Origin: Pseudomonadota bacterium
GTDB lineage: Bacteria; Pseudomonadota; Gammaproteobacteria; Pseudomonadales; Pseudohongiellaceae
DNA: 64,000 nucleotides
Assembly (NCBI GenBank): GCA_027592275.1
Contig: JAQCKF010000003.1
Location: 1 to 64,000 of the forward strand
Direction of reading: 5' to 3'
Below the pieces are notes generated by a model. It was not told the DNA's origin. It saw only the letters and a list, made by a program, of their open reading frames with translations, and searched no databases. Numbering within the stretch: position 1 is the stretch's first letter; each line of letters starts with the position of its first letter. Shown here in pieces: positions 1-64,000 of this stretch. The position numbers were made by a program, and so were the translations under genes.

Positions 1-95
1 AACTCAATACAAAAATACCTAGGGCACCACACGTACCCTAGATATTCCTGCGACAGGCCTAAAAACCAAAATCAGCCTGCCGATCACCAACGCTT

Positions 96-3008
96 TTAGC
101 GGCCGGGGGTGAAATCGATGGACACGAAGAATTGACGATAAAAGTTATTGATCAATCTAGACTCAAAGCCTCCTATCTGTCCAGTCAACGTAGGCTTGTA
201 ATCTAAGAGATTGTTCACTCCAGCAGACAGGGTAACTGCGCTGTCGAAGAGAAAGAAATCTTCCATGAAATACGAGTAGCGCACATCGATGATAGGATCC
301 TCATCAATTTCACTGGGGGGTACATACTGTCCATCAAATTGATACATGTCAACTATCTGGGCGTCATGATCAATAGCACTGAACCAGCTTACCGACATCG
401 ACGCACTGTGATTGTTTCGGAACCAATTGTTTTGCCACGCCATTTTTATTTTCGGAATTGGGGGGGCGATATTAGTCCGCGCGTTCTGTTTTCCGAGAAC
501 ATCTGTAGGATTACCTTTACTGTCTGTAAAGAGATAATCTGTATAGACCGTGGCATTGAGACGTGTGTTGAAGCTTCCCCAGTTGCCTGGAGTAAAGGAA
601 TAACTCGCTTTCAGGTCAACCAAGCTGACATCAAACTGTGCTACGTTGGCTGACTGAATCAGCACAAGTGCCACACGGCCATCAGGGTCGCGGAAGATAT
701 TCCCGCCGGCACCACCAACAGGCTGACCACCCAGCCAGGCATCGGCGGCCTTTCGAGAGGCTGAGCCGGGAGTAGAGTCATAGGACCCTTCACTCTGGCC
801 AGTTTCCCGAAGCATAGCTGTGAACTGGTTCCGAGTTACGTCATCCTCAGTTAGAGTACGAATTCGGTCAGTATATTCAATTTCCTGATAGTCCATGGAC
901 AACTCAAAGCCTTCAAGCCTGCCCTCTGCCTGCCAAGTGAATCCGACATTAAGAATCGCTGCCTGTTCTGGGCCCAGATTTGGATTGCCCGATGCACATT
1001 TCAGTCCGCCAAGCAGCAGTTGCCCGCTGAAGTCGTCACTGCCGCTGTACATATCGCCGCAGTTTTCGTTGGTAGTGGCCGCTCGGGTCTGGAATGAGGT
1101 CGGTGCCAAGAAGCTTTCGCCCCAAGACGCTCTCAGTGCCAGTCCAGGAATTGGTTCATACCGCGCGGAAATCTTGGGTGTAGTAGTCGACAGACCTTGG
1201 TCAGTAAATTGCTCACTCCGCACCGCAGCCTTGATAGCCAGATTCTCTAAGATAGGAATTTCTATCTCAGCAAACACTGAGCGGACTGCAGAGTTAAATA
1301 CCTCGTCGCCTGCTATAGGCTCGCCATTCACTCCCCAGATGAAATTTTCTCCTATAGCTTCGAATGGCTCTTGAAAAGTGCGCTCTTCCAAGTCACGCCA
1401 TTGAAAGCCAAAGGCCAACTGCACAGCACCGGCCGGAACATCAAATACTTCGCCCGTGAGCATAGTTTCAAAAACATCCAGAGCGTTACGTGAAGTTACA
1501 TGGTTTGGATTTTGGTACTGCATCCAGTTATTTAGTTCTGCGGTGTTTTCGAATCCTGGCTGATAATATGGAGATCGAGGGTCTCTAGAGCCGAAGGGAT
1601 TAAACCACTGATCACCGGAGGGGCCACCTTCCCCGCGAAGAGCTAGCTGCAGGCGGGATGAGTAGACACCTGAGATATCCCTTCTATTTGAGTTTTCTTG
1701 CTTGGTGTAGTAGGTATAACCAGACCAAGTACTGTCGCCGAGGTCATAGTCTGCAGACAGCTTGACGCGATTGACTTGATAGATCCCCGCGAACATGCGA
1801 GACGTGTCATCAGTAATCCAATCAGCGTGGTACTCTGGCAGGGGATGAGTATAAATTCTCCACAGATCAGGGGCCACGTCAAACCCATAAGGGTTGGCAG
1901 GGTGCTCCTCTGGGACCACTAGCATTGATCGGTTATTGGCCGGATTAGGCGAAGAAAATGTGCTTCTGTCTCGGTTAAGACGCGCGTGGTTATTCATCAT
2001 GAAGCCAAAACTCAACCAGTCGGCAGCTTCCCATTGAAGGTTGTTATAAACGTTATATTCTTGTTGGTGCTGAACCACTTCATTCTGTGCGCTGTACTCA
2101 AAAGTACAGAAGTTGCCACTGTTTATGGTTCCAGATGGCAGGGGAGAGGGGCCGTAGCCATGGGTTGGCGAGCCTTCGTTAAACGTTCCGCATGAAGGGT
2201 CTAGCAAGCGGGGACCCACAATGCTAGCTCCGCTCTTTCCTGCTGGTGGAATGGTGCTTAGGTCGTCAGGGACCCCCTCAAGCCGCTTAAATGATCCAGG
2301 GTTTCCGGAACTGGAGGTGCCTCGGGATACATGGTGTTCGCGTCCGCGCTCGTACCACATAAGGGGTGTGCGCTGATAGGTTTCGGCGGATCCGACATAA
2401 CTGAGACCGTTGTCCCATGACTTACCCCATAACGCGGAGACACGCATTTCTTCAAACTTTCCATCTTCAGGCCTCTGATAGAAAGTACGGAATTTGACTC
2501 CGTCGTATTCCTTGATGGGAATCAGGTTGACCACGCCGGCCACCGCATCGGACCCATACAGCGCGGAACCACCGTCCAGCACCATTTCCATCCGTTCCAT
2601 CGCGATGTCTGGGAAGGCGGTATTCAAGCGCGAAGCGATTGTACGTACGCCATCCACGAGAGTCAGAGTGGAGTTTTCACCCAGGCCACGTAGGTTGAAA
2701 CTGGCCCCAGTAGCGGTTTGGCTGCCGTCCTGGCTGCCAAGTACAACGTTGATAATATCAACGTTCTGAACATAGCTCAGATCGCGTATGTATTCCGACA
2801 TATTCGGCGAGCCTGATGCTAGAACGTCGGCACCAGTGACTGTATCTGCCGCTGTATCCTGCGCGAACGCACTATTCCTAATGTAGGAGCCTGTGACGAT
2901 AATTTCTTCAACCTCATCGTCTTGGGCTATTGCCGGCGCTACAAGTGAAGACATGAGGGCCGTGTGAATCAGATATGAAAGCTTCTTACGTCGAAATCTA
3001 TTGGGCAT
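96..3008 (-). CDS. TonB-dependent outer-membrane receptor
   Basis: A 970-residue TonB-dependent receptor for energised uptake of a substrate across the outer membrane. The start has a strong AAGGAGAGAG ribosome-binding site just upstream. A signal peptide ends near APAIAQ (about residue 28), and a TonB-box-like stretch EEIIVTGSYI follows at about 35-44. The plug domain comes next (GLGENSTLTLVDGVR, DGGSALYGSDAVAGVVNLI), then a long beta-barrel ending in an aromatic C-terminus (FFVSIDFTPGR). Length and layout are usual for the large receptors of marine Gammaproteobacteria. No FecA-type N-terminal signalling domain is visible and no sigma/anti-sigma pair is adjacent. The substrate cannot be read from sequence; the SapC/halogenase genes nearby often accompany receptors for glycans or other complex organic molecules. 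Confidence 0.95.
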   Translation of the reverse strand: MPNRFRRKKLSYLIHTALMSSLVAPAIAQDDEVEEIIVTGSYIRNSAFAQDTAADTVTGADVLASGSPNMSEYIRDLSYVQNVDIINVVLGSQDGSQTATGASFNLRGLGENSTLTLVDGVRTIASRLNTAFPDIAMERMEMVLDGGSALYGSDAVAGVVNLIPIKEYDGVKFRTFYQRPEDGKFEEMRVSALWGKSWDNGLSYVGSAETYQRTPLMWYERGREHHVSRGTSSSGNPGSFKRLEGVPDDLSTIPPAGKSGASIVGPRLLDPSCGTFNEGSPTHGYGPSPLPSGTINSGNFCTFEYSAQNEVVQHQQEYNVYNNLQWEAADWLSFGFMMNNHARLNRDRSTFSSPNPANNRSMLVVPEEHPANPYGFDVAPDLWRIYTHPLPEYHADWITDDTSRMFAGIYQVNRVKLSADYDLGDSTWSGYTYYTKQENSNRRDISGVYSSRLQLALRGEGGPSGDQWFNPFGSRDPRSPYYQPGFENTAELNNWMQYQNPNHVTSRNALDVFETMLTGEVFDVPAGAVQLAFGFQWRDLEERTFQEPFEAIGENFIWGVNGEPIAGDEVFNSAVRSVFAEIEIPILENLAIKAAVRSEQFTDQGLSTTTPKISARYEPIPGLALRASWGESFLAPTSFQTRAATTNENCGDMYSGSDDFSGQLLLGGLKCASGNPNLGPEQAAILNVGFTWQAEGRLEGFELSMDYQEIEYTDRIRTLTEDDVTRNQFTAMLRETGQSEGSYDSTPGSASRKAADAWLGGQPVGGAGGNIFRDPDGRVALVLIQSANVAQFDVSLVDLKASYSFTPGNWGSFNTRLNATVYTDYLFTDSKGNPTDVLGKQNARTNIAPPIPKIKMAWQNNWFRNNHSASMSVSWFSAIDHDAQIVDMYQFDGQYVPPSEIDEDPIIDVRYSYFMEDFFLFDSAVTLSAGVNNLLDYKPTLTGQIGGFESRLINNFYRQFFVSIDFTPGR

Positions 3009-3520
3009 TTACTCTCTCCTTGGCTGCATGTTTGAGGCTTATAAACCGGCCTCAAGTGCTGCTCGTAGTATTGGTAAGTACTGTGTGATTAAGTTTCCTT
3101 GCTTCTCCTTGTGGGGTACATGCATTCAGTCGGCTAAACTACCATATTGTTACATAACATCAAAGAGTTTTTAAAGGTATATAACCTTACAGTGTTTAGA
3201 TGCTTACGGCATATCCAAGTATCGAAAGTAGCGCGTATGGCAAGGAATGGGTAATGCCCGCAGGTAAGGATTCTCACGGTGCATGCAGAAATTCAAATCG
3301 ACGAAAAGGGGACCCGGCACAATGCTTCATAAGCGCACATCCCACCGGTTACCAGTTATTCAATCTAGAGCGATACCCAGTATCAACTGACAACTATCTA
3401 TATTTTCGCCGCGTATCTTTGCGACCGGAGAAATATAATGTCGATGTAAAACTGATTTGATACAGCTTTACATCGATTGGAGGGCTGACTTATCAATGCC
3501 GTTTAATGCATCTATTATTT
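3009..3520. other. Intergenic region upstream of the TonB receptor
   Basis: About 510 bp without a convincing gene. It holds the ribosome-binding site and presumably the promoter of the receptor. An AT-rich imperfect dyad (GTTACATAAC) lies near 3150-3160, about 145 bp upstream of the start. A short open frame on the plus strand (3200-3460) has no recognisable domain or ribosome-binding site and is not called. Confidence 0.4.
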
Positions 3521-4450
3521 TCATTGTGTAACAACTACACGCTGGTAAGCGTTGCTCCAACAGCACTGATCTAGACCATCGCTATCAGAGGAATTCCAGT
3601 TGTCCAGCCGCGCTCGAATCATATACTCACCAGGTTCCGAGAAAGTAGCCATAACCCTAGCCGGCCCCTTTCCGGCGGGTATCGCCACTCTGGAAGAAGC
3701 TACAGGTATCATTCCTCGGGTTGTTTGAGCCGAAGCGGTGATGAAAGGCGTAGAAGCATGTTCAGTAAAGCTCACCTGGCCAGGACCCTGGTGCTTGTAC
3801 CATATAACCCGAGTATCGAGTGGCTTGGCAAACAGAGGGTTTGAAGGGTCACGAATAGATGGGTCTTCGGTCTCAACTTCCAATGTAAGCGGAGTGCCGA
3901 CGTCTATCGTTCTAGTATTAATCGCTACGACGCCTTCCGGACCAGATCCACTGCTACCGTTTTCAAACCAGATAAGTGGCTGCACGCTCCCCTGTGGCCG
4001 TGGATTTCTATCAAGCTCATAAGCATTCGAACCGCGCTCCCCAGGCACTTTAAGCTCTTCCAGATTGCCGGTTTTAATGTGCCACCAAACAGATTCATCT
4101 CCCATTGAGGCGGGGATAGTGACGGCAAAGACTCCGGGGTGTCGGCCTGGGAAATAAATTTCCGGCTGCATCCCGTCCAGCTGGGCGGGCTCAATTCGAT
4201 TATTGCCACCCAGTGGGACGATTACATCTTCAGTATTTCTATTGTGGTATCCAAACGAGACAGTGACAGTCCCGTCCTCATTATCATACCAGCCTTCCAT
4301 GAAAGGAATTATAGCAAGACCTCCCGGGGAAGGCGGGCGCAGAGGTCTTGCTGCTTGTTGTGCGTGAGTAGTAGCTACCATTACAATATTTGTGACTACT
4401 ACCAACACTACGCTGGCCACAACTGTTTTAATACGTCTCATTAATATCAA
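3521..4450 (-). CDS. Secreted protein of unknown function
   Basis: A 309-residue protein with an N-terminal signal peptide (hydrophobic VVASVVLVVVTNIVMVATT, cleavage near THAQ at about 31). I recognise no enzyme family. The rest looks like beta-sandwich material with repeated short strands and Pro/Gly turns. It includes PEIYFPGRHPGVFAV and a C-terminal vicinal cysteine pair (DQCCWSNAYQRVVVTQ) that could form a disulfide or bind metal. It lies 50 bp downstream of the cytochrome/copper protein gene on the same strand, so the two are probably one operon. A periplasmic partner role is inference from that position only. Confidence 0.75.
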   Translation of the reverse strand: MILMRRIKTVVASVVLVVVTNIVMVATTHAQQAARPLRPPSPGGLAIIPFMEGWYDNEDGTVTVSFGYHNRNTEDVIVPLGGNNRIEPAQLDGMQPEIYFPGRHPGVFAVTIPASMGDESVWWHIKTGNLEELKVPGERGSNAYELDRNPRPQGSVQPLIWFENGSSGSGPEGVVAINTRTIDVGTPLTLEVETEDPSIRDPSNPLFAKPLDTRVIWYKHQGPGQVSFTEHASTPFITASAQTTRGMIPVASSRVAIPAGKGPARVMATFSEPGEYMIRARLDNWNSSDSDGLDQCCWSNAYQRVVVTQ

Positions 4451-4500
4451 TTTCCAATCTTATTTTTCGATTTTTAGCAGGAGTTGTATAGTGTAATCCA

Positions 4501-5865
4501 CTAATCTCCGGATGGTATTAGGGGTTGTTTATCACTTTCCCGCTTCTGTGCAAGCTCCTGATAAGTCTCATCATCAAGATGGCTTATGGCAATCCAGGAA
4601 TGCGACATCTCATCAGCTGTGCGCTGGCCCCAGCCTACCCATTGCCTGGGGTCAGGGTTGTTCGGATTGCTGGCCGTATTGTCATACCACTGCTTGGTTA
4701 CTAAGACCGCTCCGGTCGGTACGAGTGGCGCAGAATCTTGCTCATAGAGATGGCTGTGATGCCACGTGGCACTCCAGTTGGATATCATACTTACCAATTC
4801 GGTTTTGCCAGTCTCTGGATAGAAAATTTCCAATGAGGCAGCATTCATGCGCAGGTGCCCGTGGGGTTGAAAGCTGTCGATCCGAACCGGGTGATCAAAG
4901 GAGTGGAACCCCTGAGTCATAGCGGTGCCATGAGGTGGGATGAACAGATCACCTTGGTCTAACTGATATGTAGCTAGGTCCTGAGTGATTTTGGCCTGAT
5001 ACCCTTCCGGATGAAGCCATATACCCAGTTCCACTACATTGTCCTCAACCACTGCGTTTGGTGCAGTCCCGCCCAAGCCACCGGGATACATGTGAATATC
5101 CCACTGGACCATACTGTCTTTAAAGGCTGTACGACAAACACCCTCTGGCACGATTTCGCCCCACTTGCCCATGGCATATTCGGTAACCGGCTTTCGATCA
5201 ACACTGCCGTCTTCGTTTACTTCAGCAAAATAGGTGTTGGCATGATGGACCACTGTCTTTGCGTCGCCACGAGGCTTAACTTGAAGAGCCTTGATACAAC
5301 GGTCTTGGGTGATGCCGCTAGAAATAAAGTGCTTATCCCATAAGTCGTTGCCATTGGCAGGCACATCGATCGGGTTGGATGCGAGTACGATATCCGGCTG
5401 GCCTAATTGCTCAGCAAAATTCCAATCGTCGACATCTCGCAATGCCGGTGGGGGGGGTAGTTCTTCAAGATTTCCTAGGGGAGATCCTTGATTAACCCAA
5501 GCTACTACGGTATCGATGTCTTGCTCGGAAAGGCGCCAATCTCCCTGAAGGTTTTGGTTGCCGATATCATGGTCATAGGCATAAGGAGGCATTTCCCGAT
5601 TTGCCACCTTCAATTGAATCAATGGAGCCCAAGGGCGTACTTGTTCATAGCTGCTCAACTCCATGGGTCCAATGCCGCCTTCACGGTGGCAGACCACACA
5701 ATTCTCGTTAATAATACGGGCTACGTGGCCAGCATAAGTCACGGGATCTGCGTCATTCGCCGTGTCTGCAGCAATCGTTGTCTGTGCCTGAAGCCCCAAT
5801 AAAGTGACAACGGCAATGCTTGCTCCAAGATGTGGTAATTCGTTCCATTTCTTCAAAATATTCAT
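4501..5865 (-). CDS. Periplasmic monoheme cytochrome fused to a copper type II monooxygenase-like domain
   Basis: A 454-residue exported protein with a signal peptide of about 33 residues. A cytochrome c domain has one heme site, CVVCHREGG (C56, C59, H60). The C-terminal two thirds carry paired histidines (VVHH, H207-H208), a later DIHM (H258), an HGH pair (QPHGHLRM, H335 and H337) and ADEM (M420). That order matches the CuH site (His-His plus His) and CuM site (His-x-His plus Met) of the PHM/DBM copper type II ascorbate-dependent monooxygenases. The heme would then feed electrons to copper; this is inference. A related triple fusion lies at 55787-57496, and a decayed relative lies just upstream of this gene. 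The substrate is unknown. Confidence 0.8.
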   Translation of the reverse strand: MNILKKWNELPHLGASIAVVTLLGLQAQTTIAADTANDADPVTYAGHVARIINENCVVCHREGGIGPMELSSYEQVRPWAPLIQLKVANREMPPYAYDHDIGNQNLQGDWRLSEQDIDTVVAWVNQGSPLGNLEELPPPPALRDVDDWNFAEQLGQPDIVLASNPIDVPANGNDLWDKHFISSGITQDRCIKALQVKPRGDAKTVVHHANTYFAEVNEDGSVDRKPVTEYAMGKWGEIVPEGVCRTAFKDSMVQWDIHMYPGGLGGTAPNAVVEDNVVELGIWLHPEGYQAKITQDLATYQLDQGDLFIPPHGTAMTQGFHSFDHPVRIDSFQPHGHLRMNAASLEIFYPETGKTELVSMISNWSATWHHSHLYEQDSAPLVPTGAVLVTKQWYDNTASNPNNPDPRQWVGWGQRTADEMSHSWIAISHLDDETYQELAQKRESDKQPLIPSGD

Positions 5866-5891
5866 TAGCCTCTCCTAATTATTTGGGTAAT

Positions 5892-5999
5892 TTAGAAAAC
5901 TACAAAACTGAGTGACGACAATTCACAGTTGGTCAGTTGCATCGAGGCGATACCGGTTTCACGGTGGCTGACCACGTATTTTCCTTCTAGAATCGCTAC
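5892..5999 (-). pseudogene. Heme-less remnant of a second cytochrome/copper-protein gene
   Basis: On the minus strand a 35-codon stretch reads VVSHRETGIASMQL and aligns without gaps to the heme region of the neighbouring intact gene, VVCHREGGIGPMEL. Both heme cysteines are gone (now Tyr and Ser), while the His-Arg-Glu that follows is kept. The frame runs into a stop at 5892 and is preceded by another stop about 15 bp upstream. The fragment sits between the intact gene and a promoter-like element at 6152. It most likely marks a decayed tandem duplicate or a gene truncated during rearrangement. Confidence 0.6.
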
Positions 6000-6279
6000 G
6001 GCGCAGCCATTTCAAGCGACATCGAGCTGCTCAGCAGCCAACATGGCCCTGCTGAAAATCAATGAGCCAGCGTCAGGCCGATAATCATTGGTGAGCGATG
6101 CGGCGCCATAGTTTGTCCATACATATTTAGACAGGGGGGCAATCCAAGGTGCTATAACATGTAAAACGTTTGAATTTTAATGCTTCTGAAGAAATTTGTC
6201 CAATGGCTTTTCTCGGAAATAGAGCGATCTTTCAAGCACCCAGATGAGGCGCAGTCAGCCACTTTTGGGGCTTTTCTGA
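6000..6279. other. Gene-free spacer between cytochrome remnant and sapC-like gene
   Basis: Together with the remnant this is about 410 bp without an intact gene. An in-frame ATG at 6044 precedes the remnant but meets a stop after ten codons. The element at 6152-6171 is listed separately. No terminator hairpin with a T-run is evident. Confidence 0.4.
6152..6171 (-). promoter_or_regulatory. Shared promoter-like element, copy 1
   Basis: The plus strand reads CTATAACAT, then GTAA, then AACGTTT. It matches 18 of 20 positions of an element at 13384 upstream of another secreted-protein gene. Read on the minus strand, the direction of both downstream genes, it gives AAACGTT followed by ATGTTATAG, which includes a TATA-like hexamer. 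It could be a promoter or an operator; the sequence does not decide which. Confidence 0.4.
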
Positions 6280-7017
6280 TCAGGTGACCTTGCTGGTCGC
6301 TTTCGCTAGATCTGCCGCATGCTGCAGATGGGTCAGCCGGCCGAGCTGTTGTAGTGACGTCAAGTGTGAATAAATCAGGGGCAGCAACCCCCGTTCGCGC
6401 AGTTCCTGAAATTCATCATTACTGAGTTTTTCAAGCGCATCCTCATCTATCATATACATTCCCTCCACTTCATATTTTGGAGAGCTCTCTGTATGTTGCA
6501 GTTTAAGTGGGCGCGAGGTGAGCAGTCGCTTTTCGGCCAGGTAGCGGCACAGTGCAGTAGACTGCACGGATTGCTGAGTTACTCTGACCACGTGATCAAT
6601 ACGCTTATTTAAGTAGTCTGTCGGCAGACCATCGCTCCGGTACAGGGGTTCGCCGACGGTTTCACTCAGCAGCGGACTCTGTTCATCAATGGCTATATCT
6701 GCCTCGTTGCTGTCAGGATCCAGTCGACTCACGGATAGCGGCGCAAGGGTGAAACTTGCTGGTATGAAAACCGGCTGCCATTCGAGTGTCTGACAATAGA
6801 GATTAACGCCCTTGTTCAAGCCCATCATAGCGCCCGGCACAAAATCTCCGGTCTTCTTGTTTCTGATAAAAACCAGCGGGAACTCCGTAGCCAACTTATA
6901 GAATTCTTGAAACACCACTGGAACAAAATTCTCTGCTTTATGGCTTGTGAAATCTTTTGGCTCGCTCAAGCAAAGCTTGCCGTGTTTCTCGAAATTAAGA
7001 AGAACCGGTTCAGACAT
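6280..7017 (-). CDS. SapC family protein
   Basis: A 245-residue protein of the SapC family, named after a Campylobacter surface-layer accessory protein whose biochemical role is not settled. The family signature spans most of the chain. It covers an N-terminal segment with FVPVVFQEFYKLATEFPLVF, the GAMMGLNKGVNLYC stretch, and a C-terminal part with GMYMIDEDALEKLSNDEF. No signal peptide is present, so it is probably cytoplasmic. It lies 76 bp downstream of the DUF6445 gene on the same strand and is divergent from the tryptophan halogenase. SapC, DUF6445 and halogenase genes recur together next to TonB receptors in Proteobacteria, so a shared role in processing an imported compound is likely. 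Confidence 0.88.
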   Translation of the reverse strand: MSEPVLLNFEKHGKLCLSEPKDFTSHKAENFVPVVFQEFYKLATEFPLVFIRNKKTGDFVPGAMMGLNKGVNLYCQTLEWQPVFIPASFTLAPLSVSRLDPDSNEADIAIDEQSPLLSETVGEPLYRSDGLPTDYLNKRIDHVVRVTQQSVQSTALCRYLAEKRLLTSRPLKLQHTESSPKYEVEGMYMIDEDALEKLSNDEFQELRERGLLPLIYSHLTSLQQLGRLTHLQHAADLAKATSKVT

Positions 7018-7093
7018 GTTAGTAATCAGCCTTTTGTGTTTGATCTATGGTCCACTTGAAACTTCTTCACGCGCTCATTAACCGATAGGGTTT

Positions 7094-7783
7094 TTATTCA
7101 AGCCTGAAAAAAGATGCAACTGAAAGCCTACCTTTAGAGGTGTCACTATCGAGGCTGTCTGGCCACGAGAGCATGGCGCAATGTAGCAAATTTGAAGGGT
7201 ATAGTACCAGTCGATTCAATCTGGCCTTGACCACCAGCTCCTGCTTGAACAGGGTTGTGTCGCCGGTCAGGTAGCCTGAGTGCTCGGCTGGGTGACTCCG
7301 TACGTTTTTAATCATCTCACCCATAACACCGCGATCATCAGGCCTTATCTTGACTAAGTTACGTGGACGATAACGATAAATTGCCGTGCCCCCATGTGGC
7401 TCACCACAGAGATAATGCACGGCAGCATATTGATCATCACTGAACGCATCGACGTGTGGCATCTTTTGGGCTGCACTCAGTTGTATCGGCTGGAGAGTAG
7501 TCAATGAAAGCATGCTGCGATGTACTACAGGGTTGCGGAAACCGTATACCAGTTCTATGACCTTACCCATGGCCTCATCATAAGAGCTTGGCATACGATC
7601 ACGAATACCCGGATAGGCTGTGCCATCATCGCCAACATTACCGAAGTAGGCTTTTCCCCGCGCATACTCGAGTAATACCTCTGGATTCGCTAAAAAATTA
7701 TCGATGACATACACCGAAATCTCAGAATCCGTATGCTGAATTTTCTCGACGTTCATTGCTTGATTAAGTATAAACTCTAGCAT
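7094..7783 (-). CDS. DUF6445 family protein
   Basis: A 229-residue protein matching the DUF6445 family that accompanies SapC and tryptophan halogenases. Visible features are VYVIDNFLANPEVLLEYAR near the N-terminus, YPGIRDRMP, and a PHVDAFSDDQYAAVHYL segment. HVD followed by a later histidine in a beta-rich context resembles the iron-binding HxD...H of 2-oxoglutarate oxygenases (2OG-FeII, prolyl-hydroxylase-like fold). That reading is inference. It is probably the first gene of a two-gene operon with sapC, transcribed away from the halogenase across a 275-bp intergenic region. Confidence 0.8.
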   Translation of the reverse strand: MLEFILNQAMNVEKIQHTDSEISVYVIDNFLANPEVLLEYARGKAYFGNVGDDGTAYPGIRDRMPSSYDEAMGKVIELVYGFRNPVVHRSMLSLTTLQPIQLSAAQKMPHVDAFSDDQYAAVHYLCGEPHGGTAIYRYRPRNLVKIRPDDRGVMGEMIKNVRSHPAEHSGYLTGDTTLFKQELVVKARLNRLVLYPSNLLHCAMLSWPDSLDSDTSKGRLSVASFFRLE

Positions 7784-7859
7784 GGTTAGCGTTACTTACT
7801 TATTGCCTGCACTTAGAATGAGGTTCTCTGGTTTGAGCGAGCCGCCCAAATATTCCATA

Positions 7860-7886
7860 AAACATATTAAACATATTAAACATATA
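7860..7886. repeat. Three tandem 9-nt repeats in a divergent promoter region
   Basis: AAACATATT occurs three times head to tail (7860-7868, 7869-7877, 7878-7886), the last copy with one mismatch. It lies between the divergent DUF6445/sapC operon and the halogenase gene. The AT-rich periodic block could be an operator or a promoter UP-like region. No regulator has been linked to it. Confidence 0.6.
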
Positions 7887-8058
7887 AGATTGAATAATGT
7901 AAGCTCCCGAATGTCAACCCTGAAGTATCATTGCGGACTTGGGCGGTGACGGCAGCATGAAGGCAAGTCTTTATTAAACCTGGTGAATTCACCGACCGAA
8001 TCCAGTATTGCATCGCCAATATACCAATTGGCAGCTGACAGAAAAGAAAAGGATTTCC

Positions 8059-9576
8059 GTGGACAATAACAATATCAAACACATAGTAATCGTTGGGGGC
8101 GGCACGTCGGGTTGGATGTCAGCAGCCGCCCTGAGCCGAATCGTCGGTACGCAAGATTGCAAAATCACCTTGGTCGAATCCGAACAGGTAGGTACGGTAG
8201 GCGTCGGTGAAGCGACGATTCCACCCATTGTAGAGTTCAATAACCTGCTTGGTATCAATGCCGACGAAATGCTAAGTGCGACACAAGGCACGTTCAAGCT
8301 CGGTATTGAATTCACAAACTGGGGCAGAATAGGTGACGCCTACATGCACCCTTTCGGAGTCTTTGGGCGCACCATTATGAATGTCAGTTTCTGGCACTAT
8401 TGGAAAAAGGCCTATGATCTCGGCCTTTCGCCTCCACTGGAGGCTTACTCGCTGAATTGGCTTGCGGCAAAGCAGAACCGATTTTTACGTAGTGGTAATG
8501 TCCCCAACTCGCCACTATCCAAGGTGCACCACGCCTATCACTTTGACGCCAGTCTTTATGCGCGTTTTCTCCGCGAGTTCAGCACTGGCCTTGGTGTAAA
8601 TCGAATTGAAGGGCTCGTAGAACAAGTAATTCAGGATCCGCAGTCAGGCTTCATCAAAGGCATCAAGCTTCAGGATGGTACTATTGTTAATGGGGACTTC
8701 TTCATAGACTGCACAGGGTTTCGGGGTTTACTGATAGAGCAGTGCCTAGAAACTGGCTATGAGGATTGGAGTCACTACTTGCCCTGCAACAGTGCCCAGG
8801 CCGTGCCAACGACAGCGCTAAGCCAGAAGCAGCCTTATACCAAGTCTATTGCGCACTCCATCGGCTGGCAATGGCAAATTCCTCTACAGCACAGAACAGG
8901 CAACGGCATTATCTACAGCACCGAATTTGCCAGTGACGAACAGGCGCAGGAGATGCTGTTGGCGAACTTGCCCAGTACAGCGCTCGCGGAGCCTAGGCAG
9001 CTTCGTTTTGTGACAGGAAAGCGCAAGAAGAGTTGGAATAAAAACTGCCTCGCTGTTGGTCTTTCCAGTGGCTTTATGGAGCCGCTTGAATCGACTAGTA
9101 TTCATCTCATCCAATCAACAATCATGAGATTCCTTTCACTGTTTCCACGCTGCGAGAATTTTGATATTGAAATGAATCGCTTCAATAATGAGGTCGATCG
9201 AGAATTCCGGGCGGTTCGCGACTTTCTCATTCTGCATTACAAGGCGACGGAGCGTGATGACTCTGAGCTCTGGAACTATTGTCGCAACATGGAGATTCCA
9301 GATTCCTTGCAGGAAAAACTGGAACTTTATCAATCAAGTTCTTGGCTTGAGAGAGAAAAACAAGAGTTATTTGGTGTCGACAGTTGGTTGGCAGTACTAA
9401 ATGGTCAGCATGTTAGAGCCGAGAGCTATAGTCCCCTGGTTGATAGCTTGCCTAAGGACAAGCTTGAAAGCATACTGCGAGAAACTCGCGAAGTTATCGC
9501 GCAATGCGCGACAGCCATGCCTTCTCATGAAGATTTTATCCGCAAAAATTGTGCCGGCCCGATCCTGCATCAGTGA
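8059..9576 (+). CDS. Flavin-dependent tryptophan halogenase family protein
   Basis: FAD-dependent halogenase of the PrnA/tryptophan 7-halogenase family, 505 residues. I place the start at GTG 8059 because AAAAGGA lies 5 bp upstream and the nucleotide-binding strand follows directly; an ATG at 8008 would add 17 residues without a better site. Family marks are the FAD motif GGGTSGW (13-19), GVGEATIP (48-55), a lysine at 80 in TFKLGIEF at the position of the catalytic lysine of PrnA, WQWQIP (270-275), and GFMEPLEST near 342. All appear intact. Members beside SapC/TonB receptors are usually of unproven substrate, so free tryptophan should not be assumed. The enzyme would need a flavin reductase, and none is adjacent. 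Confidence 0.92.
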   Translation: MDNNNIKHIVIVGGGTSGWMSAAALSRIVGTQDCKITLVESEQVGTVGVGEATIPPIVEFNNLLGINADEMLSATQGTFKLGIEFTNWGRIGDAYMHPFGVFGRTIMNVSFWHYWKKAYDLGLSPPLEAYSLNWLAAKQNRFLRSGNVPNSPLSKVHHAYHFDASLYARFLREFSTGLGVNRIEGLVEQVIQDPQSGFIKGIKLQDGTIVNGDFFIDCTGFRGLLIEQCLETGYEDWSHYLPCNSAQAVPTTALSQKQPYTKSIAHSIGWQWQIPLQHRTGNGIIYSTEFASDEQAQEMLLANLPSTALAEPRQLRFVTGKRKKSWNKNCLAVGLSSGFMEPLESTSIHLIQSTIMRFLSLFPRCENFDIEMNRFNNEVDREFRAVRDFLILHYKATERDDSELWNYCRNMEIPDSLQEKLELYQSSSWLEREKQELFGVDSWLAVLNGQHVRAESYSPLVDSLPKDKLESILRETREVIAQCATAMPSHEDFIRKNCAGPILHQ

Positions 9577-9780
9577 TGCATAACTGAGTAAATCAGGGCC
9601 CTCTAGCTCTTTGTTTCGATTGACTTCACCAAAGGGGGACAGAATAGGCTTTCTGCTTAACACAAGGTAACAGTTTGCTTAGTCACAAAAAACCAGGACA
9701 ACTTCCATTTTTTTATGCAAGGGTTTCAATCTATTTATTGTTGGCTAATTGCGAGGCAATGTACCGAGACTATTGTCGAG

Positions 9781-10497
9781 CTATCCGAGGAATTCGAAGC
9801 CACGTTCTGGCCAGGAACGAATTAATTTTGAACGCTTCTTCCAGGCACTTATAGCTTTATCCTCGTCTTTGCTCAGGATGGCTTTAGCAAAGCTGATCCT
9901 GCTGGCCTGGTTGCTTACCATAATTTCTCTGTTCCCCTCGAAAGTGCCGGTGAAGCGACTCAGATTGACTTGGTTCCAGAGGATTCCGAGAAATAGCTCC
10001 AGCAGGACATTGTCCGACATCCGGGCAATTAAAACCATTAAATCCGTTGACACTTTGAACCCATATTCATGAGGCAGATGGTTATTATCGCCACTCTCAT
10101 GCTTCCCCAAACTAAACAATCTAAGTTCATTTATCAGCCGCTCGTCTTTGCATTTTACCGCGGCTTTTAGAGCGTTGATCACCAACGGATCGGCCACATC
10201 CATGAATGCGGCATTAGTGTACGAACCGCTGGAAGACAAAAACTGGCTAGCGGACTTCGTGACAGTATCTATAGCAGGCCGACTCGTGAAATAGCCTCCT
10301 CCTTTGCCTGGCTTGATCGTAAGCAGCCCCTCGTACTCCAGCATGCGAGAGGCCTGCCGTAATGTAGGCAGGCTGACACCGACTTCTGCAGCGATGCTTG
10401 CTTCCGGACCCATATGCGTTCCTTCTTTTAATGACAGGATTCGTGCACGCAAGACAATTGCGACACGCTCAGCTGTCGACCGTGCTTTTACTAACAT
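9781..10497 (-). CDS. GntR family transcriptional regulator (FadR type)
   Basis: A 238-residue regulator. An N-terminal winged helix-turn-helix (about residues 8-75) includes IAAEVGVSLPTLRQASRMLEY and the wing LLTIKPGKGGGYF. The C-terminal helical part (about 85-220) fits the FCD ligand-binding domain of the FadR subfamily, although the metal-binding histidines are hard to place. It lies convergent to the halogenase gene, 204 bp downstream of it. It is a reasonable candidate regulator of the SapC/halogenase/receptor block, but no operator was identified. Confidence 0.85.
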   Translation of the reverse strand: MLVKARSTAERVAIVLRARILSLKEGTHMGPEASIAAEVGVSLPTLRQASRMLEYEGLLTIKPGKGGGYFTSRPAIDTVTKSASQFLSSSGSYTNAAFMDVADPLVINALKAAVKCKDERLINELRLFSLGKHESGDNNHLPHEYGFKVSTDLMVLIARMSDNVLLELFLGILWNQVNLSRFTGTFEGNREIMVSNQASRISFAKAILSKDEDKAISAWKKRSKLIRSWPERGFEFLG

Positions 10498-11023
10498 GGG
10501 TTTTTGATTCCTATTGTGATTTGTCTAGTCATGTGGGGCAATACTTTCGCTTGTCTAAAGCATTGTACCGTCCGTGGCTTGAATATTAGCTGTATTGTAT
10601 CATTTTTTTAAAAATTCAAAGAGTCAATTTTTTGACTACTGAATCGCAATCATTTCCTTAGACACTATTTGTTGTTTATATTTAGAGCGTTGCCTAGATT
10701 TTTTTGTAACATGCGAGAGTAAAACTTTACCAAGTTTAGGGTGTTTTCAGTTTGCATACCTCTGTACCCCATCGTATTAGAACACGCAGGCGCAAGTTTA
10801 TCTCAACCGCTATTCTCTTTTCTACAATAACTTGCAAGCCGTATACCTACTTATTAGGCCCTCGAGCTCATAGGCCAGAGTAGAAACTATATTCATCTAA
10901 AACCATACGGTCAATATTACAATACGCCAATTAAGCACATGAAGCACTCATTGCTAGTGCACTATAACCCTGTTCAGAATAGACTTTCCCCCACACCTCG
11001 AGAGGATAACGATAGCCACTTTA
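10498..11023. other. AT-rich intergenic region upstream of the GntR gene
   Basis: About 525 bp without a supported gene. The half next to the GntR gene (10560-10720) is strongly AT-rich and presumably carries that gene's promoter. The half next to the NHL-protein stop contains GCACTATAAC at about 10959, a ten-base match to the start of the element at 13381, but it is not upstream of a gene. No T-run terminator was found. Confidence 0.35.
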
Positions 11024-12214
11024 CTAATTGATCTCTCCGTCTGGCCAAGGTGCCCCAGTGTTGTGATCGCTCAGAGCACGCAAACCTTGGAAGACGAATT
11101 TCTGTACGCGTTTACCTTCATAAGTTTCCGTCGTATAGATATTGCCTTTAGAGTCACTGACGATACTGTGGGTGCCGTAGAACAGGCCTGGCTGACGTCC
11201 TCCATCGCCGAATTCAGCGAGCTTCTCAAGTGAATCTCGATCCAGGATGTGAACCTTAAAATTACTGCCATCGGCCACAAAGATGAATTCTTGGTCAGCA
11301 TCTCGTGAAAATGCTATGTCCCAGACTGCACCTGCGCCACGAGTATTGCGCGCAACCTGCGCTTCTTTTACAAAAGTGCCGTCGGGACGAAAAACCTGAA
11401 TTCGATCAGCACCACGGTCGCACACATAGATCAGGCCGTCATTGGAAGGCTCAGCGCAATGCACAGGGCCAACAAATTGCTGCGGCAATGGCTCATCCGG
11501 ATCGTAGAAAATCCCGGCATCGTCCGGTCGGTTACCATAGGCTCCCCAGTAGCGCTTGAACGCGCCAGTGGCGACATCAAGAACAGCGACTCGCTTATTG
11601 CCATAGCCGTCTGCAATGTATGCCTCGTTGGCTGCTGGGTCGATGGCAATTTCGGCAACCTTATTGAAGTGTGTGGTGCTGTTGCTGTCGACGGGCTCTC
11701 CTGGCAGCCCAATCTCACGCACGAAGTCACCTTCCGCAGAAAACACTAGTATGTGCGAATCAGCGCCGCCGTTGCCACCGATCCAAATATTGCCGTTTGG
11801 GGCTATTTCGAGGCCGTGATTAGAGTCCGGCCAAGTATAACCCTGACCAGGACCACCCCACGCGTTAACAACATTGCCTGCTGGGTCAAATTCGATGATT
11901 GGCGGAGCAGCTGTGCAACACTCTGCTACTGCGTTGTCGAGACCAATTTCCTGGGTGGCAAAATTATTGTCCTGGTTCCGATGAACGATGTAGACGTGAT
12001 CCCGAGAATCCACGGCGATGCCGATTGTGGCTCCCAGTATCCACTTGTTGGGCAGGGGTTGTGGCCAGAATGGATCAACCACCATTTGCGGCGCTAAGCG
12101 TTCACTGCTAGCCGCGGAGGCCGGCTCACTAAAGTGCTTCTGGCCCTGTTGAAACGTAGCGAGAAGCACAGCGGCAGCGCCCAAAATTGCGCATATTCTT
12201 ATTGTTTTCGTCAT
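11024..12214 (-). CDS. Secreted NHL-repeat beta-propeller protein
   Basis: A 396-residue exported protein. An N-terminal hydrophobic segment (ICAILGAAAVLLATF) acts as signal peptide or anchor. Six-bladed propeller repeats follow, with recurrent NHL phrases such as GIAVDSRDHVYIVHR, GLEIAPNGNIWIGGNGGADS, VAEIAIDPAANEAYIADGYGNKRV, and SIVSDSKGNIYTTETYEGKRVQKF at the C-terminus. A CC pair lies in VAECCTAAPP. The fold is that of peptidyl-hydroxyglycine lyase-like (PAL-type) proteins, but activity cannot be assigned. It lies 127 bp downstream of the RPDLQG-family gene on the same strand, so the two are probably co-transcribed. Confidence 0.87.
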   Translation of the reverse strand: MTKTIRICAILGAAAVLLATFQQGQKHFSEPASAASSERLAPQMVVDPFWPQPLPNKWILGATIGIAVDSRDHVYIVHRNQDNNFATQEIGLDNAVAECCTAAPPIIEFDPAGNVVNAWGGPGQGYTWPDSNHGLEIAPNGNIWIGGNGGADSHILVFSAEGDFVREIGLPGEPVDSNSTTHFNKVAEIAIDPAANEAYIADGYGNKRVAVLDVATGAFKRYWGAYGNRPDDAGIFYDPDEPLPQQFVGPVHCAEPSNDGLIYVCDRGADRIQVFRPDGTFVKEAQVARNTRGAGAVWDIAFSRDADQEFIFVADGSNFKVHILDRDSLEKLAEFGDGGRQPGLFYGTHSIVSDSKGNIYTTETYEGKRVQKFVFQGLRALSDHNTGAPWPDGEIN

Positions 12215-12341
12215 AATTGGTTCCTTTTAAAGTGACGTTTAGGAAGCATAAAAAAATACCTATCAAGCACGAGGATGAAGCCGATTGGGATCAAGCCTTT
12301 CTTTATGCGTTAAAGCGCGAAGAGAGGCCTGAAGCTGTTCT

Positions 12342-13313
12342 TTATTGCTGACCAGACTGCCCCATTGTTTCCAGGCGGCGCCAGCCAGCGAGGATTCCCG
12401 CCATCGAATAGTTGCCTTCGTGGCAGGCATATTCATAGATAGGAAGCTCGGCGCGGCGCATTGGGAACATTGCAGTCCACGATGTTGTCCATGTAGCTGG
12501 ATCAGAGACAGTAAACTCATATCCCAAGGAGTCAGCGGCGATCAGCCAAAATTTCTCAATGAGATGCATGTTGGCACTGGAATTACCAAACGCGGTGTCA
12601 CGAGCGAAGTGATCTGTTACTACGACTAGAGTATCGCCTTCCCAATAACCAACAGAGTCGCCTTCCCATTTGCGCGGCGCTTCACGATGCTCCATGGTGA
12701 GCATCTTTACCGGCCGCACGTTGTGCACCATCTCGTTGTGGATAAGCACGTAGTCCTCTGTTTGAACTAACTGCACATTATTATTGTAAGCACTCGGAAT
12801 CATTGGGGGGCCAGAGTTGAAGCCCATGATGCAGCGCTCTGACAATGGCCTTACTTCGACACCAGCGGCGTCGCGAGCAAGCTCTCTTCTAACCTCGTTG
12901 CGCTCCTGTGCGGCTTCGGTTAACGCTGGAATACGGCCAGTGGGTGGATCAGTAATTAGAGACGTTCGGCCATCATCGAGAATCTCTTGCCCACGGTCGT
13001 ACCAGAACTCGTTATAGTCACCGGTGGTGGTAGTGTCGGTGAAATTGTCGCGATCAGTTCGCTCCAGTTCTTCCAAGCGGAAGGCTTCTTGTTCTTCAGC
13101 GGTTAGCAATTCCTTACCTGCAAGACTGGAGGGCCTTTCAAACGGGGTGATGGTGCGGAAATCCCAGGTGCCCTGAAGGTCAGGCCTGCCATTGGACAGG
13201 CGAGGGATATCTTCATTCGTTGCCGATTGAGCCAAGATGGCATAGGGGGCACAAATAATGCCCAGTAATGCTACTAATCCAGCTACTTTGTTGTGATTAT
13301 TTTGAATCTTCAT
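12342..13313 (-). CDS. Secreted RPDLQG-family protein of unknown function, copy 1
   Basis: A 323-residue exported protein with a signal peptide (VAGLVALLGIICAPYAILAQ, about 11-30). The mature start has SNGRPDLQGTWDFRTITPF, the signature of a large family abundant in marine and soil bacteria with no assigned biochemical role. Further conserved pieces are RCIMGFNSGPPMIP, VQLVQTEDYVLIHNEMVHNVR, WEGDTLVVVTDHF and the C-terminal YEYACHEGNY. A clear paralogue lies at 42903-43904 with the same blocks in the same order. It is probably first in an operon with the NHL-propeller gene, behind the promoter-like element at 13384. Confidence 0.85.
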   Translation of the reverse strand: MKIQNNHNKVAGLVALLGIICAPYAILAQSATNEDIPRLSNGRPDLQGTWDFRTITPFERPSSLAGKELLTAEEQEAFRLEELERTDRDNFTDTTTTGDYNEFWYDRGQEILDDGRTSLITDPPTGRIPALTEAAQERNEVRRELARDAAGVEVRPLSERCIMGFNSGPPMIPSAYNNNVQLVQTEDYVLIHNEMVHNVRPVKMLTMEHREAPRKWEGDSVGYWEGDTLVVVTDHFARDTAFGNSSANMHLIEKFWLIAADSLGYEFTVSDPATWTTSWTAMFPMRRAELPIYEYACHEGNYSMAGILAGWRRLETMGQSGQQ

Positions 13314-13902
13314 CTATACCTCTAATCTTTTTGTGAGTCTAGGAAGCGAGAATAAATTTAGCGAAAAGATCATAGTTATGGCACTATAACATTTATAACG
13401 TTTTCTACAGAGTACTTTTGTGATCGTATGTCCAACAACTTATTCCCCCAAACCGAATGATCGCTCTAGAGGGTATTTACAAGTTAACTACCCAAGCCGA
13501 GAAAGGCTGTAGAATTAGCTTTCTATATTACCGCTGACTTTTCCCTGACAGCACAGGAACGCAGCCAAAATCACCTGCAAGGTTTGCGGAAACCAAATGA
13601 CGTCAATGGTTGAATAAATTCCTAAAACTCCCTGCATTTCGGGAATCTCTATACTTCGCCATCATTTTGGATTGCGACCCTTGTGCACTCGGAGGGACAC
13701 ATCTTAATTGTCACTCAACTCTGCCTAGAAGAGGGAATAACCGTCTAGCAGGCAATATTAAAAAGGCTAGAGACCTAAATTGAGGAAAGCCGAAGCCAAA
13801 AATGGAATTACCCTAACCATTGGGTTTTTGATGAGCATAGAATAAGAATGAAAAGCTGAAGCCAAAAAGACAAATGAATATTAGAAGTGACAATAATTAC
13901 TC
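13314..13902. other. Intergenic region upstream of the RPDLQG gene
   Basis: About 590 bp without a supported gene. It includes the shared promoter-like element (13384-13403) and two near copies of GCYGAAGCCAAAAA (about 13788 and 13856) just ahead of the truA-like remnant. The remainder looks like degraded, AT-rich sequence. Confidence 0.4.
13384..13403 (-). promoter_or_regulatory. Shared promoter-like element, copy 2
   Basis: The plus strand reads CTATAACAT, then TTAT, then AACGTTT, about 70 bp upstream of the RPDLQG-family start at 13313. It matches 18 of 20 positions of the element at 6152. On the minus strand it contains CGTTATAAATGTTATAG, a doubled GTTATA spaced nine bases apart. It could be a promoter core or a regulator site. 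Confidence 0.45.
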
Positions 13903-14697
13903 ATGAAAAATCACCACTATCGCGTAGTGACCTCCTACAATGGAAGCAATTACTACGGTTGGCAAGATTTGGGTGATGAAGAAAAAAAGCTACAGTTCAG
14001 GGAACTATCACTCAAGCGCTCAGAAAAATCTGTAAATATGCTGGTTGCAGCGTGTCAGGGGCGAGCAGGACAGATGCCGGCGTTCATGCGCAGGGGCAAG
14101 TTGCCAAGCTCTCTATTCCGCTGGAAATCACAGCAGGAAAACTTCTGCTTGGCCTAAACTTTACTGCCTAAGGACATTCGAATTTGGCAATGCGTTGAAT
14201 GCACGGCTGATTTCAATTCAAACAGACAAAGTATCATTAAAAAATACCGATATTATTTTCCCACCGACAGGATTAGCTCGCCAATACTGCATGGGATTGT
14301 TGCTCATGTTCCATCAGAAATAGAAGGCGCCAAAGGCAATTCCCAATTGGACCTAGGAAAAATGAGGTAGGTCTGTCGGCTTTTTGTAGAGGAGCATGAT
14401 TTTTATAGCTTTCCCAGTAAGGACAAAAATATTGATTCAACTGTTCGAACAATCTGTCAACTCCAAATAAAAAGCACAGATGCAATTGGGTTGGATGTCG
14501 ATGTCTATTACTTCTAGATTGAAGGAAATGGATTTCTGAGACATATGGTTCGTTATATTGTTAGCGCGATCTTTAAGGTGGGAAGACATGTCATAGATTC
14601 TAAAGATATTCGTCAAGCTCTATATAATCGAAATGAACAAAAGTTCAACCCAAAAGCCAAAGCCCGAGGACTTCACTTGATTGAAATTACTTACTAA
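13903..14697 (+). pseudogene. Decayed tRNA pseudouridine synthase A (truA-like) gene
   Basis: The reading begins YRVVTSYNGSNYYGWQ, as in TruA proteins. The catalytic motif of TruA, here read as TDAGVHAQGQVAKL, starts at 14070 but in a different frame from the N-terminus. LPKDIRIWQC (from 14164) and KKYRYYFPTDR return to the first frame. In-frame stops then occur at 14368 and 14515, followed by GNGFLRHMVRYIV and a normal C-terminal end (ARGLHLIEITY). At least two compensating indels plus two nonsense codons make a functional product very unlikely. The sequence is more AT-rich than its surroundings, which hints at foreign origin. An intact truA is expected elsewhere in the genome. Confidence 0.88.
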
Positions 14698-14723
14698 AAT
14701 ATTGACGGCAATACCGTTCATAA

Positions 14724-14951
14724 ATCAAGCCTAAAACTACCGATAGCATAACTGCTAAAACGCACAAGTCTCTAAATCAAGTTTATCGCTTCAAGAAGCG
14801 GTTGCATCGTCCCTTAATAATTGACGACAAGCCGACGAAGATCCACCCGAGTGTAAAGTCGCGCTATTTAGCCGATGACAAGTATCGCCCGCCCCAGCTA
14901 AAGAAGCTCGTTAACGAACTAGGCTGGTCTGAACTGGACGTGGGTACTTAA
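14724..14951 (+). pseudogene. Unidentified gene tail without a start codon
   Basis: An open frame of 75 codons ends at a TAA at 14951 and has protein-like composition (IIDDKPTKIHPSVKSRYL, then KLVNELGWSELDVGT). It has no ATG or GTG and no ribosome-binding site. It begins directly after the truA-like remnant, beyond a stop at 14721. I do not recognise the family. It is best read as the 3' end of another gene lost in the same decay zone. Confidence 0.35.
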
Positions 14952-15020
14952 GGTCTACGTTAGACTTGTTCTTCGATTGTCTCTATCCTTCACACAAAGC
15001 CTAGGGATTATTGTCCGATA

Positions 15021-15404
15021 ATGAGCGAAAACGAGTCAGATTCACAACTGCCGCCAAAGAAAAAAAGCGTATCGCGATTGATTGCTGCCACGGTATTTTC
15101 CCTGGCTGGCCTCAAGGCAGCGTTACAGCATGAGGAAGCATTTCGACTCGAGGTTGCCATCTTCTGTATCCTTGCACCCGTTGGACTCTGGCTAGGCCAA
15201 TCCCGAGTTGAACAAGTGCTATTGGTTGGCTCCCTATTTGTCGTCTTGCTGATGGAGTTGATCAATTCAGCCCTAGAGGCAACCATCGATCGCAGTGGTA
15301 GCGAATATCATATTCTCGCTGGCAGAGCGAAGGATATAGGCTCGGCCTCGGTCTTCGTAGCGCTTCTATTGGTCGTGTTCACATGGGGCATACTGCTCCT
15401 CTAG
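15021..15404 (+). CDS. dgkA: Diacylglycerol kinase (prokaryotic type)
   Basis: A 127-residue integral membrane kinase that phosphorylates diacylglycerol to phosphatidic acid at the inner membrane. Three hydrophobic helices are visible. The family signature is complete: ELINSALEATIDR in the middle and AKDIGSASVFVALL in the last helix. The residues before RLIAATVFSLAGL form a charged N-terminal tail. It is followed 68 bp later by an OpgB-like phosphoglycerol transferase gene, whose reaction releases diacylglycerol. The pair therefore makes biochemical sense as a recycling unit. Confidence 0.96.
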   Translation: MSENESDSQLPPKKKSVSRLIAATVFSLAGLKAALQHEEAFRLEVAIFCILAPVGLWLGQSRVEQVLLVGSLFVVLLMELINSALEATIDRSGSEYHILAGRAKDIGSASVFVALLLVVFTWGILLL

Positions 15405-15472
15405 TCGTCTTGTATTTAGTTATGCCCAGACAATAAAGGAAAATTTGAAAATATGGCGAATGGGAATCAGCA

Positions 15473-17452
15473 ATGAGCTCGATGCAGAGAATACAGCTAC
15501 TGCTTTTTTTCATGCCAGTCGCCCTCGCCCACTATTACAGTCTTGATCGAAGTCTTCTCTCCGTTTTTTCTGCGTTGGTTTCCGTAAGCCTGATAGTTCT
15601 TACCAGCACTGCATTAATCAGTCAATTCGAACACGGCACTGTCAGAACCAGTATTGGTTTGGTAGTAATTTATTTACTATCTTTTTACTATGCCTCGCAG
15701 TTTATTAGTTACTACTTGCAGGGGAGTTATTTTAATCAGCAATACTTATTCCATTTTAATCTAACAACACTGCGCGAAAGTCTTGCCGCCTACTATTCCT
15801 TAATGTTTCTAATAGCTGGCTGGACAGCCTGCGTGCTGTTTGGCTTCTACTATCTTAGGGCGCAGCTACCACGCTCTAGCCATTCATTACCCGCTCTGGC
15901 AGGTCTTTTTGTTCTAGCCCTAATGTTGGACCCTGGGCTGCGACCGTCAGTTTTCGCCATGGCGAACTCTGCACTGTCGCCGCGGATAGATTCACTGGAG
16001 GCCATAGCCTGGGAAGAATTGAGCCTCGAGCAGGATGCATTGACCAACACACAGTTCACGTCGACCCCCGGAAAGAATCTATTATTCATCTTTCTCGAAG
16101 GCTTTGAAGCGATCTATACCGATAAGGATCTCTTCCCCGGCTTGACTCCGAACCTACAGGCATTGAACGAGGAAGGATGGCAGCTTGATAATATGCAGCA
16201 GGTGGAGGGCTCGGGCTGGACAATAGCCGGAATGGTATCCAGCTTATGTGGTACGCCGCTGTTGTATGAATCGAGTTTTGGCGGCAATGAAGTTCTTTTC
16301 TCGCGCATGCTCGACAAAGCTACTTGCTTGCCCGATGTGTTAAGTAGCGCGGGATACCAACAGATATTCATGGGTGGTGCCGCGCTAGGCTTCGCAAACA
16401 AAGGTAACTTCCTACTAGAGCATGGCTTTGATACAACCCTAGGTCGCCATGCTTTAGTTAACGAGCTTGCAGATCCCAACTATGTAAGCGGTTGGGGGCT
16501 TTATGATGATTCATTGTTTTCCCAAGCTTTAGAGCAATTTACTAGTCTAGCCGCATCAGAACAGCCCTTTAATCTCACACTACTTACTGTAGATACCCAT
16601 CACCCAATTGACGAGCCCTCCGCAAGCTGCAGCGAATATGATCAGATCGACAATTCGATCTTGCACGCTGTTCACTGCACCGACTATCTCTTGGGAGAAT
16701 TTCTCGACCAAGTTAAAGCACATCCCGCCTATGAAGACACAGTAGTGGTTCTTGTCTCCGATCACCTCGCAATGCGTAATAATGCATTCCCACTATTTCC
16801 TGAGAACTATCAACGACGACTGTATTTCAATGTGTTGAATTCAAGCGCTGCTGTTGAGCAAGAAATATTTGCTACACCGCTGGACATTTCACCTACCGTA
16901 TTGCAGCTGTTAGGAGTGCAACACGATGTTACGTTTCTTGCTGGCCTGGATTTGCTGAACACACCATTGAAAGATGCCGTGAGAGATACCTACGATCCGA
17001 ATCGGCTTGATGCCATACGCTATATCAACAGCAATCACCTCTCTACGGTCGAGGAGAATATTGCTTTCTCGCTAAGTCGACAAACTCTAGGCGAAATGGA
17101 TTTTTCTGAAAGCATATCGAACGTAAGGTACAACGGTGGGCAATTACAGTTTGATGCGGCGACAGGAGACCCTTACTTCATGTTACCTGCCTTAGGTGAT
17201 GTACAGTTCAGCGATGCAATGCTTTATCTAACAATTGAAACCGATGAACAACTCAATGTGGCAATCTACTTCGAAGCTGAACCCGGGCAAGGTTATTCTG
17301 AAGAAAACACATTGCAGCGCTACATTCCAGTCGGTCTCAATCGGGTAGTTTTCGAATTGAAGGGAGTTGCTACTGGGAGCCGAATCCGTATCGACCCTGG
17401 GCAACTACCTGGTCGCTATAGCATTCGAGAATTGGAGATCAGAGCACAATAG
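15473..17452 (+). CDS. Membrane phosphoglycerol/phosphoethanolamine transferase, OpgB/LtaS-like sulfatase family
   Basis: A 659-residue inner-membrane protein. The first 155 or so residues hold about five transmembrane helices. A periplasmic alkaline-phosphatase-fold catalytic domain follows, with LLFIFLEGFEAIY (metal ligand Glu), the nucleophile region GSGWTIAGMVSSLCGTP (Thr250), LTVDTHHP and VLVSDHLAMRN (D430, H431). The SDHLAMRN phrase and the VSGWGLYDD block are typical of OpgB/MdoB, which transfers phosphoglycerol from phosphatidylglycerol to periplasmic glucans. The C-terminal 120 residues form an extra beta-rich extension. The exact acceptor is unproven. It follows dgkA on the same strand. 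Confidence 0.88.
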   Translation: MSSMQRIQLLLFFMPVALAHYYSLDRSLLSVFSALVSVSLIVLTSTALISQFEHGTVRTSIGLVVIYLLSFYYASQFISYYLQGSYFNQQYLFHFNLTTLRESLAAYYSLMFLIAGWTACVLFGFYYLRAQLPRSSHSLPALAGLFVLALMLDPGLRPSVFAMANSALSPRIDSLEAIAWEELSLEQDALTNTQFTSTPGKNLLFIFLEGFEAIYTDKDLFPGLTPNLQALNEEGWQLDNMQQVEGSGWTIAGMVSSLCGTPLLYESSFGGNEVLFSRMLDKATCLPDVLSSAGYQQIFMGGAALGFANKGNFLLEHGFDTTLGRHALVNELADPNYVSGWGLYDDSLFSQALEQFTSLAASEQPFNLTLLTVDTHHPIDEPSASCSEYDQIDNSILHAVHCTDYLLGEFLDQVKAHPAYEDTVVVLVSDHLAMRNNAFPLFPENYQRRLYFNVLNSSAAVEQEIFATPLDISPTVLQLLGVQHDVTFLAGLDLLNTPLKDAVRDTYDPNRLDAIRYINSNHLSTVEENIAFSLSRQTLGEMDFSESISNVRYNGGQLQFDAATGDPYFMLPALGDVQFSDAMLYLTIETDEQLNVAIYFEAEPGQGYSEENTLQRYIPVGLNRVVFELKGVATGSRIRIDPGQLPGRYSIRELEIRAQ

Positions 17453-17459
17453 CAGATAA

Positions 17460-19040
17460 CTATCCCCAAGCTGGATTCACGAGTTGCCGAATATATGGCA
17501 TGAGATCTGTCGCCGCCATACCACGCTGACCCTCTGCCTGCATGGAGAGATCTGCCGCTTCACCGTGAATGCACACGCCGGCACAGAGGCTGCTCTCTAG
17601 CGAGTTGCCTTGCGCTATAAGACTGCCGACGATTCCACTCAACACATCACCCATTCCTCCAGTTGCCATACCTGCATTGCCTTCGCTACACAGAAAGAGC
17701 TTTTGCTGCGATTTTTCGGCGGAACAGATCAGACTGCCGCTTCCCTTGAGTAGACAGAAACCGCCCCAGATGTCATGCAGTTGACGAACGGCGGCGTAGC
17801 GATCGTCCTGTATCTCATCGATCGAGTAATTTAGCAGCGCTGCTGCCTCGCCAGGGTGCGGGGTGAGTATCCAGTTGTCCCTTTTTATTCCTGTGCCTTT
17901 CTCTGCTGTACCCTGCTCTCTCTTCTCGGCGAGCAGATGCAAGGCGTCGGCATCAATAACTAAAGGCTTGTCAGTTGATATCTGTGCGGACAGTGCCTTC
18001 TGCATTAGGCTTCGCGCCCAACTGCCGCGTCCCAAGCCAGGGCCAATCACGATCGTGGTTGCCCTGGAAATGAGCTCGTCAATATTGGTGTTGTCATCTT
18101 CGGTGCCTAGCACCATGACCTCAGGTCGTCTCGCTAGCAAAGCTGGACGATGAGTGGAGCGAGTGATGACACTCACAAGGCCTGCCCCGCTTCGCAGAGC
18201 CGCCTCGGCTGCCATTATTACGGCACCGCCGAAACTCGAATCGCCGCCGATGACTAGCACATGACCATGGCTACCCTTGTGCGAAGCGCTTGCGCGAGGC
18301 GCAAGCATCGCTCTTGTCGAATTGATATCTATACGCTGCGCAATCGGCTTCGGTGAAGACTCGCTAGTAAATACTTGATCGGGCACATCTAGATGGTGAT
18401 AAATCAGCTCGCCAACATAGTCGCCAGCCTGATTCGTGAGTAGGCCCTGCTTTAAGCCGATAAATGTAACCGTTACATCCGCAGTGACCGCGACGCCGAG
18501 ACACGCGCCTGTGTCAGCACTGAGGCCGGACGGGATATCGATCGCAAGCACCGGTCGATCTGCGCTGTTGATGAATTCGATAGCCTCTGCGTAGTCGCCA
18601 GTCACTTCTCTGTCTAATCCAATACCTAGCAGCGCATCAACGACAACGGGATGGGCGTGGTGTTTCTCATGCTCAACATCGAAATCAGCGAAGGGCGTTA
18701 TCAATACTTGCTGCTTGTCCGCCCACTGCGCAGCGAGCCTCGCATCACCCTGCAATTTTTCTGGATCGCAAAGAGTTATAACCTCAGTGCTCAGTCCCTG
18801 CTCTTTCGCCAAACTGGCGAGGAGATAGCCATCGCCTGCATTGTTGCCCGAACCTGCAAACACTTGCACGTGACGCGTCTGCGGCCACTTCTCCATTAGC
18901 TTATTGAAGGCGATCGATGCCGCCGTTTGCATTAGAGTGAAGCCCGGAATGCCGAACTGTTCAATCGCTATCTTATCGAGTAGACGGACCTGCGCTGCGG
19001 TATAGAGATCCCTGGGTAGCCTGGTCAGATAGTCTGTCAT
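17460..19040 (-). CDS. nnr: Bifunctional NAD(P)H-hydrate epimerase / ADP-dependent NAD(P)H-hydrate dehydratase
   Basis: A 526-residue two-domain repair enzyme that restores damaged NADHX and NADPHX. The N-terminal YjeF-type epimerase domain (about 1-230) has VFAGSGNNAGDGYLLASL and AIDIPSGLSADTG. The C-terminal ribokinase-like dehydratase domain (about 240-520) has GGDSSFGGAVIMAAEAALRSG, VIGPGLGRG, LTPHPGEAAALL and the terminal signature MATGGMGDVLSGIVGSL. The length is normal for the fused form. It is convergent to the phosphoglycerol transferase gene, only 7 bp away. It shares a strand with the MarR gene, whose stop lies 2 bp before this start, so the two are co-transcribed. Confidence 0.96.
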   Translation of the reverse strand: MTDYLTRLPRDLYTAAQVRLLDKIAIEQFGIPGFTLMQTAASIAFNKLMEKWPQTRHVQVFAGSGNNAGDGYLLASLAKEQGLSTEVITLCDPEKLQGDARLAAQWADKQQVLITPFADFDVEHEKHHAHPVVVDALLGIGLDREVTGDYAEAIEFINSADRPVLAIDIPSGLSADTGACLGVAVTADVTVTFIGLKQGLLTNQAGDYVGELIYHHLDVPDQVFTSESSPKPIAQRIDINSTRAMLAPRASASHKGSHGHVLVIGGDSSFGGAVIMAAEAALRSGAGLVSVITRSTHRPALLARRPEVMVLGTEDDNTNIDELISRATTIVIGPGLGRGSWARSLMQKALSAQISTDKPLVIDADALHLLAEKREQGTAEKGTGIKRDNWILTPHPGEAAALLNYSIDEIQDDRYAAVRQLHDIWGGFCLLKGSGSLICSAEKSQQKLFLCSEGNAGMATGGMGDVLSGIVGSLIAQGNSLESSLCAGVCIHGEAADLSMQAEGQRGMAATDLMPYIRQLVNPAWG

Positions 19041-19042
19041 GG

Positions 19043-19483
19043 TTATTTATCGAATTTCTGAATGAGGCGACGCACTAAGCGCAGGCCTGCATCCAATTCT
19101 TCAATGGGAATGTCTTCAGTGTTCTCTATCGCCCATGGATCCTGCACGTCGCGCAAATCTTTATAGGCAGTCTTCCCCTCTTCGGTGAGTACCACCAGCA
19201 CCGAACGCTTATGTTTAGGATTGGACTGATAGGAGAGTAGGCCGTCGGTGACCATAACATCGGTGATGCGCTGCACTGCCTGCCGCGACTGGCCTAAGAC
19301 TCTAGCGATGCCCGGCACTGTCAGCCCCGAATTGGAAAGGGCGATGACTCCAATGACCTTCCATCTAGCACTGGTTAGGCCCAGCGCCTCGGTCATATCG
19401 TCTCCTTCCGCTATTAAGAGTCCATTCAGCCTGAATAAGGACAATACAAGGTCAAGAAACAGCATGCGTTTGGGGGAATGCAT
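19043..19483 (-). CDS. MarR family transcriptional regulator
   Basis: A 146-residue winged-helix regulator. The DNA-binding core (about residues 30-110) includes TSARWKVIGVIALSNSGLTV, GIARVLGQSRQAVQRITDVM and the wing YQSNPKHKRSVLVVLTEEG. The length is typical of MarR dimers. The gene lies directly upstream of nnr with a 2-bp gap and may simply share its promoter, or it may regulate the operon. The ligand is unknown. The 286-bp intergenic region to the SIMPL gene is a divergent promoter region. Confidence 0.9.
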   Translation of the reverse strand: MHSPKRMLFLDLVLSLFRLNGLLIAEGDDMTEALGLTSARWKVIGVIALSNSGLTVPGIARVLGQSRQAVQRITDVMVTDGLLSYQSNPKHKRSVLVVLTEEGKTAYKDLRDVQDPWAIENTEDIPIEELDAGLRLVRRLIQKFDK

Positions 19484-19769
19484 TAGTTTTCCTCTAAATC
19501 CCTCCCTAATACGCCGTAAACCTGCGTTTGGATGCCTACTACACCTAGAATGGAACGACCTATGTCAGCATGTTGTCATTTGACACCGAATCTCCGGTAC
19601 AGTCAATTGTTGTTTGAGCCTGTAGAATCGTGTCCACGCTCTCCGCCTGCCTGCTAGAACTATAGTGACAGAAATTGCGACTTGAATAGCAGAGCACACA
19701 ATTCAACAAGTTATAAAGGGCCATACCGGTTCGGCGGTTCGAGTCGCCACTTCTCACAAGGACAACATC

Positions 19770-20570
19770 ATGAACAAATTACTATCACTCTCTCTGGCGG
19801 CTGCAGCGGCTGCTTCACTCGCAGGCTACAGTCATTCCAGCTTAGCGCGGGCACAACTCAGCGGCACACCAGATGAGTTGCGAGAATTTTTGCACCCCAG
19901 ACCTAACACAGTGAACATCAATGGCGAAGGCGAGTTAACGGCTTACAAGGACACTGCCAAGGTCAGCCTCATGGTCACCTCCGACGAGCGTAGTCTGAGC
20001 CAAGCTATGGAGGCTAATCAGGCACTGCGACTGGAACTGATCCAAGAATTCGTCGCAGCAGGTATCCCTACGGACGCCATCAACAACTCAAAGTTTTCCA
20101 GCTCACCGCAGTTCGGCCTGTTCGGTCGCAACCCAAACAGCTTTGAAGTGTCCGCACGTATGGAAATCCAGGTGACCAGTGAGGAGCACTTGCAACTATT
20201 GGCCGCTGCAGCAGACGAACACGACGAGGTGGACTTCGAGAGCACTGCCTTCGAGCACAGTGAGGAGGACGACTTCGAGGATCAAGTGAGAGAGATAGCC
20301 CTGCAGGATGTCATGGCTCAGAAGGCCTACTATGAAAGCAGCCTTGGCCTAGAGTTGAAGGCGATAAATTTCTTTTACGGGGGCATTCGTCAGATGGCTA
20401 GAGCGATGCCTAGAGCAATGATGTCGCAGGAGATGGCGATGGACTCGAACGACAGAGCCACAGCCTCCTCAATCGCTTTATCGTCAGCCCCAGCTGTCAC
20501 ACCGACATTTGATGAAGTAGAATACCAGACGAACATTAACGTGGTATTCGAAATCATCAATGAGAATTAG
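19770..20570 (+). CDS. SIMPL (DUF541) domain periplasmic protein
   Basis: A 266-residue exported protein with a signal peptide (LSLSLAAAAAASLAGYSHS, about 4-22). The SIMPL/DUF541 domain (about 45-265) opens with VNINGEGELTAYKDTAKVSLMV, continues with the typical LIQEFVAAGIPTDAINNSKF and ends with YQTNINVVFEI. An unusual Met-rich, low-complexity insertion (about 213-228: MARAMPRAMMSQEMAM) lies before the last strand and could bind copper or be an unstructured loop. AAGGACAAC precedes the ATG. It overlaps the next gene by 11 bp, indicating co-translation. DUF541 proteins are membrane or periplasmic proteins whose function is mostly unknown. Confidence 0.9.
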   Translation: MNKLLSLSLAAAAAASLAGYSHSSLARAQLSGTPDELREFLHPRPNTVNINGEGELTAYKDTAKVSLMVTSDERSLSQAMEANQALRLELIQEFVAAGIPTDAINNSKFSSSPQFGLFGRNPNSFEVSARMEIQVTSEEHLQLLAAAADEHDEVDFESTAFEHSEEDDFEDQVREIALQDVMAQKAYYESSLGLELKAINFFYGGIRQMARAMPRAMMSQEMAMDSNDRATASSIALSSAPAVTPTFDEVEYQTNINVVFEIINEN

Positions 20571-21087
20571 CTGTTTTAGCCTACTTAGCTTTTTAATTTT
20601 TACATCCACTGCTGGCGCCGCTGAAATACGCGACGCCAACAGGCTACTGCGTGTCAGCAATGTAGCCAGTCAATTCGAATCGATGACACTGCTGCAAACA
20701 CGAAATATCATCCGGACTTACACCAGCATCGTGGCGATGTCAGCCGATGTCGAGTTGCCTCAGTGGATAAAGATGGAGATAGCAGCTTGCTACGAACAGA
20801 CGTTCGCCTGGGAAAAATTCGAAGATGGGATTGCCCAAATTCTATTGGAAAATTTCAGTAACCACGAGATGATCCTGCTGACAGATTTCTATCGCAGCGA
20901 AGGGCTGTCACCTACGGAAATCCCAAACTTTAAAGCAGCGATTGCCAAAGGTGAGATGATTCAGCAACTCACTGCCGACTATATTTTTGCCAACAGTGAC
21001 GGCTGCGCCGAGCACGATATAGATCTCATACTCGGCTTCCTTGCCGACCCTCAGTTAAAGTCAAACAAAACTCTCGCGGCCGAATAG
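20560..21087 (+). CDS. Secreted hypothetical protein (DUF2059-like)
   Basis: A 175-residue exported protein with a short signal peptide (CFSLLSFLIFTSTAGAAE, cleavage after about residue 21). The mature chain is helical. The stretch EKFEDGIAQILLENFSNHEMILLTDFYRSEGL resembles DUF2059-type proteins, in which a Phe-Tyr segment follows a helical bundle; this assignment is tentative. Two cysteines (in AACYEQTF and DGCAEHD) could form a disulfide. It overlaps the SIMPL gene by 11 bp, so the products are probably made together. Confidence 0.75.
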   Translation: MRISCFSLLSFLIFTSTAGAAEIRDANRLLRVSNVASQFESMTLLQTRNIIRTYTSIVAMSADVELPQWIKMEIAACYEQTFAWEKFEDGIAQILLENFSNHEMILLTDFYRSEGLSPTEIPNFKAAIAKGEMIQQLTADYIFANSDGCAEHDIDLILGFLADPQLKSNKTLAAE

Positions 21088-21116
21088 TCTAAGAAACCCT
21101 GTAGACTCTCTTTTTT

Positions 21117-21160
21117 ACTATCTGTTTCCTTCCTATTAACTATCTGTTCCCTACCTATTA
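21117..21160. repeat. Tandem 22-nt duplication at a gene end
   Basis: Two near-identical 22-nt units beginning ACTATCTGTT and ending CCTATTA (21117-21138 and 21139-21160) lie in the short gap between two convergent genes. They abut the stop codon of the VOC gene. Such slippage-type duplications are usually neutral. Confidence 0.7.
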
Positions 21161-21161
21161 A

Positions 21162-21932
21162 CTACGGCTCCACCAATTCAATCCGTACGCCGTCCGGTCC
21201 TGCGGCAAACGCGATTCGTATGGTACGAAACTCGCGAGGGTCCATCGTAAACTCTACGCCGTTACCCTTCAGTTCGGTCTCTGTTGCCGTGAGGTCGGTA
21301 AACTTCCAGCCAAGATGATCGAAGCTTCGGCCCTGAGTCGGCGCAACTTCGCCACTAGCCTGGCTCACTAGCAACAAGACATCGCCGTAGTTCAAAGCGG
21401 GCAATGCACCCTTCCATAACTCACGCTCTCCACCAAAATTTTCGCCATACCAATCCAGCGTACCCTCAGGATCCGGCGAAGTTAGATGAAGATGATGCAT
21501 ACCGCGCAAATCCGGATCGTCGATGATTTCAATCTTCGTACCCCAAGGGTCTTCAACGAAGCCAATCTGCATTTCGCCAAATGCGACAAGATCACCCAGT
21601 TGCTTGCCACCATCGGCAACAACCCCGGCGACTACATCGGCCACATTGCTCATGGAGAATCCGAAATGATCGACACCGGAACCAACCGAGCCTTCACCTG
21701 GATCGCGCTCGAAGAAAATCACTGCGATGTCGCCGTACATGACACGGTCGATCGGATAGTCGGTATTATTCGAGCGAAGAAACCGCGCCGCCTCTCCTCC
21801 AAAATGTTTCACATACCAGTTAACCGCTTCTTGCGAGCTAGTAGCAGCGAGGTGAATATGATCGTAGGGGGCCGCAAAACTTTTTACGGAAACGAATAGG
21901 AATAATATAGCGAGCAATGAGTACTTTTTCAT
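21162..21932 (-). CDS. Exported VOC (glyoxalase/dioxygenase superfamily) protein
   Basis: A 256-residue protein with a signal peptide (SLLAILFLFVSVKSFAA, about 4-20) and two VOC modules. The first, about 24-138, begins YDHIHLAATSSQEAVNWYVK; the second, about 145-254, begins HHLHLTSPDPEGTLDWYGEN. Each module has the His at its first strand and a Glu/Asp-rich last strand (WGTKIEIID and GVRIELVEP) as in metal-binding VOC enzymes. Periplasmic export is less common for this superfamily. Substrate and reaction are unknown. It is convergent with the DUF2059-like gene and has its own start 66 bp from the DUF4159 gene's end. Confidence 0.88.
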   Translation of the reverse strand: MKKYSLLAILFLFVSVKSFAAPYDHIHLAATSSQEAVNWYVKHFGGEAARFLRSNNTDYPIDRVMYGDIAVIFFERDPGEGSVGSGVDHFGFSMSNVADVVAGVVADGGKQLGDLVAFGEMQIGFVEDPWGTKIEIIDDPDLRGMHHLHLTSPDPEGTLDWYGENFGGERELWKGALPALNYGDVLLLVSQASGEVAPTQGRSFDHLGWKFTDLTATETELKGNGVEFTMDPREFRTIRIAFAAGPDGVRIELVEP

Positions 21933-21998
21933 GTGGCAGCCTCTTTTATTGTTCTGATACTTGTGACTTTTTAGTTTTTGCTAATTTTTTGCGACACG

Positions 21999-22805
21999 CT
22001 AGTGCGTCATGGAGTAAACCAAATAGTTAATTCCCAATCGATAGGCAGCATTTGCGTAACGTGTTGGATAGGAAGGATGGTAAGTATGTTCCCAGCCATC
22101 ACCCATGTCAGAATTCCAATTGATCAGAACCATGACTCGACCATCGTCGTCGAGGATCGCGTGATTTGACGCGAAGTTAATACCTTGCTCACCGAAATCA
22201 TCATTTCGAAACAGCGCTGGGATCATCTGTGGACCATCGATGTCGTAGTAAACATGGAAGATTTCGTGATCCGATTTTAACTCGACGACCTCGCGATCGG
22301 GAAACACCTGGCTAAAGGCTGAATAGAAATTATCCCACTGTCGCTGGCCCCAAAAATCGTCGATAAGCAAGAAGCCACCGCGCAGCAAATATTCACGCAC
22401 ATTATCTATTTCGTTTGTGCTCAAGCTGAGCCCACCACCCTGACCAACTTCCAACATATACAGAAACGGGTAATTGAATATCCCCTCATCGTCGAAACGC
22501 AGAACGATGGGCTCGCTCATCACACGGATATTGGTCAGTCGAGAAACGCCACGTAGAAAATTGATATCGGCATCAGGGAAATCGATAGACCAAGGTCCGT
22601 AACCGTAACCACCGCCGTAATAGGTATCGAACTGAACGCGGACAAAATTGAACTCGCCTGCGTCGTCGTACGCTAGTTCGCTGAAATCATTCTCCGCCGC
22701 GCCAGACAAACTGCATTGAATACCGATGAGAAGGAAGAGTAACGCCGCGATTGTTTTGTGTGGTCTGACGAACGTCTGCATCGTTTTAGGCATAGATTCA
22801 GGCAT
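21999..22805 (-). CDS. DUF4159 domain-containing exported protein
   Basis: A 268-residue protein. After an N-terminal signal region (IAALLFLLIGIQCSLSGAAE) almost the whole chain is a DUF4159 domain. Typical pieces are FNFVRVQFD, WSIDFPDADINFLRGVSRLT, LRGGFLLIDDFWG and the end YRLGINYLVYSMTH. The fold is class I glutamine amidotransferase-like, but the cysteine nucleophile is not evident. The start is uncertain: in-frame ATGs also exist at 22793 and 22781, and none has a clear ribosome-binding site. The family role is unknown. Confidence 0.85.
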   Translation of the reverse strand: MPESMPKTMQTFVRPHKTIAALLFLLIGIQCSLSGAAENDFSELAYDDAGEFNFVRVQFDTYYGGGYGYGPWSIDFPDADINFLRGVSRLTNIRVMSEPIVLRFDDEGIFNYPFLYMLEVGQGGGLSLSTNEIDNVREYLLRGGFLLIDDFWGQRQWDNFYSAFSQVFPDREVVELKSDHEIFHVYYDIDGPQMIPALFRNDDFGEQGINFASNHAILDDDGRVMVLINWNSDMGDGWEHTYHPSYPTRYANAAYRLGINYLVYSMTH

Positions 22806-22892
22806 GGATTCGAGTACTTCTACGGCTAGGCAGGAGGGAACAGGCGAACGCTTAGTGTGTCTGGATTCCGGGCATTATTCAAGCGTAGGCGG

Positions 22893-23834
22893 CTATTGCT
22901 GGCGCATTGAGGCACAGTAGTCTTCATCGCTAACAGCAGGTGTGAACCAGATGTAGTCATAGGCCTTTACGCTGCCGAATTGCTGAAGATAATCGCCTGG
23001 GTTATTGCTGGCCTCATCAACCTCCATGAAAGCCAGTGAGACAATCTGACTCTCCTCTAAGCTCGACTGTCTGTTCAACAGGTAGTTAGGCACGCCGAGG
23101 TCGCGACGGATATGGTAGTTGCCGGCGACAAGAACCTGTAATTGCTGATCTGTATTTGAAGCTAGACTGGACGCCATGGCAAAGTCTCGCGCCTGTTGCA
23201 CTCTTACCATCGCGGGAAATTGCGATTCAGGCAACATGCCGCAGTGGCTGTCATCGATGTCTTTCTTTAGGGCCACCATCGTCTGCTCGTCCAACACGCC
23301 TTCGATCTCCGCTGCTGTTGGCGCTGAGTAGACCTGCATCATTTCTTCGTTGCTAATGTTCGCTGCATTAATCAATACATCGGCCTGTATGGCGCTGCGT
23401 AACAGCGGACCGTAATAATCCCAATTCCAACCTTCATTGTCCCATTGTAGATACTCGTTAATCTGCTCAAGACTACTCTGTGGGCTTAATGACAACTCTT
23501 GCAGTAGCGGCTGCTGTTCACTACTCATCATCTCGAAGGATACTACTGACACATCGCCAGTCTGAAGAACATGATCGAGAGCGCGGAGCTGCAATGCGTG
23601 ATGATCTGGATTGTCGTGTTTCTCGCCCAAAAGAAGATAATTAACCCCTTCTATGCGAGTTAGTAACTCGTCCGCCGCGATATATTTGTCAGCCTCACTA
23701 TCCCAGATCATGCCGACGAGCGCATGCTCAGTGAGCAGTTGCGACTGCCACTGCTGAACCTGCTCCTGTTGCGTCGATGCGCAGCCGGCCAAGAGCAATA
23801 AGGCTAGCGAGAATGAATTTCTAATTCGTGCCAC
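22893..23834 (-). CDS. ChaN-type (DUF399) heme-binding-like lipoprotein
   Basis: A 313-residue lipoprotein. I choose GTG 23834 because it gives a compact lipoprotein signal (ARIRNSFSLALLLLAGC, lipid cysteine at 18) and overlaps the upstream cytochrome stop by 14 bp. An ATG at 23864 is an alternative that makes the signal longer. The DUF399/ChaN domain shows VNYLLLGEKHDNPDHHALQL near residues 50-70 and VAGNYHIRRDLGVP near the C-terminus, both usual for the family. Family members in other bacteria bind heme or take part in iron uptake. It forms a tight operon with the cytochrome and the SixA-like gene. Confidence 0.85.
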   Translation of the reverse strand: MARIRNSFSLALLLLAGCASTQQEQVQQWQSQLLTEHALVGMIWDSEADKYIAADELLTRIEGVNYLLLGEKHDNPDHHALQLRALDHVLQTGDVSVVSFEMMSSEQQPLLQELSLSPQSSLEQINEYLQWDNEGWNWDYYGPLLRSAIQADVLINAANISNEEMMQVYSAPTAAEIEGVLDEQTMVALKKDIDDSHCGMLPESQFPAMVRVQQARDFAMASSLASNTDQQLQVLVAGNYHIRRDLGVPNYLLNRQSSLEESQIVSLAFMEVDEASNNPGDYLQQFGSVKAYDYIWFTPAVSDEDYCASMRQQ

Positions 23835-24324
23835 CCATTTGCATCCATTGTTGATAGATATCATCGGTCCAGAAACTTTGAAAATAGGCCACCGCCGCCA
23901 GCTTCTCATCGTTTTCTAGCACATCGATGAATGCGGGCATTTTCCCGCCCATAGCCTCTCCACCGTAGTCTATTACTCGAAGTAGTATTTCTTGAGGGTG
24001 ATGCCAGGCGTGCGCCGAGCCATTAAGAGGTGGTGGAGGGAACGAACCGTCATCCAGTTTTTCGCGCCAATCCTCAACAGTACCTTGCGCCTGGGCTCCG
24101 TGGCACACGGCACAATTCTGCGCGAATACTTCGCGTCCAAGCACAACTTGTTCAGCGCTATTCCAACGTTCAACTTCCATTGGTCCCGATGTTTCTTCAC
24201 TGCTTGCGGTTGCGGGCGATACAGCCGAGCCGTCTGCTTGTGAAACTGCCGCCTGATCGGTGCAACTCGCCAATGAGATAACACCAAATAGGGTAAAGAT
24301 AATTTTCATGGCTTTTAGGCTCAT
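23821..24324 (-). CDS. Cytochrome c lipoprotein
   Basis: A 167-residue monoheme cytochrome. A lipoprotein signal ends at VISLASC (Cys21). A Ser/Ala/Glu-rich linker leads to the heme motif CAVCH (C71, C74, H75), and a GGKMPAF near residue 128 supplies the likely Met axial ligand. GAGAGAGCA precedes the ATG. The domain resembles class I cytochromes used as periplasmic electron carriers. It overlaps the SixA-like gene by an ATGA and the ChaN-like gene by 14 bp, which indicates translational coupling. Confidence 0.92.
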   Translation of the reverse strand: MSLKAMKIIFTLFGVISLASCTDQAAVSQADGSAVSPATASSEETSGPMEVERWNSAEQVVLGREVFAQNCAVCHGAQAQGTVEDWREKLDDGSFPPPPLNGSAHAWHHPQEILLRVIDYGGEAMGGKMPAFIDVLENDEKLAAVAYFQSFWTDDIYQQWMQMGGTN

Positions 24325-24824
24325 TGCTCTCTCGATATTTTTTTGGGGTAATCGAAATCAACGAGTTCGGCCGTGGAAAACTCTATCTCTGCCCATGTGT
24401 CGATTGACAGACTCAGCTGCACTAAACCGCAGGTAGGAATATTGTCGATATCAGCGTTCGCCATCTCATTCGCGAATTCGGTAATTGCAGGGTTGTGGCC
24501 CACCAGCATCGCAGCATCGTACTCATCGTCTAACAGACTAGCTGCTTTTAAAAACATATTCGATCCGGCGAAATACAGTTCTGGATTACTGCCTATCTCA
24601 TCACCTGGAAAACCAATCTCCTGCGCAAACATCTTAGCGGTGGTTTTGGTTCGCACCGCAGGACTGCAAATAATGCAGTCCACACGACCATTTTTCGCCT
24701 TGAAGCGCTCGGCCATAACAGGCAAATCACCAATGCCCCGTTCAGCCAGCGGCCGCTCGAAGTCTTTCAGATCGGGATTGTCCTTGCTGGATTTGGCGTG
24801 ACGAAGCAGATAAAGGGTTTTCAT
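24321..24824 (-). CDS. SixA-like histidine phosphatase
   Basis: A 167-residue member of the phosphoglycerate mutase-like histidine phosphatase superfamily, SixA type. The catalytic RHG-type motif appears at the very start as LYLLRHAKSS, with the phospho-accepting His at 9. FERPLAERG follows, then CSPAVRTKTTAKMFAQ (second Arg), and the second catalytic His in AMLVGHNPAITEFAN. The start is set at ATG 24824 because the motif sits immediately after it; open sequence further upstream has no homology. Its stop overlaps the cytochrome start (ATGA). SixA in E. coli dephosphorylates histidine phosphotransfer domains; the target here is unknown. Confidence 0.92.
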   Translation of the reverse strand: MKTLYLLRHAKSSKDNPDLKDFERPLAERGIGDLPVMAERFKAKNGRVDCIICSPAVRTKTTAKMFAQEIGFPGDEIGSNPELYFAGSNMFLKAASLLDDEYDAAMLVGHNPAITEFANEMANADIDNIPTCGLVQLSLSIDTWAEIEFSTAELVDFDYPKKISREQ

Positions 24825-25071
24825 CGATAGATTCTGACACTGGAATTTTAGGAGCCCTGACCAAGCAACGAATGGATAAAGACTAAAAGGCTCAGCATAG
24901 TGGAGCCTTATACCCCATATGGTCGGCCAACTCCAGAAAAGTCGGGAGCTAGAGCGCTTGCAGTACCCTCTGGATTTTGCCCGCTTTGGCCCTACTCGGT
25001 GAGCCAGCAAATAGCTTTTTTCAAACGCTGTCTGTAAAATCTTGCGCCTTCACTACTTAGGGATAGTCGAC

Positions 25072-25788
25072 ATGAGAAATTTATTTACCTACGGCCTTTG
25101 CAGTCTACTGGCGATTTTCAGCTTGAATGCTTCAGCGCAGAAAGAATCTAAGGTTGCTACGCAATTGGAATTGGGCGCTATTTTTACCTCCGGTAACACG
25201 GAAAACGAAAATATAAAGTATAAGGTCACCGTAGATTGGGATCAGTCTGAGAACTCGGACTATCAATTCACCAGCGATGGCTTTCGCTCCGCCTAGGATG
25301 GCATATCGAATGCACAGCGTCTCTATCACACCGGCAGCGGCAACTACACGATCAATCCGGAGAGCTATGTACAGGGTCGACTCGCTTATGAGAATGACAA
25401 ATTTAGCGGCTTCGAGAGCCAGTCTGACATCACTGTCAGTTATGGTCGAAATGTACTGCAGAGCAGAACCAATATGACTCTAGGCCTAACCTCTGGTATC
25501 GGTGTTCGTCGATCAGAGACTGAATTCGACAGCGAAAGCGTAGCCATCGTGCGTTTAGCCGCCAACTACAATTGGAATGTGTCCGAATCTGCCGATTTTA
25601 TCCAAGACTTCAGCGTAGAGACAGGTAGCGACAGCAGTATCTACCGCTCTGAGACTGGTATCCAGACAACCATCCTCGAAAACCTCTCATTGAAATTTTC
25701 GGTTAAGGTTAAGCACCAAACTGACGTACCACTAAATAGAGAAAAAACAGACACTGAAACTGCTATAACACTGGTCTTAAACTTTTAG
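25072..25788 (+). pseudogene. DUF481 outer-membrane beta-barrel protein gene interrupted by an amber codon
   Basis: A 239-codon frame encodes a signal peptide (FTYGLCSLLAIFSLNASAQ) and a salt-induced outer-membrane protein-like DUF481 barrel. Typical pieces are QLELGAIFTSGNTENENI early, then GRLAYENDKFSGFESQSD, and a final aromatic strand ETAITLVLNF. Codon 75 (25294-25296) is TAG between SerAla and AspGly. No shift in frame occurs and homology resumes directly after it, so the lesion is a single substitution (a Glu or Gln codon would fit). As read, only 74 residues would be made. It could be a recent pseudogene or a base-call error. Confidence 0.85.
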
Positions 25789-25816
25789 AGCCTTGCTTCT
25801 AAAGCAATGACATAGC

Positions 25817-25839
25817 CCGGGCTTCGACCTGAAGCCCGG
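25817..25839. other. Hairpin without T-run after the DUF481 gene
   Basis: Perfect 9-bp stem CCGGGCTTC/GAAGCCCGG with a 5-nt loop, 28 bp after the DUF481 stop. There is no T-run on either strand, so it is not a standard intrinsic terminator. It may stabilise a transcript end. Confidence 0.5.
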
Positions 25840-25953
25840 ATTAGCCGCCATCACTGATTTCGAAAGCGGGAAATACCTTCAAATCTTTCGAGCATTTATT
25901 ATGACTTTAGTTGCAAGGATCTATTAGTCGCTCTGCTGCTGCTTCCTTTCAGC

Positions 25954-26334
25954 TTGTTTGTCCCTGCAGATCTTATCGCAGCTACTGTTGCACTCGGATG
26001 CGTTCAGGCGAAAGCATTCAATACCAACAAATGCCCTACAGGCATAGTGACACAAAACCCTTCGCGAGCTAGAGCCATTGTCGTAGGCGAAAAGTATGAA
26101 CGAGTGAATAGTTACCACAGCTCAACTTTGCAGGTTTTTCTCGAGCTTTGCGGTGCAATGGGCTGCAGTAATCCAGATGACCTGTCCCCATCAGATCTAC
26201 TTAGTCGGTCCGAAGGTCGAGGAAAAAACTTCGATGAGATATACGAACCGTTGCTCGAAAATCAATTGCACACAGACAGCATCCCCAACAGCTATCGCGA
26301 CGACTGGCACAAGGCATCGGCCGACCATTTCTAG
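25954..26334 (+). pseudogene. 3' remnant of an FMN-binding glutamate synthase-like gene
   Basis: The frame encodes VALGCVQAKAFNTNKCPTGI, matching the region of glutamate synthase large-subunit-like proteins that binds the 3Fe-4S cluster through three cysteines. Here two cysteines are visible and one is replaced in the AFNTNKC stretch. The C-terminal tail of the family follows (RVNSYHSSTLQVFLELCGAMG and a helical end). The catalytic FMN barrel that should precede it is absent; the upstream 90 bp are non-homologous and contain stops. It is therefore a truncated remnant, although its short frame is intact to a normal-looking TAG. Confidence 0.72.
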
Positions 26335-26423
26335 CCATTGACTCATAGGCAGGGCTATACTGACTATCTCGCTGCACGGCCAACATCTGTGTTGCTCGCG
26401 GATAGCACTATGGAGGGTCAGTC

Positions 26424-26972
26424 ATGAGTTCACGCCTACTCTTGTTTCTAGCGATCTCTTCGGCAAGCAATTTATTGCTTGCCGATCAAACCGATGACCG
26501 CCTAGTCGATCTATTCGCCGTTCTGCAAGAAACGGAAAATGTTCGCACCATTCAAGTCACTGAGAGTCAGATATGGGATATCTGGTTGCAGCACGCCAAC
26601 GCCGATGTAGCACAGCTTATGCTCGTAGGCACACAGAGAATGAACACACAACGCTACGCGGAAGCGATGGTTGTTTTCAATCGTCTCACTGAAAGCTTTC
26701 CTGAATATGCAGAAGGTTGGAACAAGCGTGCCACCTTGCACTATGTGCTAGGAAATCTCGACGCGTCGGTAAGTGATATTGAGAAGACACTCGAACTTGA
26801 GCCAAGACATTTCGGCGCTCTGTCAGGGCTCGGGATGGTATTCATTCAGAGAAAGGAATTGAGCAAAGCTAAGAGGGCATTCGAGGACCTGATCGAAGTG
26901 CATCCGAACAGCCCAAACGCGAAACAGAATCTAGAACTCGTCGAAGAGCAGTTACGCTTCAGCGTTATCTAG
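26424..26972 (+). CDS. Exported tetratricopeptide-repeat protein
   Basis: A 182-residue protein with a signal peptide (LLLFLAISSASNLLLAD, about 4-20). Two to three TPR units cover residues about 68-175: MNTQRYAEAMVVFNRLTESF, NLDASVSDIEKTLELEPRHF and KELSKAKRAFEDLIEVHPNS. TPRs provide protein-protein contact surfaces; the partner is unknown. GGAGGGTCAGTC precedes the ATG. A strong shared terminator follows the gene. Confidence 0.9.
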   Translation: MSSRLLLFLAISSASNLLLADQTDDRLVDLFAVLQETENVRTIQVTESQIWDIWLQHANADVAQLMLVGTQRMNTQRYAEAMVVFNRLTESFPEYAEGWNKRATLHYVLGNLDASVSDIEKTLELEPRHFGALSGLGMVFIQRKELSKAKRAFEDLIEVHPNSPNAKQNLELVEEQLRFSVI

Positions 26973-26988
26973 AAAACTCTTCGAACAT

Positions 26989-27019
26989 AAAAAAAGGGTC
27001 GCTAAGCGACCCTTTTTTT
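26989..27019. terminator. Bidirectional intrinsic terminator
   Basis: A-run, then an 8-bp stem GGGTCGCT/AGCGACCC around a single A, then seven T. It sits between convergent genes (TPR protein and small lipoprotein) and can act in both directions. Confidence 0.9.
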
Positions 27020-27031
27020 AATCTATAAACC

Positions 27032-27391
27032 TTACTGACGTGTAGCAGTAACGGCCATCGCTCCGAAGTCACTGCCAAATTCACCAGTTAGTACATCGCC
27101 TTCAGCAGATCCAGTGAAATCCAAAACGATTTCCTGACCTTGCACTGAAATCTCAGCAGTAAACATTGCAGTGTTGTCTGCATACACGATGCCAGAAAGA
27201 GGCGCGTTCAATACGTCTGATGCCATCTCGCCGCTACCATCTGCATTCATTGTTAGAACAACAGGAAGCGCACCCAATGGTGAGTTAATTTCTGCTTCCC
27301 AGACACCAGCTGCAGGAGGTGGGCCACCGGCCGCACATCCAACTAATACTGAAAAAGATAAGACTAGCAATCCGCTTAATAATTTTTTCAT
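27032..27391 (-). CDS. Small lipoprotein of unknown function
   Basis: A 119-residue lipoprotein. The signal ends LSFSVLVGCAAGG, with the lipid Cys at about 19. The mature part is beta-rich and resembles small lipocalin/META-like domains that start GVWEAEINSPLGALPVVLTM, but no named family is certain. It ends close to a bidirectional terminator, and its start is preceded by a 270-bp gap with no gene. The function is unknown. Confidence 0.8.
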   Translation of the reverse strand: MKKLLSGLLVLSFSVLVGCAAGGPPPAAGVWEAEINSPLGALPVVLTMNADGSGEMASDVLNAPLSGIVYADNTAMFTAEISVQGQEIVLDFTGSAEGDVLTGEFGSDFGAMAVTATRQ

Positions 27392-27661
27392 GTTAAATCC
27401 ACCTAGTTAGATAATGTCATTCTTAAAATTTGATTTACAACGGAAGCCTGAGTTACCTTCCGGCGCTGCTCGCTGCAGCTCTTGCCCCCCCATCATCTCA
27501 AGCACTAACTATTGAGAGGACGCCCCGATTGCGAAACGGTGAGCCCATTGTCCGGTTAATACGCCCTTAGTCAACCGAAAAACCCTAGGGTGCCTCTGAT
27601 TACTAGCTAAACGGGGTAAAGCGAGCAATTTCAATCGTTTAAGGGAGTACCTAGGCCCTGC

Positions 27662-28549
27662 CTAAGGCACTATCCAGGCAGATTGCCAGCTTAGTCCGGT
27701 GCGGGCGAAGCCCATTGTAGCGCTGATTTCACGCTCGATTCCTGGCATGTGGGCAGCCCCGTAGAATATGCTGACCCGCCTAAAATCTGAATTCTGTAAT
27801 GCGTCGCCCAATACACGCAAGGCCGCCTTGTTGCGCTCGCCTAGCAGTGTGAGCTGCTGCTCCAACTCCTCACCAACTATCACACCCCCGCTACGACCGA
27901 GTTCCTGGGCAAATAGAAACTTGAGCGCCGCGTTCTGATTCTCGGAGTTCATTGCACTCAGCAGAGACAGCATATTGAACGAAGACAGCCTATCGTCAGG
28001 CGCGGCGTTTTGTTCTGCCATCTGCGCCATAGCCAGATTTAGGAACATCGTAAAGAAGTTCTCATTCTTGCTAGCCATCAACGCGTTGAGTTGCGAAGGC
28101 GTCAGATCGGCATGGAGAAAATTCGACTGCGTATAGTCGATCTCATCCAGTTGAAAGCCTATATTCAGAAACTTTGCCATTGCCTGTTGAATGAAGCCGA
28201 CCAGAGAGGTGCTTGATTCTCTGCTGCCTCTTACCGGCACCTGGTTTGGCTCGGCTACGAGTTCATAGAGAACTACGTCTTGCGTCCTGAAATAGTCATT
28301 TAGTCTTGCGTAATATTCTTCCTCACCTAGATGCACAGCCGCTACAAGATTTAACTGTACCCCTGCAGCGTTTTCGAAACTCACGATGGCCGTTTGTAGC
28401 TCGCCTTCCCACTCCATATTTCCTGGGACGAATCTAACGTACTCAGATTCCTCTTGCGCGTGTAGAGGATGCATCGCCATACAAAGCAGTAACACGAATA
28501 GTCGAGCACTGAATCGTAAAAAGGCAAATGGTAATTGTAAATTTTTCAT
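27662..28549 (-). CDS. TraB/GumN-like exported protein
   Basis: A 295-residue exported protein. The start is set at ATG 28549, with AGAAAGA upstream. An N-terminal signal region (LFVLLLCMAMHPLHAQ) is followed by a domain with VQLNLVAAVHLGEEEYYARL and VLYELVAEPNQVP. Near the end, FRRVSIFYGAAHMPGIEREI resembles the His-containing GxxH motif of TraB/GumN/Tiki-type metallohydrolase-fold proteins. That assignment is moderately sure. It lies 16 bp downstream of the alcohol dehydrogenase gene and is probably in its operon, although the functions do not obviously match. Confidence 0.72.
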   Translation of the reverse strand: MKNLQLPFAFLRFSARLFVLLLCMAMHPLHAQEESEYVRFVPGNMEWEGELQTAIVSFENAAGVQLNLVAAVHLGEEEYYARLNDYFRTQDVVLYELVAEPNQVPVRGSRESSTSLVGFIQQAMAKFLNIGFQLDEIDYTQSNFLHADLTPSQLNALMASKNENFFTMFLNLAMAQMAEQNAAPDDRLSSFNMLSLLSAMNSENQNAALKFLFAQELGRSGGVIVGEELEQQLTLLGERNKAALRVLGDALQNSDFRRVSIFYGAAHMPGIEREISATMGFARTGLSWQSAWIVP

Positions 28550-28565
28550 AGCAATCTTTCTATGA

Positions 28566-29771
28566 TCACCAGGCAAGTTTTAATATTTCCATCACATCAC
28601 TCTCATCATTTATCTTGCGAGGGTTGTTTCTTACCACTGGATGTTTCGCCGCCCTGAGTGCAATACTTGGGAGCTGCTCCATGCTCACATCGACATCACG
28701 CAGCGATGTCGGCAATCCCAAACTCTCCACTAGCGCCTTTACGGAGGCCGACGCGTCCTGCTCTTTGTTGCCTAGCGCATCATTGATGGCCACCTGCTTG
28801 CTAGCCTGTTGCTTGGCATTCCATGCTAGGACCGCCGGCAACATGACACAAGATGTATAGCCATGAGGTACTCCACAGAGACTGCCTAATATATAGCCGA
28901 TGCCGTGACTCGCTCCGTGGGACACGGTGCCCAGGCCAACACATGCCAACCAGACTGCCTGTTGGTTCAAGCTTCTCGCCGCTAGGTTTGTAGGATCGCG
29001 TTTACACTCGGGCAGCGAACTCGCGAAGAGACGCATGGCATGAAGAAAATGGCCGTCGACGAACGCATGTGAGTCGGCAGAGCAAAAGCCCTCAACGGCA
29101 TGATCGAGTGAGCGAATCGCGGTGGAGAACCACAACCATTCGGGAGTATGCAGACTTAGCTGCGGATCATAGATAATGGACTGTGGGCAGATATCGATGC
29201 CGCGATAGCCCTCCTTCGCTGATATCTGAGTGTTCAGTACGCCCGCATTGTTGCTGAATTCGGCACCGGAAAGCGTTGTTGGAATAGCGATCTGGCGAAT
29301 TTTCGGATCGCCCTTAAAGAGACCAAAATCTGCATACTTTGAACCGCGCGTGCCGTCTGAATATTGTGCGTATTCGATAAGCTGAGCCTCGGACTCAATA
29401 CCCTGATCGATTGCAAGTTGTACAACCTTACAGGCATCTATGATTGAGCCTCCGCCCAAAGAGACGAGCAAATCAGCATCCGTCTCACGCGCCACCTCTA
29501 AAGTGCGCATCACATCCGAGCGCGGAGTGTGCGCTGCGATATCGTGAAACAGGCCCGCAAAGTTACTTCCAAGCGCGGCCTGAATCTCAGTGAAATTATC
29601 AGTAGCCTGACTCAAGCTATTCGATGCCACTAGCAGCACGCGCTGAGCTCCTAGCCTTTCAACGAGGCTCGCAAGAGCGGCCGGGGCAGAAGCGCCAGCG
29701 AATACATTTTTGAGCTCGCTGTAATTGAATTCGATGCTAGTGCCAGCTGAGCTAGTAAGGTTTGTTGCCAT
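28566..29771 (-). CDS. Iron-containing alcohol dehydrogenase family protein
   Basis: A 401-residue group III (iron-type) alcohol dehydrogenase. The start is ATG 29771, where homology begins; a longer open frame upstream has no similarity. The NAD-binding half shows LVSLGGGSIIDACKVV (about 95-110) and IAIPTTLSGAEFSNNAGV. The metal-binding half shows RSLDHAVEGFCS, SHGASHGIGYILG and GVPHGYTSCVMLP, which provide the histidine ligands. Closest relatives by motif are maleylacetate reductase-like or butanol dehydrogenase-like enzymes; the substrate is unassigned. The gene is divergent from the molybdenum hydroxylase pair across about 170 bp. Confidence 0.9.
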   Translation of the reverse strand: MATNLTSSAGTSIEFNYSELKNVFAGASAPAALASLVERLGAQRVLLVASNSLSQATDNFTEIQAALGSNFAGLFHDIAAHTPRSDVMRTLEVARETDADLLVSLGGGSIIDACKVVQLAIDQGIESEAQLIEYAQYSDGTRGSKYADFGLFKGDPKIRQIAIPTTLSGAEFSNNAGVLNTQISAKEGYRGIDICPQSIIYDPQLSLHTPEWLWFSTAIRSLDHAVEGFCSADSHAFVDGHFLHAMRLFASSLPECKRDPTNLAARSLNQQAVWLACVGLGTVSHGASHGIGYILGSLCGVPHGYTSCVMLPAVLAWNAKQQASKQVAINDALGNKEQDASASVKALVESLGLPTSLRDVDVSMEQLPSIALRAAKHPVVRNNPRKINDESDVMEILKLAW

Positions 29772-29943
29772 GGGCCGGTCGGTGTCTGCTCTGCTGGTTT
29801 TTGATGCTCTGACTATAACCCAAATAACCCTCAATCTCTCGGTAGCTCTCCGGCAAATTCGTGTCTTAGCCTCCCCGGCACTGCTATACTCGGGACAAGA
29901 ACGTCTTTCACAAAAACAGTAGAAAATTCCCCGGGGATTGGAC

Positions 29944-30417
29944 ATGGCAACTTTCAAAGTTAACGGTGTAGAAAAAAATCTTGATATAGAGCCCGAGATG
30001 CCCCTGCTTTGGGCTCTGCGTGACGAGCTGGGCATGACAGGAACGAAGTTTGGCTGCGGCATCGCCTCTTGCGGCGCCTGTACCGTGCATGTAAACGGTA
30101 GCGCGGTTAGAAGCTGCGTGACGCCGGTGAGCGCAATCCAGGGACAGGAAATAACTACAATTGAAGGTCTAGCGATGGTTGCTGCGGGTGCGAATCCATC
30201 CGCGCCCGACCTGAGCGCTGTGCAACAGGCATGGATCGACCACCAAGTGCCGCAGTGCGGTTACTGTCAGTCCGGGATGATCATGGCCGTGTCTTCATTG
30301 CTCGCCACGAACCCGAACCCTAGCGATGCTGATATTGATAGCAGCATTACCAACGTCTGTCGCTGCGGTTCTTATCCGCGCGTGCGCAAGGCAATTCATT
30401 CACTGGCTAGTGCGTAA
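29944..30417 (+). CDS. [2Fe-2S] subunit of a xanthine oxidase-family molybdenum hydroxylase
   Basis: A 157-residue small subunit carrying two [2Fe-2S] clusters. The plant-ferredoxin-type domain has [14 protein letters not shown] with a fourth Cys in AVRSCVTP. The helical domain has [11 protein letters not shown] and [13 protein letters not shown]. The layout matches IorA/CoxS-type proteins. The start ATG 29944 follows GGGGA by 6 bp. It lies 12 bp ahead of the large subunit gene. It transfers electrons from the molybdenum site to an external acceptor; no separate FAD subunit is encoded nearby, as in isoquinoline oxidoreductase-type enzymes. Confidence 0.95.
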
Positions 30418-30429
30418 GGGAGACTGAAT

Positions 30430-32646
30430 ATGAAAATTAGCAGAAGACGTTTCCTACTTAGTACAGCCGTCGTCGGTGGCGGTGTCCTCATCGGCTACTC
30501 AGCGCTGAAGCCAAGCAAACATCGCAGAGCGAATGCGGAGTTGGTGACGGGGGAAGAACGCTACGTTACTTCCTTCATTAAGATCGAGCCCAACAACAAA
30601 ATCACAATCTATGTTCCTCACTCAGAAATGGGTCAGGGCGTGCATACTTCACTGCCAATGATGGCAGCGGACGAACTGGATGCAGCCTGGGAAGACATCA
30701 GCGTCGAACAGGCGCCTGCCATCGATATGTTCGCCAATGGCGAATTGGTAAAAGGTTTTGCCGGCGAAGTAGGCATACCTGGAATCCTGACCGGCCTCGT
30801 TAACTTCAGTGCGGCAAGCATTGCCGAGCTGATGAATTTGCAAATCACTGGGGGTAGCTCGTCGGTTCGCTTTACCGGTGAATCGTCAATGCGCACAGCA
30901 GGTGCAGCCGCACGACAGATGCTGGTGGAATGTGCAGCGAATCGTTGGGGCGTAGCAACAGATGAATGCAGCACTGCGCTGACCCATGTGCAGCACAATG
31001 CCAGCGGCCGTTCACTTAGCTACGGTGAGCTAGCAGCCGATGCAGCGCTGTTAGAGCCACCCGGGAACGTGACTCTGAAGGATCCTTCGCAGTTTACAAT
31101 TATGGGCAAGGCGATATCGCGCGTAGATATTCCAGCAAAGGTCGACGGTAGCGCCGAATACGGTATCGATGCTCAAAGCGAAGGCATGCTCTACGCAGCC
31201 ATTCGCCTCGCACCGGTGTTTGGAACGAAACTAGTCTCGGTTGATGCCGGTGATGTACTTAGTCGACGCGGTGTAAAACGCATCATCGAGTTAGAAGATT
31301 CTGTCGCGGTTGTGGCTGATAGCTACTGGCGTGCAAAGGAAGCACTGAAGCTAGTTAAGTCGGAGTTTGACTCTTCGGATGCGGACACAACATCCAGCGC
31401 CGATCTGTTTGACGGTTTCCAGCGCAGCCTTAACGAAGACGATAACAGCGAAGTCTTAGAAATCGGTGATGCTGGCGCGGCGATGGAGGCCGCAGCCGAT
31501 ATTATCGAAGGCAATTACACAGTTCCCTATCTTGCGCACGCCGCTATGGAGCCTATGAATTGCACCGTGCATATTCATGACGACATCGCGGAAGTTTGGA
31601 CCAGCACGCAGGATGCATTGGGCATAAAGGCCCGGGTCGCAAAAATCGCAGGATTGTCGGAAGACGATGCGGTTTTTCACCACAGCTATCTCGGTGGAGG
31701 CTTCGGAAGAAGACTACCTTTTAACTGGAACGTTATCGATCACGCGACACTAATCGCCAAGCAGTTCGATGTTCCGGTGAAGACTGTTTTGAGCCGCGAA
31801 GACGATATGCAGCAAGACTACTATCGCCCTGCTGTCGCAAGTAATTTCAAGGCCGCCTTCGATGCTAACGGCATGGTACAAGCCTGGCATAATCGCTTTA
31901 CTGGCCCAATACAGACACCTGGCGCCTCGCATATTCCTTATGCAATTCCAAATCAGTCTATCGCCGTTGTCGATGGCGACACGCACGTGCCTATTGCAGC
32001 ATGGCGTAGTGTCGATCATTCACAGCAGACTTTCTTCACAGAGTCTTTTGTCGATGAGATAGCGCATCGCGCTGGCAAGAACCCTTATCAGTTCCGTATG
32101 GAAATGCTTGCAGACCATCCCCGTCATCGAAAGGTGCTCGAAGTTGCAGCTGAGGCAGCGGGCTACGGTCAGAACTTGCCCGAGGGTCATGCTCTGGGCA
32201 TTGCCGTACAGGAAAGCTTCGGCAGCATCGTAGCCGAAGTGGCTGAAGTGTCCTTGGATGAGAATAACCGACCGGTAGTGCACAAAGTTACCTGTGCGAT
32301 AGATTGCGGCTGGGCAGTAAATCCAGATACTGTCGAGGCGCAGGTTGAGAGTGGCATCATCTACGGCCTAACCGCCGCATTGTATGGTGAGATCACTATC
32401 GAGAATGGCCGCGTCGCACAGAACAACTTCCCTGACTATGAGATGGTACGCATGAATGATGCGCCTGAGATCGATGTGCATATCGTCGAGTCTGGTGAAG
32501 CGTTGGGCGGATTGGGCGAGCCTTCAACGCCACCACTGGCCGCGGCAGTAGCCAACGGTCTGTATATCCTGACGGGCCAGAGAGTCAGATCACTGCCACT
32601 GAAGAATCACGACTTCTCGCGCTCTACACCGATCGCACAGGTTTAG
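30430..32646 (+). CDS. Molybdopterin-binding large subunit, isoquinoline oxidoreductase (IorB)-like
   Basis: A 738-residue catalytic subunit of the xanthine oxidase family, in the exported IorB-type subgroup. A twin-arginine leader MKISRRRFLLSTAVVGGGV leads to export in folded form. Molybdopterin-binding pieces include HSEMGQGVHTSLPMM, YLGGGFGRRLPFN and AWRSVDHSQQTFF. The catalytic glutamate region is ALGGLGEPSTPPLAAAV near residue 700. It pairs with the iron-sulfur gene 12 bp upstream and lacks an FAD partner, so electrons probably go to a cytochrome or quinone. The substrate is not deducible (aldehyde or N-heterocycle). A good intrinsic terminator follows. Confidence 0.94.
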   Translation: MKISRRRFLLSTAVVGGGVLIGYSALKPSKHRRANAELVTGEERYVTSFIKIEPNNKITIYVPHSEMGQGVHTSLPMMAADELDAAWEDISVEQAPAIDMFANGELVKGFAGEVGIPGILTGLVNFSAASIAELMNLQITGGSSSVRFTGESSMRTAGAAARQMLVECAANRWGVATDECSTALTHVQHNASGRSLSYGELAADAALLEPPGNVTLKDPSQFTIMGKAISRVDIPAKVDGSAEYGIDAQSEGMLYAAIRLAPVFGTKLVSVDAGDVLSRRGVKRIIELEDSVAVVADSYWRAKEALKLVKSEFDSSDADTTSSADLFDGFQRSLNEDDNSEVLEIGDAGAAMEAAADIIEGNYTVPYLAHAAMEPMNCTVHIHDDIAEVWTSTQDALGIKARVAKIAGLSEDDAVFHHSYLGGGFGRRLPFNWNVIDHATLIAKQFDVPVKTVLSREDDMQQDYYRPAVASNFKAAFDANGMVQAWHNRFTGPIQTPGASHIPYAIPNQSIAVVDGDTHVPIAAWRSVDHSQQTFFTESFVDEIAHRAGKNPYQFRMEMLADHPRHRKVLEVAAEAAGYGQNLPEGHALGIAVQESFGSIVAEVAEVSLDENNRPVVHKVTCAIDCGWAVNPDTVEAQVESGIIYGLTAALYGEITIENGRVAQNNFPDYEMVRMNDAPEIDVHIVESGEALGGLGEPSTPPLAAAVANGLYILTGQRVRSLPLKNHDFSRSTPIAQV

Positions 32647-32661
32647 ATTCATTGTAAAGAG

Positions 32662-32695
32662 CGGGCGCAGCGATGAGCGATGCGCCCGTTTTTTT
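32662..32695 (+). terminator. Intrinsic terminator
   Basis: Stem CGGGCGCA/TGCGCCCG with an 11-nt loop followed by seven T, 16 bp after the molybdenum hydroxylase stop. Confidence 0.9.
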
Positions 32696-32743
32696 CTGCT
32701 CCGAATTTGGTAAATTTAGATAGAGCTTAGAGTAAGGACTCTT

Positions 32744-34222
32744 GTGTCTAAAACATTCTCACAGCAATTATTCGCTTCCCTTTTCTTTTCGTTAGTCTTA
32801 ACGGCCTGCCAGGGAACGAACAACCGCGCGAGCACTGCGCAGATTAATCCTTCTTCTGAACAACTCCTCACTAACTGCTCTGCAGACATTGCGACCTTTC
32901 GCAAGCTAGTCGACCAAGCCGGTGTAACAAACGCTAGTACGCCAGCGCTACCTTTTTATCCACTCCTACACAGCAACAGGTTCTTACACAGCTTGTCTCA
33001 CTCCACGAAGTCGAGCATTGAGATTAGACAGTGGACGATGCTGTTGGCTGAACTGGCCATCAAGACACGCGCAGCGGAGAACAAAAACCTCACCGCCCCC
33101 TTGAGTGAATCTTCCCTGGAAGAGTTAGCTGAATGCGCACGAAGCTTTGCAAGTGAATCGCAATACGAACAAGAGCGCATCGCGGTTCTCGGGGCTATGC
33201 AGCAGTCCGACTTTCCCGCTCACTATCTGAATGGCCGGCAGACTCTTGGCGCGCTGGCTCTGCTGCGCCCGTTTCTCAAACAGCGCATTCTCGCCTTGCA
33301 TGTCGATGAACGAAGATGGTTTGAAGAAGAAGAGTCTTTCGTGCGTAGCAATACCTACGAGATTGACGCTGCTCTTAAAATCTCTACAACGAGTAGCGTT
33401 GCCGATTGGATGCGAACGGCCTATGGGAGCAACGAATTAGCCCTACCGCTTTTTCAAGAGTCACAACTCGATTCACTATTTACTGAACACGCGCCCAGCC
33501 TTCAGATCGAATTTAGGGAGGACAACGACAGGATTGGCGCACCACAATGGGAGGGCGATCATGTCAGGATAGACAGCGACAACCCTACAGCCTATACGCT
33601 GCCATCGATGACGCTATTCGAAGGTAGGAAGCTTCTACAACTCAACTATGTGTTCTGGTTTTCCCAACGAAAGCCAAACGCATTGATTGATCTCTATTCT
33701 GGGAATGTGGACAGCATCATCTGGCGCGTGACTCTGGACGAGGATGGGCAGGTTCTGCTCTACGACAGCATTCATAGTTGTGGCTGCTACCACAAATTTT
33801 TTATCGCGTCGGATAGTCTCAATGTCAAGATTCAGCCTAGCTCGAAGGAGCCTGCCAACATCTTCAAGCTAGATACCGCTGCTACTCACGACGCACTAAC
33901 CCTTGCGATAACTGCCAATGAGCATTACATCGTTGGAGTGGATTCGAGAGCGCCGAATGCGGGACAAGAGTCGATTCTCTACGATGTTCAATCCTATGAT
34001 TTACTAAACAACTTAGAGAGTGATGGCGGTAGTAGAAGTCTGTTCAACGATAAGGGACTTATAGCTGGCAGCGAGCGACTCGAACGATTCACACTCTGGC
34101 CCACTGGCATTCTTTCCGTTGGTGCGATGCGCCAGTGGGGTACCCATGCGACAGGTTTCATTGAAGAGCAGCAGTTCGACGACGCCGACTTGCTAGACAA
34201 GTATTTTGAAGCAGCTCCCTAA
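32744..34222 (+). CDS. Large lipoprotein of unknown function
   Basis: A 492-residue lipoprotein starting at GTG with AAGGA 7 bp upstream. The signal ends FSLVLTACQG (lipid Cys about 22). The N-terminal half is helical, rich in Leu/Ala/Glu. The C-terminal half is beta-rich and contains a tight Cys cluster IHSCGCYHKF (near residue 350) that could bind metal or form a disulfide. I do not recognise the family. It stands alone between a terminator and the convergent ABC transporter operon. Confidence 0.8.
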   Translation: MSKTFSQQLFASLFFSLVLTACQGTNNRASTAQINPSSEQLLTNCSADIATFRKLVDQAGVTNASTPALPFYPLLHSNRFLHSLSHSTKSSIEIRQWTMLLAELAIKTRAAENKNLTAPLSESSLEELAECARSFASESQYEQERIAVLGAMQQSDFPAHYLNGRQTLGALALLRPFLKQRILALHVDERRWFEEEESFVRSNTYEIDAALKISTTSSVADWMRTAYGSNELALPLFQESQLDSLFTEHAPSLQIEFREDNDRIGAPQWEGDHVRIDSDNPTAYTLPSMTLFEGRKLLQLNYVFWFSQRKPNALIDLYSGNVDSIIWRVTLDEDGQVLLYDSIHSCGCYHKFFIASDSLNVKIQPSSKEPANIFKLDTAATHDALTLAITANEHYIVGVDSRAPNAGQESILYDVQSYDLLNNLESDGGSRSLFNDKGLIAGSERLERFTLWPTGILSVGAMRQWGTHATGFIEEQQFDDADLLDKYFEAAP

Positions 34223-34240
34223 AAACCGCAGGGCAAATTT

Positions 34241-35341
34241 CTAGTCCAACCGTTTACTGAACCGCAAGATTGCCAGGGTAAGTGCCACCGCTGTGAAGAT
34301 CGCCAGCGCGAGTAGTTCATCCAGCATCGAAGTAATGTCGGCGCCCCGCAGAACGATGCCACGGATCATTCGATTAAAATGGGTGAGCGGCAAAATCTCT
34401 GCGATGTTCTGAGCGGCAACTGGCATACCATCGAAGGGAAACATGAAGCCCGAGATCAGAATAGATGGTAGAAAAAAAAAGAAGGCCATCTGCATCGCCT
34501 GAAACTGGGTGGCTGCGACAGTTGAGACTAAGAGCCCCAGCGATAGATTCGCCGCGATGAAAACCAACGCCGCTGCCAGCACATGAATCAGGCTGCCGCG
34601 AATTGGCACCTGAAAAAAGTACCAGCCCAACCCCAGCACTAGTACCAACTGAATCAAGCCGATCAGAATGTAGGGGAAGATCTTACCCAGCATCAGCTCT
34701 GGCGTCTTGATTGGCGTATTAATCAATAGCTCTAGATTACCGCGCTCCTTCTCGCGCACGATCGCGACCGATGTAAACAGCACCATAGTCATGGTGAGTA
34801 TGACGCCAACTAAACCTGGCACGATGTTGACGGCCGAACGTCGTTCCGGATTGTAGTAATTTCGAACTTCCAACAGTGTCGCCTGCTTTGGCACTCGCGC
34901 CTGTGAATCGAATCGAAGTGGCAGGGCCGCAAGCTGCTGCGCCACGCCGGCGATTATCGGATCCGCTCCATCCACTAGCAATTGGGCCGCCTGGCGGTCC
35001 CGCTCTAACACTCGCCGATCGAAATCGCCGGGTATCGCGATGCCTATCGAGATCGAGCCAGCGTCCAACAACTGTTCCAGTTCATAGACGCTAGCAACTC
35101 GCTGCTTCATGACGATGACTTGCGAGGCCGTAATGTCGGCGATGAACTCCCGCGAGATGTGCGTATCTGATTCGTCGACATAGGCGGCGGACAGATTGCG
35201 TACATCGGTATTGATCGCGTAACCGAACATAAGCAATTGGCCAAGCGGGATACCTACAATCATGCCGAAGGTGAGTCGGTCGCGGCTCAACTGCAGGAAC
35301 TCTTTTCGCATAATGGCGAATACTCGGATGAGTGATTTCAT
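34241..35341 (-). CDS. ABC-2 type transporter permease
   Basis: A 366-residue inner-membrane permease of the ABC2 type. The layout is one N-terminal transmembrane helix, a large periplasmic domain (about 45-170), then five helices ending AIFTAVALTLAILRF. Signature stretches are VREKERGNLELLINTPIKTPELMLGKI and FMFPFDGMPVAAQNIAEILP. It resembles YbhS/YbhR and the YhhJ-type drug exporters. It overlaps the ATPase gene by an ATGA and is the last gene of the TetR-HlyD-ATPase-permease operon. Only one permease is encoded, so it probably works as a homodimer. Confidence 0.93.
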   Translation of the reverse strand: MKSLIRVFAIMRKEFLQLSRDRLTFGMIVGIPLGQLLMFGYAINTDVRNLSAAYVDESDTHISREFIADITASQVIVMKQRVASVYELEQLLDAGSISIGIAIPGDFDRRVLERDRQAAQLLVDGADPIIAGVAQQLAALPLRFDSQARVPKQATLLEVRNYYNPERRSAVNIVPGLVGVILTMTMVLFTSVAIVREKERGNLELLINTPIKTPELMLGKIFPYILIGLIQLVLVLGLGWYFFQVPIRGSLIHVLAAALVFIAANLSLGLLVSTVAATQFQAMQMAFFFFLPSILISGFMFPFDGMPVAAQNIAEILPLTHFNRMIRGIVLRGADITSMLDELLALAIFTAVALTLAILRFSKRLD

Positions 35342-36288
35342 GAGCCTTGCTCCCGGCGTCGCTGCTGCGTGACAGATACGAAAATATCTTCCAGATCAGG
35401 AAATACTTGCTCGGTCTTTGCCTGAATATTCGCTGCAACTAGGCTGTTGTTCACGAGCTGCACAGGGTCACTAATGGTCTTAGGAATCATTACACGCAAC
35501 TTGATACCAAGTTGGGTAATGCTACTAATCTCTTCGCTTCCCAGCAGGCATAGGCGTGCGTTGTTCGGATCATCCGCCTCTATCTCGACGACATGTGAGG
35601 ATATCGTTTCCCCCAACTGCCTAGGCGAACCGTCAGCGACCTTTACTCCTTCATCAAGAATGGCGAGCCTATGGCAGCGCGCGGCCTCGTCCATGTAATG
35701 AGTAGAAACCAGAATCGTCGTACCCTGTTCCGCCAGCTCAAATAGTGTCTCCCAGAAATCACGCCGGTTCTGTGGATCCACTGCGCTAGTGGGCTCATCC
35801 AGAAATAGTATCTCCGGCTTATGTAGCGTAGCAGCGGCTAGGGCTAGTCGCTGCTTCTGCCCCCCACTTAGCGTACCAGAACGCTGTTTAGCTCTGTCTG
35901 CCAGCTTGAATGAATCCAACAGCTCAACCACTCGATGCTTACGCTCTTTTCCGGGCACAGCATAAATCTCGCTGATGAACTGCAGGTTTTCTTTAACGCT
36001 CAAATCTTCATATAGGGAGAAGCGCTGTGTCATATAGCCAATTTTCTGCTTCAGAGATTCCGATTCTTTTTTAGTATCCATTCCCATAACAGTCGCCGAA
36101 CCTGAACTCGGCGTAAGCAGTCCGCATAACATTCTTATTGTGGTCGAATTTCCCGAGCCGTTTGGCCCAAGGAATCCATAAATGGATCCCTTCTCGATTT
36201 CCAGATCCACGTTGTTGACTGCCACTAGGGAACCGAACCGCATGGTCAAGCCGCTAGCCGTAATTGCTATCTGCTTTTTATTCATCAT
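35338..36288 (-). CDS. ABC transporter ATPase with Asn in place of the Walker A lysine
   Basis: A 316-residue ABC ATPase. Walker A reads GPNGSGNSTT, so residue 47 is Asn (codon AAT at 36148-36150) where a Lys that contacts ATP phosphates is nearly universal. The rest of the site is normal: Q-loop YMTQRFSLY, signature LSGGQKQRL, Walker B ILFLDEPTSAVDP and H-loop VSTHYMDEA. A C-terminal regulatory-like region follows (about 225-310). Loss of the lysine would be expected to abolish hydrolysis, yet nothing else is degraded. It could be a recent inactivating change or a base-call error (AAA or AAG to AAT). It is coupled to the permease by an ATGA and lies 12 bp after the HlyD gene. Confidence 0.92.
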   Translation of the reverse strand: MMNKKQIAITASGLTMRFGSLVAVNNVDLEIEKGSIYGFLGPNGSGNSTTIRMLCGLLTPSSGSATVMGMDTKKESESLKQKIGYMTQRFSLYEDLSVKENLQFISEIYAVPGKERKHRVVELLDSFKLADRAKQRSGTLSGGQKQRLALAAATLHKPEILFLDEPTSAVDPQNRRDFWETLFELAEQGTTILVSTHYMDEAARCHRLAILDEGVKVADGSPRQLGETISSHVVEIEADDPNNARLCLLGSEEISSITQLGIKLRVMIPKTISDPVQLVNNSLVAANIQAKTEQVFPDLEDIFVSVTQQRRREQGS

Positions 36289-36300
36289 TGTAGCGTTCGC

Positions 36301-37242
36301 CTAGAATACCGCCTGAACAGGGACGCCATCTGGTAGTCTTTCGGCTAATATGGGCAGGCTCACCTGAGCTACATAAGACAGTCGAGTACGATCTCTCTCA
36401 TTCAGCGCGAAATAGGGAGTGAATGTCGCTTCAGACGCTATGCGCCTTACCGTGCCGGTTAGCGTGCCCGCCAGGCCATCTACCGCTATCTGCAATTGTG
36501 AGCCCGGCCTAAGCTGCACGCGCATTGGCTCTGGAATATAGAGGCGCGCATAGGGCTGATCGCCACTGAGCAAAACAGCAACCACGTCACCAATTCTTGG
36601 TCGCTCGCCCAACTCAAACAGCAACGAATCTACAATGCCTTCAGTTGTAGATGTGACAAGCAATCGCCGCTTATCTAATTCCAGCCCAGCCAATTGCGCG
36701 CGTACCTGTGCCAATTGCCCATTGGTTTGCTCTATCTGTTCCGGTCGTGTTCCTGCCTCTAGTTCGGCTAGCTGCGCACTAACCAATTCGATTCTAGCCC
36801 CTGCTGCGTTTAAAAAATTCTGCGCCGAGTCCACTGTTTCGACCGATGTCAGGTTTCTAGCCCGCAATCCCGCCAGGCGCTCCAATTCATTTTCGCGATA
36901 GTCCCGTTCTATCTGCGCCGCATTCAAATTGGCCTTTGCCGCATCGATCGTCTCCGTCCGCGGGCCACTCATCTGTTCGGCGAGAACCGCCTCTATACGT
37001 CGTATATTCGCCAGTGATTCTTCGATCCTCAGATCAATTCGCGCCGTGTCTTGCTCAAGCACAATAGCGCCGGCCTGAATGCTGTCGCCTTCGATCACAT
37101 TAATGGAGGTGATTACTTCCGAAAACTCGGCAACTAGTTCGATACGATCTGACTCCAATTGACCTACTGCCTGCAGGGGCTGCTCCTCGCAACTTGCCAG
37201 TAAGAAGAACACGGGTAGGACCAGGAGCCTGAATCTGATCAT
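36301..37242 (-). CDS. HlyD family periplasmic adaptor lipoprotein
   Basis: A 313-residue membrane-fusion protein. A lipoprotein signal ends FFLLASCEEQ (lipid Cys about 18). A biotinyl-lipoyl-like segment (VITSINVIEGDSIQAGAIVLEQ) and a long coiled-coil hairpin follow (about 75-190, repeated Glu/Leu/Arg/Asn heptads). The second lipoyl half has TSTEGIVDSLLFELGERPRIG, and a beta-barrel ends the chain. This is the YbhG type that links an ABC-2 exporter to an outer-membrane channel. No TolC-like gene is adjacent. The gene overlaps the TetR stop by an ATGA. Confidence 0.92.
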   Translation of the reverse strand: MIRFRLLVLPVFFLLASCEEQPLQAVGQLESDRIELVAEFSEVITSINVIEGDSIQAGAIVLEQDTARIDLRIEESLANIRRIEAVLAEQMSGPRTETIDAAKANLNAAQIERDYRENELERLAGLRARNLTSVETVDSAQNFLNAAGARIELVSAQLAELEAGTRPEQIEQTNGQLAQVRAQLAGLELDKRRLLVTSTTEGIVDSLLFELGERPRIGDVVAVLLSGDQPYARLYIPEPMRVQLRPGSQLQIAVDGLAGTLTGTVRRIASEATFTPYFALNERDRTRLSYVAQVSLPILAERLPDGVPVQAVF

Positions 37243-37913
37243 GATGCAGTTTCTCCTGTATTGCGTTGCTGGTGATTCACGACCCCGTTCATAAAGAGTT
37301 CCACGTTATGTGCTGCAAGCTTATTGGCCATGGATTCATCGATTGTCGTACCGAAGACCCGCTCAATCACCGGCGCAGCAAGAAAAGGAAAAATAGCCAT
37401 CCCCAACAGAGACATAATTGTTAATTCAGGGCTTAAGTCTTTACGGTAGTTTCCACTTTCAACTTCTTGGTTAATCGCCTGGCGTAGCTTCGGCGCGATC
37501 ATCTTGCTAAATCTCTGCAGGACTTCTTCCTTGGTTTCTCCCTCGCCGAACAGAATTTCTCGCGCCACGAAATTTGGCCACCATGGGTTTTCCGCCAACA
37601 ACAGACAATAACTGTGGCTAAAGTCGGCTATCGAGAATTCCGCGTTGTTGCTCAAGCCCGCCATCTTCGACTCAAGAGACTCGAACAGCTCATCCACCAT
37701 CGCCAGATATAGACCCTGCTTACCGCCGAAATAGTAGTTCACCATAGCGCCATTCACGCCCGCGCTGCTGGCTATCTGCCGTAGTGATACTGCTTTGAAA
37801 TCTCTCTTCAGAAAGTGGTCGCGGGCAGCTTGCAGTAAATCCCGGCGGACCTTGTCCGAGTCTCTTCCCGATGGCCTGCCCAGCGCTGCGCTCTTGGTTG
37901 TCGATCGTTTCAT
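37239..37913 (-). CDS. TetR/AcrR family regulator, CecR-like
   Basis: A 224-residue TetR-type repressor. The N-terminal helix-turn-helix (about 22-65) reads LLQAARDHFLKRDF, VSLRQIASSAGVNGAMVNYYF and GGKQGLY. The C-terminal domain is helical (about 80-215), of the length seen in CecR/YbiH. It is the first gene of a four-gene operon (regulator, HlyD, ATPase, permease) joined by ATGA overlaps, the order of the ybiH-ybhGFSR locus. Auto-regulation through the AT-rich palindromes at 37937-37964 is likely but inferred. Confidence 0.92.
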   Translation of the reverse strand: MKRSTTKSAALGRPSGRDSDKVRRDLLQAARDHFLKRDFKAVSLRQIASSAGVNGAMVNYYFGGKQGLYLAMVDELFESLESKMAGLSNNAEFSIADFSHSYCLLLAENPWWPNFVAREILFGEGETKEEVLQRFSKMIAPKLRQAINQEVESGNYRKDLSPELTIMSLLGMAIFPFLAAPVIERVFGTTIDESMANKLAAHNVELFMNGVVNHQQRNTGETAS

Positions 37914-37936
37914 TTTTCATCTCCTGCTCGCGTCAT

Positions 37937-37964
37937 ATTTAATTAAATGATTAATTAATTAATT
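37937..37964 (-). promoter_or_regulatory. Putative TetR operator (AT palindromes)
   Basis: ATTTAATTAAAT (37937-37948) is a perfect palindrome, followed by nested TTAATTAATTAATT palindromes (37951-37964), 24 bp upstream of the TetR start. This placement and symmetry fit self-repression by the TetR protein. Confidence 0.6.
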
Positions 37965-38114
37965 TGTCAACCCACTTTCCCTCATCATAGGCAGCTAGGG
38001 CTGGGTGCTAAGCAGCCTCATGCGCGGTCATACATACTGGGCCTTCTCCCGGCTACACTATCCTTTTAGCAATAGCAGCCATGCTACACTTCCCCGATCT
38101 AGCTGAGGTAAAAC

Positions 38115-38675
38115 ATGACCGTATTAGTTCTCGGATTAATCTTATTCTTTGCTCCCCATGTCTTGCGGGAGTTTGGCCTGCGCCAACCACTGAAGGATGC
38201 ACTGCCCTCCGAGGGCGCCTACATGGGCCTGTATAGCCTAGTTTCTCTGGCAGGTCTCGGGTTGATCATTTGGGGTAGATCACTCGCGCCTTTTCAGATG
38301 ATCTGGCAGCCAGTCTACGAATGGCGCTCACTAAGCCTAATGCTGATGATTCCCGCCTTGATCTGCATAGTAGCTGGCAACGCGCCCCTATCTTATCTGC
38401 GCAAAATACTACGCAATCCTATGCTAGTCGGTATTCTGCTATGGAGTCTTTCGCATCTTTGGTCTAACGGCGATCTAGCATCGATGCTCTTATTTGGCAG
38501 CTTCGCGTTCTGGGCTAGCGTAAAAATATACACTATGCGCAAAGTAGTAGACGTAGGATCCAAATCGCCCGAGTTCATCTGGGACATTGTTTCTCTTCTG
38601 GTCGGTCTTGGTTTATATGCTGTGATAGGTCTGTATCACGGAGAACTTTTTGGAGTTGGAGTCAGCCTTGCTTAA
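38115..38675 (+). CDS. NnrU family integral membrane protein
   Basis: A 186-residue membrane protein of the NnrU family. It has about six hydrophobic helices. The family pattern is in the N-terminal half: LFFAPHVLREFGL followed by GAYMGLYSLVSLAGLGLII, and later GNAPLSYLRKILRNPMLVGI. NnrU was first linked to nitric oxide metabolism in denitrifiers, but many homologues occur in non-denitrifiers, and a link to steroid- or porphyrin-like isomerases has been suggested only by fold. No nitrogen-oxide genes are nearby. GAGGTAAAAC precedes the ATG. Confidence 0.9.
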   Translation: MTVLVLGLILFFAPHVLREFGLRQPLKDALPSEGAYMGLYSLVSLAGLGLIIWGRSLAPFQMIWQPVYEWRSLSLMLMIPALICIVAGNAPLSYLRKILRNPMLVGILLWSLSHLWSNGDLASMLLFGSFAFWASVKIYTMRKVVDVGSKSPEFIWDIVSLLVGLGLYAVIGLYHGELFGVGVSLA

Positions 38676-39090
38676 ACACACTTTTCTCAGTCCTATTTAT
38701 TTTCTCAAAGTGATCGCGCCAGTCTTTTTTTCCTTTTTATTGGCGAGCGCAAACGCTAACGCCCAGGAAGATCTATCGGCGCACTGGGATGGCACCTGGA
38801 TCGTTGAAGGCACGCTATTCAGCATCGCTGTCACAGTCGAGAATGAAGAATTTAGGGTGCGGCAGGTAGAATCACTAGGCTTCGAATGGACCAGCAAGAA
38901 CGGAAGGATCGACGGTAATGTCGTGACTGTAGAAATCGAATACGCGGGTGTCGCAGGTACGATTCAGGCCGAACTTGTAGACCCGAATACCGCAGTCGCC
39001 TTTGCGGCGACCTGCCTGCCTGACTTCATGGTGGTATGTATGCTTTCTAAAGACCGGCAAGCGGTCTTTAGAAAAGTCGCAGAGAAATAG
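38668..39090 (+). CDS. Small secreted protein of unknown function
   Basis: A 140-residue protein. I place the start at TTG 38668 because GGAG lies 6 bp upstream and the signal peptide (LKVIAPVFFSFLLASANANAQE) then has normal length; TTG 38650 is also possible. It overlaps the NnrU stop by 8 bp. The mature part reads like a small beta-barrel beginning AHWDGTWIVEGTLFSIAVTV, with one Cys pair (ATCLPDFMVVCML). I do not recognise the family. The hairpin around its stop (CTTTCTAAAGACCG/CGGTCTTTAGAAAAG, about 39046-39075) overlaps the coding end. Confidence 0.7.
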   Translation: MLKHTFLSPIYFLKVIAPVFFSFLLASANANAQEDLSAHWDGTWIVEGTLFSIAVTVENEEFRVRQVESLGFEWTSKNGRIDGNVVTVEIEYAGVAGTIQAELVDPNTAVAFAATCLPDFMVVCMLSKDRQAVFRKVAEK

Positions 39091-39093
39091 GCT

Positions 39094-39687
39094 CTATATT
39101 TCAGCTACAGATTTTACGATCTTACTTACGATACCGTAGTCGATCGCTTCGGCTGCACTCATCCAAAAATCCCGATCAGTGTCTTGTGCTACACGCTCCA
39201 GTGGCTGGCCTGTCTCGTCTGCAATTAGCTGGTTAATACGCCCACGCATCTTGACGATCTCCTGAGCCTGAATTGCGATATCAGTCGCATCTCCGCGCGA
39301 GCCACCGGATGGCTGATGCACTAAGAAACGTGTATTCGGCAGGGAAAAACGATTTTCCTTAGCCGCTGCTAGATAGATAGTCGTCGCTGCGCTTGCAACC
39401 CAACCCGTACCGATAACTTTCACAGTCGGATTGATGAACTTGATCATGTCATAGACTACGTCGCCAGATTCAACGTGCCCGCCAGGCGAGCTGATATAGA
39501 TGGAGATCGGCTCGTCACTGTCCGCCGCTAAAGCCAGCAGTCTCTCTGTGACGCTTTTAGCGAGCATGTCATTGATCTCTCCAAAGATTGTGATAGCACG
39601 TGATTTGAATAGCTTCTCGTCAATAAATCCCGACTTTGAGGATGATTTATCTTGTTTCTTGTCTGCTTCGGGAGAATTCACTTCCAT
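39094..39687 (-). CDS. ClpP-family serine protease (ClpP paralogue)
   Basis: A 197-residue ClpP-fold protease. The catalytic triad is visible: Ser99 in GWVASAAT, His124 in FLVHQPSGG and Asp173 in DRDFWMSAAEAIDYGIV. The SSPGGHVESGD segment near residue 66 is as in ClpP. An unusual N-terminal tail of about 25 polar residues (DKKQDKSSSKSGF) replaces the usual propeptide. The active-site neighbourhood (WVASAATTIYLAA) differs from canonical ClpP (AASMGA), so this is a second, non-housekeeping ClpP. No ClpX or ClpA gene is adjacent. Confidence 0.9.
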   Translation of the reverse strand: MEVNSPEADKKQDKSSSKSGFIDEKLFKSRAITIFGEINDMLAKSVTERLLALAADSDEPISIYISSPGGHVESGDVVYDMIKFINPTVKVIGTGWVASAATTIYLAAAKENRFSLPNTRFLVHQPSGGSRGDATDIAIQAQEIVKMRGRINQLIADETGQPLERVAQDTDRDFWMSAAEAIDYGIVSKIVKSVAEI

Positions 39688-39763
39688 TAAAAACCTCGTT
39701 TGCTATTGGATAGCACAAAAAATACGTCAATTTAGTTAATTAGGGTGTTACGAAGAATAGATT

Positions 39764-40144
39764 CTAACAGGCTTGTTGGTTACTGCGTAGATAAGCGATC
39801 ACTTTCCATAGATCGTCATCACCCTCGGGGAAGTTTGATCCGAAGCCCACCATGCGCGTATCGGCCACGCCGCTAGTGATGGTGTTGAAAATGTCCTGAT
39901 CGCTGGAGCCGTGATTCCATTGGCAATCGAAGAGAAACGAAGCCTCGAGCGCAGCCGTAAGCTCCACGGCATGACAGAAGCTGGCACAGGAGCCTTCAAA
40001 TATTGCCTGCCCTCTAGCTACAGCTGCCGCATCGGCCATGAATGCTTGAACTACTGCAGTATCCGCCAATTCGGGTACGACCGACTGTTCGCTACAGGCG
40101 ATCAGGGACAAGCTAGCTGCCAAGTAAATCAGTACGCGAACCAC
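39764..40144 (-). CDS. Cytochrome c lipoprotein with CX3CH heme motif
   Basis: A 126-residue lipoprotein cytochrome. The signal ends ASLSLIACSEQ (Cys17). The heme motif is CASFCH (C53, C57, H58), with three residues between the cysteines instead of two. This is uncommon, but I believe it is a feature of a small family that also has a DCQWNHG stretch (here around residue 74). Two further cysteines (C74 and the C-terminal C126) are spare. A likely Met axial ligand lies in TRMVGFG. It lies upstream of nothing obvious and downstream of the large RND gene, with about 107 bp between. Confidence 0.82.
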   Translation of the reverse strand: MVRVLIYLAASLSLIACSEQSVVPELADTAVVQAFMADAAAVARGQAIFEGSCASFCHAVELTAALEASFLFDCQWNHGSSDQDIFNTITSGVADTRMVGFGSNFPEGDDDLWKVIAYLRSNQQAC

Positions 40145-40250
40145 TAACAGTCCTCAATTTTCCGGGAGTTGACTTACTCTACTTAGAGCTGCCAATCAGT
40201 CTGTAGCAATGCTCACACTTTAGCCACAAATTAGCTACAAATTAGCAAAA

Positions 40251-42746
40251 CTAGGACTGCGGGGTTCCTTCTTTCACGGGTGTTGTTTCAGGGCCTAAGG
40301 GCTTGAAGGTTGAGAGCAACTGCGGCAGTAAGGTGAGCGAGCCGACTAGTGCTACCAACATGGCGAGGCTGGTCAACAGGCCGAACACAATGGTTGGAAT
40401 GAAATTGGACAGCGCGAGAATCGAGAACCCTGCCACGATGGTCATGGAGGTGAAGTACATCGCACGACCGATGCTGTTATGGCAGAAGTACATCGTGTCG
40501 CGGTAATTTCCAATGCGAGGAAACTCACGCTTGAAGCGGTGCATGTAATGGATAGTATTGTCGACACCGATGCCAACTGATATCGATGCAATCGTAATCG
40601 TCATGATATCTAGAGGTATACCAACCCAACCCATTATGCCCAACACGAAGGCCGCGGCGATCGCGTTAGGGATAATGCAGATAAGCGCGATCATGAAAGA
40701 TCTAAACAAGACTAGAAACATCAGCATAATCGCCAGCATTACCACGCCTAGCGTTAGTATCTGCGATTGAAAAAGACTCTGCAGCACATTGTTGTACATG
40801 ACAAGTATGCCAGTCAGTCGAACGTCTTCATCGGCAAAACCAAAATCTGACTCTATGCCCGCTTCGATGCGCTGCAATAGTTCATTACGATTTAGGTTTT
40901 CCGCGGATTCAATTACTCGTACATTAAATCGGATCTGGTTATCGTCGATCGATATGAACGGATTCAGCACAGTGTTCTTTAACGTTTCTGGAATACGGTT
41001 ATAGAGCACCGCCCATAGCAATCCATCTATGAGTTGGTCGTCGTTCAGTTGTTCGGCGAGCTCTATAACTGCCCCGAATGAAAGCACCTTACCGGTCTGC
41101 GGATCGTTATCCAGGTATTGATGAATGGCCTTAACTTGCTCCATCTTCGGCGCAGTAAACCAGTAAGCGTCTTCATTGCTGTCGTCGCTATCTCCAAATC
41201 CGAAGCCGTCGTCAAAGCCTCCATCGAAATCATCTTCTGCCGCGGGCAGATTAACGACGACATCGAAGGACAAGGTGCCACCCAGCTTCTCATCGAACAG
41301 CGACATGCCTTGATAAATTTCAGTGCTCTCCCGGAAATAGTCGATGAAACTATTTTCAACCCGAATTTGTGAGAGCCCGATTCCACTAATGAGTGCTACG
41401 CCGAGATAGATGTATAAAATCTTGTTATCTAACTTCGCCGTTACGTCGGCTAACGCTGATGTCAGATTAAGGCGCAAGTTCGACGATTGCTTAGACTCGT
41501 CTTTCTTGATAATACTAAGAATCGCCGGAAACAGTGTGAACGCAACGAGCAGCGCCGTTGCCACTCCCATCATCATCATCCAGCCAAAAGTAATAATAGG
41601 AAGAATGCCACTGACTATCAGCGAGCCAAACGCTACTGCTGTAGTGAGTGCCGTGTACAGGCAGGGCCTGAACATACTCAGCACCGAATGACGCAGCAGC
41701 TTGTCGTGGTCGGAATAGTGCCGAGTTGCTCTCAATTCACGATAGCGAACTGTAAGATGCACAGTAAGCGAGATAGTGATGATCAGCAGCAGTGAAATAA
41801 AGTTGGAAGACACGACCGTTACGCGCCAGTCCATTAGGCCCAACACTCCAACCATGATGACACCAGCCACGGCACAGCAAGCTAGAGGCAAAGCCACCCA
41901 GCGCACTTTTCGGAATATGAGACCTAGCGCAAAAATTATGAGAAGTACTACTGCGAAGCTGAAGCTACTTAAGTCTCCCTGCACGAAGGTAACGAGGTCG
42001 TCGGCAATCATCGGCGCTCCGCCGAGATATATCTGCGCATCTTCACGATAGCGCTCTAGTGTTGCACGCACCACGCTTATAATTTCGTGCTGACGATCTG
42101 CCGCGAGTACACTGTGTATCGCGTAATCCGATTCTATCTGCGCTAATTCATTGACTTCATCAACAGAGAGCTCTGCGCCTCGTGCCTTGTTACGTAGTTC
42201 GGTTCGTCGACCTATCAAATCACGCGCTGTCTCATCGATGGCAAAGCTAACCAACATGCCCGCCGTTTTTCCGTCAGGGCTGATGACCGCATTTCTGAAA
42301 ACTGGGCTGCTAGTAACTTCTTCACGCGCGGAGACCAGGTCAATATCTTGATCCGATAGTGTCAGATAGTCTTCCGAGATTCCGGTGAGAGGCGTGTCTT
42401 CAAAAATCGGCACATTGAGAATGCTGTCCACCGATTCAACGCGGTTAATGGCGAGCAATTCGTCTCGTAGTTCACCGAGTTTGTTTAGCTCGCCCCGACT
42501 AAACAAGTCGCCTGTAGGCGTATAGGCAATCGTGACCGCTTCTCGAATGCCGTAGCGAACATTTATCTCGCGAGAGAATTCGAGATCTGGATCGTCTTCT
42601 AATAACAGTGAATCAGCGGAGGCATCGAGTCGAAAATTCTGTGTCTGCCAGCCGAAGAAACCGACCAGCAACAACAGAATAGCGATTACCAGATAGGGTT
42701 TAGTGAATACCAATGAGCTATAGAATCGAGTTACAGGTGAAGACAT
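40251..42746 (-). CDS. RND/MMPL superfamily transporter (HAE3-like), copy 1
   Basis: An 831-residue inner-membrane protein with the two-half RND layout. Each half has one helix, a large periplasmic domain, then five helices. The first-half helices include FSFAVVLLIIFALGLIF and GVLGLMDWRVTVVSSNFISLL; the second-half helices include GVVMLAIMLMFLVLF and the signature ASISVGIGVDNTIHYMHRF. The length and duplication fit HAE3/hopanoid-type exporters rather than drug pumps. An acidic Asp/Gly-rich loop (about residues 502-527, for example EDDFDGGFDDGFGFGDSDD) is unusual and may bind cations. A paralogue is at 48402. Neither has an adaptor or channel gene adjacent. Confidence 0.92.
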   Translation of the reverse strand: MSSPVTRFYSSLVFTKPYLVIAILLLLVGFFGWQTQNFRLDASADSLLLEDDPDLEFSREINVRYGIREAVTIAYTPTGDLFSRGELNKLGELRDELLAINRVESVDSILNVPIFEDTPLTGISEDYLTLSDQDIDLVSAREEVTSSPVFRNAVISPDGKTAGMLVSFAIDETARDLIGRRTELRNKARGAELSVDEVNELAQIESDYAIHSVLAADRQHEIISVVRATLERYREDAQIYLGGAPMIADDLVTFVQGDLSSFSFAVVLLIIFALGLIFRKVRWVALPLACCAVAGVIMVGVLGLMDWRVTVVSSNFISLLLIITISLTVHLTVRYRELRATRHYSDHDKLLRHSVLSMFRPCLYTALTTAVAFGSLIVSGILPIITFGWMMMMGVATALLVAFTLFPAILSIIKKDESKQSSNLRLNLTSALADVTAKLDNKILYIYLGVALISGIGLSQIRVENSFIDYFRESTEIYQGMSLFDEKLGGTLSFDVVVNLPAAEDDFDGGFDDGFGFGDSDDSNEDAYWFTAPKMEQVKAIHQYLDNDPQTGKVLSFGAVIELAEQLNDDQLIDGLLWAVLYNRIPETLKNTVLNPFISIDDNQIRFNVRVIESAENLNRNELLQRIEAGIESDFGFADEDVRLTGILVMYNNVLQSLFQSQILTLGVVMLAIMLMFLVLFRSFMIALICIIPNAIAAAFVLGIMGWVGIPLDIMTITIASISVGIGVDNTIHYMHRFKREFPRIGNYRDTMYFCHNSIGRAMYFTSMTIVAGFSILALSNFIPTIVFGLLTSLAMLVALVGSLTLLPQLLSTFKPLGPETTPVKEGTPQS

Positions 42747-42902
42747 ACGGGGATTGGACTACCTTAGAATTGATCAAGAACTGACTCTAACTATACGCGG
42801 TTCGACCAATTTTTGCGATTTGATTACCTCTAACCAAGAGGACCTTTGATAGAGAATGGAGTGCGGTCTCACACTCCGTTGTATTGAGATGTCGCTGAGA
42901 GT

Positions 42903-43904
42903 CTACAGTTCCGCCTGATCCAGTTCTTGGCGTCTGGCTCCGGCCATAATGCCATGGAAGGCGTAGTTTCCCTCGTGACAGGCATACTCGTACATATGCT
43001 CCCCAGGAAGCTTGCGGTTCATTGCGATCTCCCCAGTCCAGGGTTGTCGATAGCTGAGCGGGTCTTCCAGAGTGAATGCATATTTTATCTTGCCTTCATT
43101 CTGCAGGCTAAAACGCTCAGTGATCACCAACTGATCGGAGCTGCCTCTAAAGGACTGCTGCGAGTGAAAGTTCTGCGTCTTCACGACGAGAGTGTCGCCC
43201 TCCCAGTAACCTACCGAGTCACCCATCCATTTCTCGAAGTTGGTTGAGTGATGATTCTTGTCTATTGGAATGATTCGCGCATCGTGGACCATTTCGACAA
43301 GGATCATTACGTGGTCTTGGGTCTGCACAATCTGATAGTTGCTGTTGTAGAGAATCGGCAACATTGGCGGGCCTGATCCGGATCCGAAGGTAAGCAGGCA
43401 ACGCTCACCCAGAGGGCGAAGTTCATGTGCATCAAAGGGCTCAACCCCGGGTCGAGCTTGCCACTGAGCACGCAGCCCGTTCTGCGGACGATCACCTTCC
43501 AGATAGGGTATTTGCCCATTGGGTGGGTCTACAATAATTGACGTGCGGTACTGCCCATCCAACTGAATCGCATCTGAGCGAGGATCCCACCAGAAACTAT
43601 TGTAACCAAGGTCTGCGTTGCCATCGGTGGGAGGTGCACGTTCTGGGTCAGCCGCTTGCGAGGAAATATCATAGCGATCGCGCCAGCCTTGCTCTACATC
43701 GGACGCCTCTGCTTCGGTTAGAAAGCCCTTCTCGCCTAATTCTTCTGGGCGAGTCAGAGGGGTTTGCGAGGAATTAGTCCAATAGCCTTGGAGGTCGGGT
43801 CTTCCATCGTTGGTTCGCGGCATCTCCCAGTCTTGGGCTGCGAGTGGCCCCATGGTCAGGACAACCAGTGATAGGCCAATTAGAGAACGGCAATGAATCT
43901 TCAT
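42903..43904 (-). CDS. Secreted RPDLQG-family protein of unknown function, copy 2
   Basis: A 333-residue exported protein. The start is set at ATG 43904, preceded by GAGGTGCAACAGA; an upstream ATG at 43964 would add 20 residues ahead of the signal peptide. The signal (IGLSLVVLTMGPLAAQ) is followed by NDGRPDLQGYWTNSSQTPL. It shares with the gene at 12342 the blocks RCLLTFGSGSGPPMLP, YQIVQTQDHVMILVEMVHDAR, WEGDTLVVKTQNFHS and YEYACHEGNY. The function is unknown. The gene stands alone, with the stop 156 bp from the RND gene start. Confidence 0.85.
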   Translation of the reverse strand: MKIHCRSLIGLSLVVLTMGPLAAQDWEMPRTNDGRPDLQGYWTNSSQTPLTRPEELGEKGFLTEAEASDVEQGWRDRYDISSQAADPERAPPTDGNADLGYNSFWWDPRSDAIQLDGQYRTSIIVDPPNGQIPYLEGDRPQNGLRAQWQARPGVEPFDAHELRPLGERCLLTFGSGSGPPMLPILYNSNYQIVQTQDHVMILVEMVHDARIIPIDKNHHSTNFEKWMGDSVGYWEGDTLVVKTQNFHSQQSFRGSSDQLVITERFSLQNEGKIKYAFTLEDPLSYRQPWTGEIAMNRKLPGEHMYEYACHEGNYAFHGIMAGARRQELDQAEL

Positions 43905-44333
43905 TCTGTTGCACCTCATTGTAATATTTCTGGGTCTTTCTTCGAGCATAGCGCCAATGCACAATTGCTACAATAATGGGTAGATAAACTGCGCTGAGAT
44001 CACGATAATTGACTATTCACGCTGTATTAATCCACGGGCGGCTATGGTTTATCAGTTACTAGATTCTAAAATTCACACCAAATTCTATAACACATTGTTT
44101 TATAAAGATTATTTATCGTGAGAAAGCCCTAACCTAGCTGCAACTTTCTGTGACATGGTGTCGCACCCCCGTAGGATTGGAAATGGAATGTTGTTACCAT
44201 TATTACCAGCTTGAGTAAGGGCTAGAGGCGTTGATAAAGATCAATGCTCCACGTAATCCGCCCGATACAATGACTCAACACAGGATTTAAGCGATAACCA
44301 GTCTAGTCGACTAGTTACTATTAAGGAGTTGTC
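43905..44333. other. Divergent intergenic region between RPDLQG gene 2 and a redoxin gene
   Basis: About 430 bp without a gene, serving as promoter region for both divergent genes. It contains CTATAACA at 44085-44092, the first eight bases of the elements at 6152 and 13384, in the same orientation relative to the RPDLQG gene but with a weak second half. AAGGAGTTGTC at its right edge is the redoxin ribosome-binding site. Confidence 0.4.
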
Positions 44334-44924
44334 ATGCTACGTAAACTTTTCATAATTAGCGGCCTGCTAATCGCCTCTTCCGCGGCTCTAGCCGATGAAT
44401 GGTTGCGCTCTATTCCAGATTTCGAACTCACTGATCATCTTGGTGCGATACACACGCTAGACACCTATGCAGACAATGAATTTGTTGTGCTCTACGTACA
44501 AGGCGTAGGCTGCCCAATCGCTAGAATCGCGCTGCCAAATTATCGTGAAGTACGTGACGAGTATGCTGACAAAGGCATCGAGTTCGTCATGTTCAACGCG
44601 AACATTCAGGACAACCTGCCGCGCATCGCCAAGGAAGCTGGTGAGTTCGGTATAGACTTTCCGATCATTAAAGATGAAGGCCAGGTCCTCGCGAAGGCAC
44701 TAGGCGTTGAGCGTACTGCTGAAGTATTCATCGTCAACCCACGAACAAAAGAAGTTCTGTATCGCGGCCCAATCAACGATCAACTGGGTTATGAAACACA
44801 ACGCAACAACGCCGACGAGCATTTCCTCAAGGACGCGTTGAACACTGTTCTTGCTGGCGGCACTGTGAATATGGATGACATACCAGACTCGAAGGGTTGC
44901 CTGGTTGCTATCTTCGACACCTAG
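44334..44924 (+). CDS. Exported redoxin (AhpC/TSA-like) protein with a single active-site cysteine
   Basis: A 196-residue periplasmic thioredoxin-fold protein. A signal peptide (IISGLLIASSAALAD, about 7-21) precedes the redoxin domain. The cysteine in VLYVQGVGCPIARIAL (C60) is at the peroxidatic position but is not part of a CXXC. A second Cys lies at the end (SKGCLVAIF, C189) and could resolve a disulfide. The domain aligns over its whole length with the N-terminal module of the triple fusion at 55787, where C60 is replaced by Ser. The stop is followed by a strong terminator. A thiol-peroxidase or thiol-reductase role is likely but unproven. Confidence 0.88.
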   Translation: MLRKLFIISGLLIASSAALADEWLRSIPDFELTDHLGAIHTLDTYADNEFVVLYVQGVGCPIARIALPNYREVRDEYADKGIEFVMFNANIQDNLPRIAKEAGEFGIDFPIIKDEGQVLAKALGVERTAEVFIVNPRTKEVLYRGPINDQLGYETQRNNADEHFLKDALNTVLAGGTVNMDDIPDSKGCLVAIFDT

Positions 44925-44950
44925 TTAAAAAGTCTTAGAAAGCGAAACAC

Positions 44951-44979
44951 AAAAAGGGACACAACGTGTCCCTTTTTTT
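44951..44979. terminator. Bidirectional intrinsic terminator
   Basis: AAAAAGGGACAC, loop AAC, GTGTCCC and seven T. It lies between the redoxin gene and the convergent M20 peptidase gene and can serve both. Confidence 0.92.
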
Positions 44980-45021
44980 CGCCTGCGATTTATCACAGAC
45001 CGCGCGGTTTCATGTACTTCT

Positions 45022-46392
45022 TTAGTTAAAAACCACGTTGCGAATAATCGCGATCATGTCAGTTATTCCCTGACGAAAGTCTGCTTCGGGAACACTCTCG
45101 TCATTACCATGCACACCGGTAGGCTCCCCAGCACGAGTAATAATCGGATTAAAGCCATAGCTCACGATACCCAGATCGCGGGTGAAATGGCTGTCGGTAA
45201 AACCAGTACTTACCGAAGGCAAGACTCTAGAGCCTGGATACAATTCGCGAGTTACATTTTCAATCGCCGTAAATAACCTTGAACTCGTTGAAGAGACTGC
45301 CGGCGTGAACGCCATGATCACCTCAACTTCGACGCCAGATGGCGCGACCAACTCGGTAAGATCGGCAATGAATTCTTCTGCAGGTCTATCTGGAAGCATG
45401 CGGCAGTCCAACTCGGCCCAAGCCTCTGGTGGCACCACGTTAATCTTGTTAGATCCACTCATGCGCGTTATCGAGCAGGTGTCTCTAGTCAATGCATGAT
45501 GGCCAGGTCGGTATGCCTGAAATGCGGGGAGAAACTCCGGGTCCTGAATAGCAGCCCTCATGTTCGCATAAGCTGCAGCCCACTCATCATCCAGCGACAG
45601 AGCTATGCCTGCGAAATAGGTATCTACGGGGTCTATGATACGAGCAGGAAACGGGTTTGCGCGAAGCGCCGTTAACGCATCAACGATACGCGTTACCGAA
45701 CTGGTAGTTCTGGGCGAGGAGCCATGACCGGGCACATCCACTGCCTTTAATCGCAGCCACACTGGAACTTTCTGCGTCACTTCGACACCGAAAATTATCT
45801 CATCCATATTGCGACTACCGGATCCGCCTTCGTTGATCAATAGGCCTACCCCATCGAAAATTTCTCTGCGATTCTCAATTAGCCAGCCTACGCCGAATGC
45901 ACCGCCTGCTTCTTCGTCGGCACTCGCTAGGAAGACCACGTCTCTATTCAATGCGCGACCGCTTCGGTGCAGCGTTAGAAATGCGGCTAGTTGTGAGATG
46001 CCAGTGCCCTTCATATCTCTCGCGCCGCGACCTAAGATATAGCCATCGCGTATTTCGCCGGAGAGAGGATCAATAGTCCAGTATTCTGGATCTGCCGGTA
46101 CCACATCGGTGTGCTGCAACATCATCAAGCCAGGCTGATCGCCGCCCTCGAGTCTTGCCCAAATATTTCCACGTCCGGGCGCACTTTCCGCCGTCTCATA
46201 TTCGATACCTTCCGCCTCGAATATCGCGGCATAGAAATCGACAGCACGAGATTCGTTGCCGGGAGGATTGATAGTATCGATCTGAATCAATTCCTGAAGC
46301 CAGACGACGGATTCATCTTCGATGGTTTGCGCAAGTGAATGGCTAGTAATTAGGAAACAAATGATCAGCAGTAAACTATTTTTCGTTTTCAA
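45022..46392 (-). CDS. Exported M20 family metallopeptidase
   Basis: A 456-residue zinc peptidase of the M20/M28-like dimetal family. A signal peptide (SLLLIICFLITSHSLAQ) indicates export. Metal and catalytic positions are in place: LMMLQHTDVVPAD (His and Asp), GRGARDMKGTGISQ (bridging Asp), ASADEEAGGAFG (catalytic Glu and metal Glu) and a late FTDSHF...GVHGNDES with the last His. The inserted dimerisation domain is the middle part (about 215-320). It cleaves a small peptide or N-acyl amino acid; the substrate is unassigned. It shares the terminator with the redoxin gene and is convergent to it. Confidence 0.94.
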   Translation of the reverse strand: MKTKNSLLLIICFLITSHSLAQTIEDESVVWLQELIQIDTINPPGNESRAVDFYAAIFEAEGIEYETAESAPGRGNIWARLEGGDQPGLMMLQHTDVVPADPEYWTIDPLSGEIRDGYILGRGARDMKGTGISQLAAFLTLHRSGRALNRDVVFLASADEEAGGAFGVGWLIENRREIFDGVGLLINEGGSGSRNMDEIIFGVEVTQKVPVWLRLKAVDVPGHGSSPRTTSSVTRIVDALTALRANPFPARIIDPVDTYFAGIALSLDDEWAAAYANMRAAIQDPEFLPAFQAYRPGHHALTRDTCSITRMSGSNKINVVPPEAWAELDCRMLPDRPAEEFIADLTELVAPSGVEVEVIMAFTPAVSSTSSRLFTAIENVTRELYPGSRVLPSVSTGFTDSHFTRDLGIVSYGFNPIITRAGEPTGVHGNDESVPEADFRQGITDMIAIIRNVVFN

Positions 46393-46592
46393 GCGAAGAC
46401 TCCCTGAGTAGTAGTGCTCTAAAAATACAGCATCTCCCTCACAGTGGATAGTGCCGCAGTCATAGTACTTAAGGGAAAGGATGGAAAATCCAGCGCGGGG
46501 CTGTTATGCACTAATTTGGTTCTAGGAAGGCACAGGACTAGCGCACGCAGAAAGACGGAGTCCTATTATATTGCCAGTTTTAAGTGCAGGAG

Positions 46593-47363
46593 TTATTCAA
46601 CAAACGCACGCTCGATAACATAATGCGCCTTGATTCCCTGGCGCGACTCATCAAAACCCCAGTCTTCCAATATCTGACAACTGTCCTTTAACATGCTTGG
46701 GCTACCGCAGATCATGAACCTGTCGTGCTCGGGGTCTGCTTGAGGCAGACCGATGTCGGTGAACAATTTCCCAGTAGACATAGCATCAGTCAGGCGGCCC
46801 TGCGTTGCATAGTCTTCACGTGTGACGCTGGGATAGTAGATGAGTTTTTCTCTTACTTCTTCGCCGAAGAATTCATTGTTCGGCAAGTCGTGTTGGATGA
46901 ATTTCTGATAGGCCAATTCCGATGCGTAGCGCACGCCGTGAGTCACGATCACGTTGTCGAACTTTTCGTAGGTTTCTGGATCTTGAATGATGCTGATAAA
47001 AGGCGCTAGACCGGTGCCGGTGCTAATCAAATATAGGTTTCTACCTTCGAGTAGGTGATCAACGACCAGCGTGCCAGTAGGTTTGCTGCTCACGAATACT
47101 TCATCGCCCACCTGAATGTTTTGCAGGCGAGACGTCAGTGCTCCGTCGGCAACTTTGATGCTTAGAAATTCCAACTCCTCATCGTAGTTCGGGCTGGCGA
47201 TGCTATAGGCACGCATCAATGGCTTTCCTTCGACCGCGATACCTAGCATCAAGAAGTGGCCGTTCTCAAATTTCAGCGAGCGATCTCGCGTTGTCTTGAA
47301 GCTAAACAGAGAATCGTTCCAATGATGAACACCCGTAACGCTTTGGGTAGATAGGTTTGCCAC
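46593..47363 (-). CDS. fpr: Ferredoxin--NADP+ reductase
   Basis: A 256-residue flavoprotein of the bacterial Fpr (subclass I) type. The FAD-binding domain has RAYSIASPNYDEELEFLSIKV (about 50-70); the NADP domain has LYLISTGTGLAPFISII and the C-terminal HDRFMICGSPSMLKD. The protein ends YVIERAFVE, the short C-terminus typical of proteobacterial Fpr that stacks near FAD. It exchanges electrons between NADPH and ferredoxin or flavodoxin and commonly responds to redox stress. The gene is divergent from a LysR regulator, as with fpr and finR in Pseudomonas, which points to control by that regulator. Confidence 0.95.
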   Translation of the reverse strand: MANLSTQSVTGVHHWNDSLFSFKTTRDRSLKFENGHFLMLGIAVEGKPLMRAYSIASPNYDEELEFLSIKVADGALTSRLQNIQVGDEVFVSSKPTGTLVVDHLLEGRNLYLISTGTGLAPFISIIQDPETYEKFDNVIVTHGVRYASELAYQKFIQHDLPNNEFFGEEVREKLIYYPSVTREDYATQGRLTDAMSTGKLFTDIGLPQADPEHDRFMICGSPSMLKDSCQILEDWGFDESRQGIKAHYVIERAFVE

Positions 47364-47459
47364 TGCTCACTCCTGATACTTAGATGACCCCTATTGATAT
47401 TAAAGGGCCAATAATATATTGCGCGCAGTGTACGACTTCTCTACTATATCTGCAAAATT

Positions 47460-47475
47460 GAATATATTAATATTC
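47460..47475. promoter_or_regulatory. Candidate LysR operator in the fpr/LysR intergenic region
   Basis: GAATAT-ATTA-ATATTC, a 6-bp inverted repeat with a 4-nt centre, in the 145-bp gap between the divergent fpr and LysR genes, 34 bp from the LysR start. Its symmetry and position are those of a LysR recognition site; this is inference. Confidence 0.55.
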
Positions 47476-47508
47476 TTTATCTGTTTTATAGATATAGCGT
47501 GAAAACCC

Positions 47509-48387
47509 ATGCGATTTACACTAAAACAGCTCCAGGTATTCCTCGCCGTAGCCAGCCATGAGAACGTCAGCATAGCTGCCGACCAGCTGGCTATGTCGCA
47601 ATCTGCGGCCAGTACCGCCCTTAAGCAGTTAGAGCACCGTTTTGGCTTACGCCTGTTTGATAGAATAGGCAAACGTCTACAGCTGAACGAACAAGGCATA
47701 GCTCTGCGCTCAAAGGCTGCAGCGCTGATAGCGGGAGCCGAAGAGCTTGAGAACTCTTTAATCGGCGCCAGCGACATCGGCGAGCTAAAGGTAGGAGCAA
47801 CGCTGACCATTGGAAACTACCTAGCGATAGGAATCATGGCCGCGTTCATGAAAGAGCACCCAGCTGCCAAGGTAAATCTGAATGTGGAGAACACAGCCTC
47901 CATTGCTGCCAAGGTCAGAAATTTCGAATTGGACATCGGCTTGATTGAAGGTGAGCTACAAGAAGCCGACCTAGATGTAAGCTATTGGCGCGAAGATGAA
48001 CTCGCTCTGTTCTGTGCTCCTACTCATCCGCTAGCCTCGCACCGCGAGCTTCAGGACGAGGACCTGCTGTCGGCAGACTGGATAATACGTGAGCAGGGAT
48101 CGGGAACCCGTCAGGCATTTGACCGAGCCATGACTGGCATTCTCTCCAATCTGAAATTGAGGTTGGAGTTACAGCACACAGAAGGTATAAAGCGTGCAGT
48201 CGAAGCAGGGCTAGGCATAGGATGCCTGTCGAAGATAACCCTAAAAGAAGCATTCAAACGCGGCTCACTAGTACCACTTGCCTGTCCTCATAGAAACTGG
48301 ACCAGGAAGTTTTATTTTATTCTGCACCGGCAGAAGTTTCTCAGTCCCGGCGTGAAAAGCTGGATGGAACACTGCAAGAACACTTAG
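47509..48387 (+). CDS. LysR family transcriptional regulator, divergent from fpr
   Basis: A 292-residue LysR-type regulator. The helix-turn-helix covers residues about 1-60 (LKQLQVFLAVASHENVSIAA, LAMSQSAASTALKQLE, RLFDRIGKRLQL). The substrate-binding domain follows (about 90-285) with LKVGATLTIGNYLAIGIMA and REQGSGTRQAFDRAM, whose GSGTR phrase is typical of the CysB/CbbR-like effector pocket. Divergence from fpr suggests it activates fpr, as FinR does in Pseudomonas; orthology is not proven. It lies 14 bp ahead of the second RND gene, which may be co-transcribed. Confidence 0.9.
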   Translation: MRFTLKQLQVFLAVASHENVSIAADQLAMSQSAASTALKQLEHRFGLRLFDRIGKRLQLNEQGIALRSKAAALIAGAEELENSLIGASDIGELKVGATLTIGNYLAIGIMAAFMKEHPAAKVNLNVENTASIAAKVRNFELDIGLIEGELQEADLDVSYWREDELALFCAPTHPLASHRELQDEDLLSADWIIREQGSGTRQAFDRAMTGILSNLKLRLELQHTEGIKRAVEAGLGIGCLSKITLKEAFKRGSLVPLACPHRNWTRKFYFILHRQKFLSPGVKSWMEHCKNT

Positions 48388-48401
48388 GATTCATTACAAG
48401 C

Positions 48402-50738
48402 ATGTCAATCGTGGTAAGCAATAAAAACATGAAGTCGTTCTCCAAACGCGTTGCTGATTTTACAATTAACAACCGCAAGCTGTTGACAGTACTGTCCGTT
48501 GTTATAAGTTTATTGTTAGCCACGGGTATTATTCGCACCAGCTTCGACACCTCGTTAGAGGCGCTGCTCACCAAAAGCGATCCGTATCTAGACGAACTAT
48601 TTTTGATGGATGAGGCATTTCCTTCGCCATTGGAAGTGCGGTTCGCGTTCGTAACAGACGGATCAAGCACGGTTTTCAATAGAGAACTACTCGCAGCGAT
48701 CGATGATCTTAGAGACAGCTACTCTGCTATCCCCTTTGCCGATCGGCTTACAACAATTCTGGACTATGTTTCGCCCGAGACGCGGAGCAGACTCTTCATA
48801 AAAACCCTGCGCTCCTATTCCGAAGAAGAACTAAGCGAGGTTGCCGATGCAGCATTGGCTGACAGACTTCTCACAGCTAATCTTCTCTCCGATGATGCCG
48901 CACTTACCTTTGCGATAATCACAATAGATTCGACAGGTATCTCTGCCGATGACCGTCTGAACATTGCCACTGCCGCGCTAGTACTTCGCGACGAGATTCG
49001 CAGCCGTCACCCTGACGTACAAATTCTCGCAAACAGCGAAGTGATGCTAGAGCAGTCGAGCCAACAGGCCATGGTAGACGATCTAACTAACCTCATGCCC
49101 TTCGTGGTCCTAGCCTGCGTCCTCGCCATCTGCTACTGCTTTAGATCGGCAACTCTTGGCATCTGCATCTTGACCCATGTGTTATTCACGTTGCTGTGCA
49201 CCATAGGTACCCTCGGCTACCTGGGATTCGCGTTTAATAGCATCTCAATCATCGCGCCACTGGTTCTGGTTATTGTTGCCGTAGCTAATAGTGTGCATAT
49301 TATTTCTATCTATAAGCAGGCTATGCACAGAGGCAGTGCGAAAATCGATGCCATGCATGAAAGCATTGCGCACAATTTTCAGCCAGTCACGCTTGCCGCT
49401 CTCACAACTGCGATTGGTTTCTCGTCCTTGAATATGTGTTCCTCCCCCGCGATTCAAGAATTCGGACAGATCGTTGCATTGGGAATTGTATTCGCCTACC
49501 TGCTTACACTGTTATTACTGCCGGCAGTTCTGATCTGGATGACATCGCAAAGAGAAGTTATCGCAAGTACCGGCGTTTCCTTCATGGAAGGCACGCTTGC
49601 CAAAATCAGCGAAATAACGCGAAGCAAAGATGTACCAATATTTTGGGGCTGCACGTTCTTAGCGATTGGGACATTTGCTCTACTGCCTTTGAACGAGACG
49701 GATTTTAACCGCCTTGACTTTATCGCCGCTGATAGTGATATAAAACAGTACTACGACGAAGTGAGCAGCCACTACAATCGCGGCTCGGCTCTCAACTACG
49801 GCATCGACATTCAGACGGAATGGACTGCGATCGAGCCGGACTTTCTGCGCAGAGTTGAACAGTTCGGTTTTTGGTTGAACGAGCAGAATCAAGTGCAATC
49901 TTCCGCAAGTGTTGTGGACGTTGTAAAAACGATTCATCGCGTGCAGAACGATAACGATGAAGCATTCGATCTAATCCCAGATGACTTCGACACCGTAGCG
50001 AACTACTTACTCGCCTATGCACTTATTCAGAGCGATGACTTTCCACTATTCGGTTTCGTGAACACCGATTTCTCTATGATCAACTTGTTCATCAACGCCG
50101 TTCCCATGTCGAATCAGGAACTAATCGATTTCGACGCTAGGGTAACCGAGAAATTTCACCAAGACTTCCCCGAGGCAGATCTTTTACATGGCAGCGGCAT
50201 ACTACTTTTCTCCCGCATGGATGAACTAGTGACCATCGAATTACTGCAGGGTTATTCCATTAGTCTGCTGTTGATTACCATCAGCCTCATGATTGGAATG
50301 CGCAGTTTCTATTTCGGCATACTGAGCATCATTCCCAATCTACTGCCGGCCACTATGGTGTTCGGATTCTGGGCCTTGTTCGTGGGGCAGCTGGACCCAT
50401 TCGTGATGATGCTATTTAGTATCAGCATCGGATTGGTAGTGGACGATACCGTCCACCTGCTGAGCCACTATCTGGAGAAACGACGCGCCGGAATAGACAA
50501 GACCGACGCTATCGACTACGCGATCAAGACCGCTGGCCCGGCGCTGTCCATTACCACCATCGTCTTGGCTCTGGGCACGACCATCCTTATCTCCGCCAAC
50601 ACCATTTACTTTCAACAGGCAGCGAAACTCTTGGTTCCTATCGTAGTGCTCGCCCTGCTGCTGGACCTGTTCTATCTGCCCACGATCCTGCGCCGGTTCG
50701 ACAACCAGTTCAAAACTAAAAAACTTGTGACAAGCTGA
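48402..50738 (+). CDS. RND/MMPL superfamily transporter (HAE3-like), copy 2
   Basis: A 778-residue two-half RND protein. The first-half helices include VVLACVLAICYCFRS and SIIAPLVLVIVAVANSVHIIS; the second-half helices include ISLLLITISLMIGMRSFYFG and the signature MLFSISIGLVVDDTVHLLSHY. The layout equals that of the protein at 40251, but the periplasmic domains differ and the acidic loop is absent, so they are diverged paralogues. No adaptor or outer-membrane channel is adjacent. The substrate is unknown; HAE3 members are thought to move lipids or hopanoid-like molecules. It starts 14 bp after the LysR stop. Confidence 0.92.
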   Translation: MSIVVSNKNMKSFSKRVADFTINNRKLLTVLSVVISLLLATGIIRTSFDTSLEALLTKSDPYLDELFLMDEAFPSPLEVRFAFVTDGSSTVFNRELLAAIDDLRDSYSAIPFADRLTTILDYVSPETRSRLFIKTLRSYSEEELSEVADAALADRLLTANLLSDDAALTFAIITIDSTGISADDRLNIATAALVLRDEIRSRHPDVQILANSEVMLEQSSQQAMVDDLTNLMPFVVLACVLAICYCFRSATLGICILTHVLFTLLCTIGTLGYLGFAFNSISIIAPLVLVIVAVANSVHIISIYKQAMHRGSAKIDAMHESIAHNFQPVTLAALTTAIGFSSLNMCSSPAIQEFGQIVALGIVFAYLLTLLLLPAVLIWMTSQREVIASTGVSFMEGTLAKISEITRSKDVPIFWGCTFLAIGTFALLPLNETDFNRLDFIAADSDIKQYYDEVSSHYNRGSALNYGIDIQTEWTAIEPDFLRRVEQFGFWLNEQNQVQSSASVVDVVKTIHRVQNDNDEAFDLIPDDFDTVANYLLAYALIQSDDFPLFGFVNTDFSMINLFINAVPMSNQELIDFDARVTEKFHQDFPEADLLHGSGILLFSRMDELVTIELLQGYSISLLLITISLMIGMRSFYFGILSIIPNLLPATMVFGFWALFVGQLDPFVMMLFSISIGLVVDDTVHLLSHYLEKRRAGIDKTDAIDYAIKTAGPALSITTIVLALGTTILISANTIYFQQAAKLLVPIVVLALLLDLFYLPTILRRFDNQFKTKKLVTS

Positions 50739-50780
50739 TTTCCCGACTTACACTGTGGACAAGCCTCAAGGAGAGCTCAC

Positions 50781-51290
50781 ATGAAGAATGACCAGAAATC
50801 ACTCAGCAGAAGACAATTCACCAAGCTAGGCGCTACCGCAATAGCGGGCGCCGCCTTAGGAGCAAATCAGATGGCCGCAGCACAGGTAGCCGCAAGCGAA
50901 TTAGAATCCGCGTTCCTCATGGAACTATCATTGAATGTTGCCGATCAACTAGACACGGGGCACACCAGCATCGCGCCAGTAACCGGCGGCACATTCGGCG
51001 GACCAAGGCTACAGGGAACAGTAAGAGACGGCGGCGCCGACTGGATCACCCAGGTATCCGGACACTCCAGCCTGGACGTAAGAATCACCCTAGACACTGA
51101 CGACGGCGAGATCATCTACATGACCTACACCGGTGTTGTTCACAGAGCAGATAGTGGTCTCTACTGGCGTGTACGCCCCATCTTCCAAACCGCCTCAGAG
51201 AAATACGACTGGCTCAACCATATCGTCTGTATAGGCAAGAGCAAGCAGATCGCAGGCAAAGTAGCCTACGACGTTTTCGAGATTTTGTAA
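50781..51290 (+). CDS. Tat-exported DUF3237 family protein
   Basis: A 169-residue protein. A twin-arginine leader (SRRQFTKLGATAIAGAALG, about 9-27) ends near NQMAAAQ. The rest is the DUF3237 beta-barrel: APVTGGTFGGPRLQGTVRDG, GADW, TLDTDDGEIIYMTYTGVV and a terminal YDWLNHIVCIGKS. DUF3237 proteins are small barrels without an assigned reaction. AGGAGAG precedes the ATG, and the gap to the RND gene is 42 bp, so co-transcription with it is possible. Confidence 0.88.
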   Translation: MKNDQKSLSRRQFTKLGATAIAGAALGANQMAAAQVAASELESAFLMELSLNVADQLDTGHTSIAPVTGGTFGGPRLQGTVRDGGADWITQVSGHSSLDVRITLDTDDGEIIYMTYTGVVHRADSGLYWRVRPIFQTASEKYDWLNHIVCIGKSKQIAGKVAYDVFEIL

Positions 51291-51537
51291 GACGTGGTGG
51301 TAGGATGACGACCTAAGACGCACTGTCAGAGTAATTCTAAAAACACTCCACTCACTAATCTTCGAACGTCTACATAACGCAGAAATTTCTACTACCTGCG
51401 GCTCCAGCAGGTAGGCTGAGGCCGTCTACTCTTTATATCTATTATCTTCTATAGCAATAGACAAGAAAAACCGGGACACAATATAATTTTAGAGGCAGAA
51501 TCAACACTTCCTCATATCGAGATACCGGTGCGCATTA

Positions 51538-52002
51538 ATGCCTAAACTCAGGAAACCATCAGTTTCACAAAGTCTACTAGCTCTGATATTTGCGGGTATG
51601 ACGACTCTCTCTTATCCGCTCACAGCGGCTGAAACGGGCGATGGCAGATGGCGCATTGTGAATTACTGGTCTGAATGGTGCGCGCCCTGCAGAGTAGAGA
51701 TCCCCATGTTCAATGAGCTGAGTGTGCGCTTAGCCAATAGCAATGTGATGATTGTGGGCGTGAATTTTGATGAAGACCCTAGGGCGTTAACGCTTCAGAT
51801 TGCCGATGAGATGGGCATCGAGTTTACTGTGTTAAGCCAGGAAACGGTCGATCTGTTAGGGATGAAACCCCCTGACGTTCTGCCTACCACCTATCTGTTA
51901 TCACCTTCGAATGAAGTCATGGCTAAATTAATAGGCATGCAAAGCGAGCAGGATATACTTGAAGCATTAGCACTTCAGGGGCTTGCTCAGCTTACCGATT
52001 AA
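51538..52002 (+). CDS. TlpA-like periplasmic thioredoxin
   Basis: A 154-residue exported thioredoxin-fold protein. The signal region is LLALIFAGMTTLSYPLTAAE, and the active site CAPC is in YWSEWCAPCRVEIPMF near residue 50. VNFDEDPRALTLQIADEMGI and the cis-Pro region DVLPTTYLLSPSNEV follow as in TlpA/ResA. It would reduce disulfides, for instance in apocytochrome c or copper proteins. It lies 33 bp upstream of the sialidase-fold gene and is probably co-transcribed with it. The 247-bp region before it, after the DUF3237 gene, contains no gene. Confidence 0.9.
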   Translation: MPKLRKPSVSQSLLALIFAGMTTLSYPLTAAETGDGRWRIVNYWSEWCAPCRVEIPMFNELSVRLANSNVMIVGVNFDEDPRALTLQIADEMGIEFTVLSQETVDLLGMKPPDVLPTTYLLSPSNEVMAKLIGMQSEQDILEALALQGLAQLTD

Positions 52003-52035
52003 AAAGTAATTAGAAGCCAGCTGGAATATAGTGAC

Positions 52036-53241
52036 ATGAGTAAACCGATCAATTCCCCGAACGCCGCCCTGCTTGCCTTCCTCTTTGCATGGAGCGTGAG
52101 TCTTTCCTCGGGCGCGGCCGGACAAGGGCGTATAGAGCACTTGCCATCACCCGCTCCCAGCAATAGCAGCCTGTCCCGTGTAGTCGCCAATGAATCTGGA
52201 GATATCTATCTCTCTTGGGTAAGTCAGGATGCTGAGCAGGCAACGCTAGCGTTCTCTCAACTAACTAGCGCGGGCTGGGATACTCCTAAAGTGATTAGCC
52301 GGGGTAACAATTGGTTTGTAAACTGGGCGGATTTTCCGGCGTTGTCGGTTGATGCTAGCGGCATGGTTGCACACTGGTTACAAATAAGTGCGCAGGGTAC
52401 TTATGACTACGACATTCGCGCACGGTTTTATCCGCAGGACAAAGCAACCTGGACAGAAGCGCAGACTATCCATACAGACGATGTTAGTGCCGAACACGGT
52501 TTCGTTTCGATGCTGCCAACTAACAACGGTAATACACTAATCACTTGGTTGGACGGTCGGGAAACTAAGCACGGAGATCCGCTTGGAGCGATGACTCTAC
52601 GTGCCGGAATTTTCGACAAGTCTGGCGCCAATATTAAAGAGTGGGAACTAGATCATCGTGTCTGTGATTGCTGTCAGACCAGTTCAGCGATGACGGAGAA
52701 AGGCCCAATCGTTGTGTACCGCGATCGATCTGCCGAAGAAGTACGAGATATCTATGCCACCCGTTTAGTAGACGGCGTCTGGACGGCACCGCTGCCCATA
52801 CACAATGATAATTGGGAGATTGCCGGCTGTCCTGTCAATGGCCCTTCGGTTGCGGCTATGAAAGAGAGAGTTGCCGTTGCCTGGTTTAGTGCTAAAGACG
52901 ACACGCCGAAAATTCAACTTGTGATGTCGACTGATAGCGGCCTGAGCTTCTCTGACCCAATAGTTGTCGAGAGTCCGAATACGAATGGTCGTGTTGGCGC
53001 GGTTATTTTGGAGTCCACCGAGATCGTCGTAAGCTGGATGGACACTACAGACGAGGCGAAGATTATGCTCTCGCGCTACGACATAAAGGGTGAGTTTTTA
53101 GATAGTACCGAAGTTGCCAGTAGCAGTGCATCGCGGCGCAGCGGGTTTCCGATCATCGAAGCGGTAGGGAATTCAGTGTATGTGACTTGGACTGACATTA
53201 GCACTACTCCACAGGTTAAAGTCGCACGAATCGACTTTTAA
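52036..53241 (+). CDS. Exported sialidase-fold (BNR repeat) protein
   Basis: A 401-residue secreted protein. A signal region (ALLAFLFAWSVSLSSGAAG, about 10-28) is followed by a beta-propeller of the sialidase type. Asp-box-like turns are STDSGLSFSDP and NESGDIYLSWV, and blades begin VAVAWFSAKDDTPKIQLVMS, VSWMDTTDEAKIMLS and VYVTWTDISTTPQVKVA. The region DHRVCDCCQTSSAM has three cysteines and may bind metal. Catalytic sialidase residues are not obvious, so a carbohydrate-binding or structural role is as likely as an enzyme. It pairs with the TlpA-like gene. Confidence 0.8.
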   Translation: MSKPINSPNAALLAFLFAWSVSLSSGAAGQGRIEHLPSPAPSNSSLSRVVANESGDIYLSWVSQDAEQATLAFSQLTSAGWDTPKVISRGNNWFVNWADFPALSVDASGMVAHWLQISAQGTYDYDIRARFYPQDKATWTEAQTIHTDDVSAEHGFVSMLPTNNGNTLITWLDGRETKHGDPLGAMTLRAGIFDKSGANIKEWELDHRVCDCCQTSSAMTEKGPIVVYRDRSAEEVRDIYATRLVDGVWTAPLPIHNDNWEIAGCPVNGPSVAAMKERVAVAWFSAKDDTPKIQLVMSTDSGLSFSDPIVVESPNTNGRVGAVILESTEIVVSWMDTTDEAKIMLSRYDIKGEFLDSTEVASSSASRRSGFPIIEAVGNSVYVTWTDISTTPQVKVARIDF

Positions 53242-53332
53242 CGGAGCAAAGCATGAGCGCCAACCCGCAATATTAGGGTATTTTTACGCTACCCTCTTTA
53301 TTCCCTCTATCCTCACCTCTCATTCTCGATAT

Positions 53333-54508
53333 TTACGTTTTCCATACTTCCTCGAACAGCCGAAGAAAGTTATCGCCAAGTATTTTTTCGATAAGCCTTG
53401 TTGAGTGCCCTCTTGCAGCAAGTTTTTCAGCAATTATTTGCATACGTAAGGGACTATTCAATTCCGGTAAATAAGGAGGTATATCCTCTCGCGGAGCGGC
53501 AATCCCCGCTGCCTGTCGGCTTGCAGAGACTCTTTCAAAGTCCGTCATAAAATCACCAGCAATATCAAGAGGAACAATCCCTTGGTCGCTGCCGATACCA
53601 ACATGGTCTTCACCACATAAATTTACTGCATATTCAAGATGAGAGAACATGTCATCTATGTCGGGAGGGCCTACTGGGTTCAAGAATGGCATGAGATAGA
53701 TGCCAAGCACACCGCCTCGATCAGCCATTTCCCTGAGTGTTGCGTCATCTTTGTTGCGTGGGTGCTTAAAAATCGTGTTACAGCCAGAATGTGTAATTGC
53801 AACCCGCTTTCGTGATGCACGAATCCCGTCAATAGTTGTTTGTGGGCCGCAATGAGAAAGGTCTACTAACATACCTAAATCATCCATGCGCTCTACCACT
53901 TGCCGTCCAAACTCAGTTAAACCACTATCTGTAGGCACGAGGCTGCCAGATCCAACTGTATTCTCAATATTGTAGGTTAGCTGAGCAATACGCACGCCTA
54001 ACCCATGGAAGGTATCTATTCGCTGCAGATCCTCACCAAAGGGTAGGGTATCTTGAAAACCATGTATAAGGCCAAGGGTAGCGTTTTGTTTTGCTGCGCG
54101 AATATCTGCAACACTGCGTACTCTAGAAAAAACTTCAGGATGCGCATCTATTTCTCGTTCCCATTGTGCAATTCGCGATAGGGTAGCTTCAAATGAGTTT
54201 GATTCTGAATTACCTCTTCGATTAACGGTAAGGTTTACTGCAGTGATTCCAGAGGATTTCACTGATTCAAGGTCAGAGCGTGTAAGCGGGAAAGATCTCT
54301 GCGGAATATTAAACTGGATCGGGCTTGCTAGAGCATCGATTACAACTGCATCTCGATATTGTTTCTGGGAAAATGTACCGGCGATCATGCTGCTAGCTCT
54401 AGAGTTAGACTCGGAGCCAGCGGATTGGACGCAACCCAGACTCATTAGAATGCCCGAGGCGGTTGTCATACTCACGAGGCCTCGAACAAAGTCTCTGCGC
54501 TTCATCAC
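53333..54508 (-). CDS. Exported M19 (membrane dipeptidase)-like protein lacking several metal ligands
   Basis: A 391-residue protein. A twin-arginine leader MKRRDFVRGLVSMTTASG also has a lipobox-like SLGC (Cys26). The TIM-barrel domain belongs to peptidase family M19. The later metal ligands are present: DLSHCG (H219), AITHSGC (H240) and GIGSDQG (D308). The first HxD motif (usually DGHND) reads DALAS (58-62), and the bridging Glu position in LGLIHGFQD (H149) is replaced. One or both zincs are therefore probably not bound as in renal dipeptidase. It may be a diverged enzyme class or inactive. It is convergent with the sialidase-fold gene. Confidence 0.87.
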   Translation of the reverse strand: MMKRRDFVRGLVSMTTASGILMSLGCVQSAGSESNSRASSMIAGTFSQKQYRDAVVIDALASPIQFNIPQRSFPLTRSDLESVKSSGITAVNLTVNRRGNSESNSFEATLSRIAQWEREIDAHPEVFSRVRSVADIRAAKQNATLGLIHGFQDTLPFGEDLQRIDTFHGLGVRIAQLTYNIENTVGSGSLVPTDSGLTEFGRQVVERMDDLGMLVDLSHCGPQTTIDGIRASRKRVAITHSGCNTIFKHPRNKDDATLREMADRGGVLGIYLMPFLNPVGPPDIDDMFSHLEYAVNLCGEDHVGIGSDQGIVPLDIAGDFMTDFERVSASRQAAGIAAPREDIPPYLPELNSPLRMQIIAEKLAARGHSTRLIEKILGDNFLRLFEEVWKT

Positions 54509-54745
54509 TGTATTCTCCTTTCAACAATAGAGAACTAAGGCTGGAATCTAATTCCCTTACCTAGTTTCTGCTTTTACGATTTACGGTATTGATTTTTTGA
54601 GTCTGGTTTATTCAAAACTGATTTGCTTTGGAAAACCAATCAAGCTTTAACTAAGACACCTGCTCAAGATTCCACTTATGTCGATTGGCATAATTGCTCA
54701 CCAAGATTTACTGCAGCCGACTTCCATCACCGGCTGACTCAAGCA
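54509..54745. other. Gap between M19-like and TonB-C genes
   Basis: A 237-bp gap on the upstream side of the M19-like gene, containing its promoter and an AT-rich stretch near 54560-54640. No terminator with T-run or gene is evident. Confidence 0.3.
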
Positions 54746-55531
54746 TCAATTATCCGGCTCAAAAGTAAATAGATACTGCGCTCCTTCGGCTTCTACGGGA
54801 TTGCCATCCACGATTCTGGGATCAAAACGAAATCGTTCAGCTGCATTGATTGCTGACGCGTTAAAAATGTTACTAGGTGAACGGTCGAGAATTACAACAC
54901 CTCTAGGGAGGCCTTCCTTGGTAACGGTAAATTCAACCAAAACATAGCCTTCGACTTTTTCTTCCATAGCCACTGACGGATATCGAGGAGTGATGTAATT
55001 AAGAGGCAGGTAGTCGCGATTTCGTGCATCTCTCGGTAGGGCTACCGATACTCTTTCATCCATTAGATACGAAAAAACATACTGCAGCCCGTTAACTCCG
55101 ACCGCAGTTCCGTCCACTATCCTTGGCCGAAATTCAAACTGCGAAGCAGATCTGATTGATTCCCTCTCAAAGATACCCGACGGCTCTGAATCAACAACTA
55201 CAATAGACTCTGCATCTACCTTACCGTCTTCATTCACAGAAAAACTGACAAGAACCCAACCATCAACTCTGCGTTGTCGCGCTCTCACTGGATACAACGG
55301 GGCGACGATTCCTAGTAGCTCATTCTCATTTCGACCCAGATTGGAACTAACGGTACCTCTAGCAGATATTGTGATAATACCCGAATCGCCTTGGGCGGAT
55401 TGATTCACACTAGCTGATTGCGCCCAAACTGATTGTACGTAAACAAAAAGCCCAGCGAAAATCATGAGATTAGCTACTAACTGAATTCCGACCTTGTTTG
55501 CAACAGAAGCAATATTCACGAAGTCCCTCAA
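54746..55531 (-). CDS. Periplasmic protein with two TonB C-terminal domains
   Basis: A 261-residue exported or membrane-anchored protein. An N-terminal hydrophobic segment (LVANLMIFAGLFVYVQSVWA, about 18-37) acts as signal or anchor. Two TonB_C-type domains follow in tandem. The first (about 68-165) has YPVRARQRRVDGWVLVSFSV and FEFRPRIVDGTAVG; the second (about 175-258) has YPSVAMEEKVEGYVLVEFTV and FRFDPRIVDGNPVE. There is no Pro-rich spacer, and it is not next to exbB/exbD. It is therefore probably an accessory TonB-like or cell-wall-linked protein rather than the main energy transducer. Confidence 0.88.
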   Translation of the reverse strand: MRDFVNIASVANKVGIQLVANLMIFAGLFVYVQSVWAQSASVNQSAQGDSGIITISARGTVSSNLGRNENELLGIVAPLYPVRARQRRVDGWVLVSFSVNEDGKVDAESIVVVDSEPSGIFERESIRSASQFEFRPRIVDGTAVGVNGLQYVFSYLMDERVSVALPRDARNRDYLPLNYITPRYPSVAMEEKVEGYVLVEFTVTKEGLPRGVVILDRSPSNIFNASAINAAERFRFDPRIVDGNPVEAEGAQYLFTFEPDN

Positions 55532-55690
55532 TATTTGCTTGATGGATTTAGGCGGCTCACACTTCTAGACCAACAACTGAAACGATGTATCCCTAACGAC
55601 TTCATTTGCAGTATGCCACTATAGCGACACTTATCAATGATGATTATCCTTTCACCGCCCCAGCAGTCGTGCACGCCCGCACGATCTCGA

Positions 55691-55714
55691 GCAGCTCAGT
55701 CTCTGCTGAGCTGC
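55691..55714. other. Hairpin downstream of the triple-fusion gene
   Basis: 9-bp stem GCAGCTCAG/CTGAGCTGC with a 6-nt loop, next to the terminator at 55728. It has no T-run and probably adds transcript stability. Confidence 0.6.
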
Positions 55715-55721
55715 GTCCACT

Positions 55722-55757
55722 CACAAAAAAGCCCGGTCACCTAAGTGACCGGGCTTT
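55722..55757 (-). terminator. Intrinsic terminator for the cytochrome/redoxin fusion gene
   Basis: Stem GCCCGGTCAC/GTGACCGGGC with a 4-nt loop. Read on the minus strand it ends in six T, 30 bp after the stop of the fusion gene. Confidence 0.92.
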
Positions 55758-55786
55758 GATCTAGAACCAAGTTAAGCAGCGTGTAC

Positions 55787-57496
55787 TTAATTGCCGCCTT
55801 GATCGATGTTTTTCCATTGAACCGCTCCGAAAAACATTTCGTCCCAGCTCTGCTGTCCCCAAGGAACCGTTCTCTCTGGATCAGGGTTCGCAGGATTTTG
55901 TGCGGAATTATCAAACGCACCTACCGCGGTAATCTTCGTGCCCGCTGGCACAAACTTCGGTTCGGCATAGGTGTAGCTCATCTGCCAAGCATAGTTGAAC
56001 TGAGCGATATTGATTAACTCTTCACTTGAGCCATCCGGATAGTCTGCGTAGAAACGCATGTACTTCCCGCGGAAATGCATGTGCGGCAGGTAGCTATGAA
56101 TGTTGGCATCTTTATCAATGGTTATCGTAGCCGTCTGCTCGAAAGCGGGGTCATTTGATGGAATATTCGTCCAGGTGTCAGGAAAAATACAGGCACATCG
56201 ACCTGACATTCTCTCTGTCGGTATCTCACCCTCTGGGTAGAACCACAGTCCTATTTCACTCTCATCGACAGTCTCGCGACCATTGGTTGTGTAGTGAAGA
56301 TTAAGATTTAGCACTGAGCCGTCTTTCAATAGACCGCCAGTATTAGGAGGATTGAATGCCGCCGTGCCGCCCGGGATATAGGCAGTAATACTAGCCTTAT
56401 CAGGATTTCTGCTGCCTAACGCTCCTAGCCGCTGACCGATCTCTTCAGGGAAATTCAGCGCGTTGATCGTATGATGCAACACTGTACGATCACCAGGAAT
56501 GTACTCGCTGCCACGTAGCCAACGGTCTTTACCACCAAGATCAATCGGCACCGCGACATCTCTGTATTCCAAGACGCCGGTAGCCGCAACCTGCTGAGAT
56601 GGCACTTTGAGAATCATGTCGGGAGTATCACTCAGGCTCCACTTAGACGTGGACCAAGTTAATTCTGTAAGAGGATCGGATTCGCCGTCTTTAGGTGCGC
56701 CTGCGTCGGCCCATGCGATAACATTTCTAACCTCTTCATCAGTGATCAATCGATCGTTGATGAACTCACCGATATGACCATCGATCTGACCCGGTGGCAT
56801 GCGCTTAGTCATCAAGACTTCGCGAATCATTGGAGACCAACCCTGAACCATTGTATGGCTGTCCATCGCGAATGGAGCGATGCCGCCCTCGCGGTGACAA
56901 GTCGCACAGTTCTCGGCGAGTATCGGTGCAATATCTGCAGTGTAAGAAGGCACTGCAGTAGCAGCATAGCTAATTACCGGGCCGCTTGTTGCGACCAAGG
57001 CTGCGCTTACGTCCTCACCTGCAAGAATCTCTTGAATGGCTTTCTCTGAAGCAGCGACGCTACCTCGGTACTCAACCATGAAGGAGCGTGGATTATAAAG
57101 AAGTACCTCACCGGCTCGTTCGATGCCGAGCGCTTCGGAGATTACACGGGCATCATCCATCAGGATGGGGATTTGTACGCCGTATTCTAACCATTGGGCT
57201 TGTACAATGCTGCGATTATTTTCTCCCATAGGGTTGATCATCATGAACTCAACGCCTTGGCCGTCGTACTTTGCCTTCAAGGCATCGAACGCCGGCAATG
57301 CATCTGCTGCTGCCTGGCTGTCGTTAGCCTGCACCAGCAAGGCAATCATTTTATGATCGTCGTACCAGCTCATGCTGTGGTGATAGCCATCTTGGTCAAG
57401 GAGTGAAAAATCTCCCACTCTGTCTGCCGCATTGCTGCTGGCGGGAATCAACAGAAGTGCTGCAATTGCCACCTTTACTAGATTGACGTTCTTCAC
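55787..57496 (-). CDS. Redoxin - cytochrome c - copper type II monooxygenase-like triple fusion
   Basis: A 569-residue exported protein with three modules. A signal peptide (about 1-24) is followed by a redoxin domain (about 26-160) like the gene at 44334, but with Ser60 where that protein has its active cysteine. A cytochrome c module follows, with heme site CATCHREGG (C197, C200, H201). The C-terminal module (about 280-560) has the PHM-type ligand order: LHH (H341, H342), NLHYTTNG (H401), PHMHFRG (H472, H474) and WDEM (M553). The set is complete for CuH and CuM. Oxygen-dependent hydroxylation fed through the heme is a reasonable inference; the substrate is unknown. The gene is closed by a strong terminator. 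Confidence 0.87.
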   Translation of the reverse strand: MKNVNLVKVAIAALLLIPASSNAADRVGDFSLLDQDGYHHSMSWYDDHKMIALLVQANDSQAAADALPAFDALKAKYDGQGVEFMMINPMGENNRSIVQAQWLEYGVQIPILMDDARVISEALGIERAGEVLLYNPRSFMVEYRGSVAASEKAIQEILAGEDVSAALVATSGPVISYAATAVPSYTADIAPILAENCATCHREGGIAPFAMDSHTMVQGWSPMIREVLMTKRMPPGQIDGHIGEFINDRLITDEEVRNVIAWADAGAPKDGESDPLTELTWSTSKWSLSDTPDMILKVPSQQVAATGVLEYRDVAVPIDLGGKDRWLRGSEYIPGDRTVLHHTINALNFPEEIGQRLGALGSRNPDKASITAYIPGGTAAFNPPNTGGLLKDGSVLNLNLHYTTNGRETVDESEIGLWFYPEGEIPTERMSGRCACIFPDTWTNIPSNDPAFEQTATITIDKDANIHSYLPHMHFRGKYMRFYADYPDGSSEELINIAQFNYAWQMSYTYAEPKFVPAGTKITAVGAFDNSAQNPANPDPERTVPWGQQSWDEMFFGAVQWKNIDQGGN

Positions 57497-57708
57497 TTGT
57501 TTTTCTCCTCAACTTTCACTTATCAGCTATCCCTGAAGGCTGCGTGGTATAAGGGATTCGGGCTTAGAGACAGTGCAACGAGAACAGACTCGTCGAACAT
57601 AAGCCCTACTCTACGAATTTAGCTGATTTCAGTCAACGAAAACCCATTCGCTTCATCGAGTAAATTGCATGGCTTATCAAGGACTTTATACGCTATTCAG
57701 CAGCTATT

Positions 57709-58512
57709 TCAGGCGTTATCAGCCTCTTGCAGAAGCGCCCGAAGCAGTGGATAGATAGTGGGATTGGCGATAAGGATGTCGCGGTCATAGAACTGTGGAT
57801 CGATGCCGGGAGGCACCTCGCTGAAATGCCCGCATTCGGCACCAGCCTCGATAGCGATCAAACGGGCGGCGGCGAAGTCCCAAATGCTGAGGCTTTCGTA
57901 GTAGCCCTCTAGCCTGCCCATCGCCAAGAAACAGATATCCAATGCCGCTGACCCGATGCGGCGGATGTCCGCACAGTTAGCCAACACCGCGTGCAAACGC
58001 GGGATCATTGGAGCTAGAGTTGATTTGTCGTAGGGGAACCCAGTAGCGATCAAAGAACGCCTAAGATCAGCCTCACTCGATACAGAAATCGGTTTGCCAT
58101 TAAGAAAGGCTCCCTTGCCTGATTCCCCATAGAACAGCTCTTCGCTGAATGGGTTATACACCACACCCACCTTAGTCTGGGCACCTTCCACATAAGCTAT
58201 GGAGATTGCCGAATGATTGTGCCCGTGCGCATAATTTACTGTGCCGTCGATAGGATCGATGATCCACAGGGGGGTCGTGATTTTCTGAACCGCCCCCAGA
58301 TCTGGTGACGATTCTTCCGAAAGGATTTGATGGTCTGGAAACTGCCGCGCAATAGCCTCACAAATGAATTGATCAGCTTTGATATCCGCGCTGGTAACTA
58401 GCTCGTCACCGTTTTTATACTCGTGAGTCAGCGCAGCAGCGGCGCGCTCATCGACGATCAACTTGCCGGCATCTCGGGCGAGAGCCTGCGTAAAAACTAG
58501 AATATCTGCCAT
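57709..58512 (-). CDS. Inositol monophosphatase family protein
   Basis: A 267-residue Mg-dependent sugar-phosphate or nucleotide phosphatase of the SuhB/CysQ family. Motif A is WIIDPIDGTVN (D86-N93) with the upstream Glu pair SEESS (66-67); motif B is SIWDFAAARLIAIEAGA (about 208-225). AGAAGG precedes the ATG. The exact substrate (inositol phosphate, 3'-phosphoadenosine phosphate or histidinol phosphate) cannot be decided here. The gene is divergent from the polyprenyl-pentose operon across 115 bp; a shared role in pentose phosphate metabolism is possible but not shown. Confidence 0.93.
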   Translation of the reverse strand: MADILVFTQALARDAGKLIVDERAAAALTHEYKNGDELVTSADIKADQFICEAIARQFPDHQILSEESSPDLGAVQKITTPLWIIDPIDGTVNYAHGHNHSAISIAYVEGAQTKVGVVYNPFSEELFYGESGKGAFLNGKPISVSSEADLRRSLIATGFPYDKSTLAPMIPRLHAVLANCADIRRIGSAALDICFLAMGRLEGYYESLSIWDFAAARLIAIEAGAECGHFSEVPPGIDPQFYDRDILIANPTIYPLLRALLQEADNA

Positions 58513-58627
58513 AGAACCTTCTGGACGAGTTTAGTAAAACAAGAATTATAAGTGTAGCGTGCACTTCGAGCATAACAGTCTTTCCATTCGGGCCGATAAC
58601 CTCTGTAGATAGCTACAAAGATACTTA

Positions 58628-60385
58628 GTGCAACTCCAACCAATGACAATTGCGTTCAAATATAGCCTGTTCGCCGTTCTTGCCACACTGCTCAATCTGT
58701 CAGCACAGGAAGTAGTGGTTCGAACCTACGATGGCAGTTTCGCCATCTATCTAGCAATGGCGCTTGGTACTCTCGCGGGGCTAGTGAGTAAGTATCTGCT
58801 CGATAAGAAATATATCTTTGTGTTCATCACCACATCCCATCGCGAAGACTTGGGAAAGTTTACTTTGTACGGACTTACTGGCGTTGCCACTACAGCGATA
58901 TTCTGGGGCTTCGAGATTGGCTTCGACTCGCTCATAGGCGGCAAGATTGCTCGCTATATGGGAGCCATCATCGGATTGTCCATCGGATATGGTGTAAAGT
59001 ATCAGCTGATAAGCGCTATGTATTTGCGCGGCAGGCCTGAGGGCGACAGGATAAGTTTAATGGAAGCCATGGGCTGGGGGCGTTACCCCAAGACGACAGC
59101 AGAATTGATTCAGCCCGCGGACTCGCAGGCCCTGCAAAAATTTATCTCGTCGCAAAAGAAATCGGCTTCGTGCATTAGCCGTGGTTCCGGTCGCAGCTAC
59201 GGCGACAGTGCCCTCGCTGAGCAGTTAGTCAGTAGCCGATTCTTAGATAACTTCCTCGAACTCGATCAACAGCAGAATCTCCTTCGCTGTGGCGCCGGCG
59301 TAAAACTAGGCGACATACTCAAAATCTGTATCCCCCGTGGCCTTTTTCTTCCCGTACTGCCCGGAACAAAGGAAGTAAGCGTAGGTGGTGCCATTGCTGC
59401 CGACATCCATGGGAAGAACCATCACCTAGACGGCAGCTTTTGCGCGCACGTGCAGAGCATCAGCCTCGTGCTGGCGTCGGGCGAATTGGTGACTTGTAGT
59501 GAGCAGGAGAACCTAGAGCTATTTCGCGCGACTTGCTCAGGCATGGGGCTCACCGGTGTAATCAGTGATGCGACCCTCTCTCTGGATTCCATCCCCAGTA
59601 GCTACATCAACCAGCGAAGCCTTGTCGCCAACAACCTGGCCGAATGCTTCGAACACATTGAAGGTAATGCAGACAGCAAATACTCTGTCGCCTGGCTGGA
59701 CTGTCTAGCCACTGGTAAGAATTTGGGCCGGTCCGTTTTGCATTTAGGCGAGCACGCCGCATCGAAGAATAGAAAAACCGACACCATGTATCGCGCGAGG
59801 TCCGGCCTAGGCATTCCGTTCTCTACTCCATCGTTTCTGCTCAACAAGACGACTATGTCTGCCTTTAACGCTAGTTACTTTGGCGCGCAAAAAAGGAAGA
59901 AGAGCAGCACTACTCTAGATTGCGATAACTATTTCTTCCCGCTAGACAGCATCTCAAATTGGAATCGGCTGTATGGGTCGAAGGGTTTCTTGCAATACCA
60001 ATTTGTTATTCCCAGCGATGCCGCGCTTGAAGGTATAACATCTGTTCTAGAAAAAATATCTGAGAAAGGCAAAGGCTCCTTCCTTACTGTATTGAAAAAA
60101 TTTGGTGAAGAAAATGAAAATCTACTGTCATTTGCCAGATCCGGCTATACGCTTACCCTAGACTTCAAGAATGAACCTGATTTGTTTCCACTACTAGAAG
60201 AATTGGATCGGATCGTATTGGCTCACGGTGGTAGACTCTATCTCGCGAAAGATGCCCGCATGAGTGAGGAAGTGTTTAAAACAAGCTACCCGAACTGGGA
60301 AAGGTTTATGACGATCAAGAGCAAATATGACCCGGACAATCGTTTCGCGTCGTTACAATCAAACAGACTGGGATTGACCCAATGA
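58628..60385 (+). CDS. GtrA-like membrane domain fused to a DprE1-like FAD oxidoreductase
   Basis: A 585-residue fusion. Residues about 1-135 are a GtrA-like four-helix membrane domain (FAIYLAMALGTLAGLVSKYLL, IGLSIGYGVKYQLIS). The rest is an FAD-linked oxidase of the DprE1 type, with GSGRSYGDSALA (near 186) and VSVGGAIAADIHGKNHH (near 250). The end SKYDPDNRFASLQSNRL is typical of the vanillyl-alcohol oxidase family. DprE1 oxidises decaprenyl-phosphoryl-ribose at C2. Fusion to GtrA, a family linked to flipping of polyprenyl-linked sugars, suggests synthesis and translocation in one protein. The start is GTG 58628; ATG 58643 is possible. It overlaps the next gene by an ATGA. Confidence 0.88.
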   Translation: MQLQPMTIAFKYSLFAVLATLLNLSAQEVVVRTYDGSFAIYLAMALGTLAGLVSKYLLDKKYIFVFITTSHREDLGKFTLYGLTGVATTAIFWGFEIGFDSLIGGKIARYMGAIIGLSIGYGVKYQLISAMYLRGRPEGDRISLMEAMGWGRYPKTTAELIQPADSQALQKFISSQKKSASCISRGSGRSYGDSALAEQLVSSRFLDNFLELDQQQNLLRCGAGVKLGDILKICIPRGLFLPVLPGTKEVSVGGAIAADIHGKNHHLDGSFCAHVQSISLVLASGELVTCSEQENLELFRATCSGMGLTGVISDATLSLDSIPSSYINQRSLVANNLAECFEHIEGNADSKYSVAWLDCLATGKNLGRSVLHLGEHAASKNRKTDTMYRARSGLGIPFSTPSFLLNKTTMSAFNASYFGAQKRKKSSTTLDCDNYFFPLDSISNWNRLYGSKGFLQYQFVIPSDAALEGITSVLEKISEKGKGSFLTVLKKFGEENENLLSFARSGYTLTLDFKNEPDLFPLLEELDRIVLAHGGRLYLAKDARMSEEVFKTSYPNWERFMTIKSKYDPDNRFASLQSNRLGLTQ

Positions 60386-61116
60386 AGGTTCTTATCATCG
60401 GTGCGACGTCGGCGATCGCGAAAGCCTCCGCCAGGATTTACGCGGAACTGGGTTGCTCGCTGCATCTAATTGCGCGCCGAGAAGATCAGTTGCAGTTATT
60501 GACCAGCGACTTGCTCGTGCGCGGCGCATCAAAGGTAAGTCACAGCGTGCTTGATCTCAATAAATTTGCGGAGCACGAGAAAACGCTGGACGCCGCATTT
60601 ACTGAATTAGGCGGCGTTGATATAGCGCTCATCTGCCATGGCTCCCTGCCTGATCAACAAAAGGTTGAGCAGAACTTCAAACAGGCACAGAAGGAGATAA
60701 ACACAAACGGAATTAGTGTTATTTCATTGCTAACCGAACTCGCTACTAAATTTGTCGAACAGCAGCAGGGCACGATCGCTGTCATTACCTCTGTTGCGGG
60801 TGACAGAGGCCGACAGCCCAACTTCGTCTATGGCGCCGCGAAATCCCTAGTTTCAACCTACCTGCAGGGCTTACGCGGTAAGCTGCTGGCACACAATGTA
60901 AACATAGTAGACATAAGACCGGGTCTTGTGGATTCGCCTATGACGGCGCAATTCCCGAAAGGCCCACTGTGGTCTAGCCCGGAACGCATCGCCCAGAAAA
61001 TTGTGAAAAGCATCCACCGCGGCAGTCACACCGTGTACGCTCCCGGCTACTGGCGAGTTATCATGTTCGTAGTCAGCGCGATCCCGGAATTTATTTTCAA
61101 ACGACTAAAATTCTAA
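60382..61116 (+). CDS. Short-chain dehydrogenase, DprE2-like
   Basis: A 244-residue SDR. The Rossmann motif reads IIGATSAIAKASARIYA (about 5-21), the serine of the active site is in AVITSVAGDRGRQ, and the catalytic Tyr-Lys are in FVYGAAKSLVSTYLQGLR (YxxxK). The sequence class and position directly after a DprE1-like gene (ATGA overlap) identify it as the partner that reduces the 2-keto intermediate, giving polyprenyl-phospho-arabinose. The C-terminal hydrophobic tail (WRVIMFVVSAIPEFIF) may touch the membrane. The role is inferred from context and family. Confidence 0.86.
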   Translation: MKVLIIGATSAIAKASARIYAELGCSLHLIARREDQLQLLTSDLLVRGASKVSHSVLDLNKFAEHEKTLDAAFTELGGVDIALICHGSLPDQQKVEQNFKQAQKEINTNGISVISLLTELATKFVEQQQGTIAVITSVAGDRGRQPNFVYGAAKSLVSTYLQGLRGKLLAHNVNIVDIRPGLVDSPMTAQFPKGPLWSSPERIAQKIVKSIHRGSHTVYAPGYWRVIMFVVSAIPEFIFKRLKF

Positions 61117-61140
61117 ACAGAGAAATCTCTCAGACTCAAC

Positions 61141-62571
61141 GTGCCAAACTCACTCAACCAACCAACTCTCTACGTCGACCTCGACGGCACCGTAATCAAA
61201 ACGGACCTTCTGTACGAGTCGATTTTGTTATTGCTCAAGAAGAGTATTTTCCAAGCACTATTGATCCCAATTTGGCTAATTAAAGGAAAAGCGAACCTAA
61301 AGCATCAATTATCCAAACGGGTTCACATCCCCGTAGAGTTACTGCCATTGAATACCGAATTCAACGACTACCTGAAAAAGGAAGTAGAGCGCGGACGCAA
61401 CATCGTACTTATTTCGGCATCAAGTCAATTACCGGTAAGACAGGTGAGCGATCATCTGGGATTTTTCATCGACGCCATGGGTAGCGACGAAGATCACAAC
61501 TTGAAATCGATGAACAAGGTGACACGGATCCTGCAACTAGACCCGGGAGGCGAGTTCATCTATGCAGGAAACTCGAAAGACGATATCGCCGTGTGGTCTG
61601 AAGCCAGCGAAGTTATTCTCGTCAACTGTAAAAAGTCGCTCGCTACAAATCTGCAGCATGGGAGCGAGAAAATTCAGCACTTCGACGCACCCCAATCGAC
61701 ATTGAAGAAATTTTGGCAGGCGATGCGACCGCATCAATGGTTGAAGAACGCACTGATATTTCTGCCACTGATTCTTTCTCACCAACTGAATCATCCGAAT
61801 CTACTGCTGCAGGCTTGTGTAGCATTTTTGAGCTTTAACTTCGTTGCGTCCAGCGTGTACCTGCTGAACGATATGCTCGATGTAAATAGCGATCGACAGC
61901 ATCAGTCGAAATCGCGGCGACCCTTCGCCTCTGGCGACCTGTCTTTACTCTATGGCTATCTAGGCGCGCCGTTGTTGCTGATTCTCGGTTTCCTAATCGC
62001 GTTGTGGCTACCCACTGAATTTGTTTTCGTATTGCTCACCTATTGGTTGATGACAACTGCGTATAGCTTACTGTTGAAAACCCTGTTTCTAATTGACGTG
62101 CTAATCCTCGCTTCTTTGTATACCTGGAGAATCCTCGCAGGCTCAGCCGCTATCTCGGTAGTCACCACCTATTACCTGCTGGCCTTCTCGTTCTTCCTGT
62201 TTCTGGGGCTCGCAATGGTGAAGCGCTACACGGAATTTCTGAACCTACAGAATCAAGGCAAGTCTTCTATCGAAGGCAGAGGCTATGGCGTGAAGAACCT
62301 GCAGACTCTAGCCACCATCGGCAGCGGCTCTGGCCTAATAGCTGTGGCTGTACTCGCGCTCTACATCAACGCACCCGCGACAACCGAGCTCTACGGCAAT
62401 CCCCTACTGTTGTGGGCCGTCTGTTCCTTACTTCTGTACTGGCTATGGCATATCTGGGCGCTCGCGCGGCGCGGAGAACTAGATGAAGACCCGGTGTTGT
62501 TCGCACTAACAGACCGTCGCAGCCAGATCACCGCCGCTGTGTGTGGCCTGGTTATCTTGCTCGCAATGTAA
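61141..62571 (+). CDS. HAD phosphatase fused to a UbiA-type polyprenyl phosphoribosyltransferase
   Basis: A 476-residue fusion starting at GTG. The N-terminal HAD domain (about 1-190) has YVDLDGTVIKTD (Asp13, Asp15) and IVLISASSQLPVRQ. The UbiA domain (about 195-476) begins MRPHQWLKNALIFLPL, has NDMLDVNSDRQHQSKSRRPF (metal motif NDxxDxxxD near 242-250), and carries about eight membrane helices. In mycobacteria a UbiA enzyme transfers 5-phosphoribose to decaprenyl phosphate and a separate phosphatase removes the phosphate; here a HAD phosphatase on the same chain could do the second step. It is the third gene of the operon, 24 bp after the SDR. Confidence 0.88.
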   Translation: MPNSLNQPTLYVDLDGTVIKTDLLYESILLLLKKSIFQALLIPIWLIKGKANLKHQLSKRVHIPVELLPLNTEFNDYLKKEVERGRNIVLISASSQLPVRQVSDHLGFFIDAMGSDEDHNLKSMNKVTRILQLDPGGEFIYAGNSKDDIAVWSEASEVILVNCKKSLATNLQHGSEKIQHFDAPQSTLKKFWQAMRPHQWLKNALIFLPLILSHQLNHPNLLLQACVAFLSFNFVASSVYLLNDMLDVNSDRQHQSKSRRPFASGDLSLLYGYLGAPLLLILGFLIALWLPTEFVFVLLTYWLMTTAYSLLLKTLFLIDVLILASLYTWRILAGSAAISVVTTYYLLAFSFFLFLGLAMVKRYTEFLNLQNQGKSSIEGRGYGVKNLQTLATIGSGSGLIAVAVLALYINAPATTELYGNPLLLWAVCSLLLYWLWHIWALARRGELDEDPVLFALTDRRSQITAAVCGLVILLAM

Positions 62572-62604
62572 ACCTACCATGTGCTCAGTACTATTTGCTC
62601 AGTA

Positions 62605-63444
62605 CTAAGCCCTTAGAATCTTCTCGTGAAAGCGTAGATGCTCTTCTATGAAACTCGCGATGAAGAAGTAGCTGTGGTCGTAGCCTTCTCGTTCAATGAA
62701 CTGTAACGGGTAGCCTGCTTTCTCGGCTGCCTCTAGCAGAAGCTCGGGCTTGAGTTGATTGTCTAGGAATTCATCTGCCGTGCCTTGATCTACTAACATA
62801 GGTAGATGGGTTGTGGCCTTGGCGATTAAAGCGGCGGAATCATATTCTTGTCATGTAGAAACGTCCTCGCCTAGGTAACTCTTAAAAGCTTTGCATCCCC
62901 AAGGACAATTGATAGGAGATACTATCGGTGCGAAGGCAGAGACCGATTTGTATTTGTCTGGATTCTTTAGCGCTATGCTCAATGCACCATGGCCGCCCAT
63001 GGAGTGGCCGAATATTGACTGCCGCGATGAATCTACTGGAAAGTTATCATTGATCAGGGCCGGTAACTCCTGAGTGACGTAGTCATACATTTTGTAGTGT
63101 TTGTTCCACGGGGCCTGAGTAGCATTGAGATAGAAACCTGCGCCAAGACCAAAGTCATACGCCTGCTCTGGGTCGTCGGGCACATCTTCGCCTCTTGGGC
63201 TGGTGTCTCCCATAACGATGGCGAGCCCAAGCTGAGATGCGACGCGCTGGGCGCCAGCCTTTATCACGAAATTCTCGTCAGTCCCTGTTAACCCCGACAA
63301 CCAATACAGAACCGGTACCGGCCCATCGCTCACCTGCGGCGGCAGGTAGATCGAAAAATGCATGTCGCAGGACAGCGTATCTGACTTGTGCTTATAACGG
63401 CGTTGCTCACCGCCGAACATTTTGTTGCTTGCAATGTTTTCCAT
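62605..63444 (-). pseudogene. fghA: S-formylglutathione hydrolase gene interrupted by one TGA
   Basis: A 280-codon frame encodes an S-formylglutathione hydrolase, the last enzyme of glutathione-dependent formaldehyde oxidation. [16 protein letters not shown] and the nucleophile elbow [15 protein letters not shown] come first. Codon 198 (62851-62853) is TGA, where relatives have Trp (TGG) in a stretch SYLGEDVST-stop-QEYDSAAL. The same frame then continues with LVDQGTADEFL and EGYDHSYFFIASFIEEHL, which hold the catalytic Asp and His. A single G-to-A change explains it. The truncated product would lack two catalytic residues. Either a recent pseudogene or a sequence error. Confidence 0.9.
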
Positions 63445-63484
63445 AAATTCAACTCGGTAACTTTATTCAGACTGGGGTTTGTGA

Positions 63485-64000
63485 CTACTTCAGAATCATG
63501 AAGCTTTCTTCGATTAGGTTCCAGCGGCTAGGCTTGTCGATTTTCGTTACCTTCATCGGCTTTAGAACTCTCGGCTCTAACAAGGCCTCGAACTGCTCTA
63601 CATTCTGATTGCTAGGGTCTAACCATCTTGAGACTAGATCTTCGTCTTCGAAATCTATCATCAACGGCAGTGACTTGGGATGAATCTCGTCCCACTGCGG
63701 GCTCAATGGGGGCAGTGTAATGATTGAGGCGGAATAAACTACTTCGCCGCTTTCCTTGTTTAGATACTCTTTAAACAAACCACCGAACGCGATGGCTGAA
63801 TCTTCTAACTCGATCTTATGATAGGTCTTTTTATCGCCCAAGCCTTCTACGAAGGCACTGGCAGGAATCAGGCACCTCGACTCTCGAAAGGGCTTGTAAG
63901 CTAGGGCGCGTTTGCTTGAGAGCTTGTCTGAGCGCGAGTTGAAGCTGGCGTATTTGTAGTTGGGTTTTAGCGTCTCATTGTCCAAAAACAGCCACCACGT
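63485..64000 (-). CDS. SOS response-associated peptidase (SRAP/HMCES-YedK family), partial
   Basis: The 3' part of an SRAP-domain gene runs off the window end. About 170 C-terminal codons are visible. They begin TWWLFLDNETLK, without a start codon in the window, and continue YASFNSRSDKLSSKRALAYK and RCLIPASAFVEGLGDKK. IHPKSLPLMIDFEDEDLVSRWL holds the conserved His. The catalytic Cys2 would lie upstream of the window. In the strand SAFVEG the usual Glu of the family (GFYEW) is replaced in context, but a Glu is present. SRAP proteins crosslink to abasic sites in single-stranded DNA and protect them. The gene is separated from the hydrolase remnant by 40 bp. Confidence 0.85.
   Translation of the reverse strand, partial: TWWLFLDNETLKPNYKYASFNSRSDKLSSKRALAYKPFRESRCLIPASAFVEGLGDKKTYHKIELEDSAIAFGGLFKEYLNKESGEVVYSASIITLPPLSPQWDEIHPKSLPLMIDFEDEDLVSRWLDPSNQNVEQFEALLEPRVLKPMKVTKIDKPSRWNLIEESFMILK

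Follow-up and report, generated by a model that had tools for sequence, protein, structure and literature searches.

A redoxin-cytochrome c fusion with a PHM/DBM-like copper region in a marine gammaproteobacterial family

PHM and DBM are textbook ascorbate-dependent copper enzymes that are best known from animals, where they serve in the production of amidated peptides and of noradrenaline, and the one-electron steps to their CuH and CuM sites are a debated part of the mechanism. One gene in the stretch of DNA analyzed here (the window, 64,000 nucleotides in length) places a PHM/DBM-like copper region on the same chain as a redoxin and a c-type cytochrome. The locus raises the question of whether a copper monooxygenase may be reduced by a heme of its own.

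Domain layout and conserved ligands

The gene occupies positions 55787-57496 of the minus strand, the strand of all features of the fusion given below. It begins with a GTG at 57496, and its 569-residue product runs from a redoxin through a cytochrome c to the copper region. The first-pass annotation of this DNA had proposed the same open frame without a strand, and the frame stands. The residues that it listed (S60, C197, C200, H201, H341, H342, H401, H472 and H474) are all found at those positions, except that the methionine is M554, position 553 being a Glu. Conservation was assessed in an alignment of 84 sequences (A1), drawn from 95 rows with fragments and some near duplicates omitted. 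A1 contains 74 triple fusions (A type), nine redoxin-less cytochrome-copper proteins (B type) and L086, a protein from another family of the phylum. An AlphaFold2 model of the full-length fusion computed from A1 has a pLDDT of 89.9 and a pTM of 0.86.

The N-terminal leader, KVAIAALLLIPASSNAA (residues 1-24, 57425-57496), resembles a signal peptide by eye, with helices modeled at residues 2-15 and 17-20 and a pLDDT of 66 for residues 1-10 and 57 for residues 11-20. Judging from its sequence, the protein of this marine bacterium is probably exported to the periplasm. The leader is followed by an AhpC/TSA-redoxin domain (residues 25-152, 57041-57424), in which Pfam AhpC-TSA scores 34.7 bits over residues 25-149 (cut-off 26) and the thioredoxin-like fold is recovered by Foldseek. 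In NCBIfam no model matched the fusion at its cut-off, the best being ResA with 19.2 of 170 bits. The domain is alike in fold and sequence to redoxin/AhpC-TSA-like proteins such as 3u5r (SMc02350), 2cvb and ResA. Whereas these proteins carry a catalytic Cys, the fusion has a Ser in its place: Ser60 (57317-57319) falls in the column of the CPF cysteine of 3u5r in an ungapped alignment, as the first-pass annotation had claimed. The fusion has neither the peroxidatic nor the CxxC cysteine of a peroxiredoxin or redoxin, and an active peroxiredoxin was rejected as an assignment because the catalytic Cys is missing.

Among the 74 redoxin-bearing sequences, the column of position 60 holds a Cys in 13 and lacks it in 61. 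Five redoxin-bearing members come from outside the window's family; the Cys is present in four (L079, L080, L081 and L106) and absent from L107, so that its loss is probably the derived state. On the tree, for which the program issued a long-branch warning, the C60 label requires five changes. The copper region contains a CxC pair, C434-A-C436 (56189-56197), which occurs in 57 of the 84 sequences and exclusively in relatives without the redoxin Cys. The two features are mutually exclusive (CxC only, 57; C60 only, 13; neither, 4; both, 0). Because the CxC rows form one clade, this exclusion counts as a single event and is by itself no evidence of compensation. Elsewhere in the window, a stand-alone redoxin with an intact Cys (GCPI) is encoded on the plus strand at 44334-44924 and shares 35-36% identity with the redoxin domain of the fusion. 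A similar gene was seen on the minus strand at 14 of 56 fetched orthologue loci.

The cytochrome domain spans approximately residues 185-266 (56699-56944). Its Pfam match to Cytochrome_CBB3 is weak (15.9 bits, cut-off 27), and all cytochrome scores lie below their cut-offs. The assignment comes from the heme attachment motif C197-A-T-C200-H201 (56894-56908) and from M233 of an MPPG motif (56798-56800), the likely sixth heme ligand. C197, C200, H201 and M233 are identical in all 84 sequences, the pattern of a class I monoheme cytochrome c, which upholds the monoheme assignment made earlier. The CxxCH domain is predicted to bind heme.

The C-terminal half (residues 285-569, 55790-56644) is a two-subdomain PHM/DBM-like region, as recognized from the AlphaFold2 model, Foldseek and alignments to PHM. 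The CuH ligands of PHM, H107-H108 and H172, align with H341-H342 (56471-56476) and H401 (56294-56296), and the CuM ligands H242, H244 and M314 align with H472-M-H474 (56075-56083) and M554 (55835-55837); the PHM numbering of all six positions was checked. H341, H342, H401 and M554 are the same in every one of the 84 sequences. H472 and H474 are kept in 82, which is also the count for all six ligands together. The copper region of A1 has 285 columns, nine of them invariant, and four of the nine are claimed ligands. Such near-universal conservation across the alignment indicates that the ligand pattern is not due to chance.

The two sequences that depart from the CuM His pair, L005 and L007, are fusions of the same genome in which RMN replaces HxH; both keep the redoxin Cys. 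Since two of the eight fusions of this genome have lost both CuM histidines, not every member of the family can be a PHM-type oxygenase.

Relation of the copper region to PHM and DBM

The fold of the copper region is that of the copper type II monooxygenases. Foldseek placed PHM (3mll, E 5.3e-11) and human dopamine beta-hydroxylase (DBH; 4zel, E 7.7e-11) at the top, each with prob 1.00 over about 300 aligned columns. The first 29 hits are all PHM or DBH, and the 30th is a redoxin. The rmsd to PHM chains is 4.7-10.8 Å, and the TMt values are 0.48-0.64 for PHM and 0.37-0.39 for DBH. With such a high rmsd and modest TMt, the arrangement of the two subdomains is just roughly PHM-like.

At the sequence level the relationship is distant. 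A search of the fusion against solved structures gave weak redoxin matches and one chance-like match, and the 84-sequence profile found redoxins and, over the heme motif, hydrazine synthase without reaching PHM at E<=1. The fold search and a bridging sequence were needed because of this failure. L086 is the bridge: phmmer aligned it with rat PHM at E 2.5e-7 with the VHH, QVHY, HxH and DEM motifs in register, and A1 places these motifs on H341/H342, H401, H472/H474 and M554. When the copper region was aligned with PHM by HMM, E was 5.8e-8 for a profile that included L086. The same comparison without L086 was weak (Prob 2.4%, E 0.019, a single comparison); the ligands still aligned. Pfam PF03712 (Cu2_monoox_C) matched 40 of the 84 family sequences at E<=0.1, the best at 3.4e-14, and PF01082 matched one of the 84. 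Profile similarity to copper type II monooxygenases, whose absence the first-pass annotation had named as a refuting outcome, is seen in the family; the target by itself has a sub-threshold Cu2_monoox_C score of 12.5 bits (cut-off 23). The earlier proposal of a PHM/DBM-type copper domain with a full ligand set is supported by the Foldseek fold together with the six-ligand register to PHM.

In PHM (the PHM domain of PAM; 1phm, 1opm and 3mll) the two-subdomain fold and the six copper ligands come in the same order as in the fusion. Unlike PHM, the fusion carries a cytochrome and a redoxin, and its residues at the peptide-carboxylate positions are replaced. R240, N316 and Y318, which we take to be the peptide-carboxylate binders of PHM, correspond to L470, F556 and A558. 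Across the 84 sequences an Arg is found in the R240 column in six and a Tyr in the Y318 column in nine, and Asn is not among the six commonest residues of the N316 column. Because these carboxylate residues are absent, the fusion is not PHM itself, membership in PHM proper was rejected, and binding of a peptidylglycine in the PHM manner is unlikely. PHM also has a disulfide set, which is impossible in the target since the chain has just four Cys, two of which are heme-binding. DBH shares the fold of the copper region, and the ligand logic of DBH and tyramine beta-monooxygenase is presumably the same as in the fusion. DBH has a DOMON domain and uses ascorbate, whereas the fusion chain bears a c-type cytochrome. 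According to a PHM study, the PHM coppers lie 11 Å apart and each receives one electron from ascorbate (PMC6123673).

Family expansion and the electron donor

The layout is not unique to this protein, which belongs to a large and apparently undescribed bacterial family. A scan of GTDB genomes gave 56 loci with relatives, all titled MAG and labeled as Gammaproteobacteria, Pseudomonadales, Pseudohongiella, OM182, SAR86 or Proteobacteria bacterium. Within the window's family, 78 of 99 genomes (its own included) and six of eight genera have matches at E<=1e-20; all but two of the 78 genomes contain 8-17 matches each, with up to 14 candidates scored in any one genome. Outside the family the protein is rare: the class draw has matches at E<=1e-20 in three of its 273 other genomes, and the phylum draw at E<=1e-10 in two of 397. 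PF03712 was found in one of 397 other genomes and in none of 14 controls. No plasmid record matched the fusion. The genome studied here encodes eight A-type and nine complete B-type proteins, 17 in total, and a truncated relative (L075). Five related genomes gave 16-35 matches each. Recounted with redoxin-only rows dropped and split rows merged, their copper-domain genes number 13 (plus a fragment) in G351, 14 in G306, 18 in G345, 23 in G315 and 33 in G323. One related genome has two target-like fusions in tandem (L035 8001-9713 and 10022-11719). The first-pass annotation knew of no characterized protein with this layout, and likewise no protein that joins a cytochrome to PHM, with or without a redoxin, was described among the matches listed from the open-access literature. 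Copper enzymes of this class are already known. What seems not to have been described is the proposed wiring to a heme, the fusion with a redoxin and the expansion within the family.

We consider it fairly probable that the fusion is a periplasmic PHM-type hydroxylase that would be reduced by its own heme and not by ascorbate. The C-terminal half would hold two coppers, CuH (H341, H342 and H401) and CuM (H472, H474 and M554). CuM would activate O2 for the hydroxylation of a small organic substrate at one of its C-H bonds. For each turnover the attached His/Met heme, which the periplasmic cytochrome pool may refill, would supply the two electrons that ascorbate provides in the animal enzymes. 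The redoxin domain, its thiol chemistry lost, may now serve as a scaffold or docking domain. The idea of the heme as donor, raised in the first-pass annotation, is helped by the invariant heme Met and by one genome in which the domains are split into neighboring genes. That genome, G306, represents a different genus within the family. Its redoxin-cytochrome gene (287 aa, CVGCH) lies inside an array of four separate copper-domain genes (L168 3367-8967). Each of the four encodes 318-353 aa with HH, HxH and EM motifs, and the one that was scanned (3367-4425) reaches 30.9 for Cu2_monoox_C against a cut-off of 23. This split is the best non-experimental hint that the heme and copper parts work together.

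The alternative that survives best, though we regard it as unlikely, is a copper enzyme for which the cytochrome is not the donor: the heme would be an acceptor, a docking unit or a structural unit, or the copper would use H2O2 or a diffusible reductant. The copper-domain genes of G306 do stand alone, and PQQ alcohol dehydrogenases, which hand electrons to cytochromes, adjoin some redoxin-less paralogues (L072 and L078). In PHM, H2O2 is also reported to bypass one of the steps (PMC6123673). However, the heme ligands are as invariant as most of the copper ligands, the redoxin-cytochrome gene sits inside the array even where the genes are split, and L086, a phylum-level relative with a clearer PHM domain, has a cytochrome as well.

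Quite unlikely in our judgment is a protein that kept the PHM fold and binds copper without catalysis, with a role in storing or sensing copper or in transferring electrons in the periplasm. The two paralogues without CuM histidines are still maintained, the RMN variant takes the same divergent gene position in all five clusters read, and a CxC pair is common in the family. Against this, the full set of six ligands, with the CuM Met among them, persists in 82 of the 84 proteins, whose identity goes as low as about 24%, and the high copy number near oxidoreductases and transporters would better fit catabolic enzymes. RMN fusions are represented by L005, L007, L069 4744-6483 and L144-L147. In the five clusters read (L069 and L144-L147), they oppose an operon of a partner gene and B-type genes, which suggests a specialized non-oxygenase role for these fusions.

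The partner gene belongs mainly to the B-type proteins. In the window, a B-type paralogue with cytochrome c, copper region and all six ligands but no redoxin lies at 4501-5865 on the minus strand, followed on that strand by a partner gene (3521-4450) whose product has two predicted Ig-like domains and no Pfam family. The run at 96-5865 continues downstream with a TonB-dependent receptor (96-3008, by eye). A partner gene of 280-342 aa adjoins the B-type genes at all eight B loci of this genome. Five partner proteins were scanned, those of the window, L067, L069, L072 and L078, and none has a Pfam family; the predicted fold, two Ig-like sandwiches, gave generic Ig-like matches only. Among 30 partner loci (two from this genome, with flanks of about 1.5 kb), a B-type gene is adjacent in 25. 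Three of the five misses, L148, L149 and L150, have none even with longer flanks. A partner gene adjoins one of the eight A-type genes of this genome, an RMN variant, and the arrangement of RMN fusion, partner and one to three B genes recurs in 5/5 such clusters read (L069 and L144-L147). In L075 (4109-5158, minus strand), a cytochrome domain and the C-terminal half of a partner protein form one chain.

PAL-like propellers and possible substrates

The genes around the target fusion give no clue to a substrate. It adjoins genes for a TonB-like protein, an M19 dipeptidase, an inositol phosphatase, a DUF3237 protein and, by eye, an RND-type exporter. In the orthologue neighborhoods from 57 sources, an RND-type gene recurs at least 39 times, the inositol phosphatase at least 36, DUF3237 at least 30 and a LysR gene at least 23. 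These look like plain synteny among close species and are uninformative on function.

Paralogous fusions have other neighbors. The window encodes a PAL-like NHL beta-propeller (11024-12214, minus strand) that matches the PAL half of PAM (3fvz) at E 9e-10, with a generic NHL protein scoring higher. It keeps the residues aligned with PAL R533, H585, Y654 and H690, which we take to be the functional residues of PAL. The His of H690 is one residue off in one alignment, and MAFFT aligns it with a one-residue gap. All 12 distinct close propeller relatives keep the four residues, and seven more distant rows (<=34% identity) are without Y654. In five of six genomes, namely this one (contig C11), G315, G323, G351 and G306, PAL-like genes are 1.0-3.5 kb from fusions; in G345 the nearest fusion or B-type gene is about 60 kb away. 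The five other genomes contain eight strong PAL-like loci (E below 1e-100), five of which have an A- or B-type match no more than 5 kb away. The loci at 1.59 Mb in G345, 6.15 Mb in G323 and 210 kb of C3 in G315 have neither a fusion nor a B-type match over that distance. The clustering was noticed after the fact, and the rough probabilities worked out for three genes of this genome (3e-5 to 2e-4) are post hoc. Genes for CstA and HupE/UreJ are in the same cluster in all three clusters read (L068, L169 and L170), where the propellers lie at L068 10456-11643, L169 7333-8517, and L170 8697-9881 and 10903-12093. The window copy is outside such fusion/CstA clusters. It is the sole PAL-like match on the contig of the target fusion, 43 kb away, and the target has no PAL-like, CstA or partner gene adjacent.

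A PHM-like fold with PAL-like propellers and CstA transporters nearby in several genomes recalls the two-step PAM system, in which PHM and PAL form one chain or an obligate pair. A bacterial PAM that amidates peptides or N-acyl-amino acids in the animal style is nevertheless very unlikely. The target has no PAL domain and no PAL-like neighbor, and the peptide-carboxylate columns of PHM are replaced in it and rarely kept in the family. Compared with PAM, the PAL-like propellers with the four conserved residues are encoded by separate genes, near related fusions and not adjacent to the target, and heme would take the place of ascorbate. An artifact of chance or misassembly, or a pseudogene, which three unrelated domains on one chain might bring to mind, is refuted by dozens of assemblies with the same domain order at 50-94% identity and with ligands intact.

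For the heme-reduced hydroxylase that we favor, the substrate would be other than a glycine-extended peptide bound as in PHM. Its class is a guess from the neighbors of the paralogues. Oxidation next to nitrogen followed by lyase cleavage, an oxidative N-dealkylation of dissolved organic matter, is favored because related fusions adjoin PAL-like lyases and CstA-type transporters, and each paralogue may be tuned to its own substrate. A wider scheme can be offered tentatively, although we rate it as unlikely: this marine gammaproteobacterial family may practice a periplasmic, ascorbate-free, PAM-like chemistry, in which heme-wired hydroxylases (13-33 copper-domain genes per genome) would oxidize many N-containing or other dissolved organics, PAL-like lyases or PQQ dehydrogenases would finish the cleavage and CstA-type carriers would import the oxo-acid fragments.

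If the heme does feed the copper sites of its own chain, these enzymes would exist in a self-wired form that could let spectroscopy follow in time the two one-electron steps to CuH and CuM, and nature supplies ready comparisons in the split genes, the lost CuM site, the CxC pair and the presence or absence of the redoxin. The high copy number suggests that marine bacteria oxidize dissolved organic matter by a route not yet recognized. For SAR202, a published study proposes diversified enzyme families for oxidizing resistant organic matter (PMC6946804). At two loci of B-type paralogues, L078 (89-11019) and L072 (1644-7418), the B-type gene and its partner stand beside the PQQ alcohol dehydrogenases; L078 also has an aldehyde-oxidase-like gene (by eye), and the arrangement resembles an oxidation cascade.
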